Source: Marivita sp. S6314 (GTDB lineage: Bacteria; Pseudomonadota; Alphaproteobacteria; Rhodobacterales; Rhodobacteraceae). Taken from it: DNA of 64,000 bases. This document shows, piece after piece, positions 1 through 64,000 of this stretch. The notes beneath the pieces were generated by a model that saw nothing but the letters and a program-made list of their open reading frames with translations, made no database searches and was not told the DNA's origin. Made by a program: the position numbers and the translations under genes. The stretch lies in assembly GCF_023015985.1 (NCBI RefSeq), contig NZ_JALKAO010000004.1, forward strand, positions 124,001-188,000. Direction: 5' to 3'. Numbering within the stretch: the stretch's first letter is position 1; each line of letters begins with the position of its first letter.

Positions 1-729
1 ATCCTCAAGAACGCCGGTGGACGCGGTCGCACGCTGGAGGGCTTGGACTCGGACGACGCGGTTCTGCTGGGGCAGGCGCCGACAGCGCCGGTTGCGGTTG
101 AGATGAACGATGCGACCTATATGGCCGATCTGGTCAGTGGCCAGAAAACAGGCCTGTTTTATGACCAACGCCCGAACCACGCCTTCACGGCACGACTGGC
201 CCAAGCGGCGCGGGTTCTGGACGTGTTTTCCCATGTCGGTGGGTTTGGACTGGCGGCACTGGCCGGCGGGGCAGAGCATGTGCACTGCGTGGACGGGTCA
301 GAGGCGGCACTTGGATTGGCGCGGGACGGTGCCGCGCGGATGGGCGCGTCGGACAGGCTCTCCACGACACGCGGTGACGCGTTCGAGGTGCTGACAGGCT
401 TGTCAGAGCACCCGGACCGGTTCGAATTGGTGATCTGTGATCCACCGGCCTTTGCGCCCTCGCACAAGGCCAGAGAGGCCGGGTTGCGCGCCTATGAGCG
501 GATTGCGCGGCTGGCAGCACCTTTGGTGTCAGAAGACGGGTATCTGGTGCTGTGCTCCTGTTCACATGCCGCCGATCTGTCCGCCTTTACCGGGGCCTGC
601 CTGCGCGGCATTGGCCGTGCCGGACGACGTGCGCAGCTCATTCACACCGGTCAGGCCGGACCGGACCATCCCTTGATGCCGCAGCTGGCGGAATCGGGCT
701 ATCTCAAAGCGCTGTTCTTTCGCTTGTGA
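1..729 (+). CDS. Class I SAM-dependent rRNA methyltransferase, RlmI-like (5' end outside window)
   Basis: The frame is open from the first base, so the gene begins before the window. What remains is the Rossmann-type methyltransferase domain. It shows a glycine-bearing SAM loop (LDVFSHVGGFGLAAL), an acidic residue ending strand 2 (VDGSEAA), the CDPPAFAPS motif and a later CSCSH cysteine motif. That combination is typical of the RlmI/YccW family of 23S rRNA cytosine-C5 methyltransferases. The N-terminal PUA-like part is not visible, so the exact target cannot be fixed. The stop overlaps the start of the PIN gene (GTGA), so the two are probably translationally coupled. Confidence 0.85.
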   Translation: MLKNAGGRGRTLEGLDSDDAVLLGQAPTAPVAVEMNDATYMADLVSGQKTGLFYDQRPNHAFTARLAQAARVLDVFSHVGGFGLAALAGGAEHVHCVDGSEAALGLARDGAARMGASDRLSTTRGDAFEVLTGLSEHPDRFELVICDPPAFAPSHKAREAGLRAYERIARLAAPLVSEDGYLVLCSCSHAADLSAFTGACLRGIGRAGRRAQLIHTGQAGPDHPLMPQLAESGYLKALFFRL

Positions 730-1271
730 AAGTCCTGCTCGACACGTGCGTGCTTTATCCCACCGTGATGCGCGAAATGGTGTTGGGGGTGGCGGCAGAA
801 GGCCTGTTTCAGCCACTTTGGTCACAGCGCATTCTTGACGAATGGTCTCGCGCCGCGACCAAGCTGGGCCCGCAGGGACAGGTGCAGGCCGATGCCGAAA
901 TCGCCATGGTCTCGGCGCGCTGGCCGGATGCGCGGGTGAGCTTCAAACCCTCTGTGTTCGACCGGCTCTGGTTGCCGGACAAGAACGATATCCATGTTCT
1001 GGCAGCGGCGATCTGCGGGCATGCCGATCTTATTCTGACGATGAATGCCAAGGATTTTCCACGCAATATCCTTGCCGAAGAAGGGCTGTCGCGGTCAGAT
1101 CCGGACGGGTTCCTGGTGGGGCTGTATGCGAGTGCGCCGCAGGTCGTGGAATGTGTGGTCAATGCGGTTCATGCCGATGCCAACCGGCTGTCAGATCAAC
1201 AATGGGAGCGACACCGCTTGCTCAAGAAAGCGCGTCTTCCCCGCCTTGGCAAAAAGTTTACTGGGGGCTGA
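726..1271 (+). CDS. PIN-domain protein (putative ribonuclease)
   Basis: A 181-residue protein with a PIN fold. It begins VKVLLDTCVL, which places the first catalytic Asp at residue 6, and has a central PDKNDIHVLAAAI segment carrying the later acidic metal ligands, then DLILTMNAKDF. PIN proteins are Mg2+-dependent RNases, often VapC-like toxins. The GTG start overlaps the methyltransferase stop by four bases, so the pair looks like one transcript. No small antitoxin gene is present on either side, so a classical toxin-antitoxin role is unsupported. A role in RNA processing beside an rRNA methyltransferase is an inference. A perfect palindrome follows the stop. Confidence 0.8.
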   Translation: MKVLLDTCVLYPTVMREMVLGVAAEGLFQPLWSQRILDEWSRAATKLGPQGQVQADAEIAMVSARWPDARVSFKPSVFDRLWLPDKNDIHVLAAAICGHADLILTMNAKDFPRNILAEEGLSRSDPDGFLVGLYASAPQVVECVVNAVHADANRLSDQQWERHRLLKKARLPRLGKKFTGG

Positions 1272-1297
1272 CCAGATTATTCGTACGAATAATCTGG
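1272..1297. terminator. Perfect 26-bp palindrome between convergent genes, probable terminator
   Basis: The palindrome is centred on TTCGTACGAA and reads CCAGATTATT on the left arm with its exact complement on the right. It lies directly after the PIN gene stop and 24 bp before the stop of the convergent nlpD gene, so it could end transcription from both sides. A second element with the same core lies after argC. There is no long T-run, so the terminator role is inferred from position. Confidence 0.55.
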
Positions 1298-1320
1298 AAC
1301 CCGTGAAGAAAAAATTAAGT

Positions 1321-2493
1321 TCAGCGCAGGTAATCCATCGGATCGACGCTGTCGAACCCCTTGCGCACTTCGAAATGCACCCGCGCCGGATCGAATTTCG
1401 CAACTTTTGCAATGGCTTGACCCCGGCTGACCGCATCGCCCTTTTTGACGGAAATGCCATCGACATGCGTGTAGACCGACAAGAGGTTGTCAGGATGCCG
1501 TATCACCAGAATATTTATCCCGTCGGTGTTGGTCGTGATCGCCGCCACCTGTCCGCTGGCCGCCGCCTTGACGGACGTGCCCACCGGCGCGCCGATATCA
1601 ATCCCGTCATTGCGGCCCTTGGCATAGGCGCGGATGATGTTGCCCTGCACCGGGAAACTCATCGCGGTGTCCGAAGCGCTTGCCGCTGTTTGACGGCCCA
1701 CATCGACACTGGGTGCCGCTGTTGCGGCGGCGGCCGGGGCCGGGGTTTCATCCGGCAACGGTTGGGAGGCCGAGGGTGGCTCTGGCGTGGGGGAACCCCG
1801 GCCCGGGGCCTGTGGTTCGCTGGAGCGCGGCGGGGCCTGTGTGGCAACCGGGATCAGCAGGAACTGACCCTCGCGCAGCGAGAAATTGCTGTCCAGCCCG
1901 TTCCACTCTGCCAGGGCGCGCACCGACACATTGTAAAGTCGGGAGATGGTAAAGGCGGTTTCACCGCGTTTGACCTGGTGGCGCACCGGCTCTGCCCCGG
2001 TTTGTGGGGCAGGTGCGGCCGCCGGGGTTGGCGCGGATCGTTCGATGGCGTCGCTGGCCAGCGACGTGATGTCCACCTCCGACGGTGGACGGATCGGTCC
2101 TGTGGTGACGGCACCGGTTGCGGGTGATGGTTCAGCCACCCGGCGGGGCAGGGCGATAATCTCTCCCGGGCGCAACGTGTCGCCTGTCTGCACACCGTTG
2201 AACCGCGCAAGTTCGTCCGGGGGCAATCCGACGCGGCGGGCGAGTGTGGCCAGCGTGTCGCCTCTTTGCGCCACGGCCACCTGGTAATTGGGATAGGAAA
2301 TGACGCCCCGATTGTCGGGTTCCGGACGGCTGGCCGTGGCGGCACGCGCCGCATCGGCGGTGTTGAAGCCGCCATTCATCAGGCCGCGCATGTCCAGATC
2401 AAGCGGCTCAGAGCACGCCGACACGAAGGCCAGCACCGACAACGAGACGCTCAGCCGAAATATGGGACGGTGATTTGCCGTAGAAAGAACCAT
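1321..2493 (-). CDS. nlpD: NlpD-like lipoprotein, two LysM repeats plus degenerate M23 (LytM) domain
   Basis: A 390-residue envelope protein. The start at MVLSTANHRP follows AGGAAA at good spacing and gives a lipoprotein signal ending in a VSAC lipobox. Two LysM repeats follow (around YQVAVAQRGDTLATLARRVG and HQVKRGETAFTISRLYNVSV), then a Pro/Ala-rich linker, then a C-terminal LytM domain ending in VHFEVRKGF. The first zinc-binding His of the usual HxxxD motif is replaced (GRNDGIDIGAP). The domain is therefore likely non-catalytic, as in E. coli NlpD, which activates cell-division amidases. The order surE-pcm-nlpD matches the classical cluster. Confidence 0.87.
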   Translation of the reverse strand: MVLSTANHRPIFRLSVSLSVLAFVSACSEPLDLDMRGLMNGGFNTADAARAATASRPEPDNRGVISYPNYQVAVAQRGDTLATLARRVGLPPDELARFNGVQTGDTLRPGEIIALPRRVAEPSPATGAVTTGPIRPPSEVDITSLASDAIERSAPTPAAAPAPQTGAEPVRHQVKRGETAFTISRLYNVSVRALAEWNGLDSNFSLREGQFLLIPVATQAPPRSSEPQAPGRGSPTPEPPSASQPLPDETPAPAAAATAAPSVDVGRQTAASASDTAMSFPVQGNIIRAYAKGRNDGIDIGAPVGTSVKAAASGQVAAITTNTDGINILVIRHPDNLLSVYTHVDGISVKKGDAVSRGQAIAKVAKFDPARVHFEVRKGFDSVDPMDYLR

Positions 2494-2554
2494 GTCGATT
2501 TCCTCATATGCGCCGGTTGTGTCCCCGGTCGTCATGTCACGCAGTATGCCCGCT

Positions 2555-3196
2555 TTAGGCGTCGCGGGCCACCCCTTCGACCAATGGCACAAACCGAACC
2601 GGTCGTAACTCGTCATAATCCAGCCCGTCTTCGGTGCGGCGGACCCGGATCAGATGCTGCACCGCATCCGATTGCCCCACCGGAAGCACCATGATCCCGC
2701 CCACCTTGAGCTGCGCCAAGAGCGGACCCGGCGGATCTTCGGCGGCGGCCGTGACAAGGATCCTGTCAAACGGGGCCTGATCGGGCAGGCCGAAACTGCC
2801 ATCGGCGGTGAAGGCCGTCACATTGGTCAGCCCCAGCGCCTCGAACACCTCGCGCGCCTCGCGAACCAGACGTCTGTGCCGGTCGACCGTATACACACGC
2901 CGCGCCAGCTGGCTGAGAATGGCGGCCTGGTAGCCGGATCCCGTGCCCACTTCGAGCACCGTGTCCCGCGCCGTCACCTCAAGCGCCTGCGTCATCAGAC
3001 CCACCACCGAGGGCTGGCTGATCGTTTGGCCGCAGGCAATCGGTAACGGCATGTCCTCATAGGCGCGTTCGGCGAAATATCCCTTGATAAACGGGGCGCG
3101 GTCGACGCGTTCCATCGCGGTGAGCACCGCCGCGTTGGTCACGCCCCGGGACCTCAGAGCATAGAGGAACTGCATCTTGAGTTCCGCGTCGTCCAT
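2555..3196 (-). CDS. pcm: Protein-L-isoaspartate O-methyltransferase
   Basis: A 213-residue SAM-dependent enzyme that methylates L-isoaspartyl residues so that damaged proteins can be repaired. Visible family motifs are the [13 protein letters not shown] segment, the substrate-side [17 protein letters not shown] block, SAM motif I ([15 protein letters not shown]) and VTAAAEDPP. The start is ATG one base inside the surE stop (TGATG), with an in-frame GTG one codon upstream as alternative. It is co-transcribed with surE upstream and nlpD downstream. Confidence 0.93.
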
Positions 3197-3984
3197 CACG
3201 CAAAGGCGTCCCGGAGCGTCGCCAACTGATCCGCCGCCGTCAGGTCGGCGCGCATGGGCGTGACACTGATATAACCCGCCAGGTTTTCATGCGCGTCGCT
3301 GCCCGGGTCGGTTGGCGCACGCTGATCGCCGCCCTTGATCCACAAAAAGCGCCGCCCCGACGGAGAGCTGTGGGGTTCGACCGAAAAATGGGTGCCCTTG
3401 CGCAGGCCTTGCGGGGTCACGCGGGTGCCTTTGACATCTGCGGCCGGCACCGGGGGGAAGTTCACATTGTAGAACAGACGATAGCCGGTTTGGTCCGCAG
3501 GATCAGCGGCAAGAATGCGCCGAACCACCTCGGTTCCGTGGACGCGCGCGGCTTCGAATGGGTCTTCCGCATTCAGATTGTCGGGGCCGTAATACTGCGA
3601 CAGGGCAATGGCTGGAATGCCTTGCAATGCCGCCTCCATCGCCCCCCCCAGCGTTCCTGAATAGAGCGCGTTTTCGGCCGAATTGTTCCCCCGGTTCACA
3701 CCGGACAAAACCAGATCAGGCGGGCCGCCATCCAGAACGTCATGCAATCCCGCCAGCACGCAATCCGCCGGGCTGCCTTCGGCGGCATAGCGGTTTTCGC
3801 CGCGCATCTGGCTGACCATCATCGGATGGGTATAGCTGATGCAATGGCCAACGCCGGATTGTTCGAATGCCGGGGCCACGGTCCAGACCTCGCCATCGGG
3901 GCCGGCCACGGCGGTTGCGATCTCGGACAGGACCTTCAGCCCCGGTGCACTGATTCCGTCGTCATTTGTAATAAGAATGCGCAT
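3196..3984 (-). CDS. surE: 5'/3'-nucleotidase SurE
   Basis: A 262-residue stationary-phase survival phosphatase acting on nucleoside monophosphates. The start at [10 protein letters not shown] is fixed by the family's invariant N-terminal metal site (Asn-Asp-Asp-Gly at residues 7-10). The later [20 protein letters not shown] segment supplies further metal and phosphate ligands. It overlaps pcm at its 3' end. The frame extends further upstream in this strand, but that extension lacks family similarity and a good ribosome site. Confidence 0.94.
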
Positions 3985-4061
3985 CTGCTCTGCCTTGCTT
4001 TTTTCCTGCATAGGGCAAGCCCCGGCTTGCGGCAAGCGTCCGCCCCTTTGCCGGGGGTGTC

Positions 4062-4080
4062 ATTTTCCAATCTGGAAAAT
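4062..4080. repeat. Inverted repeat ATTTTCCA-ATC-TGGAAAAT
   Basis: This is a perfect 8-bp inverted repeat with a 3-bp spacer between the dehydrogenase stop and the surE start, both on the minus strand. Its position allows either an operator for the surE cluster or a weak transcription stop for the dehydrogenase. No T-tract follows, so the role is undecided. Confidence 0.4.
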
Positions 4081-4109
4081 CCCGGATGCGGGGCGCATCC
4101 GTCCCGCGC

Positions 4110-4766
4110 CTAGGCAGACAGGATCTGCGGCAAAAGGCGCTGTGCCTCATCGCGCGGCGCGGCCAGCACATCCCGATCTTCGCCGGGAAAGAACCGCGCG
4201 CGCAGCGCGGTGGCCATCGGGTGCGGCGACAGGATCTGAACCTTGGGCCCGGTTGTCACGGTTTCGGCCTGCCAGGATTGCGCCAGCGAAATCTGCGCGC
4301 CTTTTGTCGTGCCATAATGGCCAAAGAACTTTTCACCGGCATGGGTGTCGTCAAAGAAGACGGCGCGGCCTTCAGCGGGCAAAAGCGGCGCGATGTAGGG
4401 GATCAGGTGCGACAGCGCATCCAGATTGGTGGACAGCGATTTTTGCCAGTCCTTGGCGTCCAGATGGCTGGTCGGAGTCAGCGGCGCTGCATGCACAGCA
4501 GTGTGGACCCACAGGTCAATCTGCCCCCAGCGGTCATGGATCGACCGGCACAGCTGTGCCATCGCATCGGCCTTGGTGATGTCCATCGGCGCCAGCGTCG
4601 CTGAACCGCCCTTGCCCTGAATGCGGTCGTCAAGATCTTCGAGCCCGCCAACCGTGCGCGCCACGGCAACAACGTGATGGGTGTCAGCCAGCGCCTCGGC
4701 TAGGGCGAAACCAAGACCGCGGGAGGCACCGGTGACCAGCGCTACGGGGAGTGTCGTGTCTGTCAT
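4110..4766 (-). CDS. Short-chain dehydrogenase/reductase (SDR family)
   Basis: A 218-residue classical-size SDR. It has the cofactor loop TGASRGLG at residues 12-19, MDITKAD where the adenine-ring contact lies, and a YGTTK sequence as the catalytic Tyr-x3-Lys pair. The usual NNAG motif is changed (VHTAVHAAP). The substrate cannot be deduced. It lies upstream of surE in the same orientation and is divergent from bioY, with about 110 bp between them. Confidence 0.85.
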   Translation of the reverse strand: MTDTTLPVALVTGASRGLGFALAEALADTHHVVAVARTVGGLEDLDDRIQGKGGSATLAPMDITKADAMAQLCRSIHDRWGQIDLWVHTAVHAAPLTPTSHLDAKDWQKSLSTNLDALSHLIPYIAPLLPAEGRAVFFDDTHAGEKFFGHYGTTKGAQISLAQSWQAETVTTGPKVQILSPHPMATALRARFFPGEDRDVLAAPRDEAQRLLPQILSA

Positions 4767-4812
4767 ATCCTGTCACATGCCTTTTTGCAGACGCCATCGC
4801 AAGGGGGAGTGC

Positions 4813-4841
4813 TTGACTTGATGCTGCAATTGCAGAAATAA
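4813..4841 (+). promoter_or_regulatory. Candidate bioY promoter with embedded palindrome
   Basis: TTGACT is followed after 17 bp by AAATAA, about 37 bp before the bioY start. The spacer contains the perfect 12-bp palindrome CTGCAATTGCAG (4824-4835), placed where a bound repressor would block polymerase. It does not resemble the TTATAGATAA-type BioR operators I know from other alphaproteobacteria. A biotin-linked regulator is a guess from context. Confidence 0.45.
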
Positions 4842-4878
4842 CAAGGCAACCCATGGGACAGACAAAGGAAACAGTATC

Positions 4879-5469
4879 ATGACGCTTACGCAAGCTGCTC
4901 TTGGCAAAACCACATTGACGCGGCAGGTGCTGATGGCGCTTGGCGGCGCGGCTTTTATCGCGATCGCCACGCAAATCTCTGTTCCGTTCTTCCCGGTGCC
5001 GATGACCTTGCAGACGCTGGCCATTCTGATCGTCGGCCTGAGCTTTGGCGCGCGGCTAGGGACGGCGACGCTGCTGACCTATCTGGGCTATGGCGCGATG
5101 GGCTTGCCGGTCTTTGCCAATGGCATGAACGGTCTGGCCTTTGTTGGCCCAACCGCGGGCTTCCTGTTTGGCTTTGTTCTGATGGCGGGTCTCGCCGGTC
5201 TGGCCGCAGATCGCGGGCTGACCAAGGGCGTTGTGTCCACCGCGGCTGTGACGCTGGCCTTGTCGGCGCTGCTGTACCTGCCGGGCATTGCATGGCCGAT
5301 GGCTGTTGCGTCCGCCACCGGTGTTGAGGCCGGATGGGTTGGTCAGGGTCTTGGCTACTACTGGACGTATTTCACATCGCCCTTCCTGATCGGCGACGCG
5401 GTCAAAGCCATTCTGGCGGCGCTGGTGGTGACCGGTGCCTGGAAAGCGCTGAAAGCGCGCCAGTCCTGA
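4879..5469 (+). CDS. bioY: Biotin transporter substrate-binding component BioY
   Basis: A 196-residue integral membrane protein, the S component of an ECF-type biotin importer. It has about six hydrophobic helices and family segments QISVPFFPVPMTLQTLA near the N-terminus, a GYGAMGLPVFA loop, and YYWTYFTSPFLIGDAVKA at the C-terminus. A ribosome site AAGGA precedes the ATG. No bioM or bioN energising genes are adjacent. BioY alone is known to work as a transporter in some bacteria. A strong intrinsic terminator follows. Confidence 0.93.
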   Translation: MTLTQAALGKTTLTRQVLMALGGAAFIAIATQISVPFFPVPMTLQTLAILIVGLSFGARLGTATLLTYLGYGAMGLPVFANGMNGLAFVGPTAGFLFGFVLMAGLAGLAADRGLTKGVVSTAAVTLALSALLYLPGIAWPMAVASATGVEAGWVGQGLGYYWTYFTSPFLIGDAVKAILAALVVTGAWKALKARQS

Positions 5470-5496
5470 AACCTGACCATCTGGTAAAATTGCAAA

Positions 5497-5526
5497 ACCC
5501 CCGCCGATGCGGGGGTTTTTCTTTTT
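5497..5526 (+). terminator. Rho-independent terminator of bioY
   Basis: An 8-bp GC-rich stem (ACCCCCGC / GCGGGGGT) with a CGAT loop runs directly into a T-rich tract. It lies about 28 bp beyond the bioY stop. Confidence 0.9.
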
Positions 5527-5538
5527 TGAGGGTAAGGT

Positions 5539-5590
5539 GGGGGCGCTGCCCCCGTCCGCCTTTGGCGGACTCCCCCGAGGTATTTTTGAA
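5539..5590 (+). repeat. Dispersed GC-rich palindromic element, copy 1
   Basis: Two adjacent hairpins (GGGGGC-GCT-GCCCCC and GTCCGCC-TTT-GGCGGAC) are followed by CCCCCGAGGTATTTTTGAA. The hairpin core and the tail recur in inverted orientation near 26.5 kb. This copy lies between the convergent bioY and purF genes. It looks like a REP-type non-coding repeat family. Confidence 0.7.
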
Positions 5591-5611
5591 ACAGAGACGA
5601 GCAGGCCCCGG

Positions 5612-7084
5612 TTATTCGGCCGCTTTCATCTGGAAACCTTTTTGCAGCATGTCCGAGGGTTCCACCGGGTATTCGCCCGAGAAACAGGCGTCGCAATATT
5701 GTGGCGCGGCCGGGTTGCGGCCCTGTGCTTCGCCGACAGCGCGGTAAAGACCATCGAGGCTGATGAATTTGAGGCTGTCCACACCGAGGTGGCTGCGCAT
5801 TTCGTCCTCGGACATGGTGGCGGCCAGGAGCTTTTCGCGCTGTGGCGTGTCGACGCCGTAAAAACACGGCCAGGCTGTGGGGGGCGATGCGATGCGGAAA
5901 TGCACTTCGGCAGCACCGGCATCCAGGATCATTTCCTTGATCTTGCGGCTGGTGGTGCCGCGCACAACGGAATCGTCGACAAGGATCACCCGTTTGCCAC
6001 GGATCAGCGCGCGGTTGACGTTGAGCTTGAGGCGCACGCCCATGTTGCGGATCTGCTCGGTCGGCTCAATAAACGTCCGGCCCATATACTGGTTGCGGAT
6101 GATGCCCATGCCGTAAGGGATGCCCGACTCGTGCGCGTAGCCGATCGCCGCCGGTGTGCCGCTGTCGGGTACGGGGCAGACGAGGTCGGCATCCACCGGG
6201 TTTTCGCGCGCCAGTTCGACGCCGATCTGGCGGCGCGTTTCATAGACGGACTGGCCGCCGATGATGCTGTCAGGCCGCGAGAAATAGACGTGTTCAAAGA
6301 TGCAGAAGCGCGATTTCTGCGGGCGGAACGGGCGGATCGAATCGACGCCGTTCTTGGTGATTACCACCATTTCGCCGGGTTCGATTTCGCGCACGAACTC
6401 TGCGCCGATGATGTCGAGCGCGCAGGTTTCCGAGCTGAGCGCCCAGCCGTCCCCGACTTTGCCCAGAACCAGCGGCCGGACCCCTAATGGGTCGCGCACG
6501 CCGATCAGCTTGGTGCGGGTCATGGCCACGACCGAAAACGCGCCTTCGACGCGGCGCAGCGCGTCTTCCATGCGTTCGGGGATGTTGCGCTGCAGGGACC
6601 GCGCCATCAGGTGGATGATGCATTCGCTGTCGCTTGAGCTTTGGAAGATCGAGCCGCGCTCGATCAGTTCTTTGCGCAGGGCGTCGGCATTGGTGATGTT
6701 GCCATTATGGGCAATCGCCGCGCCGCCCATGGAGAATTCGCCGAAGAAGGGCTGCACGTCGCGGATCTGCGTCTGGCCTTTCGATCCGGTGGTGGAATAG
6801 CGCACATGGCCGATGGACAGTTCGCCGGGCAGGGTCTCCATCAGCTTTTGCGAGGTGAAATTGTCGCGCACATAGCCGAAGCGGCGGGCAGAGTTGAACC
6901 CACCGTGATCGGGATCATAGGCGACGATGCCGCCGGCTTCCTGACCGCGATGTTGCAGGGCGTGTAACCCGAGGGCCACGAAATTGGCGGCGTCGGTCAC
7001 GCCGATCACGCCGAATATGCCGCATTCCTCCTTTAACTTGTCATCATCAAAGGGATGGGCGGGAGGCATCTGAGTATCGGACAA
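5612..7084 (-). CDS. purF: Amidophosphoribosyltransferase
   Basis: A 490-residue enzyme that catalyses the first committed step of purine synthesis, PRPP plus glutamine to phosphoribosylamine. The N-terminal glutaminase domain has its catalytic Cys in KLKEECGIFG (residue 21), which implies removal of a short propeptide. The C-terminal phosphoribosyltransferase domain has the PRPP loop VILVDDSVVRGTTSRK. The start is TTG with GGAG upstream; an ATG five codons further in is the alternative. Many homologues sit next to cvpA. Here cvpA is on the same strand, but a hydrolase gene and a tiny gene intervene. Confidence 0.95.
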   Translation of the reverse strand: MSDTQMPPAHPFDDDKLKEECGIFGVIGVTDAANFVALGLHALQHRGQEAGGIVAYDPDHGGFNSARRFGYVRDNFTSQKLMETLPGELSIGHVRYSTTGSKGQTQIRDVQPFFGEFSMGGAAIAHNGNITNADALRKELIERGSIFQSSSDSECIIHLMARSLQRNIPERMEDALRRVEGAFSVVAMTRTKLIGVRDPLGVRPLVLGKVGDGWALSSETCALDIIGAEFVREIEPGEMVVITKNGVDSIRPFRPQKSRFCIFEHVYFSRPDSIIGGQSVYETRRQIGVELARENPVDADLVCPVPDSGTPAAIGYAHESGIPYGMGIIRNQYMGRTFIEPTEQIRNMGVRLKLNVNRALIRGKRVILVDDSVVRGTTSRKIKEMILDAGAAEVHFRIASPPTAWPCFYGVDTPQREKLLAATMSEDEMRSHLGVDSLKFISLDGLYRAVGEAQGRNPAAPQYCDACFSGEYPVEPSDMLQKGFQMKAAE

Positions 7085-7283
7085 ACCGGGGCTCCGAATC
7101 CGTGGCAGCAGAGATCGCCCTCTCCATAGGCGGTTGTTCCGCGCCTGTCACGTCACGATCCTGGATTGACGCCGCCTTGTGACGGAAAGAGCGCCCTTTG
7201 ATCGGTGACCCGGCGACCGGAGAAACCAACTGGCTTTTCGGTCACCGGGCCGGAATTGCCTCCGGAGGCAATCGGAATCGCTG

Positions 7284-7445
7284 TCAACCAAAGAGCCGCT
7301 GCAGCAACGTCGGGGATTTGCGCCGGTCGGCGGGGAGGGGGTGCAGCATCGCGTGGGCCTGCTGGCTGCGCAGCTTGCGACCGCGGTCCATGTAATAGCC
7401 GGTGTCGATGGAGCCATCTGGGCGGGTGCGGATTTTGCTGTCCAT
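7284..7445 (-). CDS. Small conserved-looking protein of 53 residues
   Basis: The ATG is preceded by a strong ribosome site (AAGGAAGGAC). The protein begins MDSKIRTRPDGSIDTGYYMD and ends PTLLQRLFG. It is basic, has no membrane segment or signal, and contains a PDGSIDTGYY stretch that looks like a genuine conserved core rather than random sequence. It lies upstream of purF on the same strand and diverges from the winged-helix hydrolase gene. The function is unknown. Confidence 0.65.
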   Translation of the reverse strand: MDSKIRTRPDGSIDTGYYMDRGRKLRSQQAHAMLHPLPADRRKSPTLLQRLFG

Positions 7446-7600
7446 GTCTGTTGTCCTTCCTTGGTGTTGAAGCAAGTGTGCCTGACGCGATGGGCAGGCG
7501 CTTGAAGGTGGTCTTGAGAGACCCTTGTGATTTGCCGGGGATTCCCTTGCGTTTGCTGAATTGTCTTGAGTGGACGCCGTTCCGGGCTCAGCATGCGAGT

Positions 7601-8779
7601 GTGATTTACAGTTTTGCAGACAGTGAGATCGACGTGGACGCCCATACGCTTCGGCGCGGCGGGCAGGAGGTTCATGTCGAGCCGCAGGTGTTTGATGTAT
7701 TGCACCTGCTGGTGTCACATGCCGGTGACATGGTGAGCTATGATACCCTGATTGACGTGGTCTGGGACGGGCGCATCGTGTCTGACGCTACGGTGGCCGC
7801 CCGGATCAGTGCGGCGCGTGCGGCGGTTGGCGACACCGGGCGGACGCAGGACATCATTCAGACCATCGCGCGGCGCGGGATCAAACTGATTGTGCCGGTT
7901 CATGCGCATGATACGGATCCGCAGAACAGCCCCACAACCGGTGTCCCGACGCAAACCATCCGGATGACCACGTCGCAGGACGGCAGTGTCCTTGCGTGGT
8001 CGTCGCTTGGCAAGGGAACGCCGCTTTTGCGGGCCGGGCATTGGCTGACTCATCTGGAAAAGGATCTGACAAGCAGCATCTGGGGTCCGTGGATTGACCG
8101 ATTGTCCAGCCGTCACCAGTTGGTGCGCTATGATCCGCGCGGGACCGGTATGTCTGCCCGGGACTGCGGCGCCATCAGCGTGCGAAACGGTGTGGAGGAC
8201 ATGCTTGCGGTTGCGGATGCTGCGCGGCTGGAGCGGTTTTCGATACTGGCGTCGTCGCAAAGCGCGGCGATTGCGTTTCATTTTGCGGCCCGGTTTCCCG
8301 ACCGTGTCGATAAGATCGTCACCTGCGGGGCATTTATCCAAGGATCCTGCGTGCGCGATCCGGCATCGGGCAACGTGATGACGGATGCCTTGGCGGTGAT
8401 GATCAAGGAAGGGTGGGGGAACCCCGACAGCGGGTACATGCGGTCGGTCGGCACGTTGTTCATGCCAAGCGCCACGGATGGTGAGCTGTCGGATATCCTT
8501 GAGCTTCAGGCGGCATCCGCCAGTTCAGAGCGGGCTATCGAAATCAGAACGTGCTGTGCCTATTATGACGAAATTCCGGTTCTGGCGCGTGTGGGGGTGC
8601 CGGTGCTGGTTGCGCATGCCATTAATGACAGCGTCCACCCGTTTGGTCAGGCCCAGCTGATTGCCAGCCATTTACCGGATGCCCGGCTTTTGCCGCTGGA
8701 GACAACCAATCACCTGATGTCGCCCCGTGAAGCGGCGTTTGATGTGTTTATGACTGCGCTGGAGGCGTTTCTGGAATGA
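7601..8779 (+). CDS. Winged-helix DNA-binding domain fused to alpha/beta hydrolase
   Basis: A 392-residue two-domain protein. Residues 1 to about 100 form an OmpR-type winged helix (VEPQVFDVLHLLVSHAGDMV, then ARRGIKLIVPV). The remainder is an alpha/beta hydrolase with RYDPRGTGMS, a probable nucleophile in ASSQSA, an acid in HAINDSVHP and a His in TTNHLMSP. The nucleophile elbow departs from GxSxG: both glycines are replaced. It has no receiver domain, so it is not a response regulator. The GTG start matches the usual start of this domain type but has only a weak ribosome site. Such proteins are presumed ligand-sensing regulators. Confidence 0.82.
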   Translation: MIYSFADSEIDVDAHTLRRGGQEVHVEPQVFDVLHLLVSHAGDMVSYDTLIDVVWDGRIVSDATVAARISAARAAVGDTGRTQDIIQTIARRGIKLIVPVHAHDTDPQNSPTTGVPTQTIRMTTSQDGSVLAWSSLGKGTPLLRAGHWLTHLEKDLTSSIWGPWIDRLSSRHQLVRYDPRGTGMSARDCGAISVRNGVEDMLAVADAARLERFSILASSQSAAIAFHFAARFPDRVDKIVTCGAFIQGSCVRDPASGNVMTDALAVMIKEGWGNPDSGYMRSVGTLFMPSATDGELSDILELQAASASSERAIEIRTCCAYYDEIPVLARVGVPVLVAHAINDSVHPFGQAQLIASHLPDARLLPLETTNHLMSPREAAFDVFMTALEAFLE

Positions 8780-9352
8780 TCAGGCGTCGTTGGCGCCCGG
8801 TGCGTCACACACGCCGACCAGGGCTTCGTATTGTGCGGTGATCCAGCCCAGCGCCTGTTCGGGGTTCTGGTCTTCGATCTGGCCGGTGAAGCGGCTGAAG
8901 ACGACGGCAGAGCGGCTGTCGTCGATCATGGCGATGTCCTGTGTGGTGATGACCACTTCGTACACAAAGAACGCCACAGCCACGAGCAGAACGCCGCGCG
9001 CGACGCCGAAGAGGAAGCCGAGCGCCTGATCCAGCCCGCCAAGCGCCGAGCGTTGCACGAGGGTTGAAAAGAGCGGTGTGAAGAAAGACATGATCACCAG
9101 CGCGATGGTGAACACGGTGGCAAAGCCGCCAATCACGCTGAGTTCGCAACTGCCGGTCATGAATTCGCCAATCACCGGGATTTCGGTCATCAGGGGGCGC
9201 AGTTGCGGGCCGAACATGAAGCCCAGAACAGCCGCTGCGATCCAGCCGAGGATCGCCATGCCTTCGCGGACGACGCCGCGCGAATAGGCAAGCAGCGCCG
9301 AGAGCACGATGACGACAGCGACAACGCCGTCAATAATGGTAAACCCTTCCAT
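8780..9352 (-). CDS. cvpA: CvpA family membrane protein
   Basis: A 190-residue protein with four or so hydrophobic helices. Family segments are the N-terminal IDGVVAVVIVLSALLAYSRG followed by REGMAILGWIAAAVLG, and the central LDQALGFLFGVARGVLLVA. CvpA is an inner-membrane protein linked to colicin V production and envelope homeostasis; its biochemical role is unsettled. Its stop abuts the stop of the convergent hydrolase gene. It lies immediately downstream of radA on the same strand (31-bp gap), so it is probably co-transcribed with it. Confidence 0.88.
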   Translation of the reverse strand: MEGFTIIDGVVAVVIVLSALLAYSRGVVREGMAILGWIAAAVLGFMFGPQLRPLMTEIPVIGEFMTGSCELSVIGGFATVFTIALVIMSFFTPLFSTLVQRSALGGLDQALGFLFGVARGVLLVAVAFFVYEVVITTQDIAMIDDSRSAVVFSRFTGQIEDQNPEQALGWITAQYEALVGVCDAPGANDA

Positions 9353-9383
9353 CGGCCTCTTGCCCTTCTCTTATCCTGTGGCG

Positions 9384-10751
9384 CTACCCTGCGCCGAACA
9401 CATCACCAACAAAACTTGCCAAAGCGTCAATCTCGGTGGCCTTGAACCCGTCACGGGGCACCGATTTGCCCCCCTTTGGCACAATCGCGGCGGTAAAACC
9501 AAGTTTTTGTGCTTCTTTCAACCGATTTTCGGTCTGCCCGACAGGACGCAGCGCGCCAGACAGGCTGATTTCGCCGAAGACAACGGTCTCGGGTGGCAGG
9601 GCGATGTCTTCGCGGGCGGACAAAAGCGCGGCTGCAACCGCAAGGTCGGCTGCGGGTTCGCTGATCTTCATGCCGCCTGCAACGTTGAGATAAACGTCCA
9701 TTCCGGTGAACGGGATGCCACAGCGGGCTTCGAGCACCGCCAAAATCATGGCCAGCCGCCCGCCATCCCAGCCGACAACGGTCCGACGCGGTTGGCTGTG
9801 TGGCGTGGGGGCCACAAGCGCTTGAAATTCAACGAGGACCGGGCGCGTGCCTTCGATCCCGGCAAACACCGCAGAGCCGGGAGAGGGATCACCGCGTTCG
9901 CTGAGGAACAGGGCCGAGGGATTCGTGACCTCGGACAGGCCCTGACCGGTCATTTCGAACACGCCGATTTCATCCGCCGGGCCAAAGCGGTTCTTGACGG
10001 CGCGCAGGATGCGGAACTGGTGACCGCGTTCGCCTTCGAAATAGAGCACCGTGTCGACCATATGTTCGACGACGCGGGGGCCTGCGATCTGGCCGTCCTT
10101 GGTGACGTGGCCGACCATCACGATGGAGGTGCCGCGCCGTTTGGCAAAGCTGGTCAGCTCATGCGCGGAGGCGCGGACCTGGGCGACGCTGCCGGGGGCA
10201 GAGGTCACGTTGTCGGCCCACATGGTCTGGATCGAGTCGATGATCGCGAGATCGGGCTTTTCGTTTTCCAGCGTCGTAAGGATGTCGCGCAGATTGGTTT
10301 CGGTGGCGAGTTTCACAGGGGCTTCGCGCAAGCCAAGCCGCGCGGCGCGCATGCGGACCTGTGCGCTGGCTTCCTCGCCCGAGATGTAGATGACCTTGAG
10401 GCCCGCATTGGCGAAAGCGGCGGCGGCTTGCAGCAGTAGCGTGGATTTCCCGATGCCGGGATCGCCGCCGACCAAGAGGGCTGAGGCGGGAACCAATCCG
10501 CCGCCCAAGACACGGTCAAGCTCGGCCAGTTTGGACGTTGTGCGGGGCGGGGGCGCTTCATCGCCGGACAGATCGCTGAGCGGCAGGGACCGGCCTTTGG
10601 ATGCGCCCAACGTCTTGGAGGCCGGGCCAGCGGCAAGCGGGACCTCTTCAACAATGGAGTTCCATTCGCCACAGGCATCGCACCGCCCCGACCATTTGGT
10701 CGTGGTGTTGCCGCAGCTTTGACAGACAAAGGTTGCTGATGCTTTCGCCAT
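9384..10751 (-). CDS. radA: DNA repair protein RadA
   Basis: A 455-residue RecA-like ATPase that promotes branch migration during recombination. It has an N-terminal C4 zinc finger (CQSCG...CDACG), a Walker A loop GGDPGIGKST, the RadA-specific KNRFG motif (AVKNRFGPADEIG) and a C-terminal Lon-like domain (ARCGIPFTGMDVYLNVAGGM). The start is placed at MAKASATFVCQ, directly before the zinc finger. The 'DNA repair' membrane protein gene lies upstream and cvpA downstream. Confidence 0.95.
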   Translation of the reverse strand: MAKASATFVCQSCGNTTTKWSGRCDACGEWNSIVEEVPLAAGPASKTLGASKGRSLPLSDLSGDEAPPPRTTSKLAELDRVLGGGLVPASALLVGGDPGIGKSTLLLQAAAAFANAGLKVIYISGEEASAQVRMRAARLGLREAPVKLATETNLRDILTTLENEKPDLAIIDSIQTMWADNVTSAPGSVAQVRASAHELTSFAKRRGTSIVMVGHVTKDGQIAGPRVVEHMVDTVLYFEGERGHQFRILRAVKNRFGPADEIGVFEMTGQGLSEVTNPSALFLSERGDPSPGSAVFAGIEGTRPVLVEFQALVAPTPHSQPRRTVVGWDGGRLAMILAVLEARCGIPFTGMDVYLNVAGGMKISEPAADLAVAAALLSAREDIALPPETVVFGEISLSGALRPVGQTENRLKEAQKLGFTAAIVPKGGKSVPRDGFKATEIDALASFVGDVFGAG

Positions 10752-10807
10752 GCCGCGCTTGTGGCGCAAGCCGTGGAGCGCTGCAAGCGGCGGTTTTCCG
10801 GTATGGG

Positions 10808-11665
10808 CTATTCGGCGGCGCGACGCGCGAGCAGGGCCACGATCCGGTTGTCGTCATTGTCGGGGAACTCCGCGGCATCATCCCAGTTGTTCGCGGTATC
10901 CGGTGACTGTGTGGATTGCGCCGGGGCCGATCTGGGGGGAATGCTGGGGGCGGCATCGGAGTTGTGCAGTTCGGGCAGGATCGTCGACAGCTCCTCGTTC
11001 AGACGGTCCAACTGCGCCTGTGCCACGCTTTCCTCCAGATCGACCTTGTCGGCCCAGACGCGCATTTCGGCAGCGGTGGCCTTGGCTTCGGCAAGACGGG
11101 CGTTGAACTCTTCGATCTCTTGCTGGCGCTGGATCAGGAAATCGCGGGCGCGGTTCACGCTGGCATCGGAATAGGTGTCGGCCAGATCGCGCGAGACGTG
11201 GCTCATCTGGCTGGCAATTTCGAGAACCGAGGGTTCGAGTTCCGCCAGATCCGGGTGATCGCGCAGATAGGCCATGCGTTCGCGGACCGAATCAAATTCG
11301 GATTTCATCTTGAACACCCCGTCGCGGTCCGAGGCGTGCGAAAAGCGATAGGCGCGGGCGACGTCTTCCATCGTGATGTGGAATTTCCGATGTGACGTTT
11401 CGAGCGCCATGATCCGGGCGTTGGCGGGCAGGAAAACACACAGCCCGACCAACAGGGCTGTCAAACCAATCTGTACCACCTGTCCGGCCTCCGGATAGGC
11501 GATACCCCCAAATGTTGCGGTCATCTCTAGCCACGGCGCGTATCCAAAGGCGCAGGCAAGCGTGTATGCCAGCGACCCAAGACCCAATAGCGCAACCGAA
11601 GCAAACATCAGCCGTTGAACAAGCCATCCCGTGGCCACCACGAGCGAACGCGCAGCTGCAATCAT
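10808..11665 (-). CDS. Membrane-anchored coiled-coil protein, unknown function
   Basis: A 285-residue protein with two N-terminal hydrophobic helices (residues about 13-40 and 62-85), then a charged alpha-helical region (MEDVARAYRFSHASDRDGVF through RQQEIEEFNARLAEAKATAAE) likely to form a coiled coil, then a Pro/Ser-rich C-terminus. I recall related proteins beside radA in this group carrying the label 'DNA repair protein', but nothing in the sequence shows a nuclease or repair motif. The start ATG has GGGGG five bases upstream; a GTG five codons earlier is possible. Confidence 0.72.
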   Translation of the reverse strand: MIAAARSLVVATGWLVQRLMFASVALLGLGSLAYTLACAFGYAPWLEMTATFGGIAYPEAGQVVQIGLTALLVGLCVFLPANARIMALETSHRKFHITMEDVARAYRFSHASDRDGVFKMKSEFDSVRERMAYLRDHPDLAELEPSVLEIASQMSHVSRDLADTYSDASVNRARDFLIQRQQEIEEFNARLAEAKATAAEMRVWADKVDLEESVAQAQLDRLNEELSTILPELHNSDAAPSIPPRSAPAQSTQSPDTANNWDDAAEFPDNDDNRIVALLARRAAE

Positions 11666-11818
11666 TAAAACCCCCAACACCTGTCAAAAACAAAAGGCAA
11701 CAGCGGCGATATTATGCCGATGGTAAGGGGCGACCTACTGTTTTTTAACGTTTTTTCAAACTCTGCTGAAAGACGTGAACAATCGTTATTGGTGTGGCTG
11801 ATTGTTTCATTTCTGTGA

Positions 11819-12271
11819 TCAATCCGATGGGCGACGGCTTTCTGCGATGCTGACAGCCACGGATATCAGGATGCAGGCGGTAAACAGGTAAAGCCCCCAG
11901 GCGGTTTCAATCCGGCCGATGCCGATGCCTTTGACGATAGAGATATACAGCGCGATCAGGAAGATATCGGCCATCGCCAGCTTGCCCAGCAGTGACAACA
12001 TCGGAAGGGCCGTGCGGCGCAGCAATCCAAACTGCACGAGGGCCAACCCGATGGTTTTCACATAGGGCGCAAAAAGCGCAAAGACTGTCACGACAAGGGC
12101 AAGGAACACGTCCGTGCCCCAGAGCGATTGCAGCCCCGTCAGCACGCTGATCTCGCTCAGACCGAACAGCGGCAGCAATCCCGCGCGCATCAGTGGCGCA
12201 ACCCATGAGATGGGATAAAGCACCAGCAGAGACAGGTTGATCCATTTCAGGACGGGTGTGACTTTAGACAC
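11819..12271 (-). CDS. Paraquat-inducible protein A (PqiA) family membrane protein
   Basis: A 150-residue protein with four hydrophobic helices. It resembles a single PqiA module (WINLSLLVLYPISWVAPLM..., LFAPYVKTIGLALVQFG..., LGKLAMADIFLIALYI). PqiA proteins partner with MCE-type PqiB proteins in lipid transport across the envelope; no pqiB is nearby. The GTG start lies inside the end of the upstream gene (GTGTCTAA overlap), which suggests coupling. An earlier TTG in the same frame is the alternative start. Confidence 0.7.
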   Translation of the reverse strand: MSKVTPVLKWINLSLLVLYPISWVAPLMRAGLLPLFGLSEISVLTGLQSLWGTDVFLALVVTVFALFAPYVKTIGLALVQFGLLRRTALPMLSLLGKLAMADIFLIALYISIVKGIGIGRIETAWGLYLFTACILISVAVSIAESRRPSD

Positions 12272-12650
12272 GTGTGAAGGCCCAGAGCCCCAGAAAGGCA
12301 ATCATGCCAACGCAATGCACCGCGTCGATCCAGCGCCATCTCCGCATTGGCAGCAGTAGGCTGACTGCAAAGATGGCTGATGTCAGCACCGGCAGAACCA
12401 TGCCGCCACCCAGCGCCAGAAGGCGGGCCAGAGGGGGGTAGAGCGCCAGCGATTGAAGGTTGAGCGCAGGCGCGAAGGTTGTGAACACCGCAACCGCGCA
12501 GAGTGTCAGCGTCACCGCCGCCGGGATCCGGGCCGAGCCCTGACCGACAATCACCCGCAACAATGCCAGAAGTCCCAGAACTTCGAAAAACACGAAGCGC
12601 TGCACAAAAATGAAGGCCAGAAACACCGGCGAGGGTTCGAAAAAGCTCAT
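12264..12650 (-). CDS. Small membrane protein, unknown function
   Basis: A 128-residue protein with about four hydrophobic helices (FLAFIFVQRFVFFEVLGLLA, IPAAVTLTLCAVAVFTTF, LLALGGGMVLPVLTSAIFAV and a C-terminal helix). I recognise no family. Its end overlaps the start of the PqiA-like gene, so the two probably act together in the envelope. The alr gene ends 23 bp upstream of its start on the same strand, so a three-gene run is possible. Confidence 0.7.
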   Translation of the reverse strand: MSFFEPSPVFLAFIFVQRFVFFEVLGLLALLRVIVGQGSARIPAAVTLTLCAVAVFTTFAPALNLQSLALYPPLARLLALGGGMVLPVLTSAIFAVSLLLPMRRWRWIDAVHCVGMIAFLGLWAFTRV

Positions 12651-12673
12651 GTCAGATCGTCAATGGATCGCGG

Positions 12674-13711
12674 CTATGGGTCAAGATATGTCCGCGCGTA
12701 GCGGTTCCCGAGGGAGGTGAGGATTTCGTATCCAATGGTGCCGGCGGCTTCGGCAAGGCTGTCGACCGATTGGTGCCGCCCCAGCAGTTCGACCGTGACG
12801 GGGGTTTCGGCGACATTGCCGACGTCAACGCCGATCAGGTCCATCGAGATGCGCCCAACGATCTTGCACCGGGTTTCCGCGGCCCAGACATGCGCCTTGG
12901 GACCCATCGCGCGGATGATGCCATCGGCGTACCCTGCGGATATGGTGGCGATCTTGCTGGGCACGCGAGCGACCCAACTGTTGCCATAGCCCACGGATTC
13001 GCCCGGATGTACGTCGCGCACCTGGATCACCGGGATCGACAGGGACACCGCTGGCAGCGCATCCACGAAGGGCAAGCCGCCATAAAGCCCGATGCCGGGG
13101 CGGGTCATGTCGAAATGGTAGTCCGGGCCCAGCAAGGTGCCGCCCGTGGCCGACAGGGATCGGGGCGCGTCGATGCCGTCTGTCATCTGGCGGAAGGTCT
13201 GAAGCTGAAACGCGTTCATGCCGTGGGCGGGTTCATCGGCGCAGGCCAGATGGCTCATCACCAGAACCGGGTTCTGGCTCAGGGCGATGTCGCGCAGGGC
13301 GGACCATTCGGCGGGTTCCATTCCCAGCCGGTTCATGCCGCTGTCAAGCTGGATGCCAAAGGGGTGACCGGGCAGCGCTTCGACATGGCGCAGCATCTGG
13401 TCGATGGAGTTGATCATCGGCGTCAGGTTGGCGTCCCGGATCAGCGATGCGTCACCCTCCATATGTCCACCAAAGACACAGATACGCGGGCCGGGGCCAA
13501 GCGCGTCGCGCACTGCGACACCCTCTTCGGCCTGCGCCACGAAGAACGTCCGCGCCCCGGCCTTGGCCAGGACTGTCGACACGCGGTCGGCGCCAAGCCC
13601 ATACGCGTTGGCTTTCACCACGGCGGCGGTTTCCCCGGCGGACATACGCGCAAGGGACTGCCAGTTTGTGCAAATCGCACCAAGATCAATCGTTAAAACA
13701 GACTGTGCCAT
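12674..13711 (-). CDS. alr: Alanine racemase
   Basis: A 345-residue PLP enzyme that interconverts L- and D-alanine for peptidoglycan. The PLP Lys is residue 33 in [10 protein letters not shown], and the opposing catalytic Tyr lies in ISAGYADG. The substrate loop ends in the [12 protein letters not shown] segment. The start [13 protein letters not shown] is the normal family start; the frame remains open upstream but that part has no family similarity. It diverges from cobT. Confidence 0.93.
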
Positions 13712-13833
13712 GGCGGGGTGTTTGGCATGTCTGTGCGGTGGGTCAAGCACGAAAACCTCAGGCGCGACGCTTGGAGACGGGAACGGTCGGATTTCGAGTT
13801 GTCGTGGCCGGGGGGCAAAGCTAGTCAGGCGGT

Positions 13834-14841
13834 ATGACAGATACTGATTTCGAAACCGCGCTGGCCGCGAAGATCGACACCAAGACCAAGCCTCTGGGCG
13901 CGTTGGGGCGGATCGAATCCCTTGCCGCGCAGGTGGCGCGCGTTCAGGGCACCCTGACCCCGCGCATGCAGACCTGCCAATTGACGATTTTTGCGGCGGA
14001 TCATGGCATTGCCCGGTCCGGTGTGTCGGCATTCCCGCCCGAAGTCACGCGCCAGATGGTGCTCAATTTTGCCAGCGGCGGAGCGGCGGCAAACGTGTTT
14101 TCGGCCACCAACGGGGTTGATCTGCGGGTGGTGAATGCCGGTGTGCTGGGCGGGCCGTTCGATGTGGACGGTGTGCTGGATCATCCAATTGCAGAGAGCA
14201 CGGCCAACAGCCTCGACGGGCCGGCCATGACTGTGTCGCAGCGCGATCAGGCGCTGGAGACGGGGCGCAGGCTGGGGCAGGACGGGGCCTGCGATGCGGT
14301 GGCCTTCGGCGAGATGGGGATCGGCAACACATCTGCCGCGACGCTGATCGCGCATTTCCTGACGGGCGAAGACGTTGTGACCCTCACCGGGCGGGGCACC
14401 GGGTTGGATGATGACGGGCTGAGCGAAAAGCAAACGACCCTGATGGCCGCGGCACAGCGGTGCAGCGGTCTGAGCGATCCGGCAACGGTGCTGGCGGAAT
14501 ATGGCGGATTTGAAATCGCGATGATTGCCGGTGCGATCCTGGGTGCAGCCGAGGCCAAACGTGTGGTGCTTGTCGACGGGTTTATCGCCAGCGCGGCGGC
14601 GCTTGTTGCGGCACGGATGGTGCCGACGGTCCGCGATGCGATGGTGTTTGCCCATCGGTCGGCGGAACCGGGGCATGTGGCGATCCTGAACGCGTTGGAG
14701 GCAGACCCGCTGCTTGATCTGGACATGCGACTGGGCGAAGGCACGGGGGCGGTTCTGGCCTGGCCCTTGATGAAATCGGCGGTGGCGATGCTGAATGACA
14801 TGGCCAGCTTTGAAAGCGCGGGCGTGTCGGGCAAAGCATGA
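13834..14841 (+). CDS. cobT: Nicotinate-nucleotide-dimethylbenzimidazole phosphoribosyltransferase
   Basis: A 335-residue enzyme that makes alpha-ribazole phosphate, the lower ligand of cobalamin. Family motifs are [12 protein letters not shown] near the N-terminus, the [16 protein letters not shown] block, [14 protein letters not shown] and the C-terminal [15 protein letters not shown], which carries the catalytic Glu. The stop overlaps cobS (ATGA). I see no cobalamin riboswitch in the 122 bp upstream. Confidence 0.95.
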
Positions 14842-15605
14842 CCAGCCGCGCGCAGGATGAATGGCACGTCTTTCTGACGGCGGTGCAGTTCCTGACGCGG
14901 TTGCCCGTGCCCAAGGACCTGCCGTTTTCCGAAGACCTGATGCTGCGCGCGACGCGCTATTACCCGCTGGTTGGGGGCGTGATTGGCGTGATTGGCGCGG
15001 CTGTACTGTGGGCGGCGTCGCTGGCGCTGCCGATGGCGGTTGCGGTGCTTTTGTCGATGGCGGCCACGATCTTTGCAACCGGAGCCTTTCACGAAGACGG
15101 GATGGCCGACGCAGCCGATGGGCTGGGGGGCGGCATGACCCGGGACCGCGCGCTTGAGATCATGCGCGACAGCCGCATCGGCACCTATGGCACCGTCGCG
15201 CTGGGCATGGTGCTGGCGCTGAAAGCGACGGTGCTGACCAGCCTTGCGGTCTCTGACGCGGTGGTCGCTGTGATCCTGGCCCATATCGTCAGCCGCGCGG
15301 CGACGGTTCAGATCGTGTCCATGGATTCCTATGCCCGCGAAGTGGGGGCCAAGTTTGTGACGCCGACCGTGGTGCCCGGCGCGTATCGCTTTGCGATGCT
15401 GACGGGGGCGCTGACCCTGTTGGTCGGCGCGGTCTGGTTCGGGATCGGTGCAATGCTGGTGGCGGTCGCTGTGGCGGGTGTCGCAGCCGGTGTGTTCCGG
15501 GCGATGATGCTGCGCAAAGTGCAGGGCTACACGGGGGATTGCCTTGGCGCGATCCAGCAACTGAGCGAACTGGGCCTTTATCTGGGGCTGGCGCTTTGGC
15601 TGTAA
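14838..15605 (+). CDS. cobS: Adenosylcobinamide-GDP ribazoletransferase (cobalamin synthase)
   Basis: A 255-residue integral membrane enzyme that joins adenosylcobinamide-GDP to alpha-ribazole (phosphate), the last assembly step of cobalamin. The family signature AFHEDGMADAADGLGGG is followed by RALEIMRDSRIGTYGTVAL. About six hydrophobic helices are present. It is coupled to cobT by a 4-bp overlap, and its end overlaps the phosphatase gene by 10 bp. Confidence 0.94.
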   Translation: MTSRAQDEWHVFLTAVQFLTRLPVPKDLPFSEDLMLRATRYYPLVGGVIGVIGAAVLWAASLALPMAVAVLLSMAATIFATGAFHEDGMADAADGLGGGMTRDRALEIMRDSRIGTYGTVALGMVLALKATVLTSLAVSDAVVAVILAHIVSRAATVQIVSMDSYAREVGAKFVTPTVVPGAYRFAMLTGALTLLVGAVWFGIGAMLVAVAVAGVAAGVFRAMMLRKVQGYTGDCLGAIQQLSELGLYLGLALWL

Positions 15606-16102
15606 CCCTGATCCGACATACAACGCCGGACGTGACCAAGGGCACCTGCTACGGGCGGACCGATCTGGCTTTGGCCGACAGCTTTGCCGAGGAGGCAGCG
15701 CAGGTCCTTGCCGGTCTTCCCGAGGCGCGTCATGTGCTGACATCGCCGTTGACGCGTTGCCATCGTCTGGCACATCATATCGCACCTCATTTGATGGGTG
15801 AGATACAGGTTGCAAACCATTGGATAGAAATGGATTTCGGGAACTGGGAAGGCGTTCCTTGGTCCGATATTCCCAGAGACCAGCTAGATGCGTGGGCAGA
15901 CGACTTTCACCGTTTCGCAGGTCATGGCGGCGAAAGCGTCGCCATGTTGGAACGCCGGGTGCGTCAGGGGTTGGACGCCACACCTGACGGCGCAATCGTG
16001 GTCACCCATGCAGGATGCATCAAAGCGGCCTGCGCGATCTTTGACCTTGAAAACGGATGGGACACCGAGGTGCCGTTTGGCGGAATGATCACGCTGCCGT
16101 AG
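15596..16102 (+). CDS. Histidine phosphatase family protein, probable alpha-ribazole phosphatase
   Basis: A 168-residue phosphoglycerate-mutase-fold phosphatase. The N-terminal TLIRHTTP supplies the phosphohistidine, then CYGRTDLAL, LTSPLTRCHRLA, MDFGNWEGVPW (catalytic acid region) and VVTHAGCIKAA with the second His. The fold and its place after cobT-cobS suggest CobC activity, dephosphorylating alpha-ribazole phosphate or adenosylcobalamin phosphate. The likely TTG start lies inside cobS; no better start is visible before the RH motif. Confidence 0.8.
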   Translation: MAVTLIRHTTPDVTKGTCYGRTDLALADSFAEEAAQVLAGLPEARHVLTSPLTRCHRLAHHIAPHLMGEIQVANHWIEMDFGNWEGVPWSDIPRDQLDAWADDFHRFAGHGGESVAMLERRVRQGLDATPDGAIVVTHAGCIKAACAIFDLENGWDTEVPFGGMITLP

Positions 16103-16108
16103 GCGCGA

Positions 16109-17599
16109 TCACATATCCTCTGCGCCCTGTTGCCAGGGCTTGATGAGATTGCCAAAGCGGGTGAATCGGCCCTCAAAGCTGAGCTCGACCGTGCCGATGG
16201 GGCCGTGACGCTGCTTGCCGATGATGACCTCGGCCTTGCCGTGCAGCCGTTCCATCTCGTCTTGCCACGCGGCCATTTTTTCCAGATCATGATCGCCGGG
16301 TTTTTCGCGTTCTTTGTAATATTCCTCGCGGAACACAAACATCACCACGTCGGCGTCCTGTTCGATGGAGCCGGATTCGCGCAGGTCCGACAGTTGCGGG
16401 CGTTTGTCTTCGCGGCTTTCGACCTGACGGGACAGCTGGGATAGGGCCACCACCGGGATATCAAGTTCCTTGGCGATGGCTTTCAAACCTTGGGTGATCT
16501 CGGACACCTCGTTGACGCGATTGTCGCCCTTGCCGGTGCCTTTGACCAGCTGCAGATAGTCGACCATCAACACGTCCAGACCATGCGTCCGCTTCAGACG
16601 GCGGGCGCGGGCGGCCAATTGGCTGATCGGCAGGGCCGGGGTGTCGTCGATGTAAAGCGGGCAGGCCTCAAGCGATTTGGCGGCGTCCACAAAGCGGCGG
16701 AATTCGGTTTCGGTCATGTCGCCGCGGCGGATCTGTTCGGAGGGCACTTCGGACGCCTCGGACAGGATACGCGCGGCCAACTGTTCGGCGCTCATTTCCA
16801 GCGAGTAAAAGCCCACGACGCCGCCTTCGACGGTGCCTTCGGTGCCATCGGGGCGGATGCCCTTGCGATAAGCCTTGGCGATGTTGAAGGCAACGTTTGT
16901 GGCCAGAGAGGTTTTGCCCATCGACGGACGACCGGCAAGGATCAACAGGTCGGACTTGTGCAATCCGCCAAGCTTGCGGTCCATATCGGTGAGGCCAGTG
17001 GAAATACCGGCCAGCCCGCCTTCGCGTTGGTAGGCCGCGTTGGCAACATTCACCGCGTCCGTTACCGCTTTGAGAAAGCTTTGAAATCCGCTTTCGCTGC
17101 GGCCCTGTTCGGCCAGCTTGTAAAGCGCCTGTTCGGCTTCGACGATCTGTTCACGGGGTTCAGAGGCGACATCGACCTTGGCGGCCTTGCTGGAGATGTC
17201 GCGTCCCAGCGAAATGAGATCGCGACGCACGGCAAGGTCATAGATCATCTGGGCGTAGTCGCGCACCGCAAACGAGCTGATCGCCGCCCCGGCCAGACGG
17301 GCAAGGTAGGCGGGTCCGCCGAGTTCTTTGAGCCCTTCATCGTCTTCCATGAACGCCTTGAGCGTCACCGGGGAGGCGAGGTTGTTCTTGGCGATGCGGG
17401 CAGAGGCAATTTCGAAGATGCGCGCGTGGACCGGGTCGTAGAAATGCTGCGGGCCGATGATCGACGCGACGCGATCAAACACGTCGTTGTTGGTCAGGAT
17501 CGCGCCCAGAAGTTGCTGTTCGGCTTCGACCGAATGCGGCATCGTTTCAGGGTTCTGGATCTCCGCACCGGTCGGATTGAAAGTCGTAATCTCGTTCAT
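16109..17599 (-). CDS. dnaB: Replicative DNA helicase DnaB
   Basis: A 496-residue hexameric helicase of the replisome. The N-terminal primase-interaction domain starts around MPHSVEAEQQLLGAILTN. The RecA-like C-terminal domain has Walker A GRPSMGKTSLA, LEMSAEQLAARILSE, DYLQLV and the C-terminal KQRHGPIGTVELSF. The start has GGGGGA upstream. The upstream leader holds a possible small open reading frame and a DnaA-box-like sequence. Confidence 0.96.
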   Translation of the reverse strand: MNEITTFNPTGAEIQNPETMPHSVEAEQQLLGAILTNNDVFDRVASIIGPQHFYDPVHARIFEIASARIAKNNLASPVTLKAFMEDDEGLKELGGPAYLARLAGAAISSFAVRDYAQMIYDLAVRRDLISLGRDISSKAAKVDVASEPREQIVEAEQALYKLAEQGRSESGFQSFLKAVTDAVNVANAAYQREGGLAGISTGLTDMDRKLGGLHKSDLLILAGRPSMGKTSLATNVAFNIAKAYRKGIRPDGTEGTVEGGVVGFYSLEMSAEQLAARILSEASEVPSEQIRRGDMTETEFRRFVDAAKSLEACPLYIDDTPALPISQLAARARRLKRTHGLDVLMVDYLQLVKGTGKGDNRVNEVSEITQGLKAIAKELDIPVVALSQLSRQVESREDKRPQLSDLRESGSIEQDADVVMFVFREEYYKEREKPGDHDLEKMAAWQDEMERLHGKAEVIIGKQRHGPIGTVELSFEGRFTRFGNLIKPWQQGAEDM

Positions 17600-17637
17600 G
17601 TGCGATCCCCCTAAGTTCCCGCTGTCGAGGTACCCCC

Positions 17638-17733
17638 TCAGCCCGGGAAGGGCAAAATGTATAAGCTGTGGAAAAGGTGTGTGTGGACTTCCACTGCTTC
17701 ATCTTGCGCCATAGTACGGGGTGCGGTCAACAT
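17638..17733 (-). CDS. Possible 31-residue leader ORF upstream of dnaB
   Basis: The ATG has AGAGGA eight bases upstream and encodes MLTAPRTMAQDEAVEVHTHL followed by a hydrophobic FHSLYILPFPG end. It stops 38 bp before dnaB. I recognise no family, and a short frame in GC-rich DNA can occur by chance. The case rests on the ribosome site and on its position in the dnaB leader. Confidence 0.28.
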   Translation of the reverse strand: MLTAPRTMAQDEAVEVHTHLFHSLYILPFPG

Positions 17734-17826
17734 ATTGTGTTTCCTCTGAGTCGCTGTGACGCAAAGGGCACGGGGCAAGATGACTTTGAAACTGCCGCCG
17801 GTTTTTTTTCCGCAGAGCCATCGCAA

Positions 17827-17844
17827 GGTGACGTCTACGTCACC
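17827..17844. promoter_or_regulatory. Palindrome GGTGACGT-CT-ACGTCACC, possible operator
   Basis: A perfect 8-bp inverted repeat with a 2-bp spacer lies about 230 bp upstream of dnaB and 70 bp beyond the pyrE stop. It looks like a dimeric regulator site; I cannot name the regulator. Confidence 0.3.
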
Positions 17845-17912
17845 CTGCGCAACGGCGCGCGTGTGGCGCGATTGATTCTGAACGCGGTGGTTGCGGCGGG
17901 GATAAGCCGCGT

Positions 17913-18587
17913 TCAGGACCGCGCGTCCTGCCAGTCGCGGGGCGCTTTGAGGAAGGCTTCAACCTCGGCCAGAGTCGCGTCGTCAAAGGCCTTCTGCGCA
18001 CGGGCTTCGGCCAGAACGTCCCACCATGTGCACAGGTGATGCAGCGTGACGCCGTGATCGCCCAGCGTTTTGGTCGTTTCGGGGAAGATGTCGTAGTAGA
18101 AAATCACCGCCGTGTGGCCACACGTGGCCCCGGTTTCGCGGATCGCATCCACGAAGCTGAGCTTTGATCCGCCATCGGTGGTCAGATCCTCGACCAGCAG
18201 CACGCGCTGGCCTTCGGTCATGGCCCCTTCGATGCGGGCGTTGCGGCCGTAGCCCTTGGGCTTTTTGCGCACATAGGTCATCGGCAGGGCCATGCGTTCG
18301 GCCACCAGTGCGGCGAACGGGATGCCCGCGGTTTCGCCGCCTGCGATGTTGTCAAATGCTTCGAACCCGGCGTCGCGCATGACGGTGATCGTCAGGAAAT
18401 CCATCAGGGTCGACCGGATGCGCGGGAAAGAGATCAGTTTGCGACAGTCGATATAGGTGGCCGATGGTTTGCCCGAGGCCAGGATAAATGGGTCTTCCGG
18501 CCGGAAGTTCACAGCGCCGATTTCCAACAACATCCGGGCCGTCAGCCGGGCGATTTCGTCTTTGGAGGGAAAGGATGTCGGGATCAT
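17913..18587 (-). CDS. pyrE: Orotate phosphoribosyltransferase
   Basis: A 224-residue enzyme of pyrimidine synthesis (orotate plus PRPP to OMP). The PRPP-binding motif is [14 protein letters not shown], preceded by the catalytic loop around [13 protein letters not shown] and the [18 protein letters not shown] strand near the N-terminus. The gene is separated from pyrC by the whole puc operon, with a strong terminator just upstream. It therefore needs its own promoter in the roughly 100 bp between that terminator and its start. Confidence 0.94.
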
Positions 18588-18685
18588 GGCGCGCCTCTTG
18601 GATCATTCGCCGCCGCAATACGCTATCCGCCCCACGGATTGAAGCCGTGGCAGGGCATTTTCGAACAGGGGGTAGGTTGGCTTGC

Positions 18686-18716
18686 AAAAAAGAGCATCCG
18701 CGCGGGATGCTCTTTT
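18686..18716 (-). terminator. Rho-independent terminator of the puc operon
   Basis: A 12-bp stem (AAAAGAGCATCC and its complement, loop GCGCG) is followed on the minus strand by six T residues. It lies 18 bp beyond the stop of the repeat-protein gene. It separates the puc operon from pyrE. Confidence 0.9.
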
Positions 18717-18734
18717 CAGCGGCCGGGTATGGAC

Positions 18735-19784
18735 CTAGCGGCGCTTGATTGTCTCAAGCCCCAGCATTTTCGAGAAGGAAAAGCCCTTGGCGTCGGAGCC
18801 CGTCTTTGTGCCCGCATGTCGGATCGTGAGCGGTAAGAGCATGTCCGCCATGCGCCCGTGACGCGAGATGATCGAGCCGGTGAAGGGCTTGCGACGGCTG
18901 ATCAGGCTGATCGGGAAATTCGCCATGCGCATGTGGCGCGGGAAGGCGGATTTGTCGAACGGTTTGCGATCGCTGAGCAGCGGGATCGGAAAGTTCGCCA
19001 TGCGGGGGCCGCCGGGGATCAGCGCGTTTGTGTGTTCTTCGCCATCAATCAGATGCGGGAAGGGCCAGTTGGCCATGCGCATATGCCGGGGAAAGGCGAA
19101 TTTGTCGTAGGGCTTACGACGGCTGATCAGCGGAAGCGGGAAATTCGCCATGCGCGCGTGACGCGGGATGATTGAGCCGGTGAACGGCTTGCGCCGGCTG
19201 ATGAGCGGGATTGGAAACGCCGCCATGCGCGCGTGGCGCGGGAAGATCGACGCGGTGTTCGGTTTGCGGCGGCTGATCAGCGGGATCGGGAAATTGGCCA
19301 TCCGGCCATGCCGTGGAATGGCGCTTTCATTGTAGGGTTTGCGACGGCTGATCAGGGGGATGGGCCAGTCTGCCATATGGTGCCGGTCGCCTTTCTTGCC
19401 GGGCGGACGGCTTAGCATGTAGGGATGTTCGGTCAGGACTTTCAGGCTGCGTTTGCGGGTGTCCTTGAAAAAGACGGTTTCGTTTAGGCCGCCCATGTCC
19501 ACCGCGCCCATCCGCGTGGCGGTTTCGCGGGTGATCTTGGCCACCCCCAGCGGTTTGTACCCCGCGCGGACAAGCAGCACCGAACCGCCTTTTTTCATGT
19601 TGTCGGCGTAGGCTTTCGCCGTGTCTTCGGCAACATGTTCGGCCATCAGCGTCGCGGTCAGGCCGTCTGCCTTGGTGTAGGTGCTGACAATGGCCGGAGA
19701 AAATCGCTGGCCGTAGACAAGCTCGGACTTGACCGCCTCTGCTTGGCCTGCGTCTTCAAAGTACCGTGTGATTATCGTTGTCAT
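18735..19784 (-). CDS. puc-operon repeat protein: alpha/beta domain plus seven 25-residue repeats
   Basis: A 349-residue protein of unknown function, the last gene of the puc operon; its ATG overlaps the pucC stop by four bases. Residues 1 to about 115 look like a small alpha/beta domain (MTTIITRYFEDAGQAEAVKS, then GGSVLLVRAGYKPLGVAKIT), faintly like YflT/GSP17M stress domains. Residues 136-310 are seven tandem 25-residue repeats with consensus RMANFPIPLISRRKPF followed by variable residues and IPRH; an eighth begins at 311. Six of the seven keep the His at position 24, and six keep Arg-Lys-Pro at positions 13-15; unit 5 lacks both. There is no signal or membrane helix. It is probably an accessory for LH2 assembly or stability, which is inference. 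Confidence 0.85.
   Translation of the reverse strand: MTTIITRYFEDAGQAEAVKSELVYGQRFSPAIVSTYTKADGLTATLMAEHVAEDTAKAYADNMKKGGSVLLVRAGYKPLGVAKITRETATRMGAVDMGGLNETVFFKDTRKRSLKVLTEHPYMLSRPPGKKGDRHHMADWPIPLISRRKPYNESAIPRHGRMANFPIPLISRRKPNTASIFPRHARMAAFPIPLISRRKPFTGSIIPRHARMANFPLPLISRRKPYDKFAFPRHMRMANWPFPHLIDGEEHTNALIPGGPRMANFPIPLLSDRKPFDKSAFPRHMRMANFPISLISRRKPFTGSIISRHGRMADMLLPLTIRHAGTKTGSDAKGFSFSKMLGLETIKRR
18825..19379 (-). repeat. Seven and a half tandem 75-bp coding repeats
   Basis: The DNA encoding the 25-residue units repeats in phase every 75 bp, with recurring cores such as TTGCGACGGCTGATCAG and GGGAAATTCGCCATGCGC on the plus strand. The fifth unit (residues 236-260, PFPHLIDGEEHTNALIPGGP) is the most divergent. 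The array could expand or contract by recombination. Confidence 0.88.
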
Positions 19785-21220
19785 GGTGCCTCCACCGGGT
19801 TGGATTGCGAAGATGCCGCGACGTGAGCGGCACGGGACGTGCCCCGCCGCGCCGCCAGCGGGATGGCGATGAGGACAGCCAGAACAAGAAAGACGGTGTC
19901 CAGTGAGAATACTGCTAGATAGGGCGTTTCGACCGAGCGCCCAGCGTCAGAGGGCAGAGCGACAATGATGTCCCGGATCCAACCGGCCAGCGCCATACCA
20001 ATACCGGCAGCCGTGGCCTGAACGCTGCCCCACGCCCCAAGCGCGAGCCCGACCTTGTCTTCGGGCGCGGCGCGCATGGTGGCCGTCAGTGTGGCATGGC
20101 CAAACAGCCCTGCACCGATGCCGATCAGAAGCGTTCCCGCAAGAAACGCCGCCGTGCCGCCGCCATAGGCGGAGAAGATGATGGATACAAATCCGGGAAT
20201 GCCGATCAAAGCCCCGTTCAACGTGGTCGAGGACGGTCGACCACCCTGGCTTAACACGCGGGAGGCCACGCCAAATCCGATCAATGTGCCCCCGGCCAGA
20301 AGGGCAGTGAGTTTCGTCGTGCTGGCCACCGACAGCCCGAGCGCTTCGCCGCCGTAGGGTTCGAGCAGAACATCCGCCATGCCGAACCCGAATGTTCCCA
20401 GTGCGATCACAACAAGCAGTCGAAGCATTCCGGCGTTTTGCATCAGATCCTGCCAGGCGGACCGGAATGATACCGGGGCGGCCACAGCCATCGCCTGCGC
20501 ACGCACCCGGTCGCGGGCTTCTTGCTTCCACATGGCTGTGAAATTCAGCACCACGGTGACGACAGCCGTGCCTTGTATCACCTGGATCAGACGGCCGGGG
20601 CTGTAGGTTTCAAGCAGGACACCATAAAGCATTGCGCTGATCACCATGCCGAAGAGAAGCATCACATACATCAGCCCAACCACCTTGGGTTGGTCGTCTT
20701 CGTCCACCAGATCTGTGGCAAGGGCGAGCCCTACGGTTTGCACCATATGGATGCCAGCCCCCACCAGCAGAAACGCCAGGGCGGCAGAACTGTAGCCGAC
20801 CCAGCGGGGGGTATCGAAGGATTCGCCATAGCCAGACAGCACCAATAGGGCGAACGGCATGACGGCAAACCCGCCGAACTGGTACAGCGTACCTTTCCAG
20901 ATATAGGGAAGCCGACGCAGACCCAGTGCCGATTTGTGCATGTCGGATTTGAACCCGATCAGCGCGCGGAATGGGGCAAACACGATGGGCAACGCCAGCA
21001 TCGTGCCCACAAGGCTGGCGGGAACGGATAATTCAACGATCATCACGCGGTTCAGCGTGCCCACCATCAGCACAAGCGCCATGCCGACGGTCACCTGAAA
21101 CAGAGCCAGACGCAGCAGGCGGGACAGCGGCACGTCTTTGGTCGCCACATCTGCAAAGGGCAGGTAACGCGGACCAAGTGTCGCGAGACGGTGTAGTACG
21201 ATGCGACGGTAATCGAGCAT
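19781..21220 (-). CDS. pucC: PucC, LH2 antenna assembly factor (BCD/MFS family)
   Basis: A 479-residue, 12-helix membrane protein of the PucC/LhaA/bacteriochlorophyll-delivery family, needed for LH2 assembly or accumulation. Characteristic segments are LNRVMIVELSVPASLVGTML near helix 1, PFRALIGFKSDMH and LRRLPYIWKGTLYQFGGFA. The ATG is chosen because AGGTGG lies five bases upstream; a GTG three codons earlier is possible. It follows pucBA and is translationally coupled to the repeat-protein gene. Confidence 0.94.
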   Translation of the reverse strand: MLDYRRIVLHRLATLGPRYLPFADVATKDVPLSRLLRLALFQVTVGMALVLMVGTLNRVMIVELSVPASLVGTMLALPIVFAPFRALIGFKSDMHKSALGLRRLPYIWKGTLYQFGGFAVMPFALLVLSGYGESFDTPRWVGYSSAALAFLLVGAGIHMVQTVGLALATDLVDEDDQPKVVGLMYVMLLFGMVISAMLYGVLLETYSPGRLIQVIQGTAVVTVVLNFTAMWKQEARDRVRAQAMAVAAPVSFRSAWQDLMQNAGMLRLLVVIALGTFGFGMADVLLEPYGGEALGLSVASTTKLTALLAGGTLIGFGVASRVLSQGGRPSSTTLNGALIGIPGFVSIIFSAYGGGTAAFLAGTLLIGIGAGLFGHATLTATMRAAPEDKVGLALGAWGSVQATAAGIGMALAGWIRDIIVALPSDAGRSVETPYLAVFSLDTVFLVLAVLIAIPLAARRGTSRAAHVAASSQSNPVEAP

Positions 21221-21250
21221 GCGGACCACCTGACTTGAACGCCCTGACGC

Positions 21251-21265
21251 ACCCCAATCGGGGGT
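21251..21265 (-). repeat. Second hairpin in the pucA-pucC gap
   Basis: ACCCC and GGGGT form a 5-bp stem around a 5-base loop. It lies between the larger intercistronic hairpin and the pucC ribosome site. It may add to mRNA stabilisation of the pucBA segment or shield the pucC start. Confidence 0.4.
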
Positions 21266-21287
21266 CAGCGCGGGCTGAATACGGAAA

Positions 21288-21321
21288 CTGCAGGCCGGAT
21301 CACATCAAGATTGGCCTGCAG
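21288..21321 (-). terminator. Intercistronic hairpin downstream of pucA
   Basis: A perfect 9-bp stem (CTGCAGGCC / GGCCTGCAG) with a 16-base loop starts 10 bases after the pucA stop and is followed by TTT. In puf and puc operons of purple bacteria, such hairpins protect the antenna mRNA from 3' exonucleases and lower read-through into the assembly genes. Here it would set the pucBA to pucC ratio. Confidence 0.7.
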
Positions 21322-21331
21322 CAGGGAACGT

Positions 21332-21652
21332 TTACAACTCTGGCTGGAGTTGCGGCGCTTGAATCAGCGCGGTCGTCGACGTTCCGTCCGGGAGGATCAG
21401 GGTCACTTCCAGGCTGCCGTCCGACTGTGGGACAACATAGCTGGCTTTTGCGGTATTCGCTTCGGGAGCGATCATCGCGGCGGCCGCCACATCACCCGAG
21501 CCCAGTTCCTGACCTGACAAGAAGTCAGCGACCCAGGATGTGTTGCTCAGAACGGCGACGTGTACAGCGAAAGATCCAACGGCAACCGCGCCCAAAAAGA
21601 CCGGTACACCGACTGCGGGTGGCACAACGAGCCACATTTTTGCATTATTCAT
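21332..21652 (-). CDS. pucA: LH2 light-harvesting alpha chain with long C-terminal tail
   Basis: A 106-residue antenna polypeptide. Residues 1-46 match LH2 alpha chains: MNNAKMWLVV start, one membrane helix, the bacteriochlorophyll ligand His31 (FAVHVAVLSNTSW) and Trp40. Positions 44-45 are Phe-Leu instead of the Tyr-Trp of B800-850 complexes, matching known B800-820 alpha chains. About 55 residues follow that most LH2 alpha chains lack, beginning SGQELGSGDVAAAAMIAPEA and ending in a Val/Thr-rich stretch. The tail would lie on the periplasmic side. pucB is 12 bp upstream. Confidence 0.92.
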   Translation of the reverse strand: MNNAKMWLVVPPAVGVPVFLGAVAVGSFAVHVAVLSNTSWVADFLSGQELGSGDVAAAAMIAPEANTAKASYVVPQSDGSLEVTLILPDGTSTTALIQAPQLQPEL

Positions 21653-21664
21653 TCTGTGTCCCCC

Positions 21665-21823
21665 TTAGCCCAGCCACGGCGTGGCAGCGGCAACAAGGAA
21701 ATGCGCCAGCAGTGCAATCGCACCGAACACGCGTGTCCCGTCGATCAGGTAGCTGTGGACTTCTTCAGCTTCCTTCAACGTCAGGCCTGTCGGCCAGACT
21801 TTGTCTTCATCGTCTGTAGACAT
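21665..21823 (-). CDS. pucB: LH2 light-harvesting beta chain
   Basis: A 52-residue single-helix antenna polypeptide. His41 ([15 protein letters not shown]) is the axial ligand of the strongly coupled bacteriochlorophyll. His23 and Arg31 lie 18 and 10 residues before it, as do the B800-site residues in known beta chains. An excellent ribosome site (GGAGG) precedes the ATG, as expected for a highly expressed antenna gene. It is the first gene of the puc operon. Confidence 0.95.
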
Positions 21824-21950
21824 GATTGAAATCCTCCTCAGGATCAGTCGTTTGGTCGCGGAGCGCCGTAAAGAATGGGCGATGCCCCAAGACATCCGGC
21901 TGCGCTCCAAAGTCACCGGTGTCTAGATTCTCGGACCTTGGCGAGGAGAT

Positions 21951-21968
21951 TGTCATATAATTCTGACA
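21951..21968 (-). promoter_or_regulatory. PpsR/CrtJ-type operator 1, overlapping the puc -10
   Basis: The sequence TGTCA-N8-TGACA is a perfect TGT-N12-ACA palindrome, the binding pattern of PpsR/CrtJ repressors of photosynthesis genes. On the puc strand it contains the likely -10 (TTATAT or TATATG). Confidence 0.85.
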
Positions 21969-21976
21969 TAATCAAT

Positions 21977-21994
21977 TGTCAGGCTGAGTTTACA
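21977..21994 (-). promoter_or_regulatory. PpsR/CrtJ-type operator 2, overlapping the puc -35
   Basis: A second TGT-N12-ACA site lies exactly 8 bp from the first. On the puc strand it ends in CTGACA, the likely -35, 16-17 bp from the -10. Two sites 8 bp apart is the arrangement to which CrtJ binds cooperatively at bchC in Rhodobacter capsulatus. Confidence 0.75.
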
Positions 21995-22280
21995 CATGCA
22001 ATATGTGTCGGAAAACCGTCAGGCACGGACTTTAAATTACTTTATAACAGCTGCTTGCGCGCTTCTTCTGTTGCAGAAATACGGTGGATTATTCCCGGAT
22101 TCAAAATGCGCGGTGCGGCATTCTGGCATGATTTCGGTCCGAAATGCCAATGTCACGGCTTATATCGCACGCGGTGCGCACCTGCATGGACGCGCAACGC
22201 ACTGCGCCTGCGGGGCGCGGTTTTCCGTCTTTGACTGACTGTCAGTGGGTGGCGATACGCGCCGCCTGCGTGCGCGGGGA

Positions 22281-23321
22281 TCAGGTTGTCACGCGCCAGT
22301 GCAAGGGCATCATCGGGTCAAACACGGTCACCGGGCCATCCGTTGTTTCGATCTGGTCCGGATATTTCACCGGATCCCCCTTAGTCAGGGTGATCGTGTC
22401 GGTATTGGCGGGCAAGCCATAAAAGCGCGGACCGTTGAGGGACGTAAACGCCTCCAACTTGTCCAGTGCATTGTCCTGTTCGAACACTTCCGCCAAAATC
22501 GACAGCGTGTTGGTCGCTGTAAAACACCCGGCGCATCCGCAAGGCAGCAGCTTGTTGGCATCCGTATGCGGCGCGCTGTCAGTGCCGAGGAAATAACTTG
22601 GATCACCGCTTGTGGCAGCTTTGCGCAGGGCCAGCCGGTGTTCTTCGCGTTTGGCGACGGGCAGACAGTAATAATGCGGTTTGATCCCACCTGCGAGAAT
22701 GTGATTGCGATTGATGACAAGGTGGTGGGTCGTGATGGTCGCGCCAAGCGACGCACCGCCTTCTGCGGCGTAATCCACACCCTGTTTGGTCGTGATATGC
22801 TCCATCACCACGCGCAGATCGGGGGTGGCGCGGCGGATCGGGTCCAGAACACGGTCAATGAACACCGCCTCGCGGTCAAAGATATCGACATCGCTGTCCA
22901 CAACTTCGCCATGCACACAAAGCGGGCAGCCAATCTCGGCCATCCGCTCAAGCACCGGGCGCACCTTGTCGAAATCGGCGACGCCACTGGCGGAATTGGT
23001 CGTGGCCCCCGCCGGGTACAGTTTGACCGCCATGATCAGCCCGTCCGCATGGGCTTTGGCCAGATCATCCGGATTGGTGTCTTCGGTCAGATACAGCGTC
23101 ATCAGCGGCTGAAAGGACGTGCCGTCTGGCAAGGCTGCCAGAATCCGCTCGCGATAGGCCGCCGCCTGCGCGCCGGTGACAACCGGGGGCACAAGGTTCG
23201 GCATGATGATGGCACGGGCAAAATGGCGGGCCGTTTCCGGGGCCACAGCGCGCAACATGGCGCCATCGCGCAGGTGAAGATGCCAGTCGTCGGGAGAGCG
23301 GAGCGTCAGCGTATCAGTCAT
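22281..23321 (-). CDS. pyrC: Dihydroorotase
   Basis: A 346-residue class II dihydroorotase that cyclises carbamoyl-aspartate. The metal site begins with DWHLHLRDG (His14 and His16), the likely carboxylated Lys is in [14 protein letters not shown], and later ligands are in VMEHITTK and LGTDSAPH. It runs on the same strand as pyrE but is separated from it by the puc operon. Confidence 0.95.
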
Positions 23322-23354
23322 GCGACGGCGCGTACCACGCCCCGCGCAATGATG

Positions 23355-24311
23355 CTAGTCGTTGTCCAGATCGTCCTCGGGTGGCTGTTGCCGTGCCTCG
23401 CGCAGAGATTTGAGTTTGCGCCGGTAGCGGGGGCCGCCAAACTGTTCGACGATATAGGCGCAGACGGCCTCTTCGGCATAGGGGCGGTCGAGTTTTTGCA
23501 CCTCACCGAACAAGCGCTTGCAGTACGGCACGTTGCCCCGTCGTTTGCGATAGAGTTGCGCATACAGCTTGTCATCCAGCGTCCCGTCCGCCGCGCTTTC
23601 GATCAGCGGTTGCAGGATGCCCATTTGATCGAACAGCGATTGCATGCCGCCCGCGAAATGCCGCGCGCGGAACCGCGTGATGCCGTTGCGGGCAAACAGG
23701 GCCGCATGCATGGCATCCAGCGGGCTGTGCGGGTCATAGACGACATAGGCGTGTTTCGCGGCTTCCAGCATGTCCGGGGCAAAGCCATACCGATCCGTAA
23801 AGTTGAGACGCCGCATTTCGACAAAGCGGTCGTCCCATTCGGTCACCCGCGGATCAAGCGTGGCTTGCGGTTCCAGCGCGACAACCGTTGCCCCGGGGGA
23901 GGCCACGGAATAGGCGCAGGCCGCGTATCCGCAGGGGCCAGCCCCGAAAAAGATCACGCGGTCGAAATCTTCGAAAAACCCGTCATCGGTCATCTGGTCG
24001 AAAAAGCCGTAAACCTCGTTCTCGCGGAACCACGTGTCGCGCGCGCTGATCACCGACAGGCAGGACCAGCCTTGCGCTGCCGCCAGATCAAACCCGACAG
24101 GGCGCGCGTTTTCCGTCAGCGCCTGAATGGCAGGCAGGGATTCGAAAGTCACCAACAGCGTGTCGCCCTTTTCGACGAACACCGCATTGTGGTGCTTGCC
24201 CAACGGTTCAAAGAACCCGCAGGCATCGCCCAAATCCTTGATTTCATGCACCCATTGCGTCGGGCGCAGGTCGGTCAGGGAAACGTTATATGGCTCGGTC
24301 TTGTCCTGCAT
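23355..24311 (-). CDS. Uncharacterised protein, possible alpha/beta-hydrolase-like fold
   Basis: A 318-residue protein. The centre has VIFFGAGPCGYAACAYSVAS followed by VVALEPQATLDP, which resembles a nucleophile elbow (GxCxG, with Cys in place of Ser) and the next strand of an alpha/beta hydrolase. The C-terminal third is very basic. I recall close relatives carrying the label phosphoadenosine phosphosulfate reductase, but I see no PAPS-reductase P-loop or CGLH motif, so I do not follow that name. It lies 33 bp upstream of pyrC on the same strand. Function unknown. Confidence 0.7.
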   Translation of the reverse strand: MQDKTEPYNVSLTDLRPTQWVHEIKDLGDACGFFEPLGKHHNAVFVEKGDTLLVTFESLPAIQALTENARPVGFDLAAAQGWSCLSVISARDTWFRENEVYGFFDQMTDDGFFEDFDRVIFFGAGPCGYAACAYSVASPGATVVALEPQATLDPRVTEWDDRFVEMRRLNFTDRYGFAPDMLEAAKHAYVVYDPHSPLDAMHAALFARNGITRFRARHFAGGMQSLFDQMGILQPLIESAADGTLDDKLYAQLYRKRRGNVPYCKRLFGEVQKLDRPYAEEAVCAYIVEQFGGPRYRRKLKSLREARQQPPEDDLDND

Positions 24312-24426
24312 TCTCTATGCATCCTCGTTACGTCACGCCCGCTGTCAGGTCATTTACTTGCGCCGACGCTAGTCCCGGATTTGGGCAGAATTGGGCCGAA
24401 ATGCGGGGGACAGTAAGGAGTTTGCG

Positions 24427-25479
24427 CTATGCCTTGGACGGGGAGGTCGCGGCCTTGAGCGCAATTTGCGTCAACCGCTGCGCCTCGGCGTCCGGCAACG
24501 GCCGCGAGGGGGGGGTCATCAACAGCCGACCATAGAGGTCGCGCCCTGCATCCGTTTCAAGCAAGGCGGCAATCCGGGATTTGCGCCATGCGACCGCTGC
24601 GTCATGCAGCTTTGACAGGTGGCGATCCGCAGCATAGGCGGCGCGGATCGGGGCGGCACGCTCCCACAGCGGCAGGGCGCTTGTGTCCGCCTCGGTCGCC
24701 AGATTGCGCTCGACCCAGTAATCCAGCCCCAGCTTGTCGTCACGATGAACCGCCCGGCCGCGATCGGCCTTGAGCACGTAGCTTTCCACCGATCCCAGCG
24801 GATAATGGTTGAGCTGAACCAGATCATGCTGCGCAAGCCGGTAATCCGAGAACACGCGCCCGGTGGACATCCCAGGCCCCAGCGCACGTCCCGATCCATC
24901 GTACCACCGCGCATCCTGCAGCCTGGAATCGACTGGGTTGCGGGGGCGGTGGACACCCAGATTGCGATAGGTTTTATCGTTGCGGAACAACGTCTTGAAC
25001 ATGGCCGCCCGCCACGGCCAGGGCAATGGGCGCGGTCCGGCGCGGGTGAATTGCAGCGGCACGGGTCTGTCCTCATAGGCCAATACCCCCGCATTGCCGA
25101 AATTGCGCCATGTCAGCGTGATCGCTGTGGCGTTGGGCAGCGCGGCGATCAGGGCCGGAAGGGTGCGATCACCGATATGCACAGTCACGAATTCGTCGAT
25201 ATCAAGCACCAGAAGCCAATCTGCCGATGCCACCGCCTGCGCCTTGTTGGCCAGCTTCAGCCCGCTGAACTGGATGCCGCCTTTGCCATAGGGCGGCGCA
25301 TTTCGGATATGCGTCAGGCCGCCCAAGCCCTGCAGGTGATCCAGCAGCACATCGGTGCCGTCGTCACATTCGTTTGACACAACCACGAATTCGGTGACGC
25401 CAACGCTGCGGTGCCAGGCCAGCCAATCCAAAAGGAACGCGGCTTCGTTGCGGACGCAAAGGATGGCGGTGATCTTCAC
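24427..25479 (-). CDS. Glycosyltransferase family 2-like protein
   Basis: A 350-residue cytoplasmic protein with a GT-A fold. The N-terminus MKITAILCVRNEAAFLLDWL is typical of family 2 and GT92-like enzymes, and DWLLVLDIDEFV carries the metal-binding DxD motif. HDLVQLNHYPLGSVESYVLK is a later conserved block. The GTG start has no obvious alternative. The acceptor is unknown. It is divergent from the MoxR gene. Confidence 0.85.
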   Translation of the reverse strand: MKITAILCVRNEAAFLLDWLAWHRSVGVTEFVVVSNECDDGTDVLLDHLQGLGGLTHIRNAPPYGKGGIQFSGLKLANKAQAVASADWLLVLDIDEFVTVHIGDRTLPALIAALPNATAITLTWRNFGNAGVLAYEDRPVPLQFTRAGPRPLPWPWRAAMFKTLFRNDKTYRNLGVHRPRNPVDSRLQDARWYDGSGRALGPGMSTGRVFSDYRLAQHDLVQLNHYPLGSVESYVLKADRGRAVHRDDKLGLDYWVERNLATEADTSALPLWERAAPIRAAYAADRHLSKLHDAAVAWRKSRIAALLETDAGRDLYGRLLMTPPSRPLPDAEAQRLTQIALKAATSPSKA

Positions 25480-25626
25480 AAGTGGCTTTCACAACGGGCT
25501 ATCGTTCGGACGCTGACCTTGTCAGCCCAGCGGCGTCGCGTCAATTCCGGGGTGGGCTTTGCGACTATGGCGCTATTGCCATCCGGCCATGCGCAGGGCA
25601 GCAAGGCCTGTAAGAAGGAGAGCTGG

Positions 25627-26535
25627 ATGCACACACCCGACAGTATCGACGCCGTACAATCCCTGCTGGCCGAGACCGGTTATGTCTGCGGACGCGCGCT
25701 GGCCACGGTGGTGTTCTTGTCCCTGAAGCTGGGCCGCCCGCTTTTTCTGGAAGGCGAGGCCGGGGTTGGCAAAACCGAGATCGCCAAGGCGCTCGCCGCC
25801 AGCCTGGGGCGCAAACTGATCCGGTTGCAATGCTATGAAGGGCTGGATGCCTCCAGCGCGGTGTATGAATGGAATTTCCCGGCGCAGATGATCGCGATCC
25901 GCACCGCCGAGGCCGCGGGCAATGCCGACCGGGAGATGCTGCAACGCGAGCTGTTCGGCCCGGATTTCCTGGTCGAGCGCCCCTTGCTGGAAGCCATGCG
26001 CCCCGATGCCAATGGCCCACCTGTGCTGCTGATCGACGAATTGGACCGCACGGATGAACCGTTCGAAGCCTTCCTGCTGGAAGCTTTGTCGGATTTTCAG
26101 GTCACCATCCCTGAAATGGGCACGATCAAAGCGCCCGAACCGCCAATTGTCATCCTGACCTCCAACCGCACCCGCGAGGTGCATGACGCTCTGAAACGCC
26201 GGTGTCTCTATCATTGGGTGGACTACCCGGATTTCGACCGCGAGCTTGAAATCCTGCACGCCCGCGCACCCGAGGCCGCAGAAACACTCAGCCGCGAAAT
26301 CGTCGCCTTCGTGCAGCGCTTGCGGACCGAAGATATTTTCAAGAAACCGGGTGTGGCCGAAACCATCGACTGGGCCAAATGCCTGCTGGCGCTCGATGTG
26401 ATAGACCTAAGCCCCGAGGTGATTTCAGACACGCTGGGCGCGATCCTGAAGTACCAGGACGATATCCAGAAACTGCATGGCTCCGAAGCCAAACGGCTTC
26501 TGGATGACGCCAGGGCCTCGCTCGAACCGGTCTGA
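25627..26535 (+). CDS. MoxR-family AAA+ ATPase
   Basis: A 302-residue ATPase with Walker A GEAGVGKTE and Walker B VLLIDELDR, then a sensor-1 ILTSNRTRE and a C-terminal helical lid. The start ATG has AAGGAG six bases upstream. MoxR proteins act as chaperones with von Willebrand factor A partners. The next gene is such a partner of the CoxE type, so the two probably mature a metalloenzyme or remodel an envelope complex. No cox or other target genes are adjacent, so the client is unknown. Confidence 0.88.
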   Translation: MHTPDSIDAVQSLLAETGYVCGRALATVVFLSLKLGRPLFLEGEAGVGKTEIAKALAASLGRKLIRLQCYEGLDASSAVYEWNFPAQMIAIRTAEAAGNADREMLQRELFGPDFLVERPLLEAMRPDANGPPVLLIDELDRTDEPFEAFLLEALSDFQVTIPEMGTIKAPEPPIVILTSNRTREVHDALKRRCLYHWVDYPDFDRELEILHARAPEAAETLSREIVAFVQRLRTEDIFKKPGVAETIDWAKCLLALDVIDLSPEVISDTLGAILKYQDDIQKLHGSEAKRLLDDARASLEPV

Positions 26536-26547
26536 TGCTTCTTTGGT

Positions 26548-26585
26548 TCAGAAATACCTCGGGGGGCCGGGGGCAGCGCCCCCGG
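26548..26585 (-). repeat. Dispersed GC-rich palindromic element, copy 2
   Basis: A CCGGGGGC-AGC-GCCCCCGG hairpin is preceded by GAAATACCTCGGGGGG. Read on the minus strand it shares the GGGGGCGCTGCCCCC core and the CCCCCGAGGTATTT tail with copy 1 near 5.55 kb. It sits inside the 62-bp gap between the MoxR and CoxE-type genes, where it could act as an attenuator. Confidence 0.7.
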
Positions 26586-26597
26586 TCGGGCATCTAG

Positions 26598-27848
26598 ATG
26601 CCCGAATATCTTCCTCTGGACCTGCCCGACTCTCCGCGTCTGGCCCAGAACATCATCCATTTCGCCCGCGCGCTGCGGCGTGCGGGCCTGCCCATCGGCC
26701 CGGGCCGCGTGATCGACGCCATCCGCGCGGTCGAAGCCGCCGGATTCACCGAACGGATGGATTTTTTCTGGACGTTGCACGCCTGTTTCGTGAACCGCCC
26801 CGAACACCGGGTGATTTTTGCGCAGGTCTTCCGCTTGTATTGGCGCGACCCGCAATATCTGGAACACATGATGTCGTTCATGATGCCCGCCATCCGCGGC
26901 GTGCAGGAAGACAAGGCGGCGCAAGCCGGGGAAAAGCGGGCCGCACAGGCGCTGCTGGACGATCTATTGCCCGAGGTGCCCGAAAACGAGCAATCCGAGG
27001 AGGGCACCGAGATCGAGGTCAAATCGACCCTGACGATGAGCGCCGAGGAAAAACTGCGGACGCTGGATTTCGAACAGATGTCGACCGCCGAGATGGTCGA
27101 AGCCAAACGAATGCTGGCCAAGATGAGTCTTCCGGTCAAGCCGATCCCATCGCGGCGGGGCAAGGCGGCGCTGTTGGGGGCGCGGATGGATTTTCGAAAG
27201 ACGCTGCGCAACGCGATGCGGCAGGGCGGAGAAATGCGGTCGGTCGCGCGCCAGACACCACGTCCGCGCTGGCCCAATCTCGTGGTGCTGTGCGATATTT
27301 CCGGCTCGATGAGCCAGTATTCCCGGATGGTTCTACATTTCCTGCATGCGGTGGCGAATGAAAAAGGCGCGGGCTGGGCCAAGGTGCATGCTTTTACCTT
27401 TGGCACGCGGCTGACCAACATCACCCGGCATCTGGCCACCCGCGACGTGGATGCGGCGTTGAAAGCCGCCGGTGCCGAGGCGCAGGACTGGGAAGGCGGG
27501 ACGCGGATCGGCGAAAGCCTGCACAGTTTTAACCGCGACTGGTCACGTCGGGTGATGGGGCAGGGCGCGGTTGTGCTCTTGATCACCGACGGCTTGGATC
27601 GCGACGTCTCTGGCGCGCTGGAAAAAGAGATGGAGCGCCTGCACCTGTCGTCGCGCCGTCTGATCTGGCTCAACCCGCTGCTGCGATGGGACGGGTTTGC
27701 CCCCAAAGCTGCGGGTATTCGCGCCATGCTGCCCCATGTCGACAGCTTTCGCGCGGGTCATTCGATCCAGACGCTGGAAGACCTGGCGGCAGCGATTTCG
27801 CGTCAGGACGATCCGGGCGAAAAGGCCCGGCTGATGGCCATGCTTTAG
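26598..27848 (+). CDS. CoxE-type von Willebrand factor A domain protein
   Basis: A 416-residue protein. The N-terminal half is helical and charged, and a KPIPSRRGKAALL basic linker follows. The C-terminal VWA domain has a complete MIDAS site: CDISGSMS, then Thr in GGTRIGESL and Asp in LLITDGLDR. CoxE is needed for maturation of Mo/Cu CO dehydrogenase, and related proteins pair with MoxR ATPases. It is one operon with the upstream ATPase, though a strong hairpin element separates them and the ribosome site is poor. Confidence 0.85.
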   Translation: MPEYLPLDLPDSPRLAQNIIHFARALRRAGLPIGPGRVIDAIRAVEAAGFTERMDFFWTLHACFVNRPEHRVIFAQVFRLYWRDPQYLEHMMSFMMPAIRGVQEDKAAQAGEKRAAQALLDDLLPEVPENEQSEEGTEIEVKSTLTMSAEEKLRTLDFEQMSTAEMVEAKRMLAKMSLPVKPIPSRRGKAALLGARMDFRKTLRNAMRQGGEMRSVARQTPRPRWPNLVVLCDISGSMSQYSRMVLHFLHAVANEKGAGWAKVHAFTFGTRLTNITRHLATRDVDAALKAAGAEAQDWEGGTRIGESLHSFNRDWSRRVMGQGAVVLLITDGLDRDVSGALEKEMERLHLSSRRLIWLNPLLRWDGFAPKAAGIRAMLPHVDSFRAGHSIQTLEDLAAAISRQDDPGEKARLMAML

Positions 27849-27851
27849 GGG

Positions 27852-27901
27852 GGCGGCTTTCCGTCAACGGAAAGCCCACACGCGTTGACGCGTGTGCCGC
27901 C
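27852..27901. terminator. Three-way-junction bidirectional terminator
   Basis: An outer stem GGCGGC/GCCGCC encloses two perfect hairpins, TTTCCGT-CA-ACGGAAA and ACACGCGT-TG-ACGCGTGT, joined by GCCC. The element fills the gap between the convergent CoxE-type and VOC genes. It is nearly symmetrical on both strands, but there is no T-tract. Confidence 0.65.
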
Positions 27902-28317
27902 TAGCCGACCTGCAGGTGCACTTCGATCACGTTGCCTTCGGGGTCCTGAAAGAACACCTGATGCCATTCCTTGGCAAAAGCCGTGCCGTAGTCGGAATAC
28001 GGGATGCCGTTGGCGTCTAGGATCTTCAGAAACGCCGCCAGATCATCGGTGCGAAAGGCGATGTGGCCCCTGTCGACCGGGTTGATCACCTGACCGTTTT
28101 TGAATGCGACATCCAAGGCGCGTTCGGCCAGATGCATCTGCATATAGCCGTCTGTGGCAAAACGGATCTTGCCATTGAACCCGCTGTTCTCGGTTGCCTG
28201 TGTCCGGGGGAAATTGTCTTGCGGGATATCATCAAGACCCAGCACCTGAGTATAGAAATCATGCATGCCATCAACGTCTTTGGAGACGAAGTTGATGTGA
28301 TGGAACTCAAGCTTCAT
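27901..28317 (-). CDS. VOC (glyoxalase/bleomycin resistance/dioxygenase) family protein
   Basis: A 138-residue vicinal-oxygen-chelate protein with two beta-alpha-beta-beta-beta modules. The metal ligands expected in the family fit His in LEFHHINFVSKD, His in DRGHIAFRTDD and Glu in DPEGNVIEVHLQ. The substrate cannot be assigned. The start MKLEFHHINF is the natural domain start. It lies 49 bp downstream of purL on the same strand, so it may be read from the purL transcript. Confidence 0.82.
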   Translation of the reverse strand: MKLEFHHINFVSKDVDGMHDFYTQVLGLDDIPQDNFPRTQATENSGFNGKIRFATDGYMQMHLAERALDVAFKNGQVINPVDRGHIAFRTDDLAAFLKILDANGIPYSDYGTAFAKEWHQVFFQDPEGNVIEVHLQVG

Positions 28318-28366
28318 GGCGCGTCTCCCGTGAAGGGGGCTGGACGATGACGTCCAGCCTGCAGGG

Positions 28367-30526
28367 TCATGCGAAATGCTGCGAAAACGCCGAACGGTGC
28401 AGCGCCACAAGCTCTGACAGCGGGGCGTCGACGCCGCCGATCTTGACGCTGTCGCCGGTGAACCGGCCAACCGACGCCACCGACACACCGTCTTGTCCGG
28501 CGGCAATCATCAAGGCTTCGGCCTGATCAAAGTTGCACGCCACCAGATAGCGCGCCTGATCTTCGCCGAAGAGCAGCGCCTGATCGGTTTCGTCGATCTG
28601 CACCCCAACACCGGAGCCGGCGGCCATCTCGAAGGCGGTCAGCGCGAGACCGCCATCGCTCAGATCGGTACAGGATTTGATCAGGTCCCGGTTGTTGCGG
28701 ATGAACTCTCCGTTGCGACGTTCGGCGGCCAGATCGACATGCGGCGCGTCCCCGTCTTCGCGGTTGAAGACCTCGGCCAGCAAGGCAGATTGCCCCAGGT
28801 GGCCCTGCGTGTCGCCGATCAGCAGCGCGACATGGCCGTCGCGGGCGCGGTCAAGGATCGGGTCTTCACCTGCACCCAAGAGCCCAACAGCGCCGATGGT
28901 CGGTGTGGGCAGGATGCCCTGACCGTCGGTTTCGTTGTAGAGCGAGACGTTGCCCGACACGATGGGCATGTCGAGCGCCGAACAGGCTTGTCCGATGCCG
29001 TCCAGCGCGCCGACGAACTGGCCCATGATCTCGGGCTTTTCGGGGTTGCCGAAATTCAGATTGTCAGTTGTGGCCAGAGGCTTGGCACCCACGGCGCACA
29101 GATTGCGGTAGGCCTCGGCCACCGCCTGTTTGCCACCTTCGACCGGGTTGGCCTTGACGTAGCGCGGGGTCACGTCTGACGTGAACGCCAGTTTTTTGTC
29201 GGTGCCATGGACGCGCAACACGCCAGCGCCCCAGCCGGGGCCTTCGACGGTGTCGGCCATGACCATGCTGTCGTACTGTTCGAACACCCAATCCCGCGCG
29301 CAGTAATTGGGGCTGGTGATCAGCGCCTTGAGCGCGTCGATGGGATCAACCCCAGGCACGTCCTCCATTTCGGCTGCGGGTTCGGTTGGTTCCCACGGAC
29401 GGTCATATTCCGGTGCCGAGGAGCTGAGTTTGCTCAGCGGCATGTCGGCCTTGACCTCACCGTTGTGCATGATCAGGAACCGGTCTTCGGCGATGGTTTC
29501 GCCGACAATCGCAAAGTCGAGATCCCATTTTTCGAACACCGCGCGGGCGGCGTCTTCTTTTTCGGAGTCCAGAACCATGAGCATGCGTTCCTGGGATTCG
29601 GACAGCATCATCTCGTAGGCGGTCATGTTCTCTTCGCGCTGCGGGACTTTTTCGAGGTCCAGCCGGATGCCCAGCTTGCCCTTGTCGCCCATTTCCACGG
29701 CAGAGCAGGTGAGGCCTGCGGCCCCCATATCCTGAATGGAGATCACCGCGCCCGTCTGCATCAGTTCAAGCGTGGCTTCCATCAGGCGTTTTTCGGTAAA
29801 GGGGTCACCAACCTGAACGGTGGGGCGCTTTTCTTCGATGGTGTCGTCAAATTCGGCAGAGGCCATGGTTGCGCCGCCGACGCCGTCGCGGCCGGTTTTT
29901 GCGCCAAGGTACACAACCGGGCGTCCGACGCCGCTGGCGGCCGAGTAGAAAATCTTGTCCGCGTCCGCGAGGCCCGCCGCAAAGGCGTTCACAAGGCAGT
30001 TGCCGTTGTAAGCCGGGTGAAAGCGCACTTCGCCGCCCACGGTTGGCACGCCGAAACAGTTGCCGTAGCCGCCGACGCCTTCCACGACGCCATGCACAAG
30101 CTGGCGTGTTTTCGGGTGGTCCTTTTCGCCAAAGCTGAGCGCATTCATCGCCGCAATCGGGCGTGCGCCCATGGTGAAGACGTCACGTAGGATGCCGCCC
30201 ACACCGGTGGCGGCACCCTGATAGGGCTCGATGTAGGACGGATGGTTGTGGCTTTCCATCTTGAAGACCACGGCCTGACCATCGCCGATATCAACCACAC
30301 CGGCATTTTCACCGGGGCCGCAGATCACCTGTGGGCCTTCGGTTGGCAGGGTGCGCAGCCATTTCTTGGAAGACTTGTAGGAGCAATGCTCGTTCCACAT
30401 CGCCGAGAAAATCCCGAGTTCGGTGAAGGTCGGCTCGCGCCCCATGATATTGAGGATTTCCGCGTATTCCTCGGCATTGATGCCGTGCGCGGCAATGAGG
30501 TCTTCGGTGATGGCTGGGTCTTGCAT
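28367..30526 (-). CDS. purL: Phosphoribosylformylglycinamidine synthase subunit PurL
   Basis: A 719-residue ATP-dependent enzyme of purine synthesis that converts FGAR to FGAM. It is the small type that works with PurQ and PurS. Markers are [15 protein letters not shown] near residue 50, [11 protein letters not shown], the TGVGGILRD phosphate loop and the C-terminal [13 protein letters not shown] block. Length is normal. purQ and purS are not in the window. Confidence 0.96.
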
Positions 30527-30631
30527 CGTCTGTCCCTGAGCTAGGCACGCGGTGTTTATGACACCCGGGCGGTGGTGGAAAGACCTGTGTTGCGCTTGTG
30601 TCGGTGGAAATCAGGGGCGCGATGTCGGCGG

Positions 30632-31201
30632 TCAGCCGGGCCGGGCCGCGTTGCGTTCGCGTTTTGACAGGACGCGGGGTGTCACCACCGGGGCCTTGTC
30701 CGGCCCAAAGAACGGGCTTGCGCGTTTGCCGCCGGGCAGGCAGGCCCGCAGGATCCGGCCGATGATCGACAGTTGTGCCGCAAGTACCCCGGTTTCCTTG
30801 ATGTGCGGGGCGGTGCCGACTGTGCTGATGAAGGCGGTGATGGGGCCGTACCCATCGGTGCCGGGTGGCAGCACGGCCCCGACAAACGGCAGGCCCGGTC
30901 CGGGAAGCGTGTTGGCAACCGGCGTGCCGCAACACCCCGCGTACCATCGCAGGATACCCTTGGGGCCAAGGCGTAGCACCGCCAAATGGTTTTTGCCGGC
31001 CAAAAAGGTGAAATGTGCAGGCAAGGTCTGAAAGATCTCTGTGCCGCCATCGGAATCCACACGGCACGCGCCATTGTCCAGCGTATTGGCGTAGGTTTGG
31101 CAATCGGCGCAGTAACACACAAGATGCGTGCCCTTGGCTTTTTCCGCGATGCGCCACGTCATCTGGCCACAGGTGCAGGTATGGGTTCGGGGCTCTGGCA
31201 T
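30632..31201 (-). CDS. DUF6151/GFA-like zinc-binding protein
   Basis: A 189-residue protein with cysteine pairs placed as in GFA/CENP-V-like folds: CTCGQMTW near the N-terminus, CYCADCQTY, and YAGCCGTPVANT. These probably bind zinc. Relatives are annotated only as family members; glutathione-dependent chemistry is not demonstrated. The start MPEPRTHTC is chosen because the upstream in-frame residues look non-coding. It is a single gene between purL and the candidate small RNA. Confidence 0.75.
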   Translation of the reverse strand: MPEPRTHTCTCGQMTWRIAEKAKGTHLVCYCADCQTYANTLDNGACRVDSDGGTEIFQTLPAHFTFLAGKNHLAVLRLGPKGILRWYAGCCGTPVANTLPGPGLPFVGAVLPPGTDGYGPITAFISTVGTAPHIKETGVLAAQLSIIGRILRACLPGGKRASPFFGPDKAPVVTPRVLSKRERNAARPG

Positions 31202-31230
31202 CGCATTCTCCGCTTTGGACCAGTTCAGCC

Positions 31231-31258
31231 AAAAAAAAGGCCGAGCGCAAGCTCGGCC
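31231..31258 (-). terminator. Rho-independent terminator
   Basis: An 8-bp stem GGCCGAGC/GCTCGGCC with a 4-base loop is followed on the minus strand by eight T residues. It could end the LysR transcript, but it lies 157 bp beyond that stop and is better explained as the end of the candidate small RNA. Confidence 0.92.
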
Positions 31259-31312
31259 GAAGTCCAACAGGGAGGTATGATGATGATGCCCAATTGGGCG
31301 TGTCACCGTCAT
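31231..31312 (-). ncRNA. Candidate small RNA of about 80 nt with CCUCCC motif
   Basis: On the minus strand CTTG-N19-CATATT (31319-31347) has the elements and spacing of an RpoH-type promoter, placing the 5' end near 31312. The predicted RNA has a small hairpin (GCCCAATTGGGC), an unpaired CAUCAUCAUCAU run and ACCUCCCUG, then a perfect terminator hairpin with eight U residues. CCUCCC can pair with Shine-Dalgarno sequences. Rhodobacter CcsR small RNAs also carry CCUCC motifs and depend on RpoHI/HII. The plus strand carries a 36-codon frame, which is less convincing. Confidence 0.45.
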
Positions 31313-31414
31313 GAGCCAAATATGTCATCAGCGACGATCATAGCAAGGTATATGTGCCTTCTTTGTATGCATTCCCGCTATGCGTGAGGCGCAATGGTCA
31401 CACCTTGAAATGGG

Positions 31415-32320
31415 CTATTCAGCCTCTAGCGCCTTGCGCAATTGGCGCTGTGCGACGATTTCCTCTTGCACGAAATCCCGGAACGCGGCGATCCGTTTCG
31501 ACTGCCGCAGCTCTTCCGGGTATGCAAGAAAAACAGGCACCTCGTTTGACTCGACTTCGGGCAAAACCCGCTGAACGCTTGGAAAATCAGCAATGATATA
31601 ATCAGGCAATACGCCGATCCCGAGCCCGGAGAGCACGCTTTGCAGCACGCCAAAGTAGTTGTTCACGGTCAGGGTGGAGTGAATGTCATGTGCAAGAAGC
31701 TGCTGAACCAGCATCATGCCCGCGCTGACCTGTGCCGCGCGCGGGTTCTGGCAGATCAGTCGATGGCTCGACATGTCTTCGATGGTTTCGGGCGCGCCGT
31801 TCTTTGACAGGTATTCGGGCGACGCATAGAGGCGCATGCGGATCGCCATCAGCTTTTTGCGGATCAGGTCGGCCTGGCTGGGTTCCTTCATCCGGACCGC
31901 AACATCGGCTTCGCGCATCGGCAGGTCGAGCACCCGTTCTTCCAGCATCAGGTCGATATTGAGGTCAGGGTACTTTTCGTAAAGTTTCGGCAGGCGCGGG
32001 GCCAGCCAAAGCGATCCAAAGCCGATCGTGGTGGTCACGCGCAATTCGCCGAACACCTCTTCCTCGCTGTCGCGGATGCGGGCTGTTGCGGCTTCAATCC
32101 GTTTGTTCATCGACCGTGTGGCGTCAAACAGCAATTCGCCCTGTTCGGTCAGAATCAGTCCACGGGCGTGGCGGTGAAACAAAACGGTGTTGAGCGATTC
32201 TTCGAGCGCGCGCACCTGTCGTGACACTGCCGATTGGGACAGATGCAGGGTGTCACCGGCATGGGTTAAGCTTCCCGCGTCCGCGACAGCGTGAAATATT
32301 CTGAGTTTATCCCAGTCCAT
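31415..32320 (-). CDS. LysR-family transcriptional regulator
   Basis: A 301-residue regulator. The N-terminal helix-turn-helix is AGSLTHAGDTLHLSQSAVSR, and a LysR substrate-binding domain starts near residue 90 (GELRVTTTIGFGSLWLAPRL). It is divergent from the indolepyruvate oxidoreductase gene across 166 bp that contain an ATATT-GG-AATAT inverted repeat. By analogy with the family it probably controls that gene and itself. The ligand is unknown; an aromatic amino-acid derivative would fit the neighbour. Confidence 0.9.
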   Translation of the reverse strand: MDWDKLRIFHAVADAGSLTHAGDTLHLSQSAVSRQVRALEESLNTVLFHRHARGLILTEQGELLFDATRSMNKRIEAATARIRDSEEEVFGELRVTTTIGFGSLWLAPRLPKLYEKYPDLNIDLMLEERVLDLPMREADVAVRMKEPSQADLIRKKLMAIRMRLYASPEYLSKNGAPETIEDMSSHRLICQNPRAAQVSAGMMLVQQLLAHDIHSTLTVNNYFGVLQSVLSGLGIGVLPDYIIADFPSVQRVLPEVESNEVPVFLAYPEELRQSKRIAAFRDFVQEEIVAQRQLRKALEAE

Positions 32321-32358
32321 GGCGCATACTTTCCATCGTTAGACACCGTCTACATGAC

Positions 32359-32370
32359 ATATTGGAATAT
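32359..32370. promoter_or_regulatory. Inverted repeat ATATT-GG-AATAT, candidate LysR box
   Basis: The AT-rich dyad lies in the divergent LysR/ior intergenic region, 39 bp from the LysR start and 117 bp from the ior start. Such dyads are the usual targets of LysR-type proteins. The rest of this gap is AT-rich and should hold both promoters. Confidence 0.5.
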
Positions 32371-32486
32371 ATGAACGACAACTTTCGGGATCACTGAAAA
32401 ATCACAAAAAAATATGTGGAAAGGTCAGTGTTTATGACCTAAAATCATGATAAGCTTACACCACATTTCTCGCGGGGAGGCGGCAA

Positions 32487-35400
32487 ATGACCAAGGCGGA
32501 AATCTCACTCACGGACCGGTTCGATCTGACCAAATCGCCGGTGCTTTTGAATGGCACGCAAGCGCTGGTCCGGCTCATGCTGATGCAGAAGGCCCGGGAT
32601 ACGGCTGCGGGGCTGAACACCGCCGGGTATGTTACGGGATATAGGGGGTCGCCGCTTGGAGCGGTCGACCTGCAGATGCAGCGGGCGGAGAAATACCTGC
32701 GTGCCGGCGATGTGACGTTTCAGGAAGGTCTGAACGAAGATCTGGCCGTGACCGCGATCTGGGGCGCGCAACAGGCAGAGCTGCGGGGCGAAGGCACCCA
32801 TGATGGCGTGTTCGGCCTGTGGTACGGCAAGGGGCCAGGCGTCGACCGGTCCGGTGACGCGATGCGACATGCCAACATGGCTGGATCGTCGAAATATGGC
32901 GGTGTGATCATGGCGATGGGGGATGACCATACGGGTGAATCCTCGACCGTGCTGCACCAGTCCGAATTTGCCATGGTCGATGCCTATATGCCGGTGGTGT
33001 CCCCGGCGGGTGTACAGGAAATTCTGGATTACGGGCTTTATGGCTATGCCCTGTCGCGGTTTTCGGGGCTTTGGGTGGGCCTGAAGACGATGAAGGACAC
33101 GGTCGAGGCCACCGCCGTGGTGGATGGGCGTCCGGACCGGATGTCCTTTGTGACGCCCCGGTTCGACATGCCGGACGGCGGATTGAACATCCGCCTTGCC
33201 GACACGCCCCACGCGCAAGAAGCCCGGATGATTGACTACAAGCGCTTTGCGGCAGAGGCGTTCAGCCATGCCAACAAGATGGACAAGCGCGTCTGGGGCA
33301 AGCCGGGTGCGAAGATCGGTTTCGTCGCGGCGGGCAAGAACTGGCTTGATCTGGTTCATGCGCTGAACCTGCTGGGCATTGATGCCAAGGAAGCGAACCG
33401 TCTGGGGATCACAACCTACAAGGTCGGCCAGACCTGGCCGCTAGACATGGAAGGGTTCCACGACTGGGCGGAAGGGCTGGAGCTGATCGTCGTGGTCGAG
33501 GAAAAGCGCAAACTGATCGAGGTGCAGATCAAGGAAGCCATCTTTGACGACCGGCGCGGGCGGCGGGTGTATGGCTGGTACAAGGGCGGCGCAGGCGGGA
33601 TGCATCGGGACGAATTGTTCCCGACCCGCGGCGCGCTGGATCCGGTGATGATCGCGGAAAAGCTGGGGGGCATCCTGATCGAGGAAGGACGCGGCACGGA
33701 TCGCATCAGGGCTGGTCTGCAAGCCATTGATGATGCGAAGAAAGCCGATAACGCACAAGAGATCGCATCGCGGTTGCCATATTTCTGTTCCGGCTGTCCG
33801 CATAACAGTTCAACCAAGCTGCCCGACGGCAGCCGCGCCTATGCGGGCATCGGCTGTCATTACATGGTGCAGTGGATGGACCGCGAAACCTTAGGCTTTA
33901 CCCATATGGGGGCGGAAGGCGCGAACTGGATCGGTGAATCGCAGTTTTCCCAAACAAGCCATGTTTTTCAGAACCTTGGCGACGGAACTTACAACCATTC
34001 CGGCGTGCAGGCGATCCGTGCGGCGCTCGCTGCGGGGACGACCATCACCTACAAGATCCTGTTCAACGATGCCGTCGCCATGACCGGCGGGCAAAAGAAC
34101 GAAGGCGGGCTGACGCCGCAGAGGATCGCGGCCGAACTGCGGGCGATGGGGGTTGAAAACGTGGCCGTCGTCTATGACGAAAAAGAGGATGTTGACTTCA
34201 ATGCCTTTCCGCAAGGTATTGAAATGAAAGAGCGGGCGGAATTGCAAACCGTTCAGGAGAAGTTTGCAAACACGCCCGGCGTAAGTGCCATCATCTACAT
34301 CCAGACCTGTGCCGCCGAAAAGCGCCGCCGCCGCAAGCGGGGGCAGTTTCCCGATCCGGACAAGCGCGTGTTTATCAACACTGATGTTTGTGAAGGCTGC
34401 GGCGATTGCGGGGTGCAGTCGAACTGTGTGTCGATTGTCCCGAAAGAGACGGAATTGGGCCGCAAGCGGGCGATTGATCAGTCGTCCTGCAACAAGGATT
34501 TTTCCTGCCTCAAAGGGTTTTGCCCGTCATTCGTGACCTTGGAAGGCGCGCAGGTGAAAAAGGCAGCGACCACGGCGCTTGATCTGCCAGACCTGCCCGA
34601 CCCGGTTCTGCCGAGAATTGACGGGACGTGGAACGTGGTCGTCACGGGCGTTGGTGGCACCGGTGTGGTGACTATCGGTGCGGTGTTGGCGCAGGCGGCG
34701 CAGATCGACGGCAAGGGTGCCGGCATGATGGAGATGGCGGGGCTTGCCCAAAAGGGCGGTGCGGTTCACATCCATCTGCGGCTTGCTGAACGCCCCGAAG
34801 ATATCAGTGCCATTCGCGTCGCCACCGGCGAGATGGACGCGCTGATCGGCGGCGATCTGGTGGTCAGTGCCGGGGCCAAGACCCTTGGCCTGATGAAAAC
34901 CGGGCGCACGGGGGCCGTGGTGAACAGCCATGAGATCATCACCGGTGACTTCACCCGCAACACCGAATTTTCATTGCCATCTGACCAGTTACAGCTTGCA
35001 CTTGAAGCACGGCTGCAAGAGCGGTTGGACCTGTTTGATGCGTCTGACCTGGCCAAGGCCGTGTTGGGGGATTCGATCTTTTCCAACATGATGGTGCTTG
35101 GCGCGGCGTGGCAGAAAGGGCTGGTGCCTTTGACGCGCGACGCGATCCTGAAAGCGGTTCAGTTGAATGGTGCCGCTGCGGAACGCAACATCCGCGCGTT
35201 CGAAGTGGGCCGCTGGGCGGTGCTATACCCAGAGGACGCGGCGCGAGTGATCCAGCCGAATGTGGTGGCCTTGCCAAAGACACTCGACGACAAGATCGCG
35301 TTCAGATTTGACCATTTGGTAAAATATCAGTCCAAGCGCTATGCGAAACGCTATCGCAAGCTGGTGGAGTCCGTGTCTGATCCCCGGCTGAAAGAGGCGG

Positions 35401-35906
35401 TGGCGAAGGGCTATCACAAGCTGCTGGCCTATAAGGACGAATACGAAGTGGCGCGGCTGCATCTGGAAACCCGTGACAAGGCGAAGGAACAGTTTGATGG
35501 CGACTTCAAGATGTCCTTCCATCTGGCCCCACCGATGCTGAGCAAAGACGGGCCGGACGGACGTCCGATGAAAAAGCAATATGGTGAAGGGATGCTGACG
35601 CTGTTTGGTCTCTTGGCAAAGTTCAAGGCTCTGCGCGGCACCCCGTTTGACCCGTTTGGCCGGACGGCAGAACGCAGGATGGAGCGCGCCCTGATTGCGC
35701 AGTATGAGGCCGACATGGCGGAATGGGTGCCGAAAGCCGCGCCGGAAACCCAGGATGCGCTTGTTGCGCTTGCGGAATTGCCACTGCAGATCAAGGGTTT
35801 TGGTCCGGTAAAAGCGGCCCATGAGGCGAAAGCGGCGAAGCGGCGGGAAGAGCTTCTTGCGGTGTTGCGCGCCGGCGGGAACGGGTTCCGGCAAGCGGCG
35901 GAGTGA
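32487..35906 (+). CDS. Indolepyruvate ferredoxin oxidoreductase, fused alpha-beta type
   Basis: A 1139-residue fusion of the two subunits of an aryl-pyruvate:ferredoxin oxidoreductase, which oxidatively decarboxylates aryl pyruvates from aromatic amino acids to aryl-acetyl-CoA using thiamine diphosphate. The N-terminal part has GYRGSPLGAVD. The thiamine-binding part has YAGIGCHYM and ILFNDAVAMTGGQ. An iron-sulfur motif CEGCGDCGVQSNC lies near residue 635. The C-terminal gamma-like domain starts at VVVTGVGGTGVVT. The ATG has GGGAGG upstream. Length and domain order match the bacterial fused family. Confidence 0.92.
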   Translation: MTKAEISLTDRFDLTKSPVLLNGTQALVRLMLMQKARDTAAGLNTAGYVTGYRGSPLGAVDLQMQRAEKYLRAGDVTFQEGLNEDLAVTAIWGAQQAELRGEGTHDGVFGLWYGKGPGVDRSGDAMRHANMAGSSKYGGVIMAMGDDHTGESSTVLHQSEFAMVDAYMPVVSPAGVQEILDYGLYGYALSRFSGLWVGLKTMKDTVEATAVVDGRPDRMSFVTPRFDMPDGGLNIRLADTPHAQEARMIDYKRFAAEAFSHANKMDKRVWGKPGAKIGFVAAGKNWLDLVHALNLLGIDAKEANRLGITTYKVGQTWPLDMEGFHDWAEGLELIVVVEEKRKLIEVQIKEAIFDDRRGRRVYGWYKGGAGGMHRDELFPTRGALDPVMIAEKLGGILIEEGRGTDRIRAGLQAIDDAKKADNAQEIASRLPYFCSGCPHNSSTKLPDGSRAYAGIGCHYMVQWMDRETLGFTHMGAEGANWIGESQFSQTSHVFQNLGDGTYNHSGVQAIRAALAAGTTITYKILFNDAVAMTGGQKNEGGLTPQRIAAELRAMGVENVAVVYDEKEDVDFNAFPQGIEMKERAELQTVQEKFANTPGVSAIIYIQTCAAEKRRRRKRGQFPDPDKRVFINTDVCEGCGDCGVQSNCVSIVPKETELGRKRAIDQSSCNKDFSCLKGFCPSFVTLEGAQVKKAATTALDLPDLPDPVLPRIDGTWNVVVTGVGGTGVVTIGAVLAQAAQIDGKGAGMMEMAGLAQKGGAVHIHLRLAERPEDISAIRVATGEMDALIGGDLVVSAGAKTLGLMKTGRTGAVVNSHEIITGDFTRNTEFSLPSDQLQLALEARLQERLDLFDASDLAKAVLGDSIFSNMMVLGAAWQKGLVPLTRDAILKAVQLNGAAAERNIRAFEVGRWAVLYPEDAARVIQPNVVALPKTLDDKIAFRFDHLVKYQSKRYAKRYRKLVESVSDPRLKEAVAKGYHKLLAYKDEYEVARLHLETRDKAKEQFDGDFKMSFHLAPPMLSKDGPDGRPMKKQYGEGMLTLFGLLAKFKALRGTPFDPFGRTAERRMERALIAQYEADMAEWVPKAAPETQDALVALAELPLQIKGFGPVKAAHEAKAAKRREELLAVLRAGGNGFRQAAE

Positions 35907-36000
35907 TGCGGCATAAAGCCGTTGCACGGGCGTTGCGCCTTTGCGCGCGGCGCATCGGTCGGTAGTAGAGCGCTGTACTTGTCCGCCCGGAGCTGCGCCT

Positions 36001-36879
36001 GTGCCCGCATCTGCTGCCCGCGATATCTCTTACGCGCATGTCGCCCGGTCACGACCGGAACGCGCGCTGATCCGGTTGATGGAAAACGCAACGGGGCGGA
36101 TCGGCTTGATCCGGCGTGCGGCGGGCTATGACCGGGACGTGGCGCAGGGGCGGGACTTCTGGCAGGTGATGGTCGACCGCTACGGGTTGGAGCTGGACGT
36201 GGTCCGGGGGCGTTTGGCAAATGTGCCATCAACCGGGCCGCTGATCGTGATCGCCAATCATCCTTACGGCATTTTGGACGGGCTGGTGCTGGGGCATATC
36301 CTGTCCCGGACGCGGGGCGATTTTAGGGTGCTGGCGCATTCGGTGTTTTGCAAGGCTGCCGCGCTGGATCGCGTTGTTCTGCCGGTCGATTTTGGATCGA
36401 CCAAAGCGGCGGTGGCGCGAAATCTTGAGACGCGGCGCGCGGCGTTGGACTATCTGAGGCTGGGGGGCTGTATCGGCGTGTTTCCGGGCGGCACCGTATC
36501 AACGGCCCGACATCCGTTTCACACGCCGATGGATCCGGTCTGGCGCGGGTTTACTGCGCGGATGATTGTCAAATCGGGCGCCACGGTTCTGCCGATCCAT
36601 TTCGGTGGCCACACCAGCCGGATGTTCCAGATCGCCAGCCATCTTCACAGCACGCTGCGCATGGGGCTGTTGATCAAGGAATTCAGATCCCGCGTCGACA
36701 CGCCGGTATCGGTGTCCATTGGCGATCCGATCCCTGCGCACGAGATTGCCACACGACAGAAAGATGCGCGCAAGCTCATGGATTTTCTGCGCGAAGCGAC
36801 GTATGAGCTGTCTCCGACTCCGGTTTCATCGCTGGAATACGGGTTTGATTTTGAAGACAGGGATCGGGTGCCCCGCTGA
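36001..36879 (+). CDS. 1-acyl-glycerol-3-phosphate acyltransferase-like (PlsC domain) protein
   Basis: A 292-residue acyltransferase. The acyl-transfer motif is NHPYGILDG, with Gly-Ile-Leu in the loop as in hemolysin-like acyltransferases rather than the plain NHxSxxD of PlsC. The second motif is FPGGTVST. It may acylate lysophospholipids or ornithine lipids. The GTG start with GGAG eight bases upstream is preferred; the frame is open for 20 more codons upstream but looks non-coding. murI follows after 27 bp. Confidence 0.8.
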   Translation: MPASAARDISYAHVARSRPERALIRLMENATGRIGLIRRAAGYDRDVAQGRDFWQVMVDRYGLELDVVRGRLANVPSTGPLIVIANHPYGILDGLVLGHILSRTRGDFRVLAHSVFCKAAALDRVVLPVDFGSTKAAVARNLETRRAALDYLRLGGCIGVFPGGTVSTARHPFHTPMDPVWRGFTARMIVKSGATVLPIHFGGHTSRMFQIASHLHSTLRMGLLIKEFRSRVDTPVSVSIGDPIPAHEIATRQKDARKLMDFLREATYELSPTPVSSLEYGFDFEDRDRVPR

Positions 36880-36906
36880 CGCAATTGCCCGCAAAGGATC
36901 GTGACA

Positions 36907-37719
36907 ATGGCCGTTGGCATTTTTGACAGTGGATTGGGTGGTTTGACCGTGCTTGACGCGGTGGCCAAACGCTTGCCGGATGTGCCGTTTGTGTATCTGG
37001 GCGACAATGCCCATGCGCCTTACGGTGTGCGGGACGCGGATGACGTGTATGCGCTGACCTGTGCCGCGACCGAACGGTTGTGGGATGCAGGGTGTGACCT
37101 TGTTATTCTGGCCTGCAACACGGCCTCGGCGGCGGCGTTGCGGCGGATGCAGGAAAGCTGGATTCCCGCGGACAAGCGCGTGCTGGGTGTGTTTGTGCCC
37201 CTGATCGAAGCGCTGACAGAGCGGCAGTGGGGTGACAATTCCCCGCCGCGCGAAGTGGCCGTTCAACATGTGGCTCTATTTGCCACCCCGGCCACAGTGC
37301 GCAGCCGCGCGTTCCAGCGGGAACTGGCGTTCCGGGCCATCGGCGTGGATGTCGAGGCACAGGCCTGCGGTGGCCTTGTCGATGCCATCGAAGAGGGTGA
37401 CATGATTCTTGCAGAAGCGCTGGTGCGCAGCCATGTGGATGCGCTGAAACGCAAAATGCCGACGCCTGAGGCGGCTATCCTTGGCTGTACGCATTATCCG
37501 CTGATGCAGGAGGTGTTCCAGGACGCTCTGGGAGACGGCGTGGCGGTTTATTCGCAGGCCAACCTCGTGGCCGAGTCGCTGGCCGATTACCTTGAGCGTC
37601 ACCCGACGATGCAGGGCGCGGGCGAGACGTCGCTGTTCCTGACCACCGGGGATGCCAAACGCGTGTCGGATCACGCGACACAGTTCTTGCGACGACAGAT
37701 CACCTTTGAACCGGCCTGA
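36907..37719 (+). CDS. murI: Glutamate racemase
   Basis: A 270-residue cofactor-independent racemase that supplies D-glutamate for peptidoglycan. The two catalytic cysteines are in [12 protein letters not shown] and [10 protein letters not shown], and the N-terminal [13 protein letters not shown] carries the conserved Asp-Ser. The ATG is chosen over a GTG two codons upstream because of the AAGGA spacing. argC follows 50 bp downstream. Confidence 0.95.
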
Positions 37720-37769
37720 GCCGGCCCCCAAACCCCTGATCTGCAACGTGCGTCCAAAAGGAGGTTCGC

Positions 37770-38798
37770 ATGCCATTCCAAATCGCCATCATCGGTGCCA
37801 GCGGCTATACCGGAGCCGAATTGCTGCGCCTTATTGCAACCCATCCAGAGATGGAGATCGCCGCGCTGGCTGCCAATTCCAAGGCGGGGCAAAGCGTGGC
37901 CCAGGTGTTCCCGCATCTGCGCCATTTGAAGCTGCCACAGCTTGTGACATGGGAAGACATTGATTTTTCGAAGATTGATCTGTGTTTCTGTGCCTTGCCG
38001 CACAAGACAAGCCAGGAGGTGATCTCGAAGCTTCCCAAGACGCTGAAGATCGTCGATCTCTCTGCCGATTTCCGTCTGCGGGATCCGGCGGACTATGAAA
38101 AATGGTACGGCAATCCGCACGCCGCGGTCGAAATGCAGGGTGAGGCCGTTTACGGGCTGACCGAGTTTTACCGGGAGGCGTTGCGTTCAGCGCGACTGGT
38201 GGCTGGCACCGGGTGCAATGCGGCAACCGGGCAGTACATTCTGCGGCCTTTGATTGCCGACCGGGTGATCGGGCTCAAGGACATCATTCTGGACCTCAAA
38301 TGTGCGGTGTCCGGGGCGGGGCGGTCATTGAAGGAGAACCTGCTGCATGCCGAGCTTTCGGAGGGGTACAACGCCTATGCGGTTGGCGGCACCCACCGGC
38401 ACCTGGGCGAGTTTGATCAAGAGTTCACGGCGCTTGCGGGCGAAGAAGTGCGCGTGCAGTTCACGCCGCATCTGATCCCGGCGAACCGGGGGATCCTGGC
38501 GACCTGCTATGTGAGTGGGGACGCGCAGGCGGTGTACCGGTCGTTGCAGACCGCTTACGCGGATGAGCCGTTTATCGACGTGTTGCCCTTTGGCGAAACC
38601 CCGTCGACGCATCACGTGCGCGGGTCGAATTTCTGTCATATCGGGGTGACCGGGGACCGGATTGACGGGCGCGCGATTGTGGTCGCTGCCTTGGACAACT
38701 TGACGAAAGGTTCTTCTGGTCAGGCACTGCAGAATGCGAATTTGATGCTGGGGATCGAAGAGACAATTGGGCTGATGCTGGCACCGTGTTTTCCGTAG
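37770..38798 (+). CDS. argC: N-acetyl-gamma-glutamyl-phosphate reductase
   Basis: A 342-residue NADPH-dependent reductase of arginine synthesis. The N-terminal cofactor loop is [15 protein letters not shown], and the catalytic Cys is in [12 protein letters not shown]. The ribosome site AAGGAGG is strong. No other arg genes are adjacent. A perfect palindrome follows 15 bp after the stop. Confidence 0.95.
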
Positions 38799-38813
38799 CT
38801 TTTATCGGTGCTG

Positions 38814-38835
38814 AGATTCTTCGTACGAAGAATCT
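38814..38835. terminator. Perfect 22-bp palindrome after argC, probable terminator
   Basis: AGATTCTTCGT and its exact complement form a palindrome with the same TTCGTACGAA core as the element after the PIN gene. As RNA it would fold into a 9-bp stem with a GUAC loop. No T-run follows. Confidence 0.5.
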
Positions 38836-38944
38836 TGGGCCACCGCTTAAAATCTGATGAAATTGAGTTGCGGCATTTTGATCTGGCGCATTTTCTCGAC
38901 GGACTTTCGTGCTTATATTTCGTCGTGTTGGTGAAGAGGATGCC

Positions 38945-39400
38945 ATGGCTTTGAAATCGCTTAAGAAGCAACGACGCATTCAGGTGATTGCGCTTGCGAC
39001 GGTCGCTCTTGTCTTGTCCACGGCCTTGATCGGCTATGGCATGCGCGACGGAATCAATTTCTTCCGGTCACCCAGCCAGATCGCGGAAGAACCGCCCGCG
39101 CCGAACGAGGTGTTTCGCATCGGCGGATTGGTTGCGGAAGGGTCGATTGTCAGAGGGCAGGGATCGTCCGTCACCTTTAGCGTGACCGATGGCGGTGCCA
39201 CAGTGCCGGTGGTCTATACCGGGGTTCTGCCAGACCTGTTTTCAGAGAATGAGGGCATGGTGGGCACGGGCCGTTTGGTGAACGGGGTGTTCGAGGCGAC
39301 CGAAATTCTGGCCAAGCATGACGAGGAATACATGCCGGCCGAAGTGGTGGACGCGCTGAAAGAACAGGGCGTTTACAAGGAACCGGACGCCGAAAGCTAA
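38945..39400 (+). CDS. ccmE: Cytochrome c maturation heme chaperone CcmE
   Basis: A 151-residue membrane-anchored periplasmic protein that covalently carries heme to apocytochrome c. The N-terminal basic patch and single helix (KKQRRIQVIALATVALVLS) are followed by an OB-fold domain. The heme-binding His is in LAKHDEEYMP, with the usual Tyr four residues later. The start MALKSLKKQ has GAGGA upstream. The partner genes ccmF and ccmH lie about 14 kb away. Confidence 0.94.
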   Translation: MALKSLKKQRRIQVIALATVALVLSTALIGYGMRDGINFFRSPSQIAEEPPAPNEVFRIGGLVAEGSIVRGQGSSVTFSVTDGGATVPVVYTGVLPDLFSENEGMVGTGRLVNGVFEATEILAKHDEEYMPAEVVDALKEQGVYKEPDAES

Positions 39401-39424
39401 GGGCGATTTAATACACACGCATGG

Positions 39425-39455
39425 AAAAGGCCGCGCGGGTGTTGCGCGGCCTTTT
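39425..39455. terminator. Bidirectional terminator between ccmE and eno
   Basis: A 12-bp stem AAAAGGCCGCGC/GCGCGGCCTTTT with a 7-base loop has T-tracts on both strands. It lies between the convergent ccmE and eno genes. Confidence 0.92.
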
Positions 39456-39473
39456 CTGTATGTGGGCTGGAGT

Positions 39474-41731
<2,258 letters not shown>

Positions 41732-41792
41732 CCCCTGCAGCTACGCGGGTTTGCCTGCAGACACCAGAGACCGCATCCCGCATTTTTTGGCT

Positions 41793-41830
41793 GGGCTTCG
41801 CGCGCCGGGCCGGGCTTCGCGCGCCGGGCC
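41793..41830. repeat. Two tandem copies of a 19-bp GC-rich unit
   Basis: GGGCTTCGCGCGCCGGGCC occurs twice without interruption, followed by the start of a third copy (GGGC). It lies between the Fur-family gene and the first EamA gene, just beyond the regulator's stop. It may be a simple slippage repeat. Confidence 0.8.
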
Positions 41831-41839
41831 GGGCGCGGA

Positions 41840-42250
41840 TTATTTCTTGACCGGCACGCCGTAGAGCTCAAGTTTGTGGCCCTTGAGCCGATACCCCAGC
41901 TTGGCCGCGATTTTTTCCTGTAGGGCTTCGATCTCGGGATCAACAAACTCGATCACTTTGCCGGTTTGAAGATCAATCAGGTGATCGTGGTGATCGCGCT
42001 CTGCATCTTCGTACCGCGCGCGTCCATCACCAAAATCCACTTTTTCCAGAATGCCGGATTCTTCGAACAGCTTGACGGTTCGGTAGACGGTCGCAATCGA
42101 GATATTGGGGTCCAGTCCGGACGCGCGGGCATAGAGTTCTTCGACATCGGGATGATCGTCGGAATCCTGAAGGACCGTGGCGATGGTCCGGCGTTGGTCG
42201 GTCAGTCGCAACCCTCTGGCTTCGCAACGCGAGATGATGGTGTCGGACAT
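41840..42250 (-). CDS. Fur-family metal-responsive transcriptional regulator
   Basis: A 136-residue regulator. The N-terminal winged helix (GLRLTDQRRTIATVLQDSDD through SIATVYRTVKLFEESGIL) is followed by the metal motif ERDHHDHLIDL. The HHDHL pattern fits Fur and the manganese-sensing Mur branch of alphaproteobacteria rather than Irr, which usually lacks it. There is no CxxC structural zinc site at the C-terminus. No metal transporter gene is adjacent. Confidence 0.88.
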   Translation of the reverse strand: MSDTIISRCEARGLRLTDQRRTIATVLQDSDDHPDVEELYARASGLDPNISIATVYRTVKLFEESGILEKVDFGDGRARYEDAERDHHDHLIDLQTGKVIEFVDPEIEALQEKIAAKLGYRLKGHKLELYGVPVKK

Positions 42251-42324
42251 TCCGGACCCCTAATTGCTCGTCGCGCGTGGTTTATCGCGCTGTGTCGTGC
42301 AATGCCAGAAGCTGGTTTGAAAAA

Positions 42325-43170
42325 TTACGCGGCACGGCGCAGGTGAACAAGGTAGAGCGCCAGTGTTCCGACGACGATGGCACCGCCCAGAAGCATGCGG
42401 AATGTGGGGGATTCGTCGATCACAACCCAGACCCAGATCGGTGCAAGCACGGTTTCCAGAAGCAGGACCAGACTGACATTGACCGATGCGGTATGACGGG
42501 ATGCCTCGGACATGAGGAAGAATGACACGGGCAGGACAAACACACTTGCCAGCGCAATGGCCCATGTGGTGCCGGCCAGCATCGCTGCGGGCGTGGTGAG
42601 CGCGAACGCACTGGTTCCCGCCAGAAGCGCACCGATCCCGACCGCCGACAGCATCGGCATGTCCGGGTTGTGCCGGAGCAAGGTAAAGCTGAGCGCGAGA
42701 CTGATGGCCACGCCAAAACCGCAGGCGATCCCGGGAAGGGTGCTTGCAGAAAAGGACACATCGCCTTTGCCCGAAATGGCAAGCGCGATGCCGATGCTGA
42801 CCACAACGATGGTGGCCCAGGTCGCAGGTCCTGTGGGTTGGCGATACAGCGCCCATGACAAGAGCGCCGCCCAGATCGGCACGGTTGCCACGGCGATCAG
42901 CACCACCGCCACCGGTGCCAGCGAAATCGCCGTCGCAAAAAGCGATGCGTTTGCCCATTGCGCAAGGATCAGGGTGACCCCGACACCGCAGGCCAGCCTT
43001 GGGATATGGCGCAGCTGGCCGATCAGCGCAGCCGCGATCAAGAAAAGTGTGCCCATCGCAAGGCCGCGCCACGCCACAAGAGGCGCGGCGCCGAGATCAG
43101 AGAGACGGATCAACAAGGCGTCCGGCGTCAGGATCAGGACGCCGAGCACCGCCAGCAGGATGCCTTTCAT
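42325..43170 (-). CDS. EamA/DMT-superfamily transporter
   Basis: A 281-residue protein with ten predicted helices in two EamA repeats (ILLAVLGVLILTPDALLIRL begins the first; TLLRHNPDMPMLSAVGIG lies near the second). It starts seven bases after the DUF533 gene stop, so the two are probably on one transcript. It is distinct in sequence from the other EamA protein 600 bp away. Substrate unknown. Confidence 0.87.
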   Translation of the reverse strand: MKGILLAVLGVLILTPDALLIRLSDLGAAPLVAWRGLAMGTLFLIAAALIGQLRHIPRLACGVGVTLILAQWANASLFATAISLAPVAVVLIAVATVPIWAALLSWALYRQPTGPATWATIVVVSIGIALAISGKGDVSFSASTLPGIACGFGVAISLALSFTLLRHNPDMPMLSAVGIGALLAGTSAFALTTPAAMLAGTTWAIALASVFVLPVSFFLMSEASRHTASVNVSLVLLLETVLAPIWVWVVIDESPTFRMLLGGAIVVGTLALYLVHLRRAA

Positions 43171-43177
43171 TCAGGTG

Positions 43178-43963
43178 TCAGCTGTAAAGCGGCTGAACCC
43201 CCATCTGCATGTGCAGGGCGTTGACGGTGGGTTGATCCAACTCCATCGCACGGGCCAGCGCATCAAGGTATTGCGCTTCGGGTTGGGTATCGAGACGGAT
43301 AGTCATCAGCGACGCCGAATAGACCTGCGCGCGCAATGGGGCGGGCGTGTCCTTGGCCAACCCTTCGACATCAATCGGTGCGGCCAGTTGTTCCTGCACA
43401 AAGGCGATATCGTCTGCATCCGCATCGTCGCCAACGGTGTCGATGATCTTGGCGCGTTCGGCGTCGTCGATGCCGCCATCCGATTTCGCCGCCTGGATCA
43501 TGGCGCGCAGCATGAGGGCTGCGGTTTGTTCGGCCTCGGGGGCCGCTGCGCCGGAACTGGCGAATTGATCTAGCATGCCGCCCATGTTCTTGCCCCCCAT
43601 GGCTGCCATGCCACCGGCGGCGGCCAGCAACCCGGCCAGACCTGCGCCACCCGCGCCGCCCATCTGGGACAGCAAGCCACCCTTGTCACCGGAATCGGGC
43701 GCGGCTGCACCGCCGCCCATCATGGACGACAGGTCCAGACCCCCCGATTGCAGCTTTTCCATGATCCCGGCGAGCGGGTTGTCGCCGCCTGCGCCGCCTA
43801 TCATCTGACCCATCTGGGCCTGAATTTGTGCCATCGGGTTGTCGCCCGGCACTTGTGCGCCGCCCATGAGGCCGCCCAGTCCCTTGCCACCAGAGAGGTG
43901 ATCCACGCCTCGCGCGGTTGCATATCCGATGGCGACTTTCGCCAGTGTTCCCATGAGGCTCAT
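43178..43963 (-). CDS. DUF533 (YebE-like) protein with Gly/Met-rich linker
   Basis: A 261-residue protein. Residues 1-30 include a short hydrophobic glycine-rich start (MGTLAKVAIGYATARGVDHL). Residues about 30-140 are strongly enriched in Gly, Met, Ala and Gln. The C-terminal 110 residues form a TerB-like helical domain (ALMLRAMIQAAKSDGGIDDAERAKI). The family's function is not established. The start has GGAG eight bases upstream. It is coupled to the EamA gene downstream. Confidence 0.8.
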   Translation of the reverse strand: MSLMGTLAKVAIGYATARGVDHLSGGKGLGGLMGGAQVPGDNPMAQIQAQMGQMIGGAGGDNPLAGIMEKLQSGGLDLSSMMGGGAAAPDSGDKGGLLSQMGGAGGAGLAGLLAAAGGMAAMGGKNMGGMLDQFASSGAAAPEAEQTAALMLRAMIQAAKSDGGIDDAERAKIIDTVGDDADADDIAFVQEQLAAPIDVEGLAKDTPAPLRAQVYSASLMTIRLDTQPEAQYLDALARAMELDQPTVNALHMQMGVQPLYS

Positions 43964-43996
43964 TGATCATCTCCAACTAACTTATTCTGGCACGAT

Positions 43997-44030
43997 GACA
44001 GATTCGGTCGGCACTGGCGACCGGTCTGTC
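43997..44030. terminator. Inverted repeat between selO and the DUF533 gene
   Basis: GACAGA-tt-CGGTCG pairs with CGACCG-g-TCTGTC around a 7-base loop. It lies between two genes on the same strand and could end selO transcription or shape the DUF533 leader. No T-tract is present. Confidence 0.4.
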
Positions 44031-44065
44031 ACTGCGTGGCCGTTGAGATATGGGCGCTTGTGGGT

Positions 44066-45484
44066 TCAGGTTCCGCAGAACGTGGCGCGTACGACTTCGG
44101 AGTCTGTCGGCGGGCGGCGCAGGTCTTCGGTGTCCGGTGAGGGGCGATAGGGATCTGCGTAAGCGGCCATCAAGCGCTGGAACGGGCCGTCATCCCCCTC
44201 GGTCGCGGCTGTGATCATTGCCTCAATCCGGTGATTGCGCGGGATCAGCACCGGATTGGCCGCCTCCATGACTGCAATCGGGTTGTCTTCGTCGTCGATC
44301 CGCGCCTTCCATGTGTCCGCCCAGACGTCAAATTCCATCGGATCCAAAAAGTGATCCCGCGCCGTGCCGTCGATCAGGCCTCGGAACGTGTTGGTGAAAT
44401 CGGCCTTCGCGGATTCCATCGCGCCGAGCAAATCGCTGATCAGTTTTGCATCTTCGGGCTTGGGGTCTGCCAGTCCGATTTTTGCCCCGAAGCGTTTGAG
44501 CCATTCGGCGCGGATCATCTCTGGCATCTTGTGGATTTGTGCGGTGAACGGTTCTACTGCGGCTTCCGGGTCGGGCATCAGGGGGAGGAGGGCCGTCGCC
44601 AGTTGGGCCATGTTCCAGACGATGATGTCGGCCTGCGCGGCATAGCTGTACCGCCCATAGCGGTCGATGGACGAAAACACCGTCTCAGGATGGTAGCTGT
44701 CCATGAAGGCGCAGGGACCGTAATCAATGGTTTCGCCTGCGATGCTGCAATTGTCGGTGTTCATGACGCCGTGGATGAACCCGATGCTCAGCCAGTGCGC
44801 GACAAGCGCCGCCTGTTTGCGCATCACCGCATCCAGAAACAGCGCCGGGTCGGTGGCGTCGGGGGTGTGGCGGGCAACCGCGTAATCAAAAAGCGTTTGA
44901 AGCGCCTGCGTGTCGCCGCGCGCGGCAAAGACCTGGAAGGTGCCGACGCGGATGTGGCTTTGTGCAACGCGCGTCAGCACTGCTCCGGGTAGCGGGCGTT
45001 CGCGGATCACCGCCTCGCCGGTGCGCACGGCGGCCAAAGCGCGGGTGGTTGGGACGCCAAGCGCGTGCATGGCTTCGCTGACCACGTATTCCCGCAGAAC
45101 CGGGCCAAGCCATGCGCGCCCGTCGCCCATGCGGGAAAACGGCGTCTGGCCTGATCCCTTGAGCTGGATATCCCAGCGTATGCCATCCGCGCCAATGGTT
45201 TCACCCAAAAGGACCGCGCGCCCATCGCCAAGCTGGGGATTGTACTGGCCGAACTGGTGACCCGCGTAAAGCTGCGCCAAGGGGCTTGCCCCGTTTGGCA
45301 CCATGTTGCCGGCAAAGATGGCGGCCATGTCGGGATCATCCAGCCCGTCGATGCCAAGCTCGCGCGCCAAGTCGGTGTTGAACGCAATCAGCGATGGGTC
45401 TTTGACAGGGGTGGGTTTGACCCGGGCAAAGAAACCTTCGGGCAGGGTGGCGTAGCTGTTGTCGAACGGGATGTGTAAAGTCAT
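44066..45484 (-). CDS. selO: SelO/YdiU family protein adenylyltransferase
   Basis: A 472-residue pseudokinase-fold protein. Members transfer AMP to Ser, Thr and Tyr residues of proteins in redox homeostasis. Family blocks are LAQLYAGHQFGQYNPQLGDG near residue 70, QLKGSGQTPFSRMGDGRA with the flipped-nucleotide Lys, HGVMNTDNCSIAG and YGPCAFMD with the metal-binding residues. The C-terminus ends TFCGT, so the redox-active Cys (a Sec in animals) is kept. It is a single gene on its strand. Confidence 0.93.
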   Translation of the reverse strand: MTLHIPFDNSYATLPEGFFARVKPTPVKDPSLIAFNTDLARELGIDGLDDPDMAAIFAGNMVPNGASPLAQLYAGHQFGQYNPQLGDGRAVLLGETIGADGIRWDIQLKGSGQTPFSRMGDGRAWLGPVLREYVVSEAMHALGVPTTRALAAVRTGEAVIRERPLPGAVLTRVAQSHIRVGTFQVFAARGDTQALQTLFDYAVARHTPDATDPALFLDAVMRKQAALVAHWLSIGFIHGVMNTDNCSIAGETIDYGPCAFMDSYHPETVFSSIDRYGRYSYAAQADIIVWNMAQLATALLPLMPDPEAAVEPFTAQIHKMPEMIRAEWLKRFGAKIGLADPKPEDAKLISDLLGAMESAKADFTNTFRGLIDGTARDHFLDPMEFDVWADTWKARIDDEDNPIAVMEAANPVLIPRNHRIEAMITAATEGDDGPFQRLMAAYADPYRPSPDTEDLRRPPTDSEVVRATFCGT

Positions 45485-45532
45485 GCCGCTGATATAGGTG
45501 TTGAGGGGCGCGCGTGCCAGTGACGTGTCGGT

Positions 45533-45979
45533 CTACAACACGCGCGACATCAGCACGTAGTCGTCCCGCGATTGGAACCGGGCGCGTGCATAGAATTTGT
45601 GAAGCGTGTCGTCAGACCGCTTGGCCTCAAGATGCAAGGCGCGGATGCCGCCCTCTTTCAGCGCTTTGGCCAGCCCGTCCAGTGCCTCGCTGCCCATGCC
45701 CCGGTTGCGCACGGCGCTGCGGATGAAAAGCTCGTCCACCATGGCGTCCAGACCGCCAAATTCGACCGACCAGCCAAAGGACACCACGACATAGCCCACC
45801 GGCGCGCGGCGCGGGCCAATCAGCCAGACAGCCCCGTGCGGGCTGCCTTCCAAGAGCGGAAGGATCGCGTTTTGCTGGTGCTCTTCGGTTGTGTCGAACC
45901 CTTGATGGGCGTGAAACGACGCCACCAGCGGCAGGAGTTTTGGCAGGTCTTCCGCGGTGGCCAGGTGTAGCGATCTCAT
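45533..45979 (-). CDS. GNAT-family N-acetyltransferase
   Basis: A 148-residue acetyltransferase. The acetyl-CoA loop is VRNRGMGSEALDGL, following the IRSAV strand, and a C-terminal HKFYARARFQSRDDYVLM fits the last strands. The substrate is unknown. The ATG overlaps the nucleoside hydrolase stop by four bases, so the pair is coupled. Confidence 0.85.
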   Translation of the reverse strand: MRSLHLATAEDLPKLLPLVASFHAHQGFDTTEEHQQNAILPLLEGSPHGAVWLIGPRRAPVGYVVVSFGWSVEFGGLDAMVDELFIRSAVRNRGMGSEALDGLAKALKEGGIRALHLEAKRSDDTLHKFYARARFQSRDDYVLMSRVL

Positions 45980-46917
45980 AGTCGGGCCAGACGCTCTGTG
46001 AGCAGAGCAAAGAACCCGTCGGCGTCGATGTCCCCGATGAAGGTCGCGTTGGCCGGGCGGTCCGTCACGCCCCACCAGTCGGCGACGGTCATGCCAAGGG
46101 TCAGGTCCGACGCGGTTTCGATCTCGACATTGATGTGACGCCCGGTGAACAGATCGGGGTTGATCAGGTACGCTGTCACGCAGGGGTCGTGCAGGGGCGC
46201 GCCATCGCTGCCATATTTCTCCTTGTCGAACCGTTCGAAGAAATCCGTCATTTCGGCCACGGCCTCACCCACCGGTGTGCCGATGGCGCGGAACGCGTCA
46301 TTGCGGGGCGGGGTGACCAGCGCTTTGTGGGTGACATCCAGCGGCATCACGGTGATCGGTGCGCCGCAGGCAAACACGATCTTGGCGGCTTCGGGATCGA
46401 CATAGATGTTGAACTCGGCTGCCGGTGTGATGTTGCCCACTTCGAAATAGGCCCCACCCATCAACACGATTTCCTGAATGCGGTCCGCGATGTCCGGCGC
46501 GCGTTCCAGCGCGGTGGCGATATTGGTCAGCGGGCCGAGCGGGCACAGCGTCACGGTGCCCGGTGCCTCGGTGCGCAGCGTGTCGATGATGAAATCGACC
46601 GCGTGCTGATCCTGCAGCGGCATGGTCGGGTCGGGCAGGGTGGGGCCGTCCAGCCCGGTTTTGCCATGCACATGTTCGGCGGTGACCAGCTTGCGCGCCA
46701 AAGGTGCATCACATCCCGAGAACACCTTTGTGTCCGGCTTGCTTGCCAGTTCACAGACAATGCGCGCGTTTTTCTCTGTCAAAGGCAGCGGCACATTGCC
46801 CGCAACCGCCGTGATCCCAAGCACGTCCATGTCCTCGGGCGAGGCCAAGGCCAGCAGGATTGCCACCGCATCGTCTTGTCCGGGGTCTGTGTCGATGATG
46901 ATCTTGCGCGGTGCCAT
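45976..46917 (-). CDS. Inosine-uridine preferring nucleoside hydrolase family protein
   Basis: A 313-residue ribohydrolase that splits nucleosides into base and ribose. The calcium-binding DTDPGQDDA cluster is at the N-terminus, followed by GNVPLPLTEKNAR, the LCPLGPLTNIA block and AEFNIYVDPEAA. The start MAPRKIII has AGGAG seven bases upstream. It is coupled to an acetyltransferase gene and divergent from zwf. Confidence 0.9.
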   Translation of the reverse strand: MAPRKIIIDTDPGQDDAVAILLALASPEDMDVLGITAVAGNVPLPLTEKNARIVCELASKPDTKVFSGCDAPLARKLVTAEHVHGKTGLDGPTLPDPTMPLQDQHAVDFIIDTLRTEAPGTVTLCPLGPLTNIATALERAPDIADRIQEIVLMGGAYFEVGNITPAAEFNIYVDPEAAKIVFACGAPITVMPLDVTHKALVTPPRNDAFRAIGTPVGEAVAEMTDFFERFDKEKYGSDGAPLHDPCVTAYLINPDLFTGRHINVEIETASDLTLGMTVADWWGVTDRPANATFIGDIDADGFFALLTERLARL

Positions 46918-47000
46918 GGTCGTCTCCTGTCGTTGCGGAGGTGGTGACATGGGACCACCGCAGGTTCAAGCGGGATCATATGCGCGGGCGAGGCTTTGCC

Positions 47001-47031
47001 GTTGCGACGTGCAACGCAATTGCACGGCAAC
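47001..47031. promoter_or_regulatory. Long interrupted palindrome between nucleoside hydrolase and zwf
   Basis: GTTGC-ga-CGTGCAA and TTGCACG-GCAAC form two nested dyads around a 5-bp centre. It lies 84 bp upstream of the nucleoside hydrolase start. It could be an operator for that gene. Confidence 0.4.
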
Positions 47032-47084
47032 ACAGGCATGGTAGTCTGGGGCCTTCAGGTGCGAAATCAGTTTACATTATCTGC

Positions 47085-47096
47085 GTTAGCGCTAAC
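47085..47096 (+). promoter_or_regulatory. LacI-type operator upstream of zwf-pgl-pgi
   Basis: GTTAGCGCTAAC is a perfect 12-bp palindrome centred on CG, the hallmark of LacI-family operators. It ends 37 bp before the zwf start, a position suited to repression. A nearly identical site lies upstream of eno. Confidence 0.7.
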
Positions 47097-47133
47097 AAAG
47101 CGCCAAACGAATTAGAATCGGAAGGCCTTCCCT

Positions 47134-48588
47134 ATGGTGTCCCGCGTTATTCCCGTTGAGCCCTTTGACCTGGTTATCTTTGGCGGAACCGGCGATCTGG
47201 CCCGTCGCAAGATCCTGCCGGGGTTGTTCCGACGGTTCTGTGCCGGTCAGATGCCCGAAGGATCACAGATCATCGGCGCGGCGCGCTCTGACATGGACGA
47301 TGCCGGGTACCGGAAAGTGGTGGCCGACGCGGTTGGGGAATTTGGCGGTGGGCGCGACTGTGAAAGCGGCACGCTGGACGCGTTTCTGAACACCATCCAC
47401 TACGTCACCACGGACGCCATGGGAGACGGCGGCTGGGAAACGCTGAACGGCAAGATGCGTGATGGGCATGTGCGGGCGTTCTACTTTTCGGTTGGGCCGT
47501 CGCTCTTCGGGCACCTGGCGGAACGGTTGCATCGGTTTGGGCTGGCCACGCCGGACAGCCGCATCGTGGTTGAAAAACCCTTTGGTCACGATCTGGAAAC
47601 CGCCAAGGCGCTGAACGCCACACTGGCCGAGCATTTTGATGAAACCCAGATATACCGGATCGACCATTATCTGGGCAAAGAAACCGTGCAGAACCTGATG
47701 GCCGTCCGGTTTGGCAATATGCTGTTCGAGCCTTTGTGGAATTCGCAATATGTCGATCACATCCAGATCACGGTGGCGGAAACCGTGGGTGTCGGGGGGC
47801 GCGGCGGGTATTACGACAAGTCCGGCGCGATGCGGGACATGGTTCAGAACCATTTGATGCAGCTGTTGTGCCTGATCGCGATGGAGCCACCGGCAAAGTT
47901 TGATCCGGACGCAGTACGGGATGAAAAGCTCAAGGTGATCCGCGCGCTGGAGCCGGTGGACTGGCACCATATCGTGCGTGGGCAATACGCGGCGACAGAG
48001 GATGAACCGGGTTACCGCGACGATGTCGAAAACCCCAAATCGCGGACCGAGAGTTTTGTGGCGATGAAGTGCCATATCTCGAACTGGCGCTGGGCGGGCA
48101 CGCCGTTTTACCTGCGCACCGGCAAGCGGCTCAAGGCGCGTGCGTCCGAGATTGCGGTGGTGTTCAAGGATGCGCCCCATTCGATCTTTGGCGCGGATGC
48201 GGGACGGCATCGCAACGTGCTGGCCATCCGCTTGCAGCCCAATGAAGGCATGACGCTGGATGTGACAATCAAGGAACCGGGTCCGGGCGGGATGCGCCTT
48301 TTGGATGTGCCTTTGGACATGAGCTTTGCCGATGCGTTGGGGCCGGATGCCGAAGAAGCGCCGGATGCGTATGAGCGACTGATCATGGACGTGATCCGGG
48401 GCAACCAGACGCTGTTCATGCGCGGTGACGAGGTCGAGGCCGCCTGGGCGTGGACCGATCCCTTGATCGAAGGCTGGCAGACGCGCAATGATGTGCCCAA
48501 GGTCTATGACGCCGGAAGCTCTGGCCCCGAAGATGCATTGATGCTGATGCACCGGGACGGACGCAAGTGGCGGGAGATCAAGGCATGA
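47134..48588 (+). CDS. zwf: Glucose-6-phosphate 1-dehydrogenase
   Basis: A 484-residue enzyme that feeds glucose 6-phosphate into the Entner-Doudoroff and pentose phosphate routes. The cofactor loop is VIFGGTGDLARRKIL, and the active site RIDHYLGKE contains the catalytic His. It is the first gene of zwf-pgl-pgi; its stop overlaps pgl (ATGA). The palindromic operator upstream suggests sugar-dependent control. Confidence 0.97.
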   Translation: MVSRVIPVEPFDLVIFGGTGDLARRKILPGLFRRFCAGQMPEGSQIIGAARSDMDDAGYRKVVADAVGEFGGGRDCESGTLDAFLNTIHYVTTDAMGDGGWETLNGKMRDGHVRAFYFSVGPSLFGHLAERLHRFGLATPDSRIVVEKPFGHDLETAKALNATLAEHFDETQIYRIDHYLGKETVQNLMAVRFGNMLFEPLWNSQYVDHIQITVAETVGVGGRGGYYDKSGAMRDMVQNHLMQLLCLIAMEPPAKFDPDAVRDEKLKVIRALEPVDWHHIVRGQYAATEDEPGYRDDVENPKSRTESFVAMKCHISNWRWAGTPFYLRTGKRLKARASEIAVVFKDAPHSIFGADAGRHRNVLAIRLQPNEGMTLDVTIKEPGPGGMRLLDVPLDMSFADALGPDAEEAPDAYERLIMDVIRGNQTLFMRGDEVEAAWAWTDPLIEGWQTRNDVPKVYDAGSSGPEDALMLMHRDGRKWREIKA

Positions 48589-49262
48589 GTTACGACTTCC
48601 AATCCTATCCCGACCGGGAAATGCTGGCGATTGATCTGGCCAACAAGCTGGCTGGTGATCTGCGCAGCATCCTGCGGCATGAAGAGCGTGTGGTTCTGGC
48701 GGTACCGGGCGGCACGTCTCCGGGACCTGTCTTTGACGACCTGTGCGCGGCTGATCTGGATTGGTCGCGCGTGGATGTGATGCTGACCGATGAACGCTGG
48801 GTGCCCGAAGACAGCGAACGGTCCAATACGCGGCTGATCCGTGAGCGGCTGCTGGTGAACCGGGCCGCCGACGCGCGGTTGCTGCCGCTTTACGTGCCCG
48901 CCCATGAACCCGAAGAGGTGCTGGCCGAGATCGAAGCGCAGATTGCCAACGAACTTCCCTTGGCGGTGGTGCTGCTGGGGATGGGCGCGGACATGCATAC
49001 CGCGTCGATTTTCCCGGGGGCAGATCAGTTGACCACTGCCTTGGCACCGGATGCCCCGATCCTTGTGCCAATGCGCGCGCCCGGCGCGCCCGAGCCGCGC
49101 ATCACGCTGAGCGCGCGTGTCTTGAACGAGGCGATCCGCAAGCACGTTTTGATCTACGGCACGGACAAACGCATCGCGTTGGAGCAGGCCATGCATCTGC
49201 CGCCGGAAGATGCGCCAATCAAAGCCGTGATCAGCGGCGCAATTGTGCATTGGGCGGAGTAA
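48585..49262 (+). CDS. pgl: 6-phosphogluconolactonase
   Basis: A 225-residue enzyme that hydrolyses the lactone made by Zwf. Markers are [16 protein letters not shown] near the N-terminus, [15 protein letters not shown] and [16 protein letters not shown]. The start ATG overlaps the zwf stop. pgi follows after 4 bp. Confidence 0.95.
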
Positions 49263-49266
49263 AGAC

Positions 49267-50850
49267 ATGTGGACAGACCTGAAAACCGCGGCTGAGGCCG
49301 CCACAACCCGTTCGATCATGGACCTGTTCCAGGCAGACCCAGATCGCGCAGAGACATTCAGCCTGGCAGCATTTGACATGCTGTTCGACTATTCCAAAAC
49401 CCAGATTGATGCGGCGTCGCTGGAGGTGCTGCTTGGCCTTGCAAAAGACGCAGGTGTCGCCGAACGGCGCGATGCGATGTTTGCAGGCGCGCGGATCAAC
49501 GAAACCGAAGATCGCGCCGTGTTGCACACCGCGCTGCGCAATCTGGATGGCGATGCTGTTCTTGTGGACGGTCAGGACGTGATGCCCGATGTGCTGGACA
49601 CGCTGGCGCGGATGGAGACGCTGGCGGGCGAGGTGCGTGCCTCTGACGTGACCGATGTGGTGAATATCGGGATCGGTGGGTCGGACCTTGGCCCTGCGAT
49701 GGCGTATCTGGCTTTGGCCCCCTATTGCGACGGGCCGCGCTGCCATTTCGTATCGAACGTGGATGCTGCGGATATCGCGGATACGTTGCGCGGATGTGAT
49801 CCGGAAAAGACGTTGTTCATCGTGGCGTCCAAGACCTTTACCACCATTGAAACCATGACCAACGCGCGCACCGCGCGGGCGTGGTTGCAGGACAACGGGG
49901 TGTCCACAGACGGGCGCTTTATCGCGCTGTCGTCCAATGCAGACGCGGCGGCGGAGTGGGGGATCCCGTCCGAACGTGTGCTTGGGTTCGAAGACTGGGT
50001 CGGCGGGCGTTATTCGATGTGGGGTCCGATTGGCCTGTCGCTGATGATCGCCATCGGGGCGGAGGGCTTCAAAGCCTTCCTGCGCGGCGGTCAGGCCATG
50101 GATCGGAATTTCCAGTCCGCAGACCTGTATGAAAACATGCCGGTGCTGTTGGCACTGGTGGGCATCTGGCACAATCAGGGGCTAGGTCACGCCACCCGAG
50201 CGGTGCTGCCTTATGACAACCGGCTGTCGCGCTTGCCCGCCTATCTGCAACAGCTTGAAATGGAATCGAACGGCAAGTCGGTTGCGATGGACGGCACGGC
50301 CTTGCCGGTCAATTCCGGGCCGGTGGTCTGGGGGGAACCCGGCACCAACGGCCAGCACGCGTTTTACCAGTTGATCCATCAGGGCACGCGCGTTGTGCCG
50401 TGCGAATTTATCGTGGCCGCCGAAGGGCATGAGAGCGATCTGCGACATCACCACGAGCTTTTGATCGCCAATTGTCTGGCGCAATCCGAAGCGCTGATGC
50501 GGGGGCGGTCGCTGGACGAGGCGCGGGTAATCATGGCGGCCAAGGGGCTGACGGGTGACGAACTGGACCGGCAGGCCCGCCATCGGGTGTTCCCGGGCAA
50601 CCGTCCGTCCACAACGCTGATGGTGCCGAAAGTCACGCCCGAGGTGCTGGGCCAGATCATTGCGCTCTATGAACACCGGGTGTTTGTCGAAGGGGTGATC
50701 CTGGGGATCAATTCCTTCGATCAATGGGGTGTTGAGCTTGGCAAGGAGCTGGCGACATCGCTTGGGCCGCTTGTCAGCGGTGATGCACCGGCGGATGGCA
50801 AGGACCCTAGCACCCAAGGCCTGCTGGCCTATGTGAAGCGTTATTCCTGA
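49267..50850 (+). CDS. pgi: Glucose-6-phosphate isomerase
   Basis: A 527-residue enzyme that interconverts glucose 6-phosphate and fructose 6-phosphate. Markers are [31 protein letters not shown], the [19 protein letters not shown] signature and the C-terminal [13 protein letters not shown] with the catalytic Lys. It completes the zwf-pgl-pgi operon. Its last 10 bp overlap the convergent thioesterase gene. Confidence 0.97.
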
Positions 50851-51329
50851 GCGACGGGCACGCCGTCGACAGTGTGAAAATGTGCCTTCAACGGCTCGGG
50901 CAACGGGAAACGGCCAGAGCCATCGGGTTGCAACAACACGATTACACAGGTGAAGGCGGCGCGCTTGGTGCCGCCTGACCAGATTTCCTGGTGCATGGTG
51001 AAGCTGGTGTTCCGATAGGCGATTGTCTTGGAGACGATGACGTAATCCTCGTCCGCGCGCATTTCCTGCAACCACTCCATTTCGCCATGCCGGATGACGA
51101 TGCGTGGTTCAACGGCCGCGTTCTTGTAGGCGGACAGGTTGATTTGCTTGAAGTAACTCACCCGCGCGGTTTCGAACCAAATCAGGTAGGCCACGTTGTT
51201 GACGTGGTTCAGCGGGTCAAGCTCGGAAAACCGAACGCGGTCGGCGAGGGCCAGCGGCCAGATCTCTGGCAAGCCGGCGGCGCGTTGTTCCGCGTCAGAG
51301 AGCGGCGTGAGGTAGGGGATCTGTGTCAT
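50841..51329 (-). CDS. Hot-dog fold acyl-CoA thioesterase family protein
   Basis: A 162-residue single-domain hot-dog protein. The active-site region [20 protein letters not shown] matches 4-hydroxybenzoyl-CoA thioesterase and related enzymes, with the Asp of the catalytic motif retained. The substrate is unknown. It starts 12 bp beyond the stop of the DUF985 gene and converges on pgi. Confidence 0.87.
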
Positions 51330-51341
51330 GGCGCATGGGTG

Positions 51342-51776
51342 TCAATCCGCGCGGGGAATGTCAAACCCTGGCGGTGCCAACTCGAACCCTTCGAATTGAA
51401 ACGCTGGGCTCACCGTGCAGCCCACCAGCGTCCAATCGCCCGTTGACCGTGCCGCCTGCCAGTGGTGGCTTGGAACGATGATCTGCGGCGATTGTCCGGC
51501 AAAGATGTTGGGTCCCAATTCCTGATCTGTTGCCGGGCCAGTCGCTGAGGCGGCCAGTGACAAGATCAATGGTGCGCCTGCGTAGTAGTGCCAGATCTCG
51601 GCAGCATCGACGCGGTGCCAATGGCTGTGTTCCCCGGCGCACAGCAGGAAATAGATGCAGGTGCCAGCGGGTCGGCCTGGACCGTCGGCGCTCCATGTCT
51701 GACGGTAATGCCCACCTTCGGGATGCGGTTTCAGATCGAGATGCCGGATGATGTCACCGGCGGATTGTAATGTCAT
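51342..51776 (-). CDS. Cupin domain protein, DUF985 family
   Basis: A 144-residue cupin. The family start LDLKPHPEGGHYRQTW is followed by CAGEHSHWHRVDAAEIWHYY, with the His pairs expected to bind a metal, and IVPSHHWQAAR. No enzyme activity is established for the family. It is probably co-transcribed with the thioesterase gene. Confidence 0.85.
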   Translation of the reverse strand: MTLQSAGDIIRHLDLKPHPEGGHYRQTWSADGPGRPAGTCIYFLLCAGEHSHWHRVDAAEIWHYYAGAPLILSLAASATGPATDQELGPNIFAGQSPQIIVPSHHWQAARSTGDWTLVGCTVSPAFQFEGFELAPPGFDIPRAD

Positions 51777-51830
51777 TTCATATACCTGCCTGTTTGTGCG
51801 TCGCGCAACGCCCGCGCCGTTGGGTCTTCG

Positions 51831-51845
51831 TTAAGGCCAGCTTTG
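51831..51845 (+). promoter_or_regulatory. Weak CtrA-like box upstream of the endolysin gene
   Basis: TTAA-N7-TTTG matches six of eight positions of the CtrA consensus TTAA-N7-TTAA and lies 34 bp before the endolysin start. On its own this is weak. It is recorded because CtrA controls gene-transfer-agent lysis genes in Rhodobacter and a better box precedes comEC. Confidence 0.25.
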
Positions 51846-51879
51846 CAGTGTTTGGCCAGCAGGGCAATCGGAGGTGGAC

Positions 51880-52503
51880 ATGGGACGGTCGGACCAGAGC
51901 GTGCGGCAGATCGCACAGGACATCGTGCGCCGCGAAGGGGGATATGTGAATGACCCCGATGATCGGGGCGGGGCCACCAACTATGGCGTGACGATTCACA
52001 CGATGCGCCGGTTGGGGCTGGATCTGACGGGCGATGGCGCTGTGACATCTGCGGATGTGCGCCGCCTGACCGCAGCGCAGGCGACCGACATTTTTGTCGA
52101 GCATTATTTCACCCGCCCGCGGATTTCCGAACTTCCGGTCGATCTGCACGCCACGGTTTTTGACATGTATGTCAATGCGGGGCGCAACGCGGTCACGATC
52201 CTGCAACGTCTGTTGATCAAGATGGGATTTGTCGTGCGGGTCGATGGCATCATCGGTCCCAAAACGATTGCGGCAACGGCGCGGGCCATGGCCGCAGCGC
52301 CGGATCATCTTGTTGACGCCTACGGGATTGAACGGCGGACCTATTACTTTGCGCTGGCAGACCGCCGCCCGAGCAATCGCAAATATGCCCGCACGCGGGC
52401 TGGCGGCAAGGGGGGCTGGATCACCCGTGCGGAAAGCTTCATCGCCCGCCGATATCACATGAGCCAAGTGGCATTCGAACAAAGGACAGCAGCATGGGAT
52501 TGA
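51880..52503 (+). CDS. Peptidoglycan hydrolase (GH108 type), GTA-type endolysin
   Basis: A 207-residue lysozyme-like enzyme. The catalytic Glu lies in REGGYVNDPDDRGGATNYGV, the signature of the GH108 N-acetylmuramidase family, and a C-terminal peptidoglycan-binding-like segment follows (VRVDGIIGPKTIAATARA). GGAGG lies five bases before the ATG. It overlaps the holin gene by 10 bp. In Rhodobacter capsulatus the gene-transfer-agent endolysin and holin form such a pair away from the structural cluster. No phage structural genes are present here. Confidence 0.87.
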   Translation: MGRSDQSVRQIAQDIVRREGGYVNDPDDRGGATNYGVTIHTMRRLGLDLTGDGAVTSADVRRLTAAQATDIFVEHYFTRPRISELPVDLHATVFDMYVNAGRNAVTILQRLLIKMGFVVRVDGIIGPKTIAATARAMAAAPDHLVDAYGIERRTYYFALADRRPSNRKYARTRAGGKGGWITRAESFIARRYHMSQVAFEQRTAAWD

Positions 52504-53036
52504 TTGAACAGGTGTTTTCCCTGGTCTTCGGCTCGGGCCGCAACGCGATCAAGGAAACAGCAGAGGTGTTCCGCCCCAATGCCGAGGCGCAGGCGGAACG
52601 TGATCACGGATTGCACAGCGCGGCGCTGCGGCAGTTCGGGATCGAGTTTCTGACTTCCCGGCGCGGGGGGTTTGACCGATTCATGGACGGTCTGAACCGG
52701 GTGCCCCGTCCGGCGTTGGCGCTGGGCACGCTGGGCCTGTTCGTGGCGGCGATGGTTGATCCTGTCTGGTTTGCGGCGCGCATGGCGGGCATTGCCCTTG
52801 TGCCAGAGCCCTTGTGGTGGTTGCTGGGAGCGATTGTCAGCTTTTACTTCGGTGCCCGGCATCAGGCCAAAGGGCAGGATTTCCAGCGCGATCTGACGGC
52901 CCGGATGGGTGCCGCGCTGCCGGAGGTGTTGCGCCAGATCGAGACGGTTGAAACGTCAACCCCCGAACCCGCCACGGTTCAGACCGAAGGCAATGCCGCA
53001 CTTGATGAGTGGGCGGCGCGTCGTCGCGACGGATAG
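52494..53036 (+). CDS. Holin of the gene-transfer-agent release type
   Basis: A 180-residue membrane protein with two to three hydrophobic helices (PALALGTLGLFVAAMVDPVW, then GIALVPEPLWWLLGAIVSFY) and a charged C-terminus. The N-terminal EVFRPNAEAQAERDHGL segment and the helix pattern match the '3TM holin for gene-transfer release' family. It would let the endolysin reach the wall so that GTA particles escape. ccmF follows 84 bp downstream. Confidence 0.87.
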   Translation: MGLIEQVFSLVFGSGRNAIKETAEVFRPNAEAQAERDHGLHSAALRQFGIEFLTSRRGGFDRFMDGLNRVPRPALALGTLGLFVAAMVDPVWFAARMAGIALVPEPLWWLLGAIVSFYFGARHQAKGQDFQRDLTARMGAALPEVLRQIETVETSTPEPATVQTEGNAALDEWAARRRDG

Positions 53037-53120
53037 CCCTGCGGTCGTTGCGACAATGTGAACCGATATCCAAGCCAAATGTTATTGGTCGCCAGACCTG
53101 CGACGCCTATACTGATCGAC

Positions 53121-55088
53121 ATGGTTACAGAGCTTGGTCACTTCGCCCTCATCCTCGCGTTTCTTGTCGCGATCGTGCAATCCATTGTCCCGCTTGTCGG
53201 GGCGCATAAACGCTGGCCGGGATGGATGGCCGTGGCCGAACCTGCGGCGACGGTGCAGTTCCTGCTGACGGCCTTCAGTTTTGCAGCGCTGACCTATGCG
53301 TTTGTGATCTCCGACTTCTCGCTTCGGCTGGTGTGGCTCAACAGTCATTCGGCCAAGCCGATGCTGTATAAAATCAGCGGTGTCTGGGGCAATCACGAAG
53401 GATCCATGTTGCTTTGGGTGCTGATCCTGACCCTGTTCGGCGCGATGGCGGCGTGGTTCGGCAAGGGTCTGCCCCCAACATTGCGCGCCCGCGTGCTGGC
53501 GGTGCAATCGGCCGTGGCTGTCGCGTTCTTTGCCTTTATCCTCTTTACCTCCAACCCGTTCCTGCGCCTTGCGGTGCCGCCGTTTGACGGGCAGGACCTG
53601 AACCCGCTGCTTCAAGACCCGGGCTTGGCCTTCCATCCGCCGTTTCTTTATCTGGGCTATGTGGGCCTGAGCATCTGCTTCAGCTTTGCCGTTGCTGCCC
53701 TGATCGAAGGGCGTGTCGATGCCGCGTGGGGCCGTTGGGTGCGCCCGTGGACATTGGCTGCGTGGACCTTCCTGACCATCGGCATCGCGCTGGGGTCGTG
53801 GTGGGCGTATTACGAACTTGGCTGGGGTGGGTTCTGGTTCTGGGATCCGGTGGAAAACGCGTCCTTCATGCCATGGCTCTTGGCGGCAGCGCTTTTGCAC
53901 TCTGCCATCGTGGTGGAAAAACGCGAGGCGTTGAAAAGCTGGACGATTTTGTTGGCGATCCTTGCCTTTGGGTTCTCTCTGATCGGGACATTTATCGTCC
54001 GGTCCGGCCTTCTGACATCGGTTCATGCCTTTGCGAATGATCCGGAACGTGGCGTGTTTATCCTGATGATCATGGTGTTCTTCACCGGTGGCGCGCTGAC
54101 GTTGTTTGCCTGGCGGGCCAGCGTGATGGAGGCCAAGGGCATCTTTGGTGTCGCCAGCCGCGAAAGTGCCATCGTGGCCAATAACGTGTTACTGGCGGTC
54201 AGTTGTTTCGTGGTCTTCGTTGGCACCATGTGGCCCGTCGTGGCGGAAATGTTCTTTGACACCAAGCTCAGCGTTGGGGCGCCGTTCTTTAACATGGCGT
54301 TTACGCCGTTCATGGTTTTGCTGGGCCTGTTATTGCCGATTGGGTCGATGCTCAGCTGGAAGCGCGCCAAGGTGGGGCGGACGATCCGGCAGCTGGTTCC
54401 TGCGTTTATCCTTGGTGTTCTGATCCTTGGGCTGTTCTGGACCATGCAAACCGGCAAGAGCCTGCTGGGCCCGGTGGGAATGTTCCTTGGCGTTTGGTTG
54501 CTGGCCGGGGCGGTCATCGATCTGCTGAACCGCACAGGTCAAAAGCGTGACCTGTCGCGGCTGTGGCGGCTTCCGCGGGCGGATTGGGGCAAGGCCACTG
54601 CGCATATCGGTTTGGGCGTCACCATGGTGGGTATTGCCGGGCTGATGGCCTGGCAGGAAGAAGACATCCGCGTGGCCAAGGTGGGGGAACCCTTTACCGT
54701 GGGCAGCTTTGAACTGGAACTGATGGGCGTGAATGACGTGCGCGGCCCGAACTACTATTCGACCATGGGTGACGTGATCGTGCGCCGTGATGGCGAACAG
54801 ATTGCGTTCCTGCAGCCTGAAAAACGCGACTATCCGGTAGCACAAATGCCAACCACCGAAGCGGCGATTGATTACCGGTTCCTGCGCGACATCTACGTGG
54901 TGATCGGGGATGAGCAGGCGGATGGCGGCTGGGTCATCCGGACCTATATCAAGCCGCTAGCGAACTGGATCTGGGCGGGGTCCATCCTGATGGCGCTTGG
55001 CGGTTTCCTGTCGCTGTCGGATCGGCGCTACCGGGTTGCTGCGGGTGAAAAGAAGGTCCGCGCTCCGCAAGGTGTGCCTGCGGAATGA
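53121..55088 (+). CDS. ccmF: Heme lyase CcmF/NrfE
   Basis: A 655-residue membrane protein with about 15 helices, the cytochrome c synthetase of the system I pathway. The heme-handling WWD motif is WGGFWFWDPVENASF, and LQDPGLAFHPPFLYLGYVG lies just before it. The start MVTELGHFALIL is the usual family start. The stop overlaps ccmH (ATGA). Confidence 0.95.
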   Translation: MVTELGHFALILAFLVAIVQSIVPLVGAHKRWPGWMAVAEPAATVQFLLTAFSFAALTYAFVISDFSLRLVWLNSHSAKPMLYKISGVWGNHEGSMLLWVLILTLFGAMAAWFGKGLPPTLRARVLAVQSAVAVAFFAFILFTSNPFLRLAVPPFDGQDLNPLLQDPGLAFHPPFLYLGYVGLSICFSFAVAALIEGRVDAAWGRWVRPWTLAAWTFLTIGIALGSWWAYYELGWGGFWFWDPVENASFMPWLLAAALLHSAIVVEKREALKSWTILLAILAFGFSLIGTFIVRSGLLTSVHAFANDPERGVFILMIMVFFTGGALTLFAWRASVMEAKGIFGVASRESAIVANNVLLAVSCFVVFVGTMWPVVAEMFFDTKLSVGAPFFNMAFTPFMVLLGLLLPIGSMLSWKRAKVGRTIRQLVPAFILGVLILGLFWTMQTGKSLLGPVGMFLGVWLLAGAVIDLLNRTGQKRDLSRLWRLPRADWGKATAHIGLGVTMVGIAGLMAWQEEDIRVAKVGEPFTVGSFELELMGVNDVRGPNYYSTMGDVIVRRDGEQIAFLQPEKRDYPVAQMPTTEAAIDYRFLRDIYVVIGDEQADGGWVIRTYIKPLANWIWAGSILMALGGFLSLSDRRYRVAAGEKKVRAPQGVPAE

Positions 55089-55564
55089 CCAAAGCGTTGA
55101 CCATGCTCAAGGCGGGGCTGCTGGTCCTGATGATGGCCACGATGGCTGTGCCCGTGATGGCGGTGCAGCCGGACGAAGTGCTGGAAGATCCCGCGCTGGA
55201 AGATCGGGCGCGGGAGTTGTCCAAGGGGCTGCGGTGCCTGGTGTGCCAGAACGAGAGCATTGACGAATCAAACGCGCCTCTTGCCCGCGAACTGCGTATC
55301 GTCGTGCGGGAACGGTTGGTCGAAGGTGACAGCGATGACGAGGTGATGGACTATCTTGTCGAACGGTACGGCGAATTTGTGCTGCTGAAACCGCGCACTG
55401 ATGGGTGGAACATGATCCTCTGGCTGTCCGGCCCGGCGCTGTTCCTGATCGCCCTTGGTGTTGGCGCAAGCTATATCCGGTCGCGGTCCAAGGCCGCCGC
55501 CCCAACTGAGGCCGCGTTGTCAGACGACGAAAAGAAGCGGCTGGAAGAGTTGCTGAACGAATAA
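55085..55564 (+). CDS. ccmH: Cytochrome c maturation protein CcmH
   Basis: A 159-residue periplasmic thioredoxin-like oxidoreductase. It has an N-terminal signal/anchor (AGLLVLMMATMAVPVMA), the redox motif LRCLVCQNESI and a C-terminal membrane helix (NMILWLSGPALFLIALGVG). It keeps the apocytochrome CXXCH cysteines reduced. It is coupled to ccmF; the second TPR-type CcmH/CcmI part is absent here. Confidence 0.95.
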   Translation: MTKALTMLKAGLLVLMMATMAVPVMAVQPDEVLEDPALEDRARELSKGLRCLVCQNESIDESNAPLARELRIVVRERLVEGDSDDEVMDYLVERYGEFVLLKPRTDGWNMILWLSGPALFLIALGVGASYIRSRSKAAAPTEAALSDDEKKRLEELLNE

Positions 55565-55653
55565 TCCGGGCGTTCGTGACGCCGCGTTGGGCTTTGCCAA
55601 TCGCTGTGCTTCGGTGTTTGATGCGCGCGATTGAATTCAGGAGTGCCCCGCGC

Positions 55654-56430
55654 ATGCAATACGACACCATCGCCTTTGACATCACCGACGATATCGCCAC
55701 GGTCAAACTGAACCGTCCCGAAGTGATGAATGCGCTCAATACCCAGATGCGAGCCGAAATCACGGATGCGGTTCTCGAAGCGGGCAAATCGGCCCGCGTG
55801 GTGGTTCTGACGGGGGAAGGGCGATCCTTTTGTTCCGGACAGGATCTGGGTGATCGCGCCAATGCCGCCAACCTGGACCTGGAACGCACGCTGCGGGACG
55901 AATACGTGCCGATGCTGCGGGCCATCTTTGATTGCCCGGTGCCGACGATTTCGGCGGTGAACGGGGCTGCGGCAGGGGCGGGGGCGAACCTTGCGCTGGC
56001 CGCGGATGTCGTAATTGCCACTGAATCGGCGTTCTTTTTGCAGGCGTTCACCCGTATTGGCCTGATCCCGGACGCCGGGGGCACCTATTACCTGCCGCGT
56101 CAGATGGGGCTGGCCAAGGCCATGGGCGCGGCGCTGTTTGCCGACAAGATCTCGGCCAAGCAGGCGGATGACTGGGGTATGATCTGGGAAGCCGTCCCGG
56201 ATGCCGGTTTTCAAGAGCACTGGAAATCCCGGGCGGCGCATTTGGCCAAGGGGCCAACCGCAGCATACCAGCGCGTCAAGCAATCCATCCGGGGATCGTT
56301 CGACAATGATCTTGAGGAGCAGTTGGCCCTCGAAGCAAAACTGCAGGGCCAGTGCGGCAAGACGCGCGATTTCAAGGAAGGCGTTGTCGCGTTTCTTGAG
56401 AAACGCCCGGCGCAGTACGAAGGACGTTAA
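55654..56430 (+). CDS. Enoyl-CoA hydratase/isomerase family protein, PaaG-like
   Basis: A 258-residue crotonase-fold enzyme. The oxyanion loops are FCSGQDLGDR and NGAAAGAGANLALAADVV, and an acidic residue lies in GLIPDAGGTYYLPR as in PaaG isomerases of phenylacetate breakdown. No other paa genes are nearby, so a general beta-oxidation role is equally possible. AGGAG lies 11 bases before the ATG. Confidence 0.85.
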   Translation: MQYDTIAFDITDDIATVKLNRPEVMNALNTQMRAEITDAVLEAGKSARVVVLTGEGRSFCSGQDLGDRANAANLDLERTLRDEYVPMLRAIFDCPVPTISAVNGAAAGAGANLALAADVVIATESAFFLQAFTRIGLIPDAGGTYYLPRQMGLAKAMGAALFADKISAKQADDWGMIWEAVPDAGFQEHWKSRAAHLAKGPTAAYQRVKQSIRGSFDNDLEEQLALEAKLQGQCGKTRDFKEGVVAFLEKRPAQYEGR

Positions 56431-56435
56431 TGCGC

Positions 56436-56942
56436 TCAGGGGGCTTTCGGGGCGGTGAGTTTGAAATACACGCTGTCAGACCATTCACCATTGACGAAGT
56501 AGGTGTTCTTGGCCTCACCGGTCTGCACAAACCCGGCCTTGCGCAAAGTCGCGACTGACGCGGCGTTGCGGGGGTCAGCGTCTGCCGTCAGTTGCGGGTA
56601 GTGCAGATCGTCGAAGAAGTAGGGGATCATGGCCCCAAGCGCTTCGGTCATGATTCCTTGCCGCCAATGCGCGGCGCCCAGGATAAACCCGATCTCGTCG
56701 CCTTCATGCACGCCGCCACAGCCGATGGCATGCCCGTCCCGTTCCAGCACGAAGTATGTCAGAACGGACTGTGACGCAGAGATATGGCGCTTGACCATAG
56801 CCTCGGTCTCTCGCCTGTCCGCATGCGGTGGCGTGGACCAATGGCGCATGACCTCGGGATCGCCATAGACCGCAAACAGATCATCAACGTCGCCCATCTT
56901 CGGGCCGCGGAGCAAAAGGCGGTGTGTTTTCAGTTCAACCAT
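56436..56942 (-). CDS. GNAT-family N-acetyltransferase (RimJ/RimL type)
   Basis: A 168-residue acetyltransferase that begins MVELKTHRLLLRGPKMGDVD, typical of the RimJ/RimL-like subgroup. The acetyl-CoA site is AAHWRQGIMTEALGA, and the later RNAASVATLRKAGF matches the family's second motif. The substrate is unknown. Its start lies 7 bp beyond the terminator hairpin that ends gltA, so it is probably fed mainly by read-through or a promoter within the gltA end. Confidence 0.87.
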   Translation of the reverse strand: MVELKTHRLLLRGPKMGDVDDLFAVYGDPEVMRHWSTPPHADRRETEAMVKRHISASQSVLTYFVLERDGHAIGCGGVHEGDEIGFILGAAHWRQGIMTEALGAMIPYFFDDLHYPQLTADADPRNAASVATLRKAGFVQTGEAKNTYFVNGEWSDSVYFKLTAPKAP

Positions 56943-56948
56943 ACAAAG

Positions 56949-56970
56949 CAGGCCGCCCGAAGGCGGCCTG
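56949..56970 (-). terminator. Rho-independent terminator of gltA
   Basis: A 9-bp stem CAGGCCGCC/GGCGGCCTG closes on a UUCG tetraloop when read on the minus strand and is followed by CTTTGT. It lies 30 bp beyond the gltA stop. Confidence 0.82.
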
Positions 56971-56999
56971 ATTGTCAAACAGTTTCGTGGTCCGGCGCG

Positions 57000-58295
57000 T
57001 CAGCGCTTTTCGATATCCACGTAGTCGCGTTCCGTCGGCCCCTGATAGAGCTGACGCGGGCGGCCAATCTTCATCTGTGGATCTGCCAATTGCTCTTTCC
57101 ACTGCGAAATCCAGCCAACTGTCCGGCTGAGCGCAAAGATCGGCGTGAACATGGAGGTCGGGAAGCCCATCGCTTCGAGGATGATGCCGGAATAGAAATC
57201 GACATTCGGGAACAGCTTCTTTTCGGCAAAATAGGGATCGGCCAGCGCGGCGCGTTCCAGTTCTTTGGCCGTCGCAAGGACCGGGTTGTCTTCGACACCC
57301 AGCATGTCCAGGATTTCGTCCGCAGACTGCTTCATCACGGTCGCGCGCGGATCGAAGTTCTTGTAGACGCGGTGGCCAAAGCCCATCAGACGGAACGGAT
57401 CATCCTTGTCCTTGGCGCGGGCGATGTATTCCGGAATACGGTCCGGTGTGCCGATTTCCTTGAGCATCTCAAGGCAGGCCTGGTTTGCCCCACCATGCGC
57501 CGGACCCCAAAGACAGGCGATGCCCGCCGCGATGCAGGCAAACGGGTTGGCCCCGGAGGACGACGCCAGTCGCACTGTCGATGTCGACGCGTTCTGTTCG
57601 TGATCGGCATGCAGGGTAAAGATCCGGTCCATGGCGCGGGCCATGATCGGGTTGACCACATATTCCTCGGCCGGGACGGCGAAACACATGTGCAGGAAGT
57701 TCGCCGCGTAATCGAGATCGTTGCGCGGGTACACAAATGGCTGACCAATGGAATACTTGTACGCCATTGCCGCAATCGTGGGCATCTTGGCAATCAACCG
57801 GTGCGACGCGATCTCGCGCTGGCGTTCGTCGGAAATATCGGTGCTGTCATGGTAGAAGGCGGACATCGCGCCAACCACACCCACCATCGTGGCCATCGGA
57901 TGCGCATCGCGGCGGAACCCACGGAAGAAGTTGTGCATCTGCTCGTGGATCATCGTGTGATTGGTGATCGTCGTCTCGAAATGCTCAAGCTCTTTCGCCG
58001 AGGGCAATTCGCCGTACAGCAGCAGGTAGCAGACCTCTAGATAGTGCGATTTGCTGGCCAGTTGATCAATCGGATACCCCCGGTGCAGCAATTCGCCCTT
58101 GCCACCGTCGATAAAGGTGATGGTGCTGTCGCAGGCCGCGGTCGACGTGAAGCCGGGGTCGTAAGTGAAAACACCCGCAGACCCGTAAAGTTTGCGAATA
58201 TCAATGACGTCTGGCCCCGCAGTTGGTGAATAGATCGGCAGATCATAGGTTTCACCATCAATGGTCAGCGTCGCAGTTTTAGAGGTGTCAGACAT
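57000..58295 (-). CDS. gltA: Citrate synthase
   Basis: A 431-residue type II, Gram-negative style citrate synthase that condenses oxaloacetate and acetyl-CoA at the entry to the TCA cycle. Active-site segments are [19 protein letters not shown] and [15 protein letters not shown]. The N-terminal beta domain ([20 protein letters not shown]) is present. The gene is upstream of a UUCG-capped terminator and 81 bp downstream of gltX. Confidence 0.97.
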
Positions 58296-58376
58296 ACGTG
58301 GTCCCTTCGTCTCAATGCTTTGAACGGGGGTTCAAAGCCAACAATTCTGAAGCTGCGAACGACTTCTGAACACGTG

Positions 58377-59789
58377 TCAGGAGCCCTCGTCAGCAGATGC
58401 ATCCGCCAAACGCGCAATGGTTTCATCGCGCCCCAGTACCAGCATCATATCGAACACACTCGGCGTCACAGCTCGGCCTGCGAGCGCCGCCCGCATCGGG
58501 CCCGCCAGCTTACCAAATTTGGTCCCGTGCTCTTCTGCAAATCGGGATGTGACGGCTTCAAGCTCGTCGCGGGTCCAGCTAGCATTTTGCAGCTGCGGCG
58601 TCAACGATTGCAGTATACCACGGGATACCGTATCCAGCTGCTTTGCCGCTTTCTCGTCCTGCGAAATCGGCCGAGACGCGAGAACAAATTCAGCCTTTTC
58701 AAGAAGTTCGGGGAACGTTCGGGCCCGCTCCTTGAGGCAATACATCGCACGGGCCATCCCATCTTCCTGCGCGTCACTCAGCGCGGGTTTGTCCGCTGCT
58801 GCCAGATACGACTTTAGTTCATGCAGCAGCGCAGCATCGTCCCCGGCGGCAATGTGCTGCCCGGTCAGATTCTCCAGTTTCTTGAAATCAAGCCGCGCGG
58901 GCGACTTGCCGATTCCGGTCAGATCGAACCACTCTTTTGCCTGATCATCGGTAAAGAATTCGTCATCGCCGTGGCTCCAGCCAAGCCGGGCAAGGTAATT
59001 GCGCATGCCCGCCGCCGGATAGCCCATGACCTGATACTCTTCGACACCCAACGCGCCATGACGTTTGGACAGTTTCTTGCCATCAGGCCCGTGAATGAGT
59101 GGGATATGCGCCCAGACCGGCACGTCCCACTCCATCGCGGTGTAAATCCCCATCTGACGGGCGGCGTTGTTCAGATGATCGTCGCCTCGGATCACGTGTG
59201 TCACGCCCATGTCGTGATCGTCGACCACCACCGCCAGCATGTAGACCGGCGTCCCGTCCGAGCGCAGCAGCACCATATCGTCCAACTGATCGTTGCGGAT
59301 GGTCACGTCGCCCTGCACCTGATCCTTGATCACGGTATTGCCGTCCTGCGGAGTCTTCAGGCGAATGACATATGGCGCGTCAGGATGCGTGCTTGCATCG
59401 GCATCGCGCCACGGGCTTTGGAACAGGGTGCTCTTTCCCGCTTCGCGAGCCTTTTCGCGGAAGGCTTCAATCTCGTCCTGGGTCGAGAAACACTTATACG
59501 CCGCGCTCTTGGCCAAGAGCTCATGCGCCACTTCGGCGTGACGGTCTGCGCGGTCGAATTGGCTGACCACCTCGCCATCATGGTCGAGCCCAAGCCAGTC
59601 CAGCCCCTTGAGAATGGCCTCGGTGGCTTTGGGGGTCGAGCGCGCGCGGTCGGTGTCTTCGATGCGCAGCAGGAACTTGCCGCCACGCCCGCGCGCATAC
59701 AGCCAGTTGAACAACGCCGTGCGCGCGCCACCGATATGCAGGAAACCGGTGGGCGACGGAGCGAAACGGGTGACGATCTGGCCGGACAT
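58377..59789 (-). CDS. gltX: Glutamate-tRNA ligase
   Basis: A 470-residue class I aminoacyl-tRNA synthetase. The HIGH-type motif is [15 protein letters not shown] and the KMSKS-type motif is [11 protein letters not shown]. Rhodobacterales often carry two GltX-type enzymes, one of which charges tRNA-Gln for amidation; this window shows only one copy. It is divergent from comEC with 77 bp between. Confidence 0.95.
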
Positions 59790-59827
59790 GGGCGCGTTTA
59801 CCTTTCATTCACCATAGGGGAGATATC

Positions 59828-59842
59828 TTACCGGTCTCTTAA
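59828..59842 (+). promoter_or_regulatory. CtrA-like box upstream of comEC
   Basis: TTAC-N7-TTAA matches seven of eight positions of the CtrA consensus TTAA-N7-TTAA and ends 24 bp before the comEC start. In Rhodobacter capsulatus CtrA is needed for gene-transfer-agent production and for recipient competence, which uses ComEC. Confidence 0.5.
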
Positions 59843-59866
59843 CCAGCACCTTGAACGGGGGCAAGC

Positions 59867-61897
59867 ATGGCGCGGGTCTTGTCGGGGATGGCCAACCTCC
59901 TTTTGGCGCAGAGCGGTGGCCTGTTTCCCTTTGTTCCGGTGTTTCTCGGCTGTGGCATTTGCCTGTATTTTGCGCTGCTGATTGAGCCGCCCATCACGGC
60001 GCTGATCCTGTGCGGGTGCATCGGCGCGCTGCTTCTTGGTGGGTATGCGGTCAGCCGATCCGCGTTTTCGCCCCTGCTTTGCGCCTGCGCGATGGTGTTT
60101 CTGGGGATCACCCTTGCCGGGATGCGATCTCATATCGTTGCCGGGCCGGTCATCGACTGGCGTTATTACGGGCCGGTGACGGGCCGCGTAGTGGCGATGG
60201 ATCGCTCGGCCTCGGACGCGGTGCGCATCACGCTGGACCACGTCTGGCTGCGGGATGTGCCCTTGACGGAAACGCCCAGACGCGTGCGCCTGTCGCTGCA
60301 CGCAAAAGACCCGGGTGCCGTGCCGGAGCCGGGGATGATCGTGATGACAACCGGCCATCTGGGTCCACCCGGCGGCGCGGTTGAACCGGGTGGCTTCGAT
60401 TTCCGCCGCCACGCATGGTTCCTGCGTCTTGGGGCGGTCGGCTATAGCCGCGTCCCGCTCGTGGTGTGGGACGCGCCCACGGGCGGCCAGTGGGTGTTTC
60501 GCACCCGTATGGCCCTGTCCGCGCGCATTCAGGACACGTTGACCGGTGCATCCGGGGCCTTTGCCGCCGCCATCGTAACCGGGGATCGCAGCGCCATCCC
60601 GCAGGACGTGTTGCAAGCGCTGCGCGACACCAATCTGGCGCATCTTCTGGCGATCTCGGGCCTGCATATGGGATTGGTCAGCGCATTTGTCTTTGCTGTC
60701 CTGCGACTTGGCCTGTTGCTGACGCCTGTCGGGTTGCGGTGGCCGGTCAAGAAAATCGCAGCGCTTGGGGCCTTGTGTATCGCGGCGTTCTATCTGGCGC
60801 TGTCCGGGGCCAATGTCGCGACCGAGCGGGCGTTTGTGATGGTGTCCGTGATGCTTGTTGCGGTCATGTGCAACCGCCGCGCCATTTCGCTGCGCGCCGT
60901 GGCGCTGGCGGCCATCATTATTCTGGCGATGCATCCCGAAGCGGTGCTGGGTCCCGGATTTCAGATGTCCTTTGCGGCAACAACCGCCCTTGTCGCGGTG
61001 TTCGGGGCGCTGCGCGACAGTGCAACGCGCCTGCCACGGCACCGTGTCCTGCGTGGCATCGCGTCCGTAGCGCTGTCATCGGCCATCGCGGGGGCGGCTA
61101 CCGCACCTTTTGCGATGGCGCATTTCAATCAGGTCGCGCAATACGGCCTACTGGCCAACCTGGCGACGGTCCCGCTGATGGGGCTTTTGGTGATTCCGTC
61201 TGCGGTGACCGCCATTTGCCTGATGCCGGTCGGGCTTGAGGTGATTGGCCTTGTTCCGATGGGGTGGGGGGTGGATTGGATTCTCTACGTGGCCCAAAGC
61301 GTTGCCGATTGGGACGGCGCGGTCCGCCCCGTGGTCACGCCGCAGCCCAGTGTCTTGCCGCTGATCGCGCTTGGCGCGTTGGGCGTGGTGATCTGGCGTG
61401 GTCGCGCAAGCTGGCTTGGGTTTGCTCCGATTCTTTGTGCGTTTTGGCTTTGGTCGCAGGCCGACCGGCCGCAGATCCTCGTGGCAGAGGGCGGAACGCT
61501 GGTAGGGGTTATGACGCCCGAAGGGCGCGCCCTGTCGCGGCCCAAAGGCACAGGCTTTGTCGCCGGTGTCTGGCTTGAAAATGACGGGCAGGGGGCGGAT
61601 CAGGAAACCGCCGCCGCGCTTTGGCCTGGCCGTGCGTCGGTGAACATTCACCACCTGCATGGCAAACGCGCAGCGGCGGGGTTTGACGGATGTGACACCG
61701 GCGACGTGATCATCGCCAGTGCGGATTTGCCGACCGTTGCCAATGCCAACTGCCTGATCCTGCAGCGCAAAGACTTCAAATCCACCGGAAGCCTTGCGAT
61801 CTCAATCGACGCAAGCGGGGCCTACCGGATCGAAAAAGCGCGCGACCGTGCGGGCGCGCGCCTTTGGAATGACAAAACCGTCCGGCAAGGTCAGTAG
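59867..61897 (+). CDS. comEC: ComEC/Rec2-family DNA uptake channel protein
   Basis: A 676-residue inner-membrane protein. An N-terminal helix pair and the periplasmic OB-like domain (around residues 90-190) precede the competence core ([20 protein letters not shown], then [19 protein letters not shown]). The C-terminal part is short; the usual metallo-beta-lactamase domain is reduced to a remnant without the HxHxDH motif. ComEC conducts single-stranded DNA into the cytoplasm and in this order is needed to receive gene-transfer-agent DNA. A CtrA-like box precedes it. Confidence 0.92.
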
Positions 61898-62589
61898 GTA
61901 CGGATCAGCCCCACCAAACGGCCCTGAACCTTCACATCCCCCACTGGAAGAATGCGCGGCTCATAGGCCGGGTTTGCCGCTTCAAGGATGATGCTTTCGC
62001 CTTTGCGTTTGAACCGCTTGAGCGTTGCCTCGTACCCTTCGACCTGCGCCACAACGATATCGCCGTTTTCCGCGCTTGAGGTTTCGCGGATCACCACGAC
62101 GTCGCCATGATTGATCCCGGCGTCGATCATCGAATCGCCTTTGACCTCAAGCGCATAATGCTTGCCGCTGCCACTCAGCATGGCACCGGGAACGGTGACC
62201 CGGGGCGGCACATCGTTGATTTCCTGAATGGGAACCCCGGCGGCAATCCGGCCCATCAGGTCCAGATCCACCGCATCCGCTGTCTGCACCGGCATCGCAT
62301 CTGACGGGGTAGGTGCGTCCGGTACATCCCCGTCAATCACCACAGGCCGGAACCCGGGCTGTTTGGCGGCAAGCGTGTCGGGCAGTTTCACGATCTCGAT
62401 CGCGCGCGCCCGGTGCGCCAGTCGCCGGATAAAGCCACGCTCCTCCAGCGCGGTGATCAGGCGGTGAATGCCCGATTTTGAGCGCAGATCCAGCGCCTCT
62501 TTCATCTCGTCAAAACTGGGCGGCACCCCGTCGCGGGCCACCCGTTTGTTTATAAATTCCAGCAAGTCCAATTGTTTTTTCGTCAGCAT
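61891..62589 (-). CDS. lexA: SOS regulator LexA
   Basis: A 232-residue repressor-protease. The winged-helix DNA-binding half begins [20 protein letters not shown]. The cleavage site is Ala-Gly in RIAAGVPI, the catalytic Ser is in [10 protein letters not shown], and the Lys lies in the [15 protein letters not shown] strand. It is longer than E. coli LexA (202) by a linker, as is common in alphaproteobacteria. Its own operator precedes it. Its stop overlaps the convergent comEC by 7 bp. Confidence 0.96.
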
Positions 62590-62622
62590 GTTCTGCCTCC
62601 GCTCGCGTGATCCTCGCCTTTT

Positions 62623-62637
62623 GTTCTACGGATGTTC
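62623..62637 (-). promoter_or_regulatory. LexA operator of the alphaproteobacterial type
   Basis: GTTC-N7-GTTC is a direct repeat that exactly matches the known SOS box of this class. It lies 34 bp upstream of lexA and would mediate autorepression. Confidence 0.88.
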
Positions 62638-62673
62638 TTGTTTTGTGTCAAGAATCACAATGATCCACCAGAT

Positions 62674-63843
62674 TTAGCGGATCGGCAGGTACTCAACACG
62701 GTCGCCAGCGGCGCGTGCAGCGTCGTTCGGAGGCCGGACAATGAGCGCATCCGCCTGGCCCAGAATGCTGAGCAAAGAGCTGTCCTGCGACCCGAACGCA
62801 ACCAGCCCGCCATGGTCGAACCTCGCCCGCATGTAGTGTTCGCGGGTCCCGTTGGCGGGCAATTCCTTGGCCAGCGCTGCGCTGCGACGGGGGGCAGGTT
62901 CTGCCGCAAGCCCCAGAAGGGCGCGCACCACGGGCGCGATAAACACATGTCCGCATACCATGGCCGAAACTGGGTTTCCCGGCAGTCCGATCATCATCGC
63001 CGTACCAAACCGCCCCGCCATCAGCGGTTTGCCGGGGCGCATCGCCACTTTGTAGAACGTCTGGTCAAAGCCAAGCTGCGGCGCAAGGTTGGCCACGACA
63101 TCATGGTCCCCCACCGAGGCACCCCCGATGGTGATGATCAAATCCGCGCCCGCCGCCAGATCAAAGGCGGTTTTCAACGACGCCTCATTGTCCCGCGCAA
63201 TCGGCAACAGGCGTGGCACCGCTCCCAGATCGCGCATCAGTGCGTGCAGGCCCATCGTGTTCGAGGCAATGATCTGGTCCGGTCCGGGCGTTTCACCGGG
63301 CATGACCAATTCATCCCCGGTCGAAATCAGCGCCACAACCGGACGCCGTGTGACCGGCACTTCGGCGATGTTCATTGCGGCCATCAGGGCAATGTCATTC
63401 GGCCCCAGAACGCGCCCGGCGGTGATACGGTCCCCAACCCGGAAATCGCCACCTGCCGGACGGATATAGGGATTGTCCTCCAGCCTGTCGCCAAGGGTGA
63501 CCTCGTCACCGTCGCGGGTGACGTCTTCCTGAATGACGATCCGAGTCGCCCCTTTTGGCACCGGCGCGCCGGTAAAGATCCGAACCGCCTCGCCATCGCC
63601 AACCGTTCCGTCAAACCCGTGCCCCGCAGCGGCTTCGCCCACCACCGTCAATGTCAGACCGGGGGCGGCGTCGCGCACCGCATAGCCATCCATGGCCGAA
63701 CCATCAAACGGCGGCTGGTCGCGGGTGGCCGCCACATCTTCGACCAGCACACGCCCATGCGCCTCAAGCAGCGGCACGGTCTCGGACCCGAGCGGAGTCG
63801 CCAGCCCGAACAGATGCTCCAGCGCCTCGGCGACCGAAATCAT
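62674..63843 (-). CDS. moeA: Molybdopterin molybdenumtransferase
   Basis: A 389-residue enzyme that inserts molybdate into adenylated molybdopterin. Markers are [13 protein letters not shown] near residue 50, [12 protein letters not shown], the [14 protein letters not shown] catalytic block and [11 protein letters not shown]. The start overlaps the moaC stop (ATGA), so the two form one transcript. Confidence 0.95.
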
Positions 63844-64000
63844 GACGCCTCAAAGCGTCCGGATTTGCCGCCATCCTTGAGGATCACGCGAATGCCGGTG
63901 ATCTCCATCGCCTTGTCCACGGCTTTGGCCATGTCATAGACGGTCAGCGCGGCGGTCGACACGGCGGTCAGCGCTTCCATTTCAACCCCGGTCTGCCCTG
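63840..64000 (-). CDS. moaC: Cyclic pyranopterin monophosphate synthase MoaC (3' end only)
   Basis: The last 52 residues are in the window and the start lies beyond its right edge. They read [20 protein letters not shown] followed by the C-terminal [10 protein letters not shown], which match MoaC, including the conserved TGVEMEAL segment. MoaC makes cPMP, an early molybdopterin precursor. The stop overlaps moeA. Confidence 0.92.

Follow-up and report, generated by a model that had tools for sequence, protein, structure and literature searches.

The window, a stretch of 64,000 nucleotides from the 3.77 Mb genome of Marivita sp. S6314, contains a puc operon for the LH2 antenna on the reverse strand; from a reading of the translations, the operon appears to lie between pyrE and pyrC. 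The gene pucB (21665..21823, with ATG at 21823-21821; PF00556 and sequence) encodes an LH2 beta chain of 52 residues, and pucA (21332..21652; PF00556) encodes an LH2 alpha chain of 106 residues that carries Phe44/Leu45 and a C-terminal extension. These are followed by pucC (19781..21229; PF03209, 483.5 bits), an ORF of 482 residues with a GTG start, and by the last gene of the operon (18735..19784), which starts with ATG and encodes a protein of 349 residues. The latter gene is supported by its ORF, its homologues and the constraint on its sequence, and the stop of pucC overlaps its start as ATGA in the ORF reading. The named proteins nearest to the 349-residue protein come from Marivita, with 70% identity in M. 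hallyeonensis.

The window PucB is called LH2 because pucC adjoins it and LH2 beta chains are its top matches in the PDB. It also passes the cut-off of the NCBIfam LH1-beta model (63.3 vs 61 bits), and automatic naming may label it as LH1. Two TGT-N12-ACA boxes (21951-21968 and 21977-21994; 21951..21994, no strand assigned), which we take to be PpsR-type, are situated upstream of pucB. The motif is not enriched in the window (11 matches vs 8.5 expected), and hence the place of the boxes alone is suggestive. At the other end of the operon, RNA folding revealed a hairpin with a T-run 3' of the 349-residue gene on the same strand (18687..18717; -22.7 kcal/mol, z -4.2 in a 55 nt fold), missed by a simple scan, which is a probable terminator of the puc operon.

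Head domain and repeat tail

Residues 1-110 (19455..19784) give pLDDT values of 67-91 per 10-residue block in AlphaFold2, with a small alpha/beta strand-helix pattern, and this head of about 110 residues is predicted to fold as a small alpha/beta domain. By eye, the protein appears to possess neither a signal peptide nor a membrane helix. It gives no Pfam or NCBIfam match at E<=1, PF11181 (YflT) included, and a sequence search of the PDB with it provided no convincing relative (best E 0.57). PF11181 weakly matches relatives, 2/15 in one set and 5/27 in another, with best E of 0.0034 and 0.0029, respectively, and in this profile comparison the head looks distantly YflT-like. The head is joined to the tail by a linker (residues 111-136; 19377..19454) with the motif LTEHPYML, which often reads SVLxDHPxF in the alignments of relatives.

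The tail comprises eight 25-residue units, of which seven are full (residues 137-311; 18852..19376) and the eighth (18777..18851) is shortened, being unit-like in its first half alone (MADMLLPLTIR), and then ends in a C-terminal FSKMLGLETIKRR motif. In the alignments this motif, FSFSKMLGLETIKRR (18738..18782), resembles the C-terminus of many short forms of the family, which have LGxPTxxRR in common. Tandem Repeats Finder detects the array with period 75 (score 242) and period 150 (score 326). The preliminary description had placed a gene for a 25-residue tandem-repeat protein at the end of the puc operon, overlapping pucC by ATGA, and the ORF and Tandem Repeats Finder results confirm this, with the correction that eight repeats are counted instead of seven. 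The repeats are real, but "near-identical", as they were called, is too strong. The full units other than unit 5 are on average 60-80% alike in their residues within one protein, and 63-81% alike as DNA among the six such units of the window gene. Unit 5 (MANWPFPHLIDGEEHTNALIPGGPR; 19002-19076) deviates strongly from the remaining units, with about 34% identity.

The number of units is exactly eight in 21/21 complete proteins of the 25-residue type, the window protein included and eight of them from its genus. The spacing is 25 residues throughout these proteins except for a single step of 26 in one of them. This set consists of proteins of 340-355 residues, L060 being left out as of the 15-residue type; the selection by length hid no complete 25-residue type with another count, since the proteins of other lengths are of the 15-residue or mixed type, cut by contig ends, or short forms. 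Unit 5 is odd in 21/21 proteins, and yet it is the best conserved unit between species, with a mean identity of 0.78 vs 0.68-0.70 for the other full units. Of the 147 units of the 21 proteins, 110 have Arg at position 22, 124 have His at position 23, 130 have Arg at position 25, and 119 have Ser at position 10, in agreement with the Arg-His ending described before. The tail is also basic, as had been stated, with 39 Lys and Arg vs 11 Asp and Glu in 213 residues, and it contains many Trp, Phe and Pro residues.

In six relatives (L010, L011, L012, L013, L014 and L060), some or most of the array consists of 15-residue units (VPGHKFMAKFPFGHI). In L011, L012, L014 and L060, 12 or 13 units are found by pattern with two 25-residue steps kept, and one further unit probably lies inside a gap of 30, giving 12-14. 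The likeness of the repeat number to the number of subunit pairs in an LH2 ring, noted earlier as a possible coincidence, may or may not have meaning: the number is fixed at eight in the 25-residue type and lies at 12-14 in the mostly 15-residue relatives, at nearly equal total length. Five proteins of the mostly 15-residue or mixed kind are complete and have 334-365 residues, L013 being cut by its contig, and total length seems to be conserved more than unit length. The swap of 25-residue for 15-residue units within the long clade has apparently occurred more than once, in the Marivita group and in others, and L010 is a mosaic.

A roughly constant tail length with varying unit length, together with the positive charge and the many Trp, Phe and Pro residues, would be expected of a membrane organiser, in which the positively charged tail, lying at the membrane interface, would bind anionic lipids and order or bend the membrane surrounding LH2, with no fixed place on the ring. 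The constant eight units and the odd unit 5 of the 25-residue type call for a defined partner instead, and we consider such an organiser quite unlikely. AlphaFold2 predicts almost no structure for residues 111-349 (pLDDT <50), which would suit an extended ribbon and also fits a plain disordered tail.

Comparison with four relatives gives pN of 0.14-0.26 and pS of 0.52-0.68 for the repeat region, and pN of 0.26-0.37 for the head. The corresponding pN/pS ratios are 0.28, 0.27, 0.29 and 0.50 for the repeats vs 0.39, 0.47, 0.46 and 0.59 for the head. The region behaves as coding sequence, and the repeats are under stronger constraint than the head. This bears on the proposal of a regulator or stress protein, in which the YflT-like head senses a state and the tail just anchors it to LH2. 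YflT is a heat-induced stress protein domain, and the weak PF11181 matches of relatives speak for this proposal; the greater constraint on the repeats and the lack of a YflT match in the window protein speak against it and make it improbable.

The short forms, of about 195-230 residues, appear on visual inspection to contain two or three loose units, e.g. MSRMFWPMPLLSRK. In the head tree, in which 60/65 rows were used (L092, L093, two pieces of L083, and L056 were left out), the long forms are one clade with a support of 100/97. In the PucC tree long and short forms are intermixed, and at least 5 changes are forced for the character "long" (16/55 rows), with G326, which has both forms, scored as long. 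In G326 a long and a short member stand in tandem behind pucC. We read these trees as suggesting that the long and short forms are old paralogues, followed by repeated loss or exchange.

Linkage to the LH2 genes

Family matches are present in 23 of 195 relatives, the own genome included. In a family-wide sample of Rhodobacteraceae (394 genomes, nearly one per genus), a search with profile A1 matched 49 genomes. The window PucC matches 169/394 genomes of this sample. PucC was called in 55 genomes among the matches listed, 54 at >=56% identity and G217 with a fragment at 73%; the further matches listed are paralogues near 50-55% identity, presumably of the LhaA type. The family gene and pucC occur together in 47 of the 55 pucC genomes among the matches listed (Fisher p 6e-50, uncorrected for ancestry). 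By coordinates, the member follows pucC in the same orientation in 46/49 genomes, with 0-235 bases between the matched parts, and the linkage rises to 48/49 with G038, where pucC is split at a contig end, and G387, where it is fragmented. The 49th genome (G074) encodes a protein that lacks repeats and matches YflT faintly (E 0.075). A match in G030 (E 4.7e-4, four stops, repeat part alone) was taken as chance.

In a class-wide sample 7/385 genomes match, the window genome among them. Two of these belong to other alphaproteobacterial families and have short members on the opposite strand to pucBA: a 189-residue member divergent from pucBAC in G509 (L170) and a 183-residue member convergent with pucBA in G512 (L171). 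The tie to the LH2 genes is thus found in three gene orders. Two further matches (G758 and G731) were rejected, being YflT/YsnF-like by eye and without such repeats; the remaining ones are G553 (E 2.8e-4) and G744 (E 4.4e-4). The linkage to puc genes, which the preliminary description proposed to check, is borne out by 48/49 matching genomes of 394, and homologues widespread in non-phototrophs without puc genes, which would have spoken against it, did not appear in the genomes searched, 394 from the family and 385 from the class.

The linkage has its exceptions. tblastn located pucC at 34/37 loci, several of which are the same gene, and not at L014, L023 and L035. The last of these is Roseobacter sp. 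WL0113, in which the sole family copy found is on a different contig from pucC and, from a reading of its surroundings, near pyrB/pyrC-like genes. Second copies distant from pucC are present in G017, G276 and G468. A search of a plasmid collection with the 349-residue protein gave no match. In G217 (L083) and G387 (L093) both pucC and the family gene are fragmented, as if lost jointly, with assembly errors or, in G387, unknown bases as another possible cause.

Eight of the 55 pucC genomes among the matches listed have no profile A1 match, and among the ORFs in the 2.6 kb behind their pucC the five longest look unrelated. The family gene is thus dispensable for some LH2. In the PucC tree, seven of the eight fall into a single clade, which indicates few events of loss or absence rather than eight, and the co-occurrence with pucC partly reflects shared descent. 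Co-occurrence alone proves little, because the operon may have been passed on, by descent or by transfer, in one piece. A neutral gene that merely travels with the puc operon would accord with such transfer or descent and with the placing of most pucC genomes lacking the gene in one clade. We nevertheless regard such a passenger as scarcely credible, since pN is well below pS, the unit number is fixed, and the linkage is found in three gene orders.

The position directly behind pucC, at 0-235 bases in 46 genomes, points to another function, that of an assembly factor with PucC, which would bind new PucA/PucB or PucC, guide ring closure and depart, the repeats being docking sites for the apoproteins. 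LH2 assembly falls strongly when PucC is lost (PMC4949548), and a helper of this kind would also agree with the joint fragmentation in G217 and G387 and with the eight of 55 pucC genomes, among the matches listed, that lack the gene. A transient helper needs no fixed unit number, however, and the gene also adjoins pucBA where it is not behind pucC. We regard the assembly factor as possible, though only tentatively.

The alpha chains alongside the family have features of their own. Phe44/Leu45 is present in the alpha chains adjoining pucC in 42/46 positive genomes (27/31 with short and 15/15 with long forms) and in 0/7 negative genomes; in the eighth negative genome (G343) the alpha chain was not found. 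This is the residue pair of the B800-820 LH3 complex (1ijd), where it replaces a hydrogen-bonding aromatic pair, and introduction of the pair in Rba. sphaeroides yields a B800-826 complex (PMC8775250). From the Phe44/Leu45 of the window PucA, a B850 band shifted to the blue (B800-820 type) is predicted for its LH2. Cells of Dinoroseobacter shibae absorb at 804 and 868 nm (PMC10890935). The alpha chains have 98-123 residues in 44/46 positives, the exceptions being G298 (66) and G451 (51), and 52-73 residues in the 7 negatives. The C-terminal extension of the Marivita-group alpha chains reads AKASY...DGxxEVTVILPDGTxxxALIQP; an AlphaFold2 model of the extended PucA was poor and was discarded (mean pLDDT 46.2). 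These traits go along with LH2 lineages, so that common descent rather than function may explain why they are shared.

A possible ribbon at the LH2 ring

The 349-residue protein is probably a ribbon acting on or around the LH2 ring; as to its more specific form, we hold with about even confidence that it is an accessory ribbon resembling gamma, placed at the cytoplasmic face of LH2. The accessory ribbon is favoured because the fixed unit number, the constant odd unit, the roughly kept length and the constraint on the repeats require a partner whose size is definite, and the companions of the gene are those of LH2. In the proposed arrangement the head (residues 1-110) would fold independently, and the 213-residue cationic tail, rich in Pro and aromatic residues, would extend along the rim of the LH2 ring on its cytoplasmic side, with its units placed one by one on successive alpha/beta pairs. 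The tail may make contact with lipid head groups and with the acidic N-termini of PucB; the PucB of the window begins with MSTDDEDK. Such a ribbon would stabilise or complete the ring. It may also hold extra bacteriochlorophylls, like the gamma subunit of Rps. palustris, although pigment binding by the tail is no more than a possibility. We infer the membrane side and the placing of one unit per pair, and binding to LH2 is suggested by gene linkage. Against the ribbon, the 12-14 units of the 15-residue arrays mismatch a nine-membered ring, the short forms have two or three units, and the family gene is absent from one LH2 clade.

In a more elaborate form, the protein would be an independent second LH2 ribbon, in which the eight units and a ninth-like C-terminal one encircle the ring, one per pair, each holding an extra bacteriochlorophyll via its conserved Ser or His, so as to count the ring and add a second 800-nm belt to an LH2 with a blue-shifted B850 band. 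We consider this form unlikely.

LH2 is a textbook antenna, and 47 of the 55 pucC genomes among the matches listed hold a partner gene for a protein family of which no description was found in a search of open-licence PMC papers. Should the protein prove to sit on the ring, it would be a third LH2 subunit in many aerobic phototrophs, and pigment binding by it would mean that additional 800-nm belts had evolved more than once. The control of LH2 ring size, to our knowledge an open question, becomes testable with a partner of fixed unit number, by altering that number.

Comparison with known systems

The PF11181 YflT domain shares with the head of some family members a weak profile likeness and a small alpha/beta pattern, but has no repeat tail like that of the 349-residue protein. 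A closer parallel in gene order is provided by the R. capsulatus operon pucBACDE, in which PucD and PucE are encoded behind pucC and are part of LH2, PucE being a 14-kDa LH2 gamma. The family gene, too, lies behind pucC, and this likeness to PucE is one of position. The short forms of about 195-230 residues may or may not be relatives of PucD/PucE. Searches with R. capsulatus sequences identified no R. capsulatus, as LH1-beta gave at best 84% identity among 30 of the 55 genomes with pucC, and LH2-beta at best 77% in both 6 and 244 genomes. The puc operon of D. shibae is Dshi_2897-Dshi_2900, co-regulated with the photosynthesis gene cluster (PMC10890935). These are four consecutive locus tags, one beyond pucBAC, and from their count the extra one may be a family member.

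The closest analogue is LH2-gamma of Rps. palustris (PDB 7zcu, 7zdi, 7ze3 and 7ze8), an extended polypeptide with six repeats that follows the ring close to its cytoplasmic side and whose serines ligate six additional bacteriochlorophylls, 27.6 Å apart (PMC9618040). The same paper reports LH2-gamma from Rhodopseudomonas alone. The earlier statement that no known LH2 protein looks like the 349-residue one does not stand beside this LH2-bound tandem-repeat ribbon, to which no homology was found. The protein data bank search at E<=10 with the 349-residue protein or with a relative of 15-residue units did not return 7zcu_S, hhalign against the gamma gave probabilities of 0.4% and 0.2%, and 403/5000 shuffles were equally good in a comparison of the unit profile with it. 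A GxPLLxK likeness noticed by eye was rejected as a sign of homology, as it failed the profile and shuffle tests.

The gamma has 97 residues and 16-residue units, counted from the printed alignment, in contrast to the 25- or 15-residue units of the family, and it lacks a head, whereas the 349-residue protein has a predicted head of about 110 residues before the repeats. Because of this head and the lack of sequence homology, the 349-residue protein may work like a gamma and is not called one. Both have short tandem repeats, with an extended form of the 349-residue tail suggested by the model, and LH2 is the partner of the gamma and, from gene linkage, the putative partner of the 349-residue protein. 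One Ser ligand per repeat is present in the gamma, and Ser10 and His23 would be the candidates in the family units. The preliminary description put forward a role as scaffold or as binder of pigment at the cytoplasmic face, and this would fit the closest analogue.
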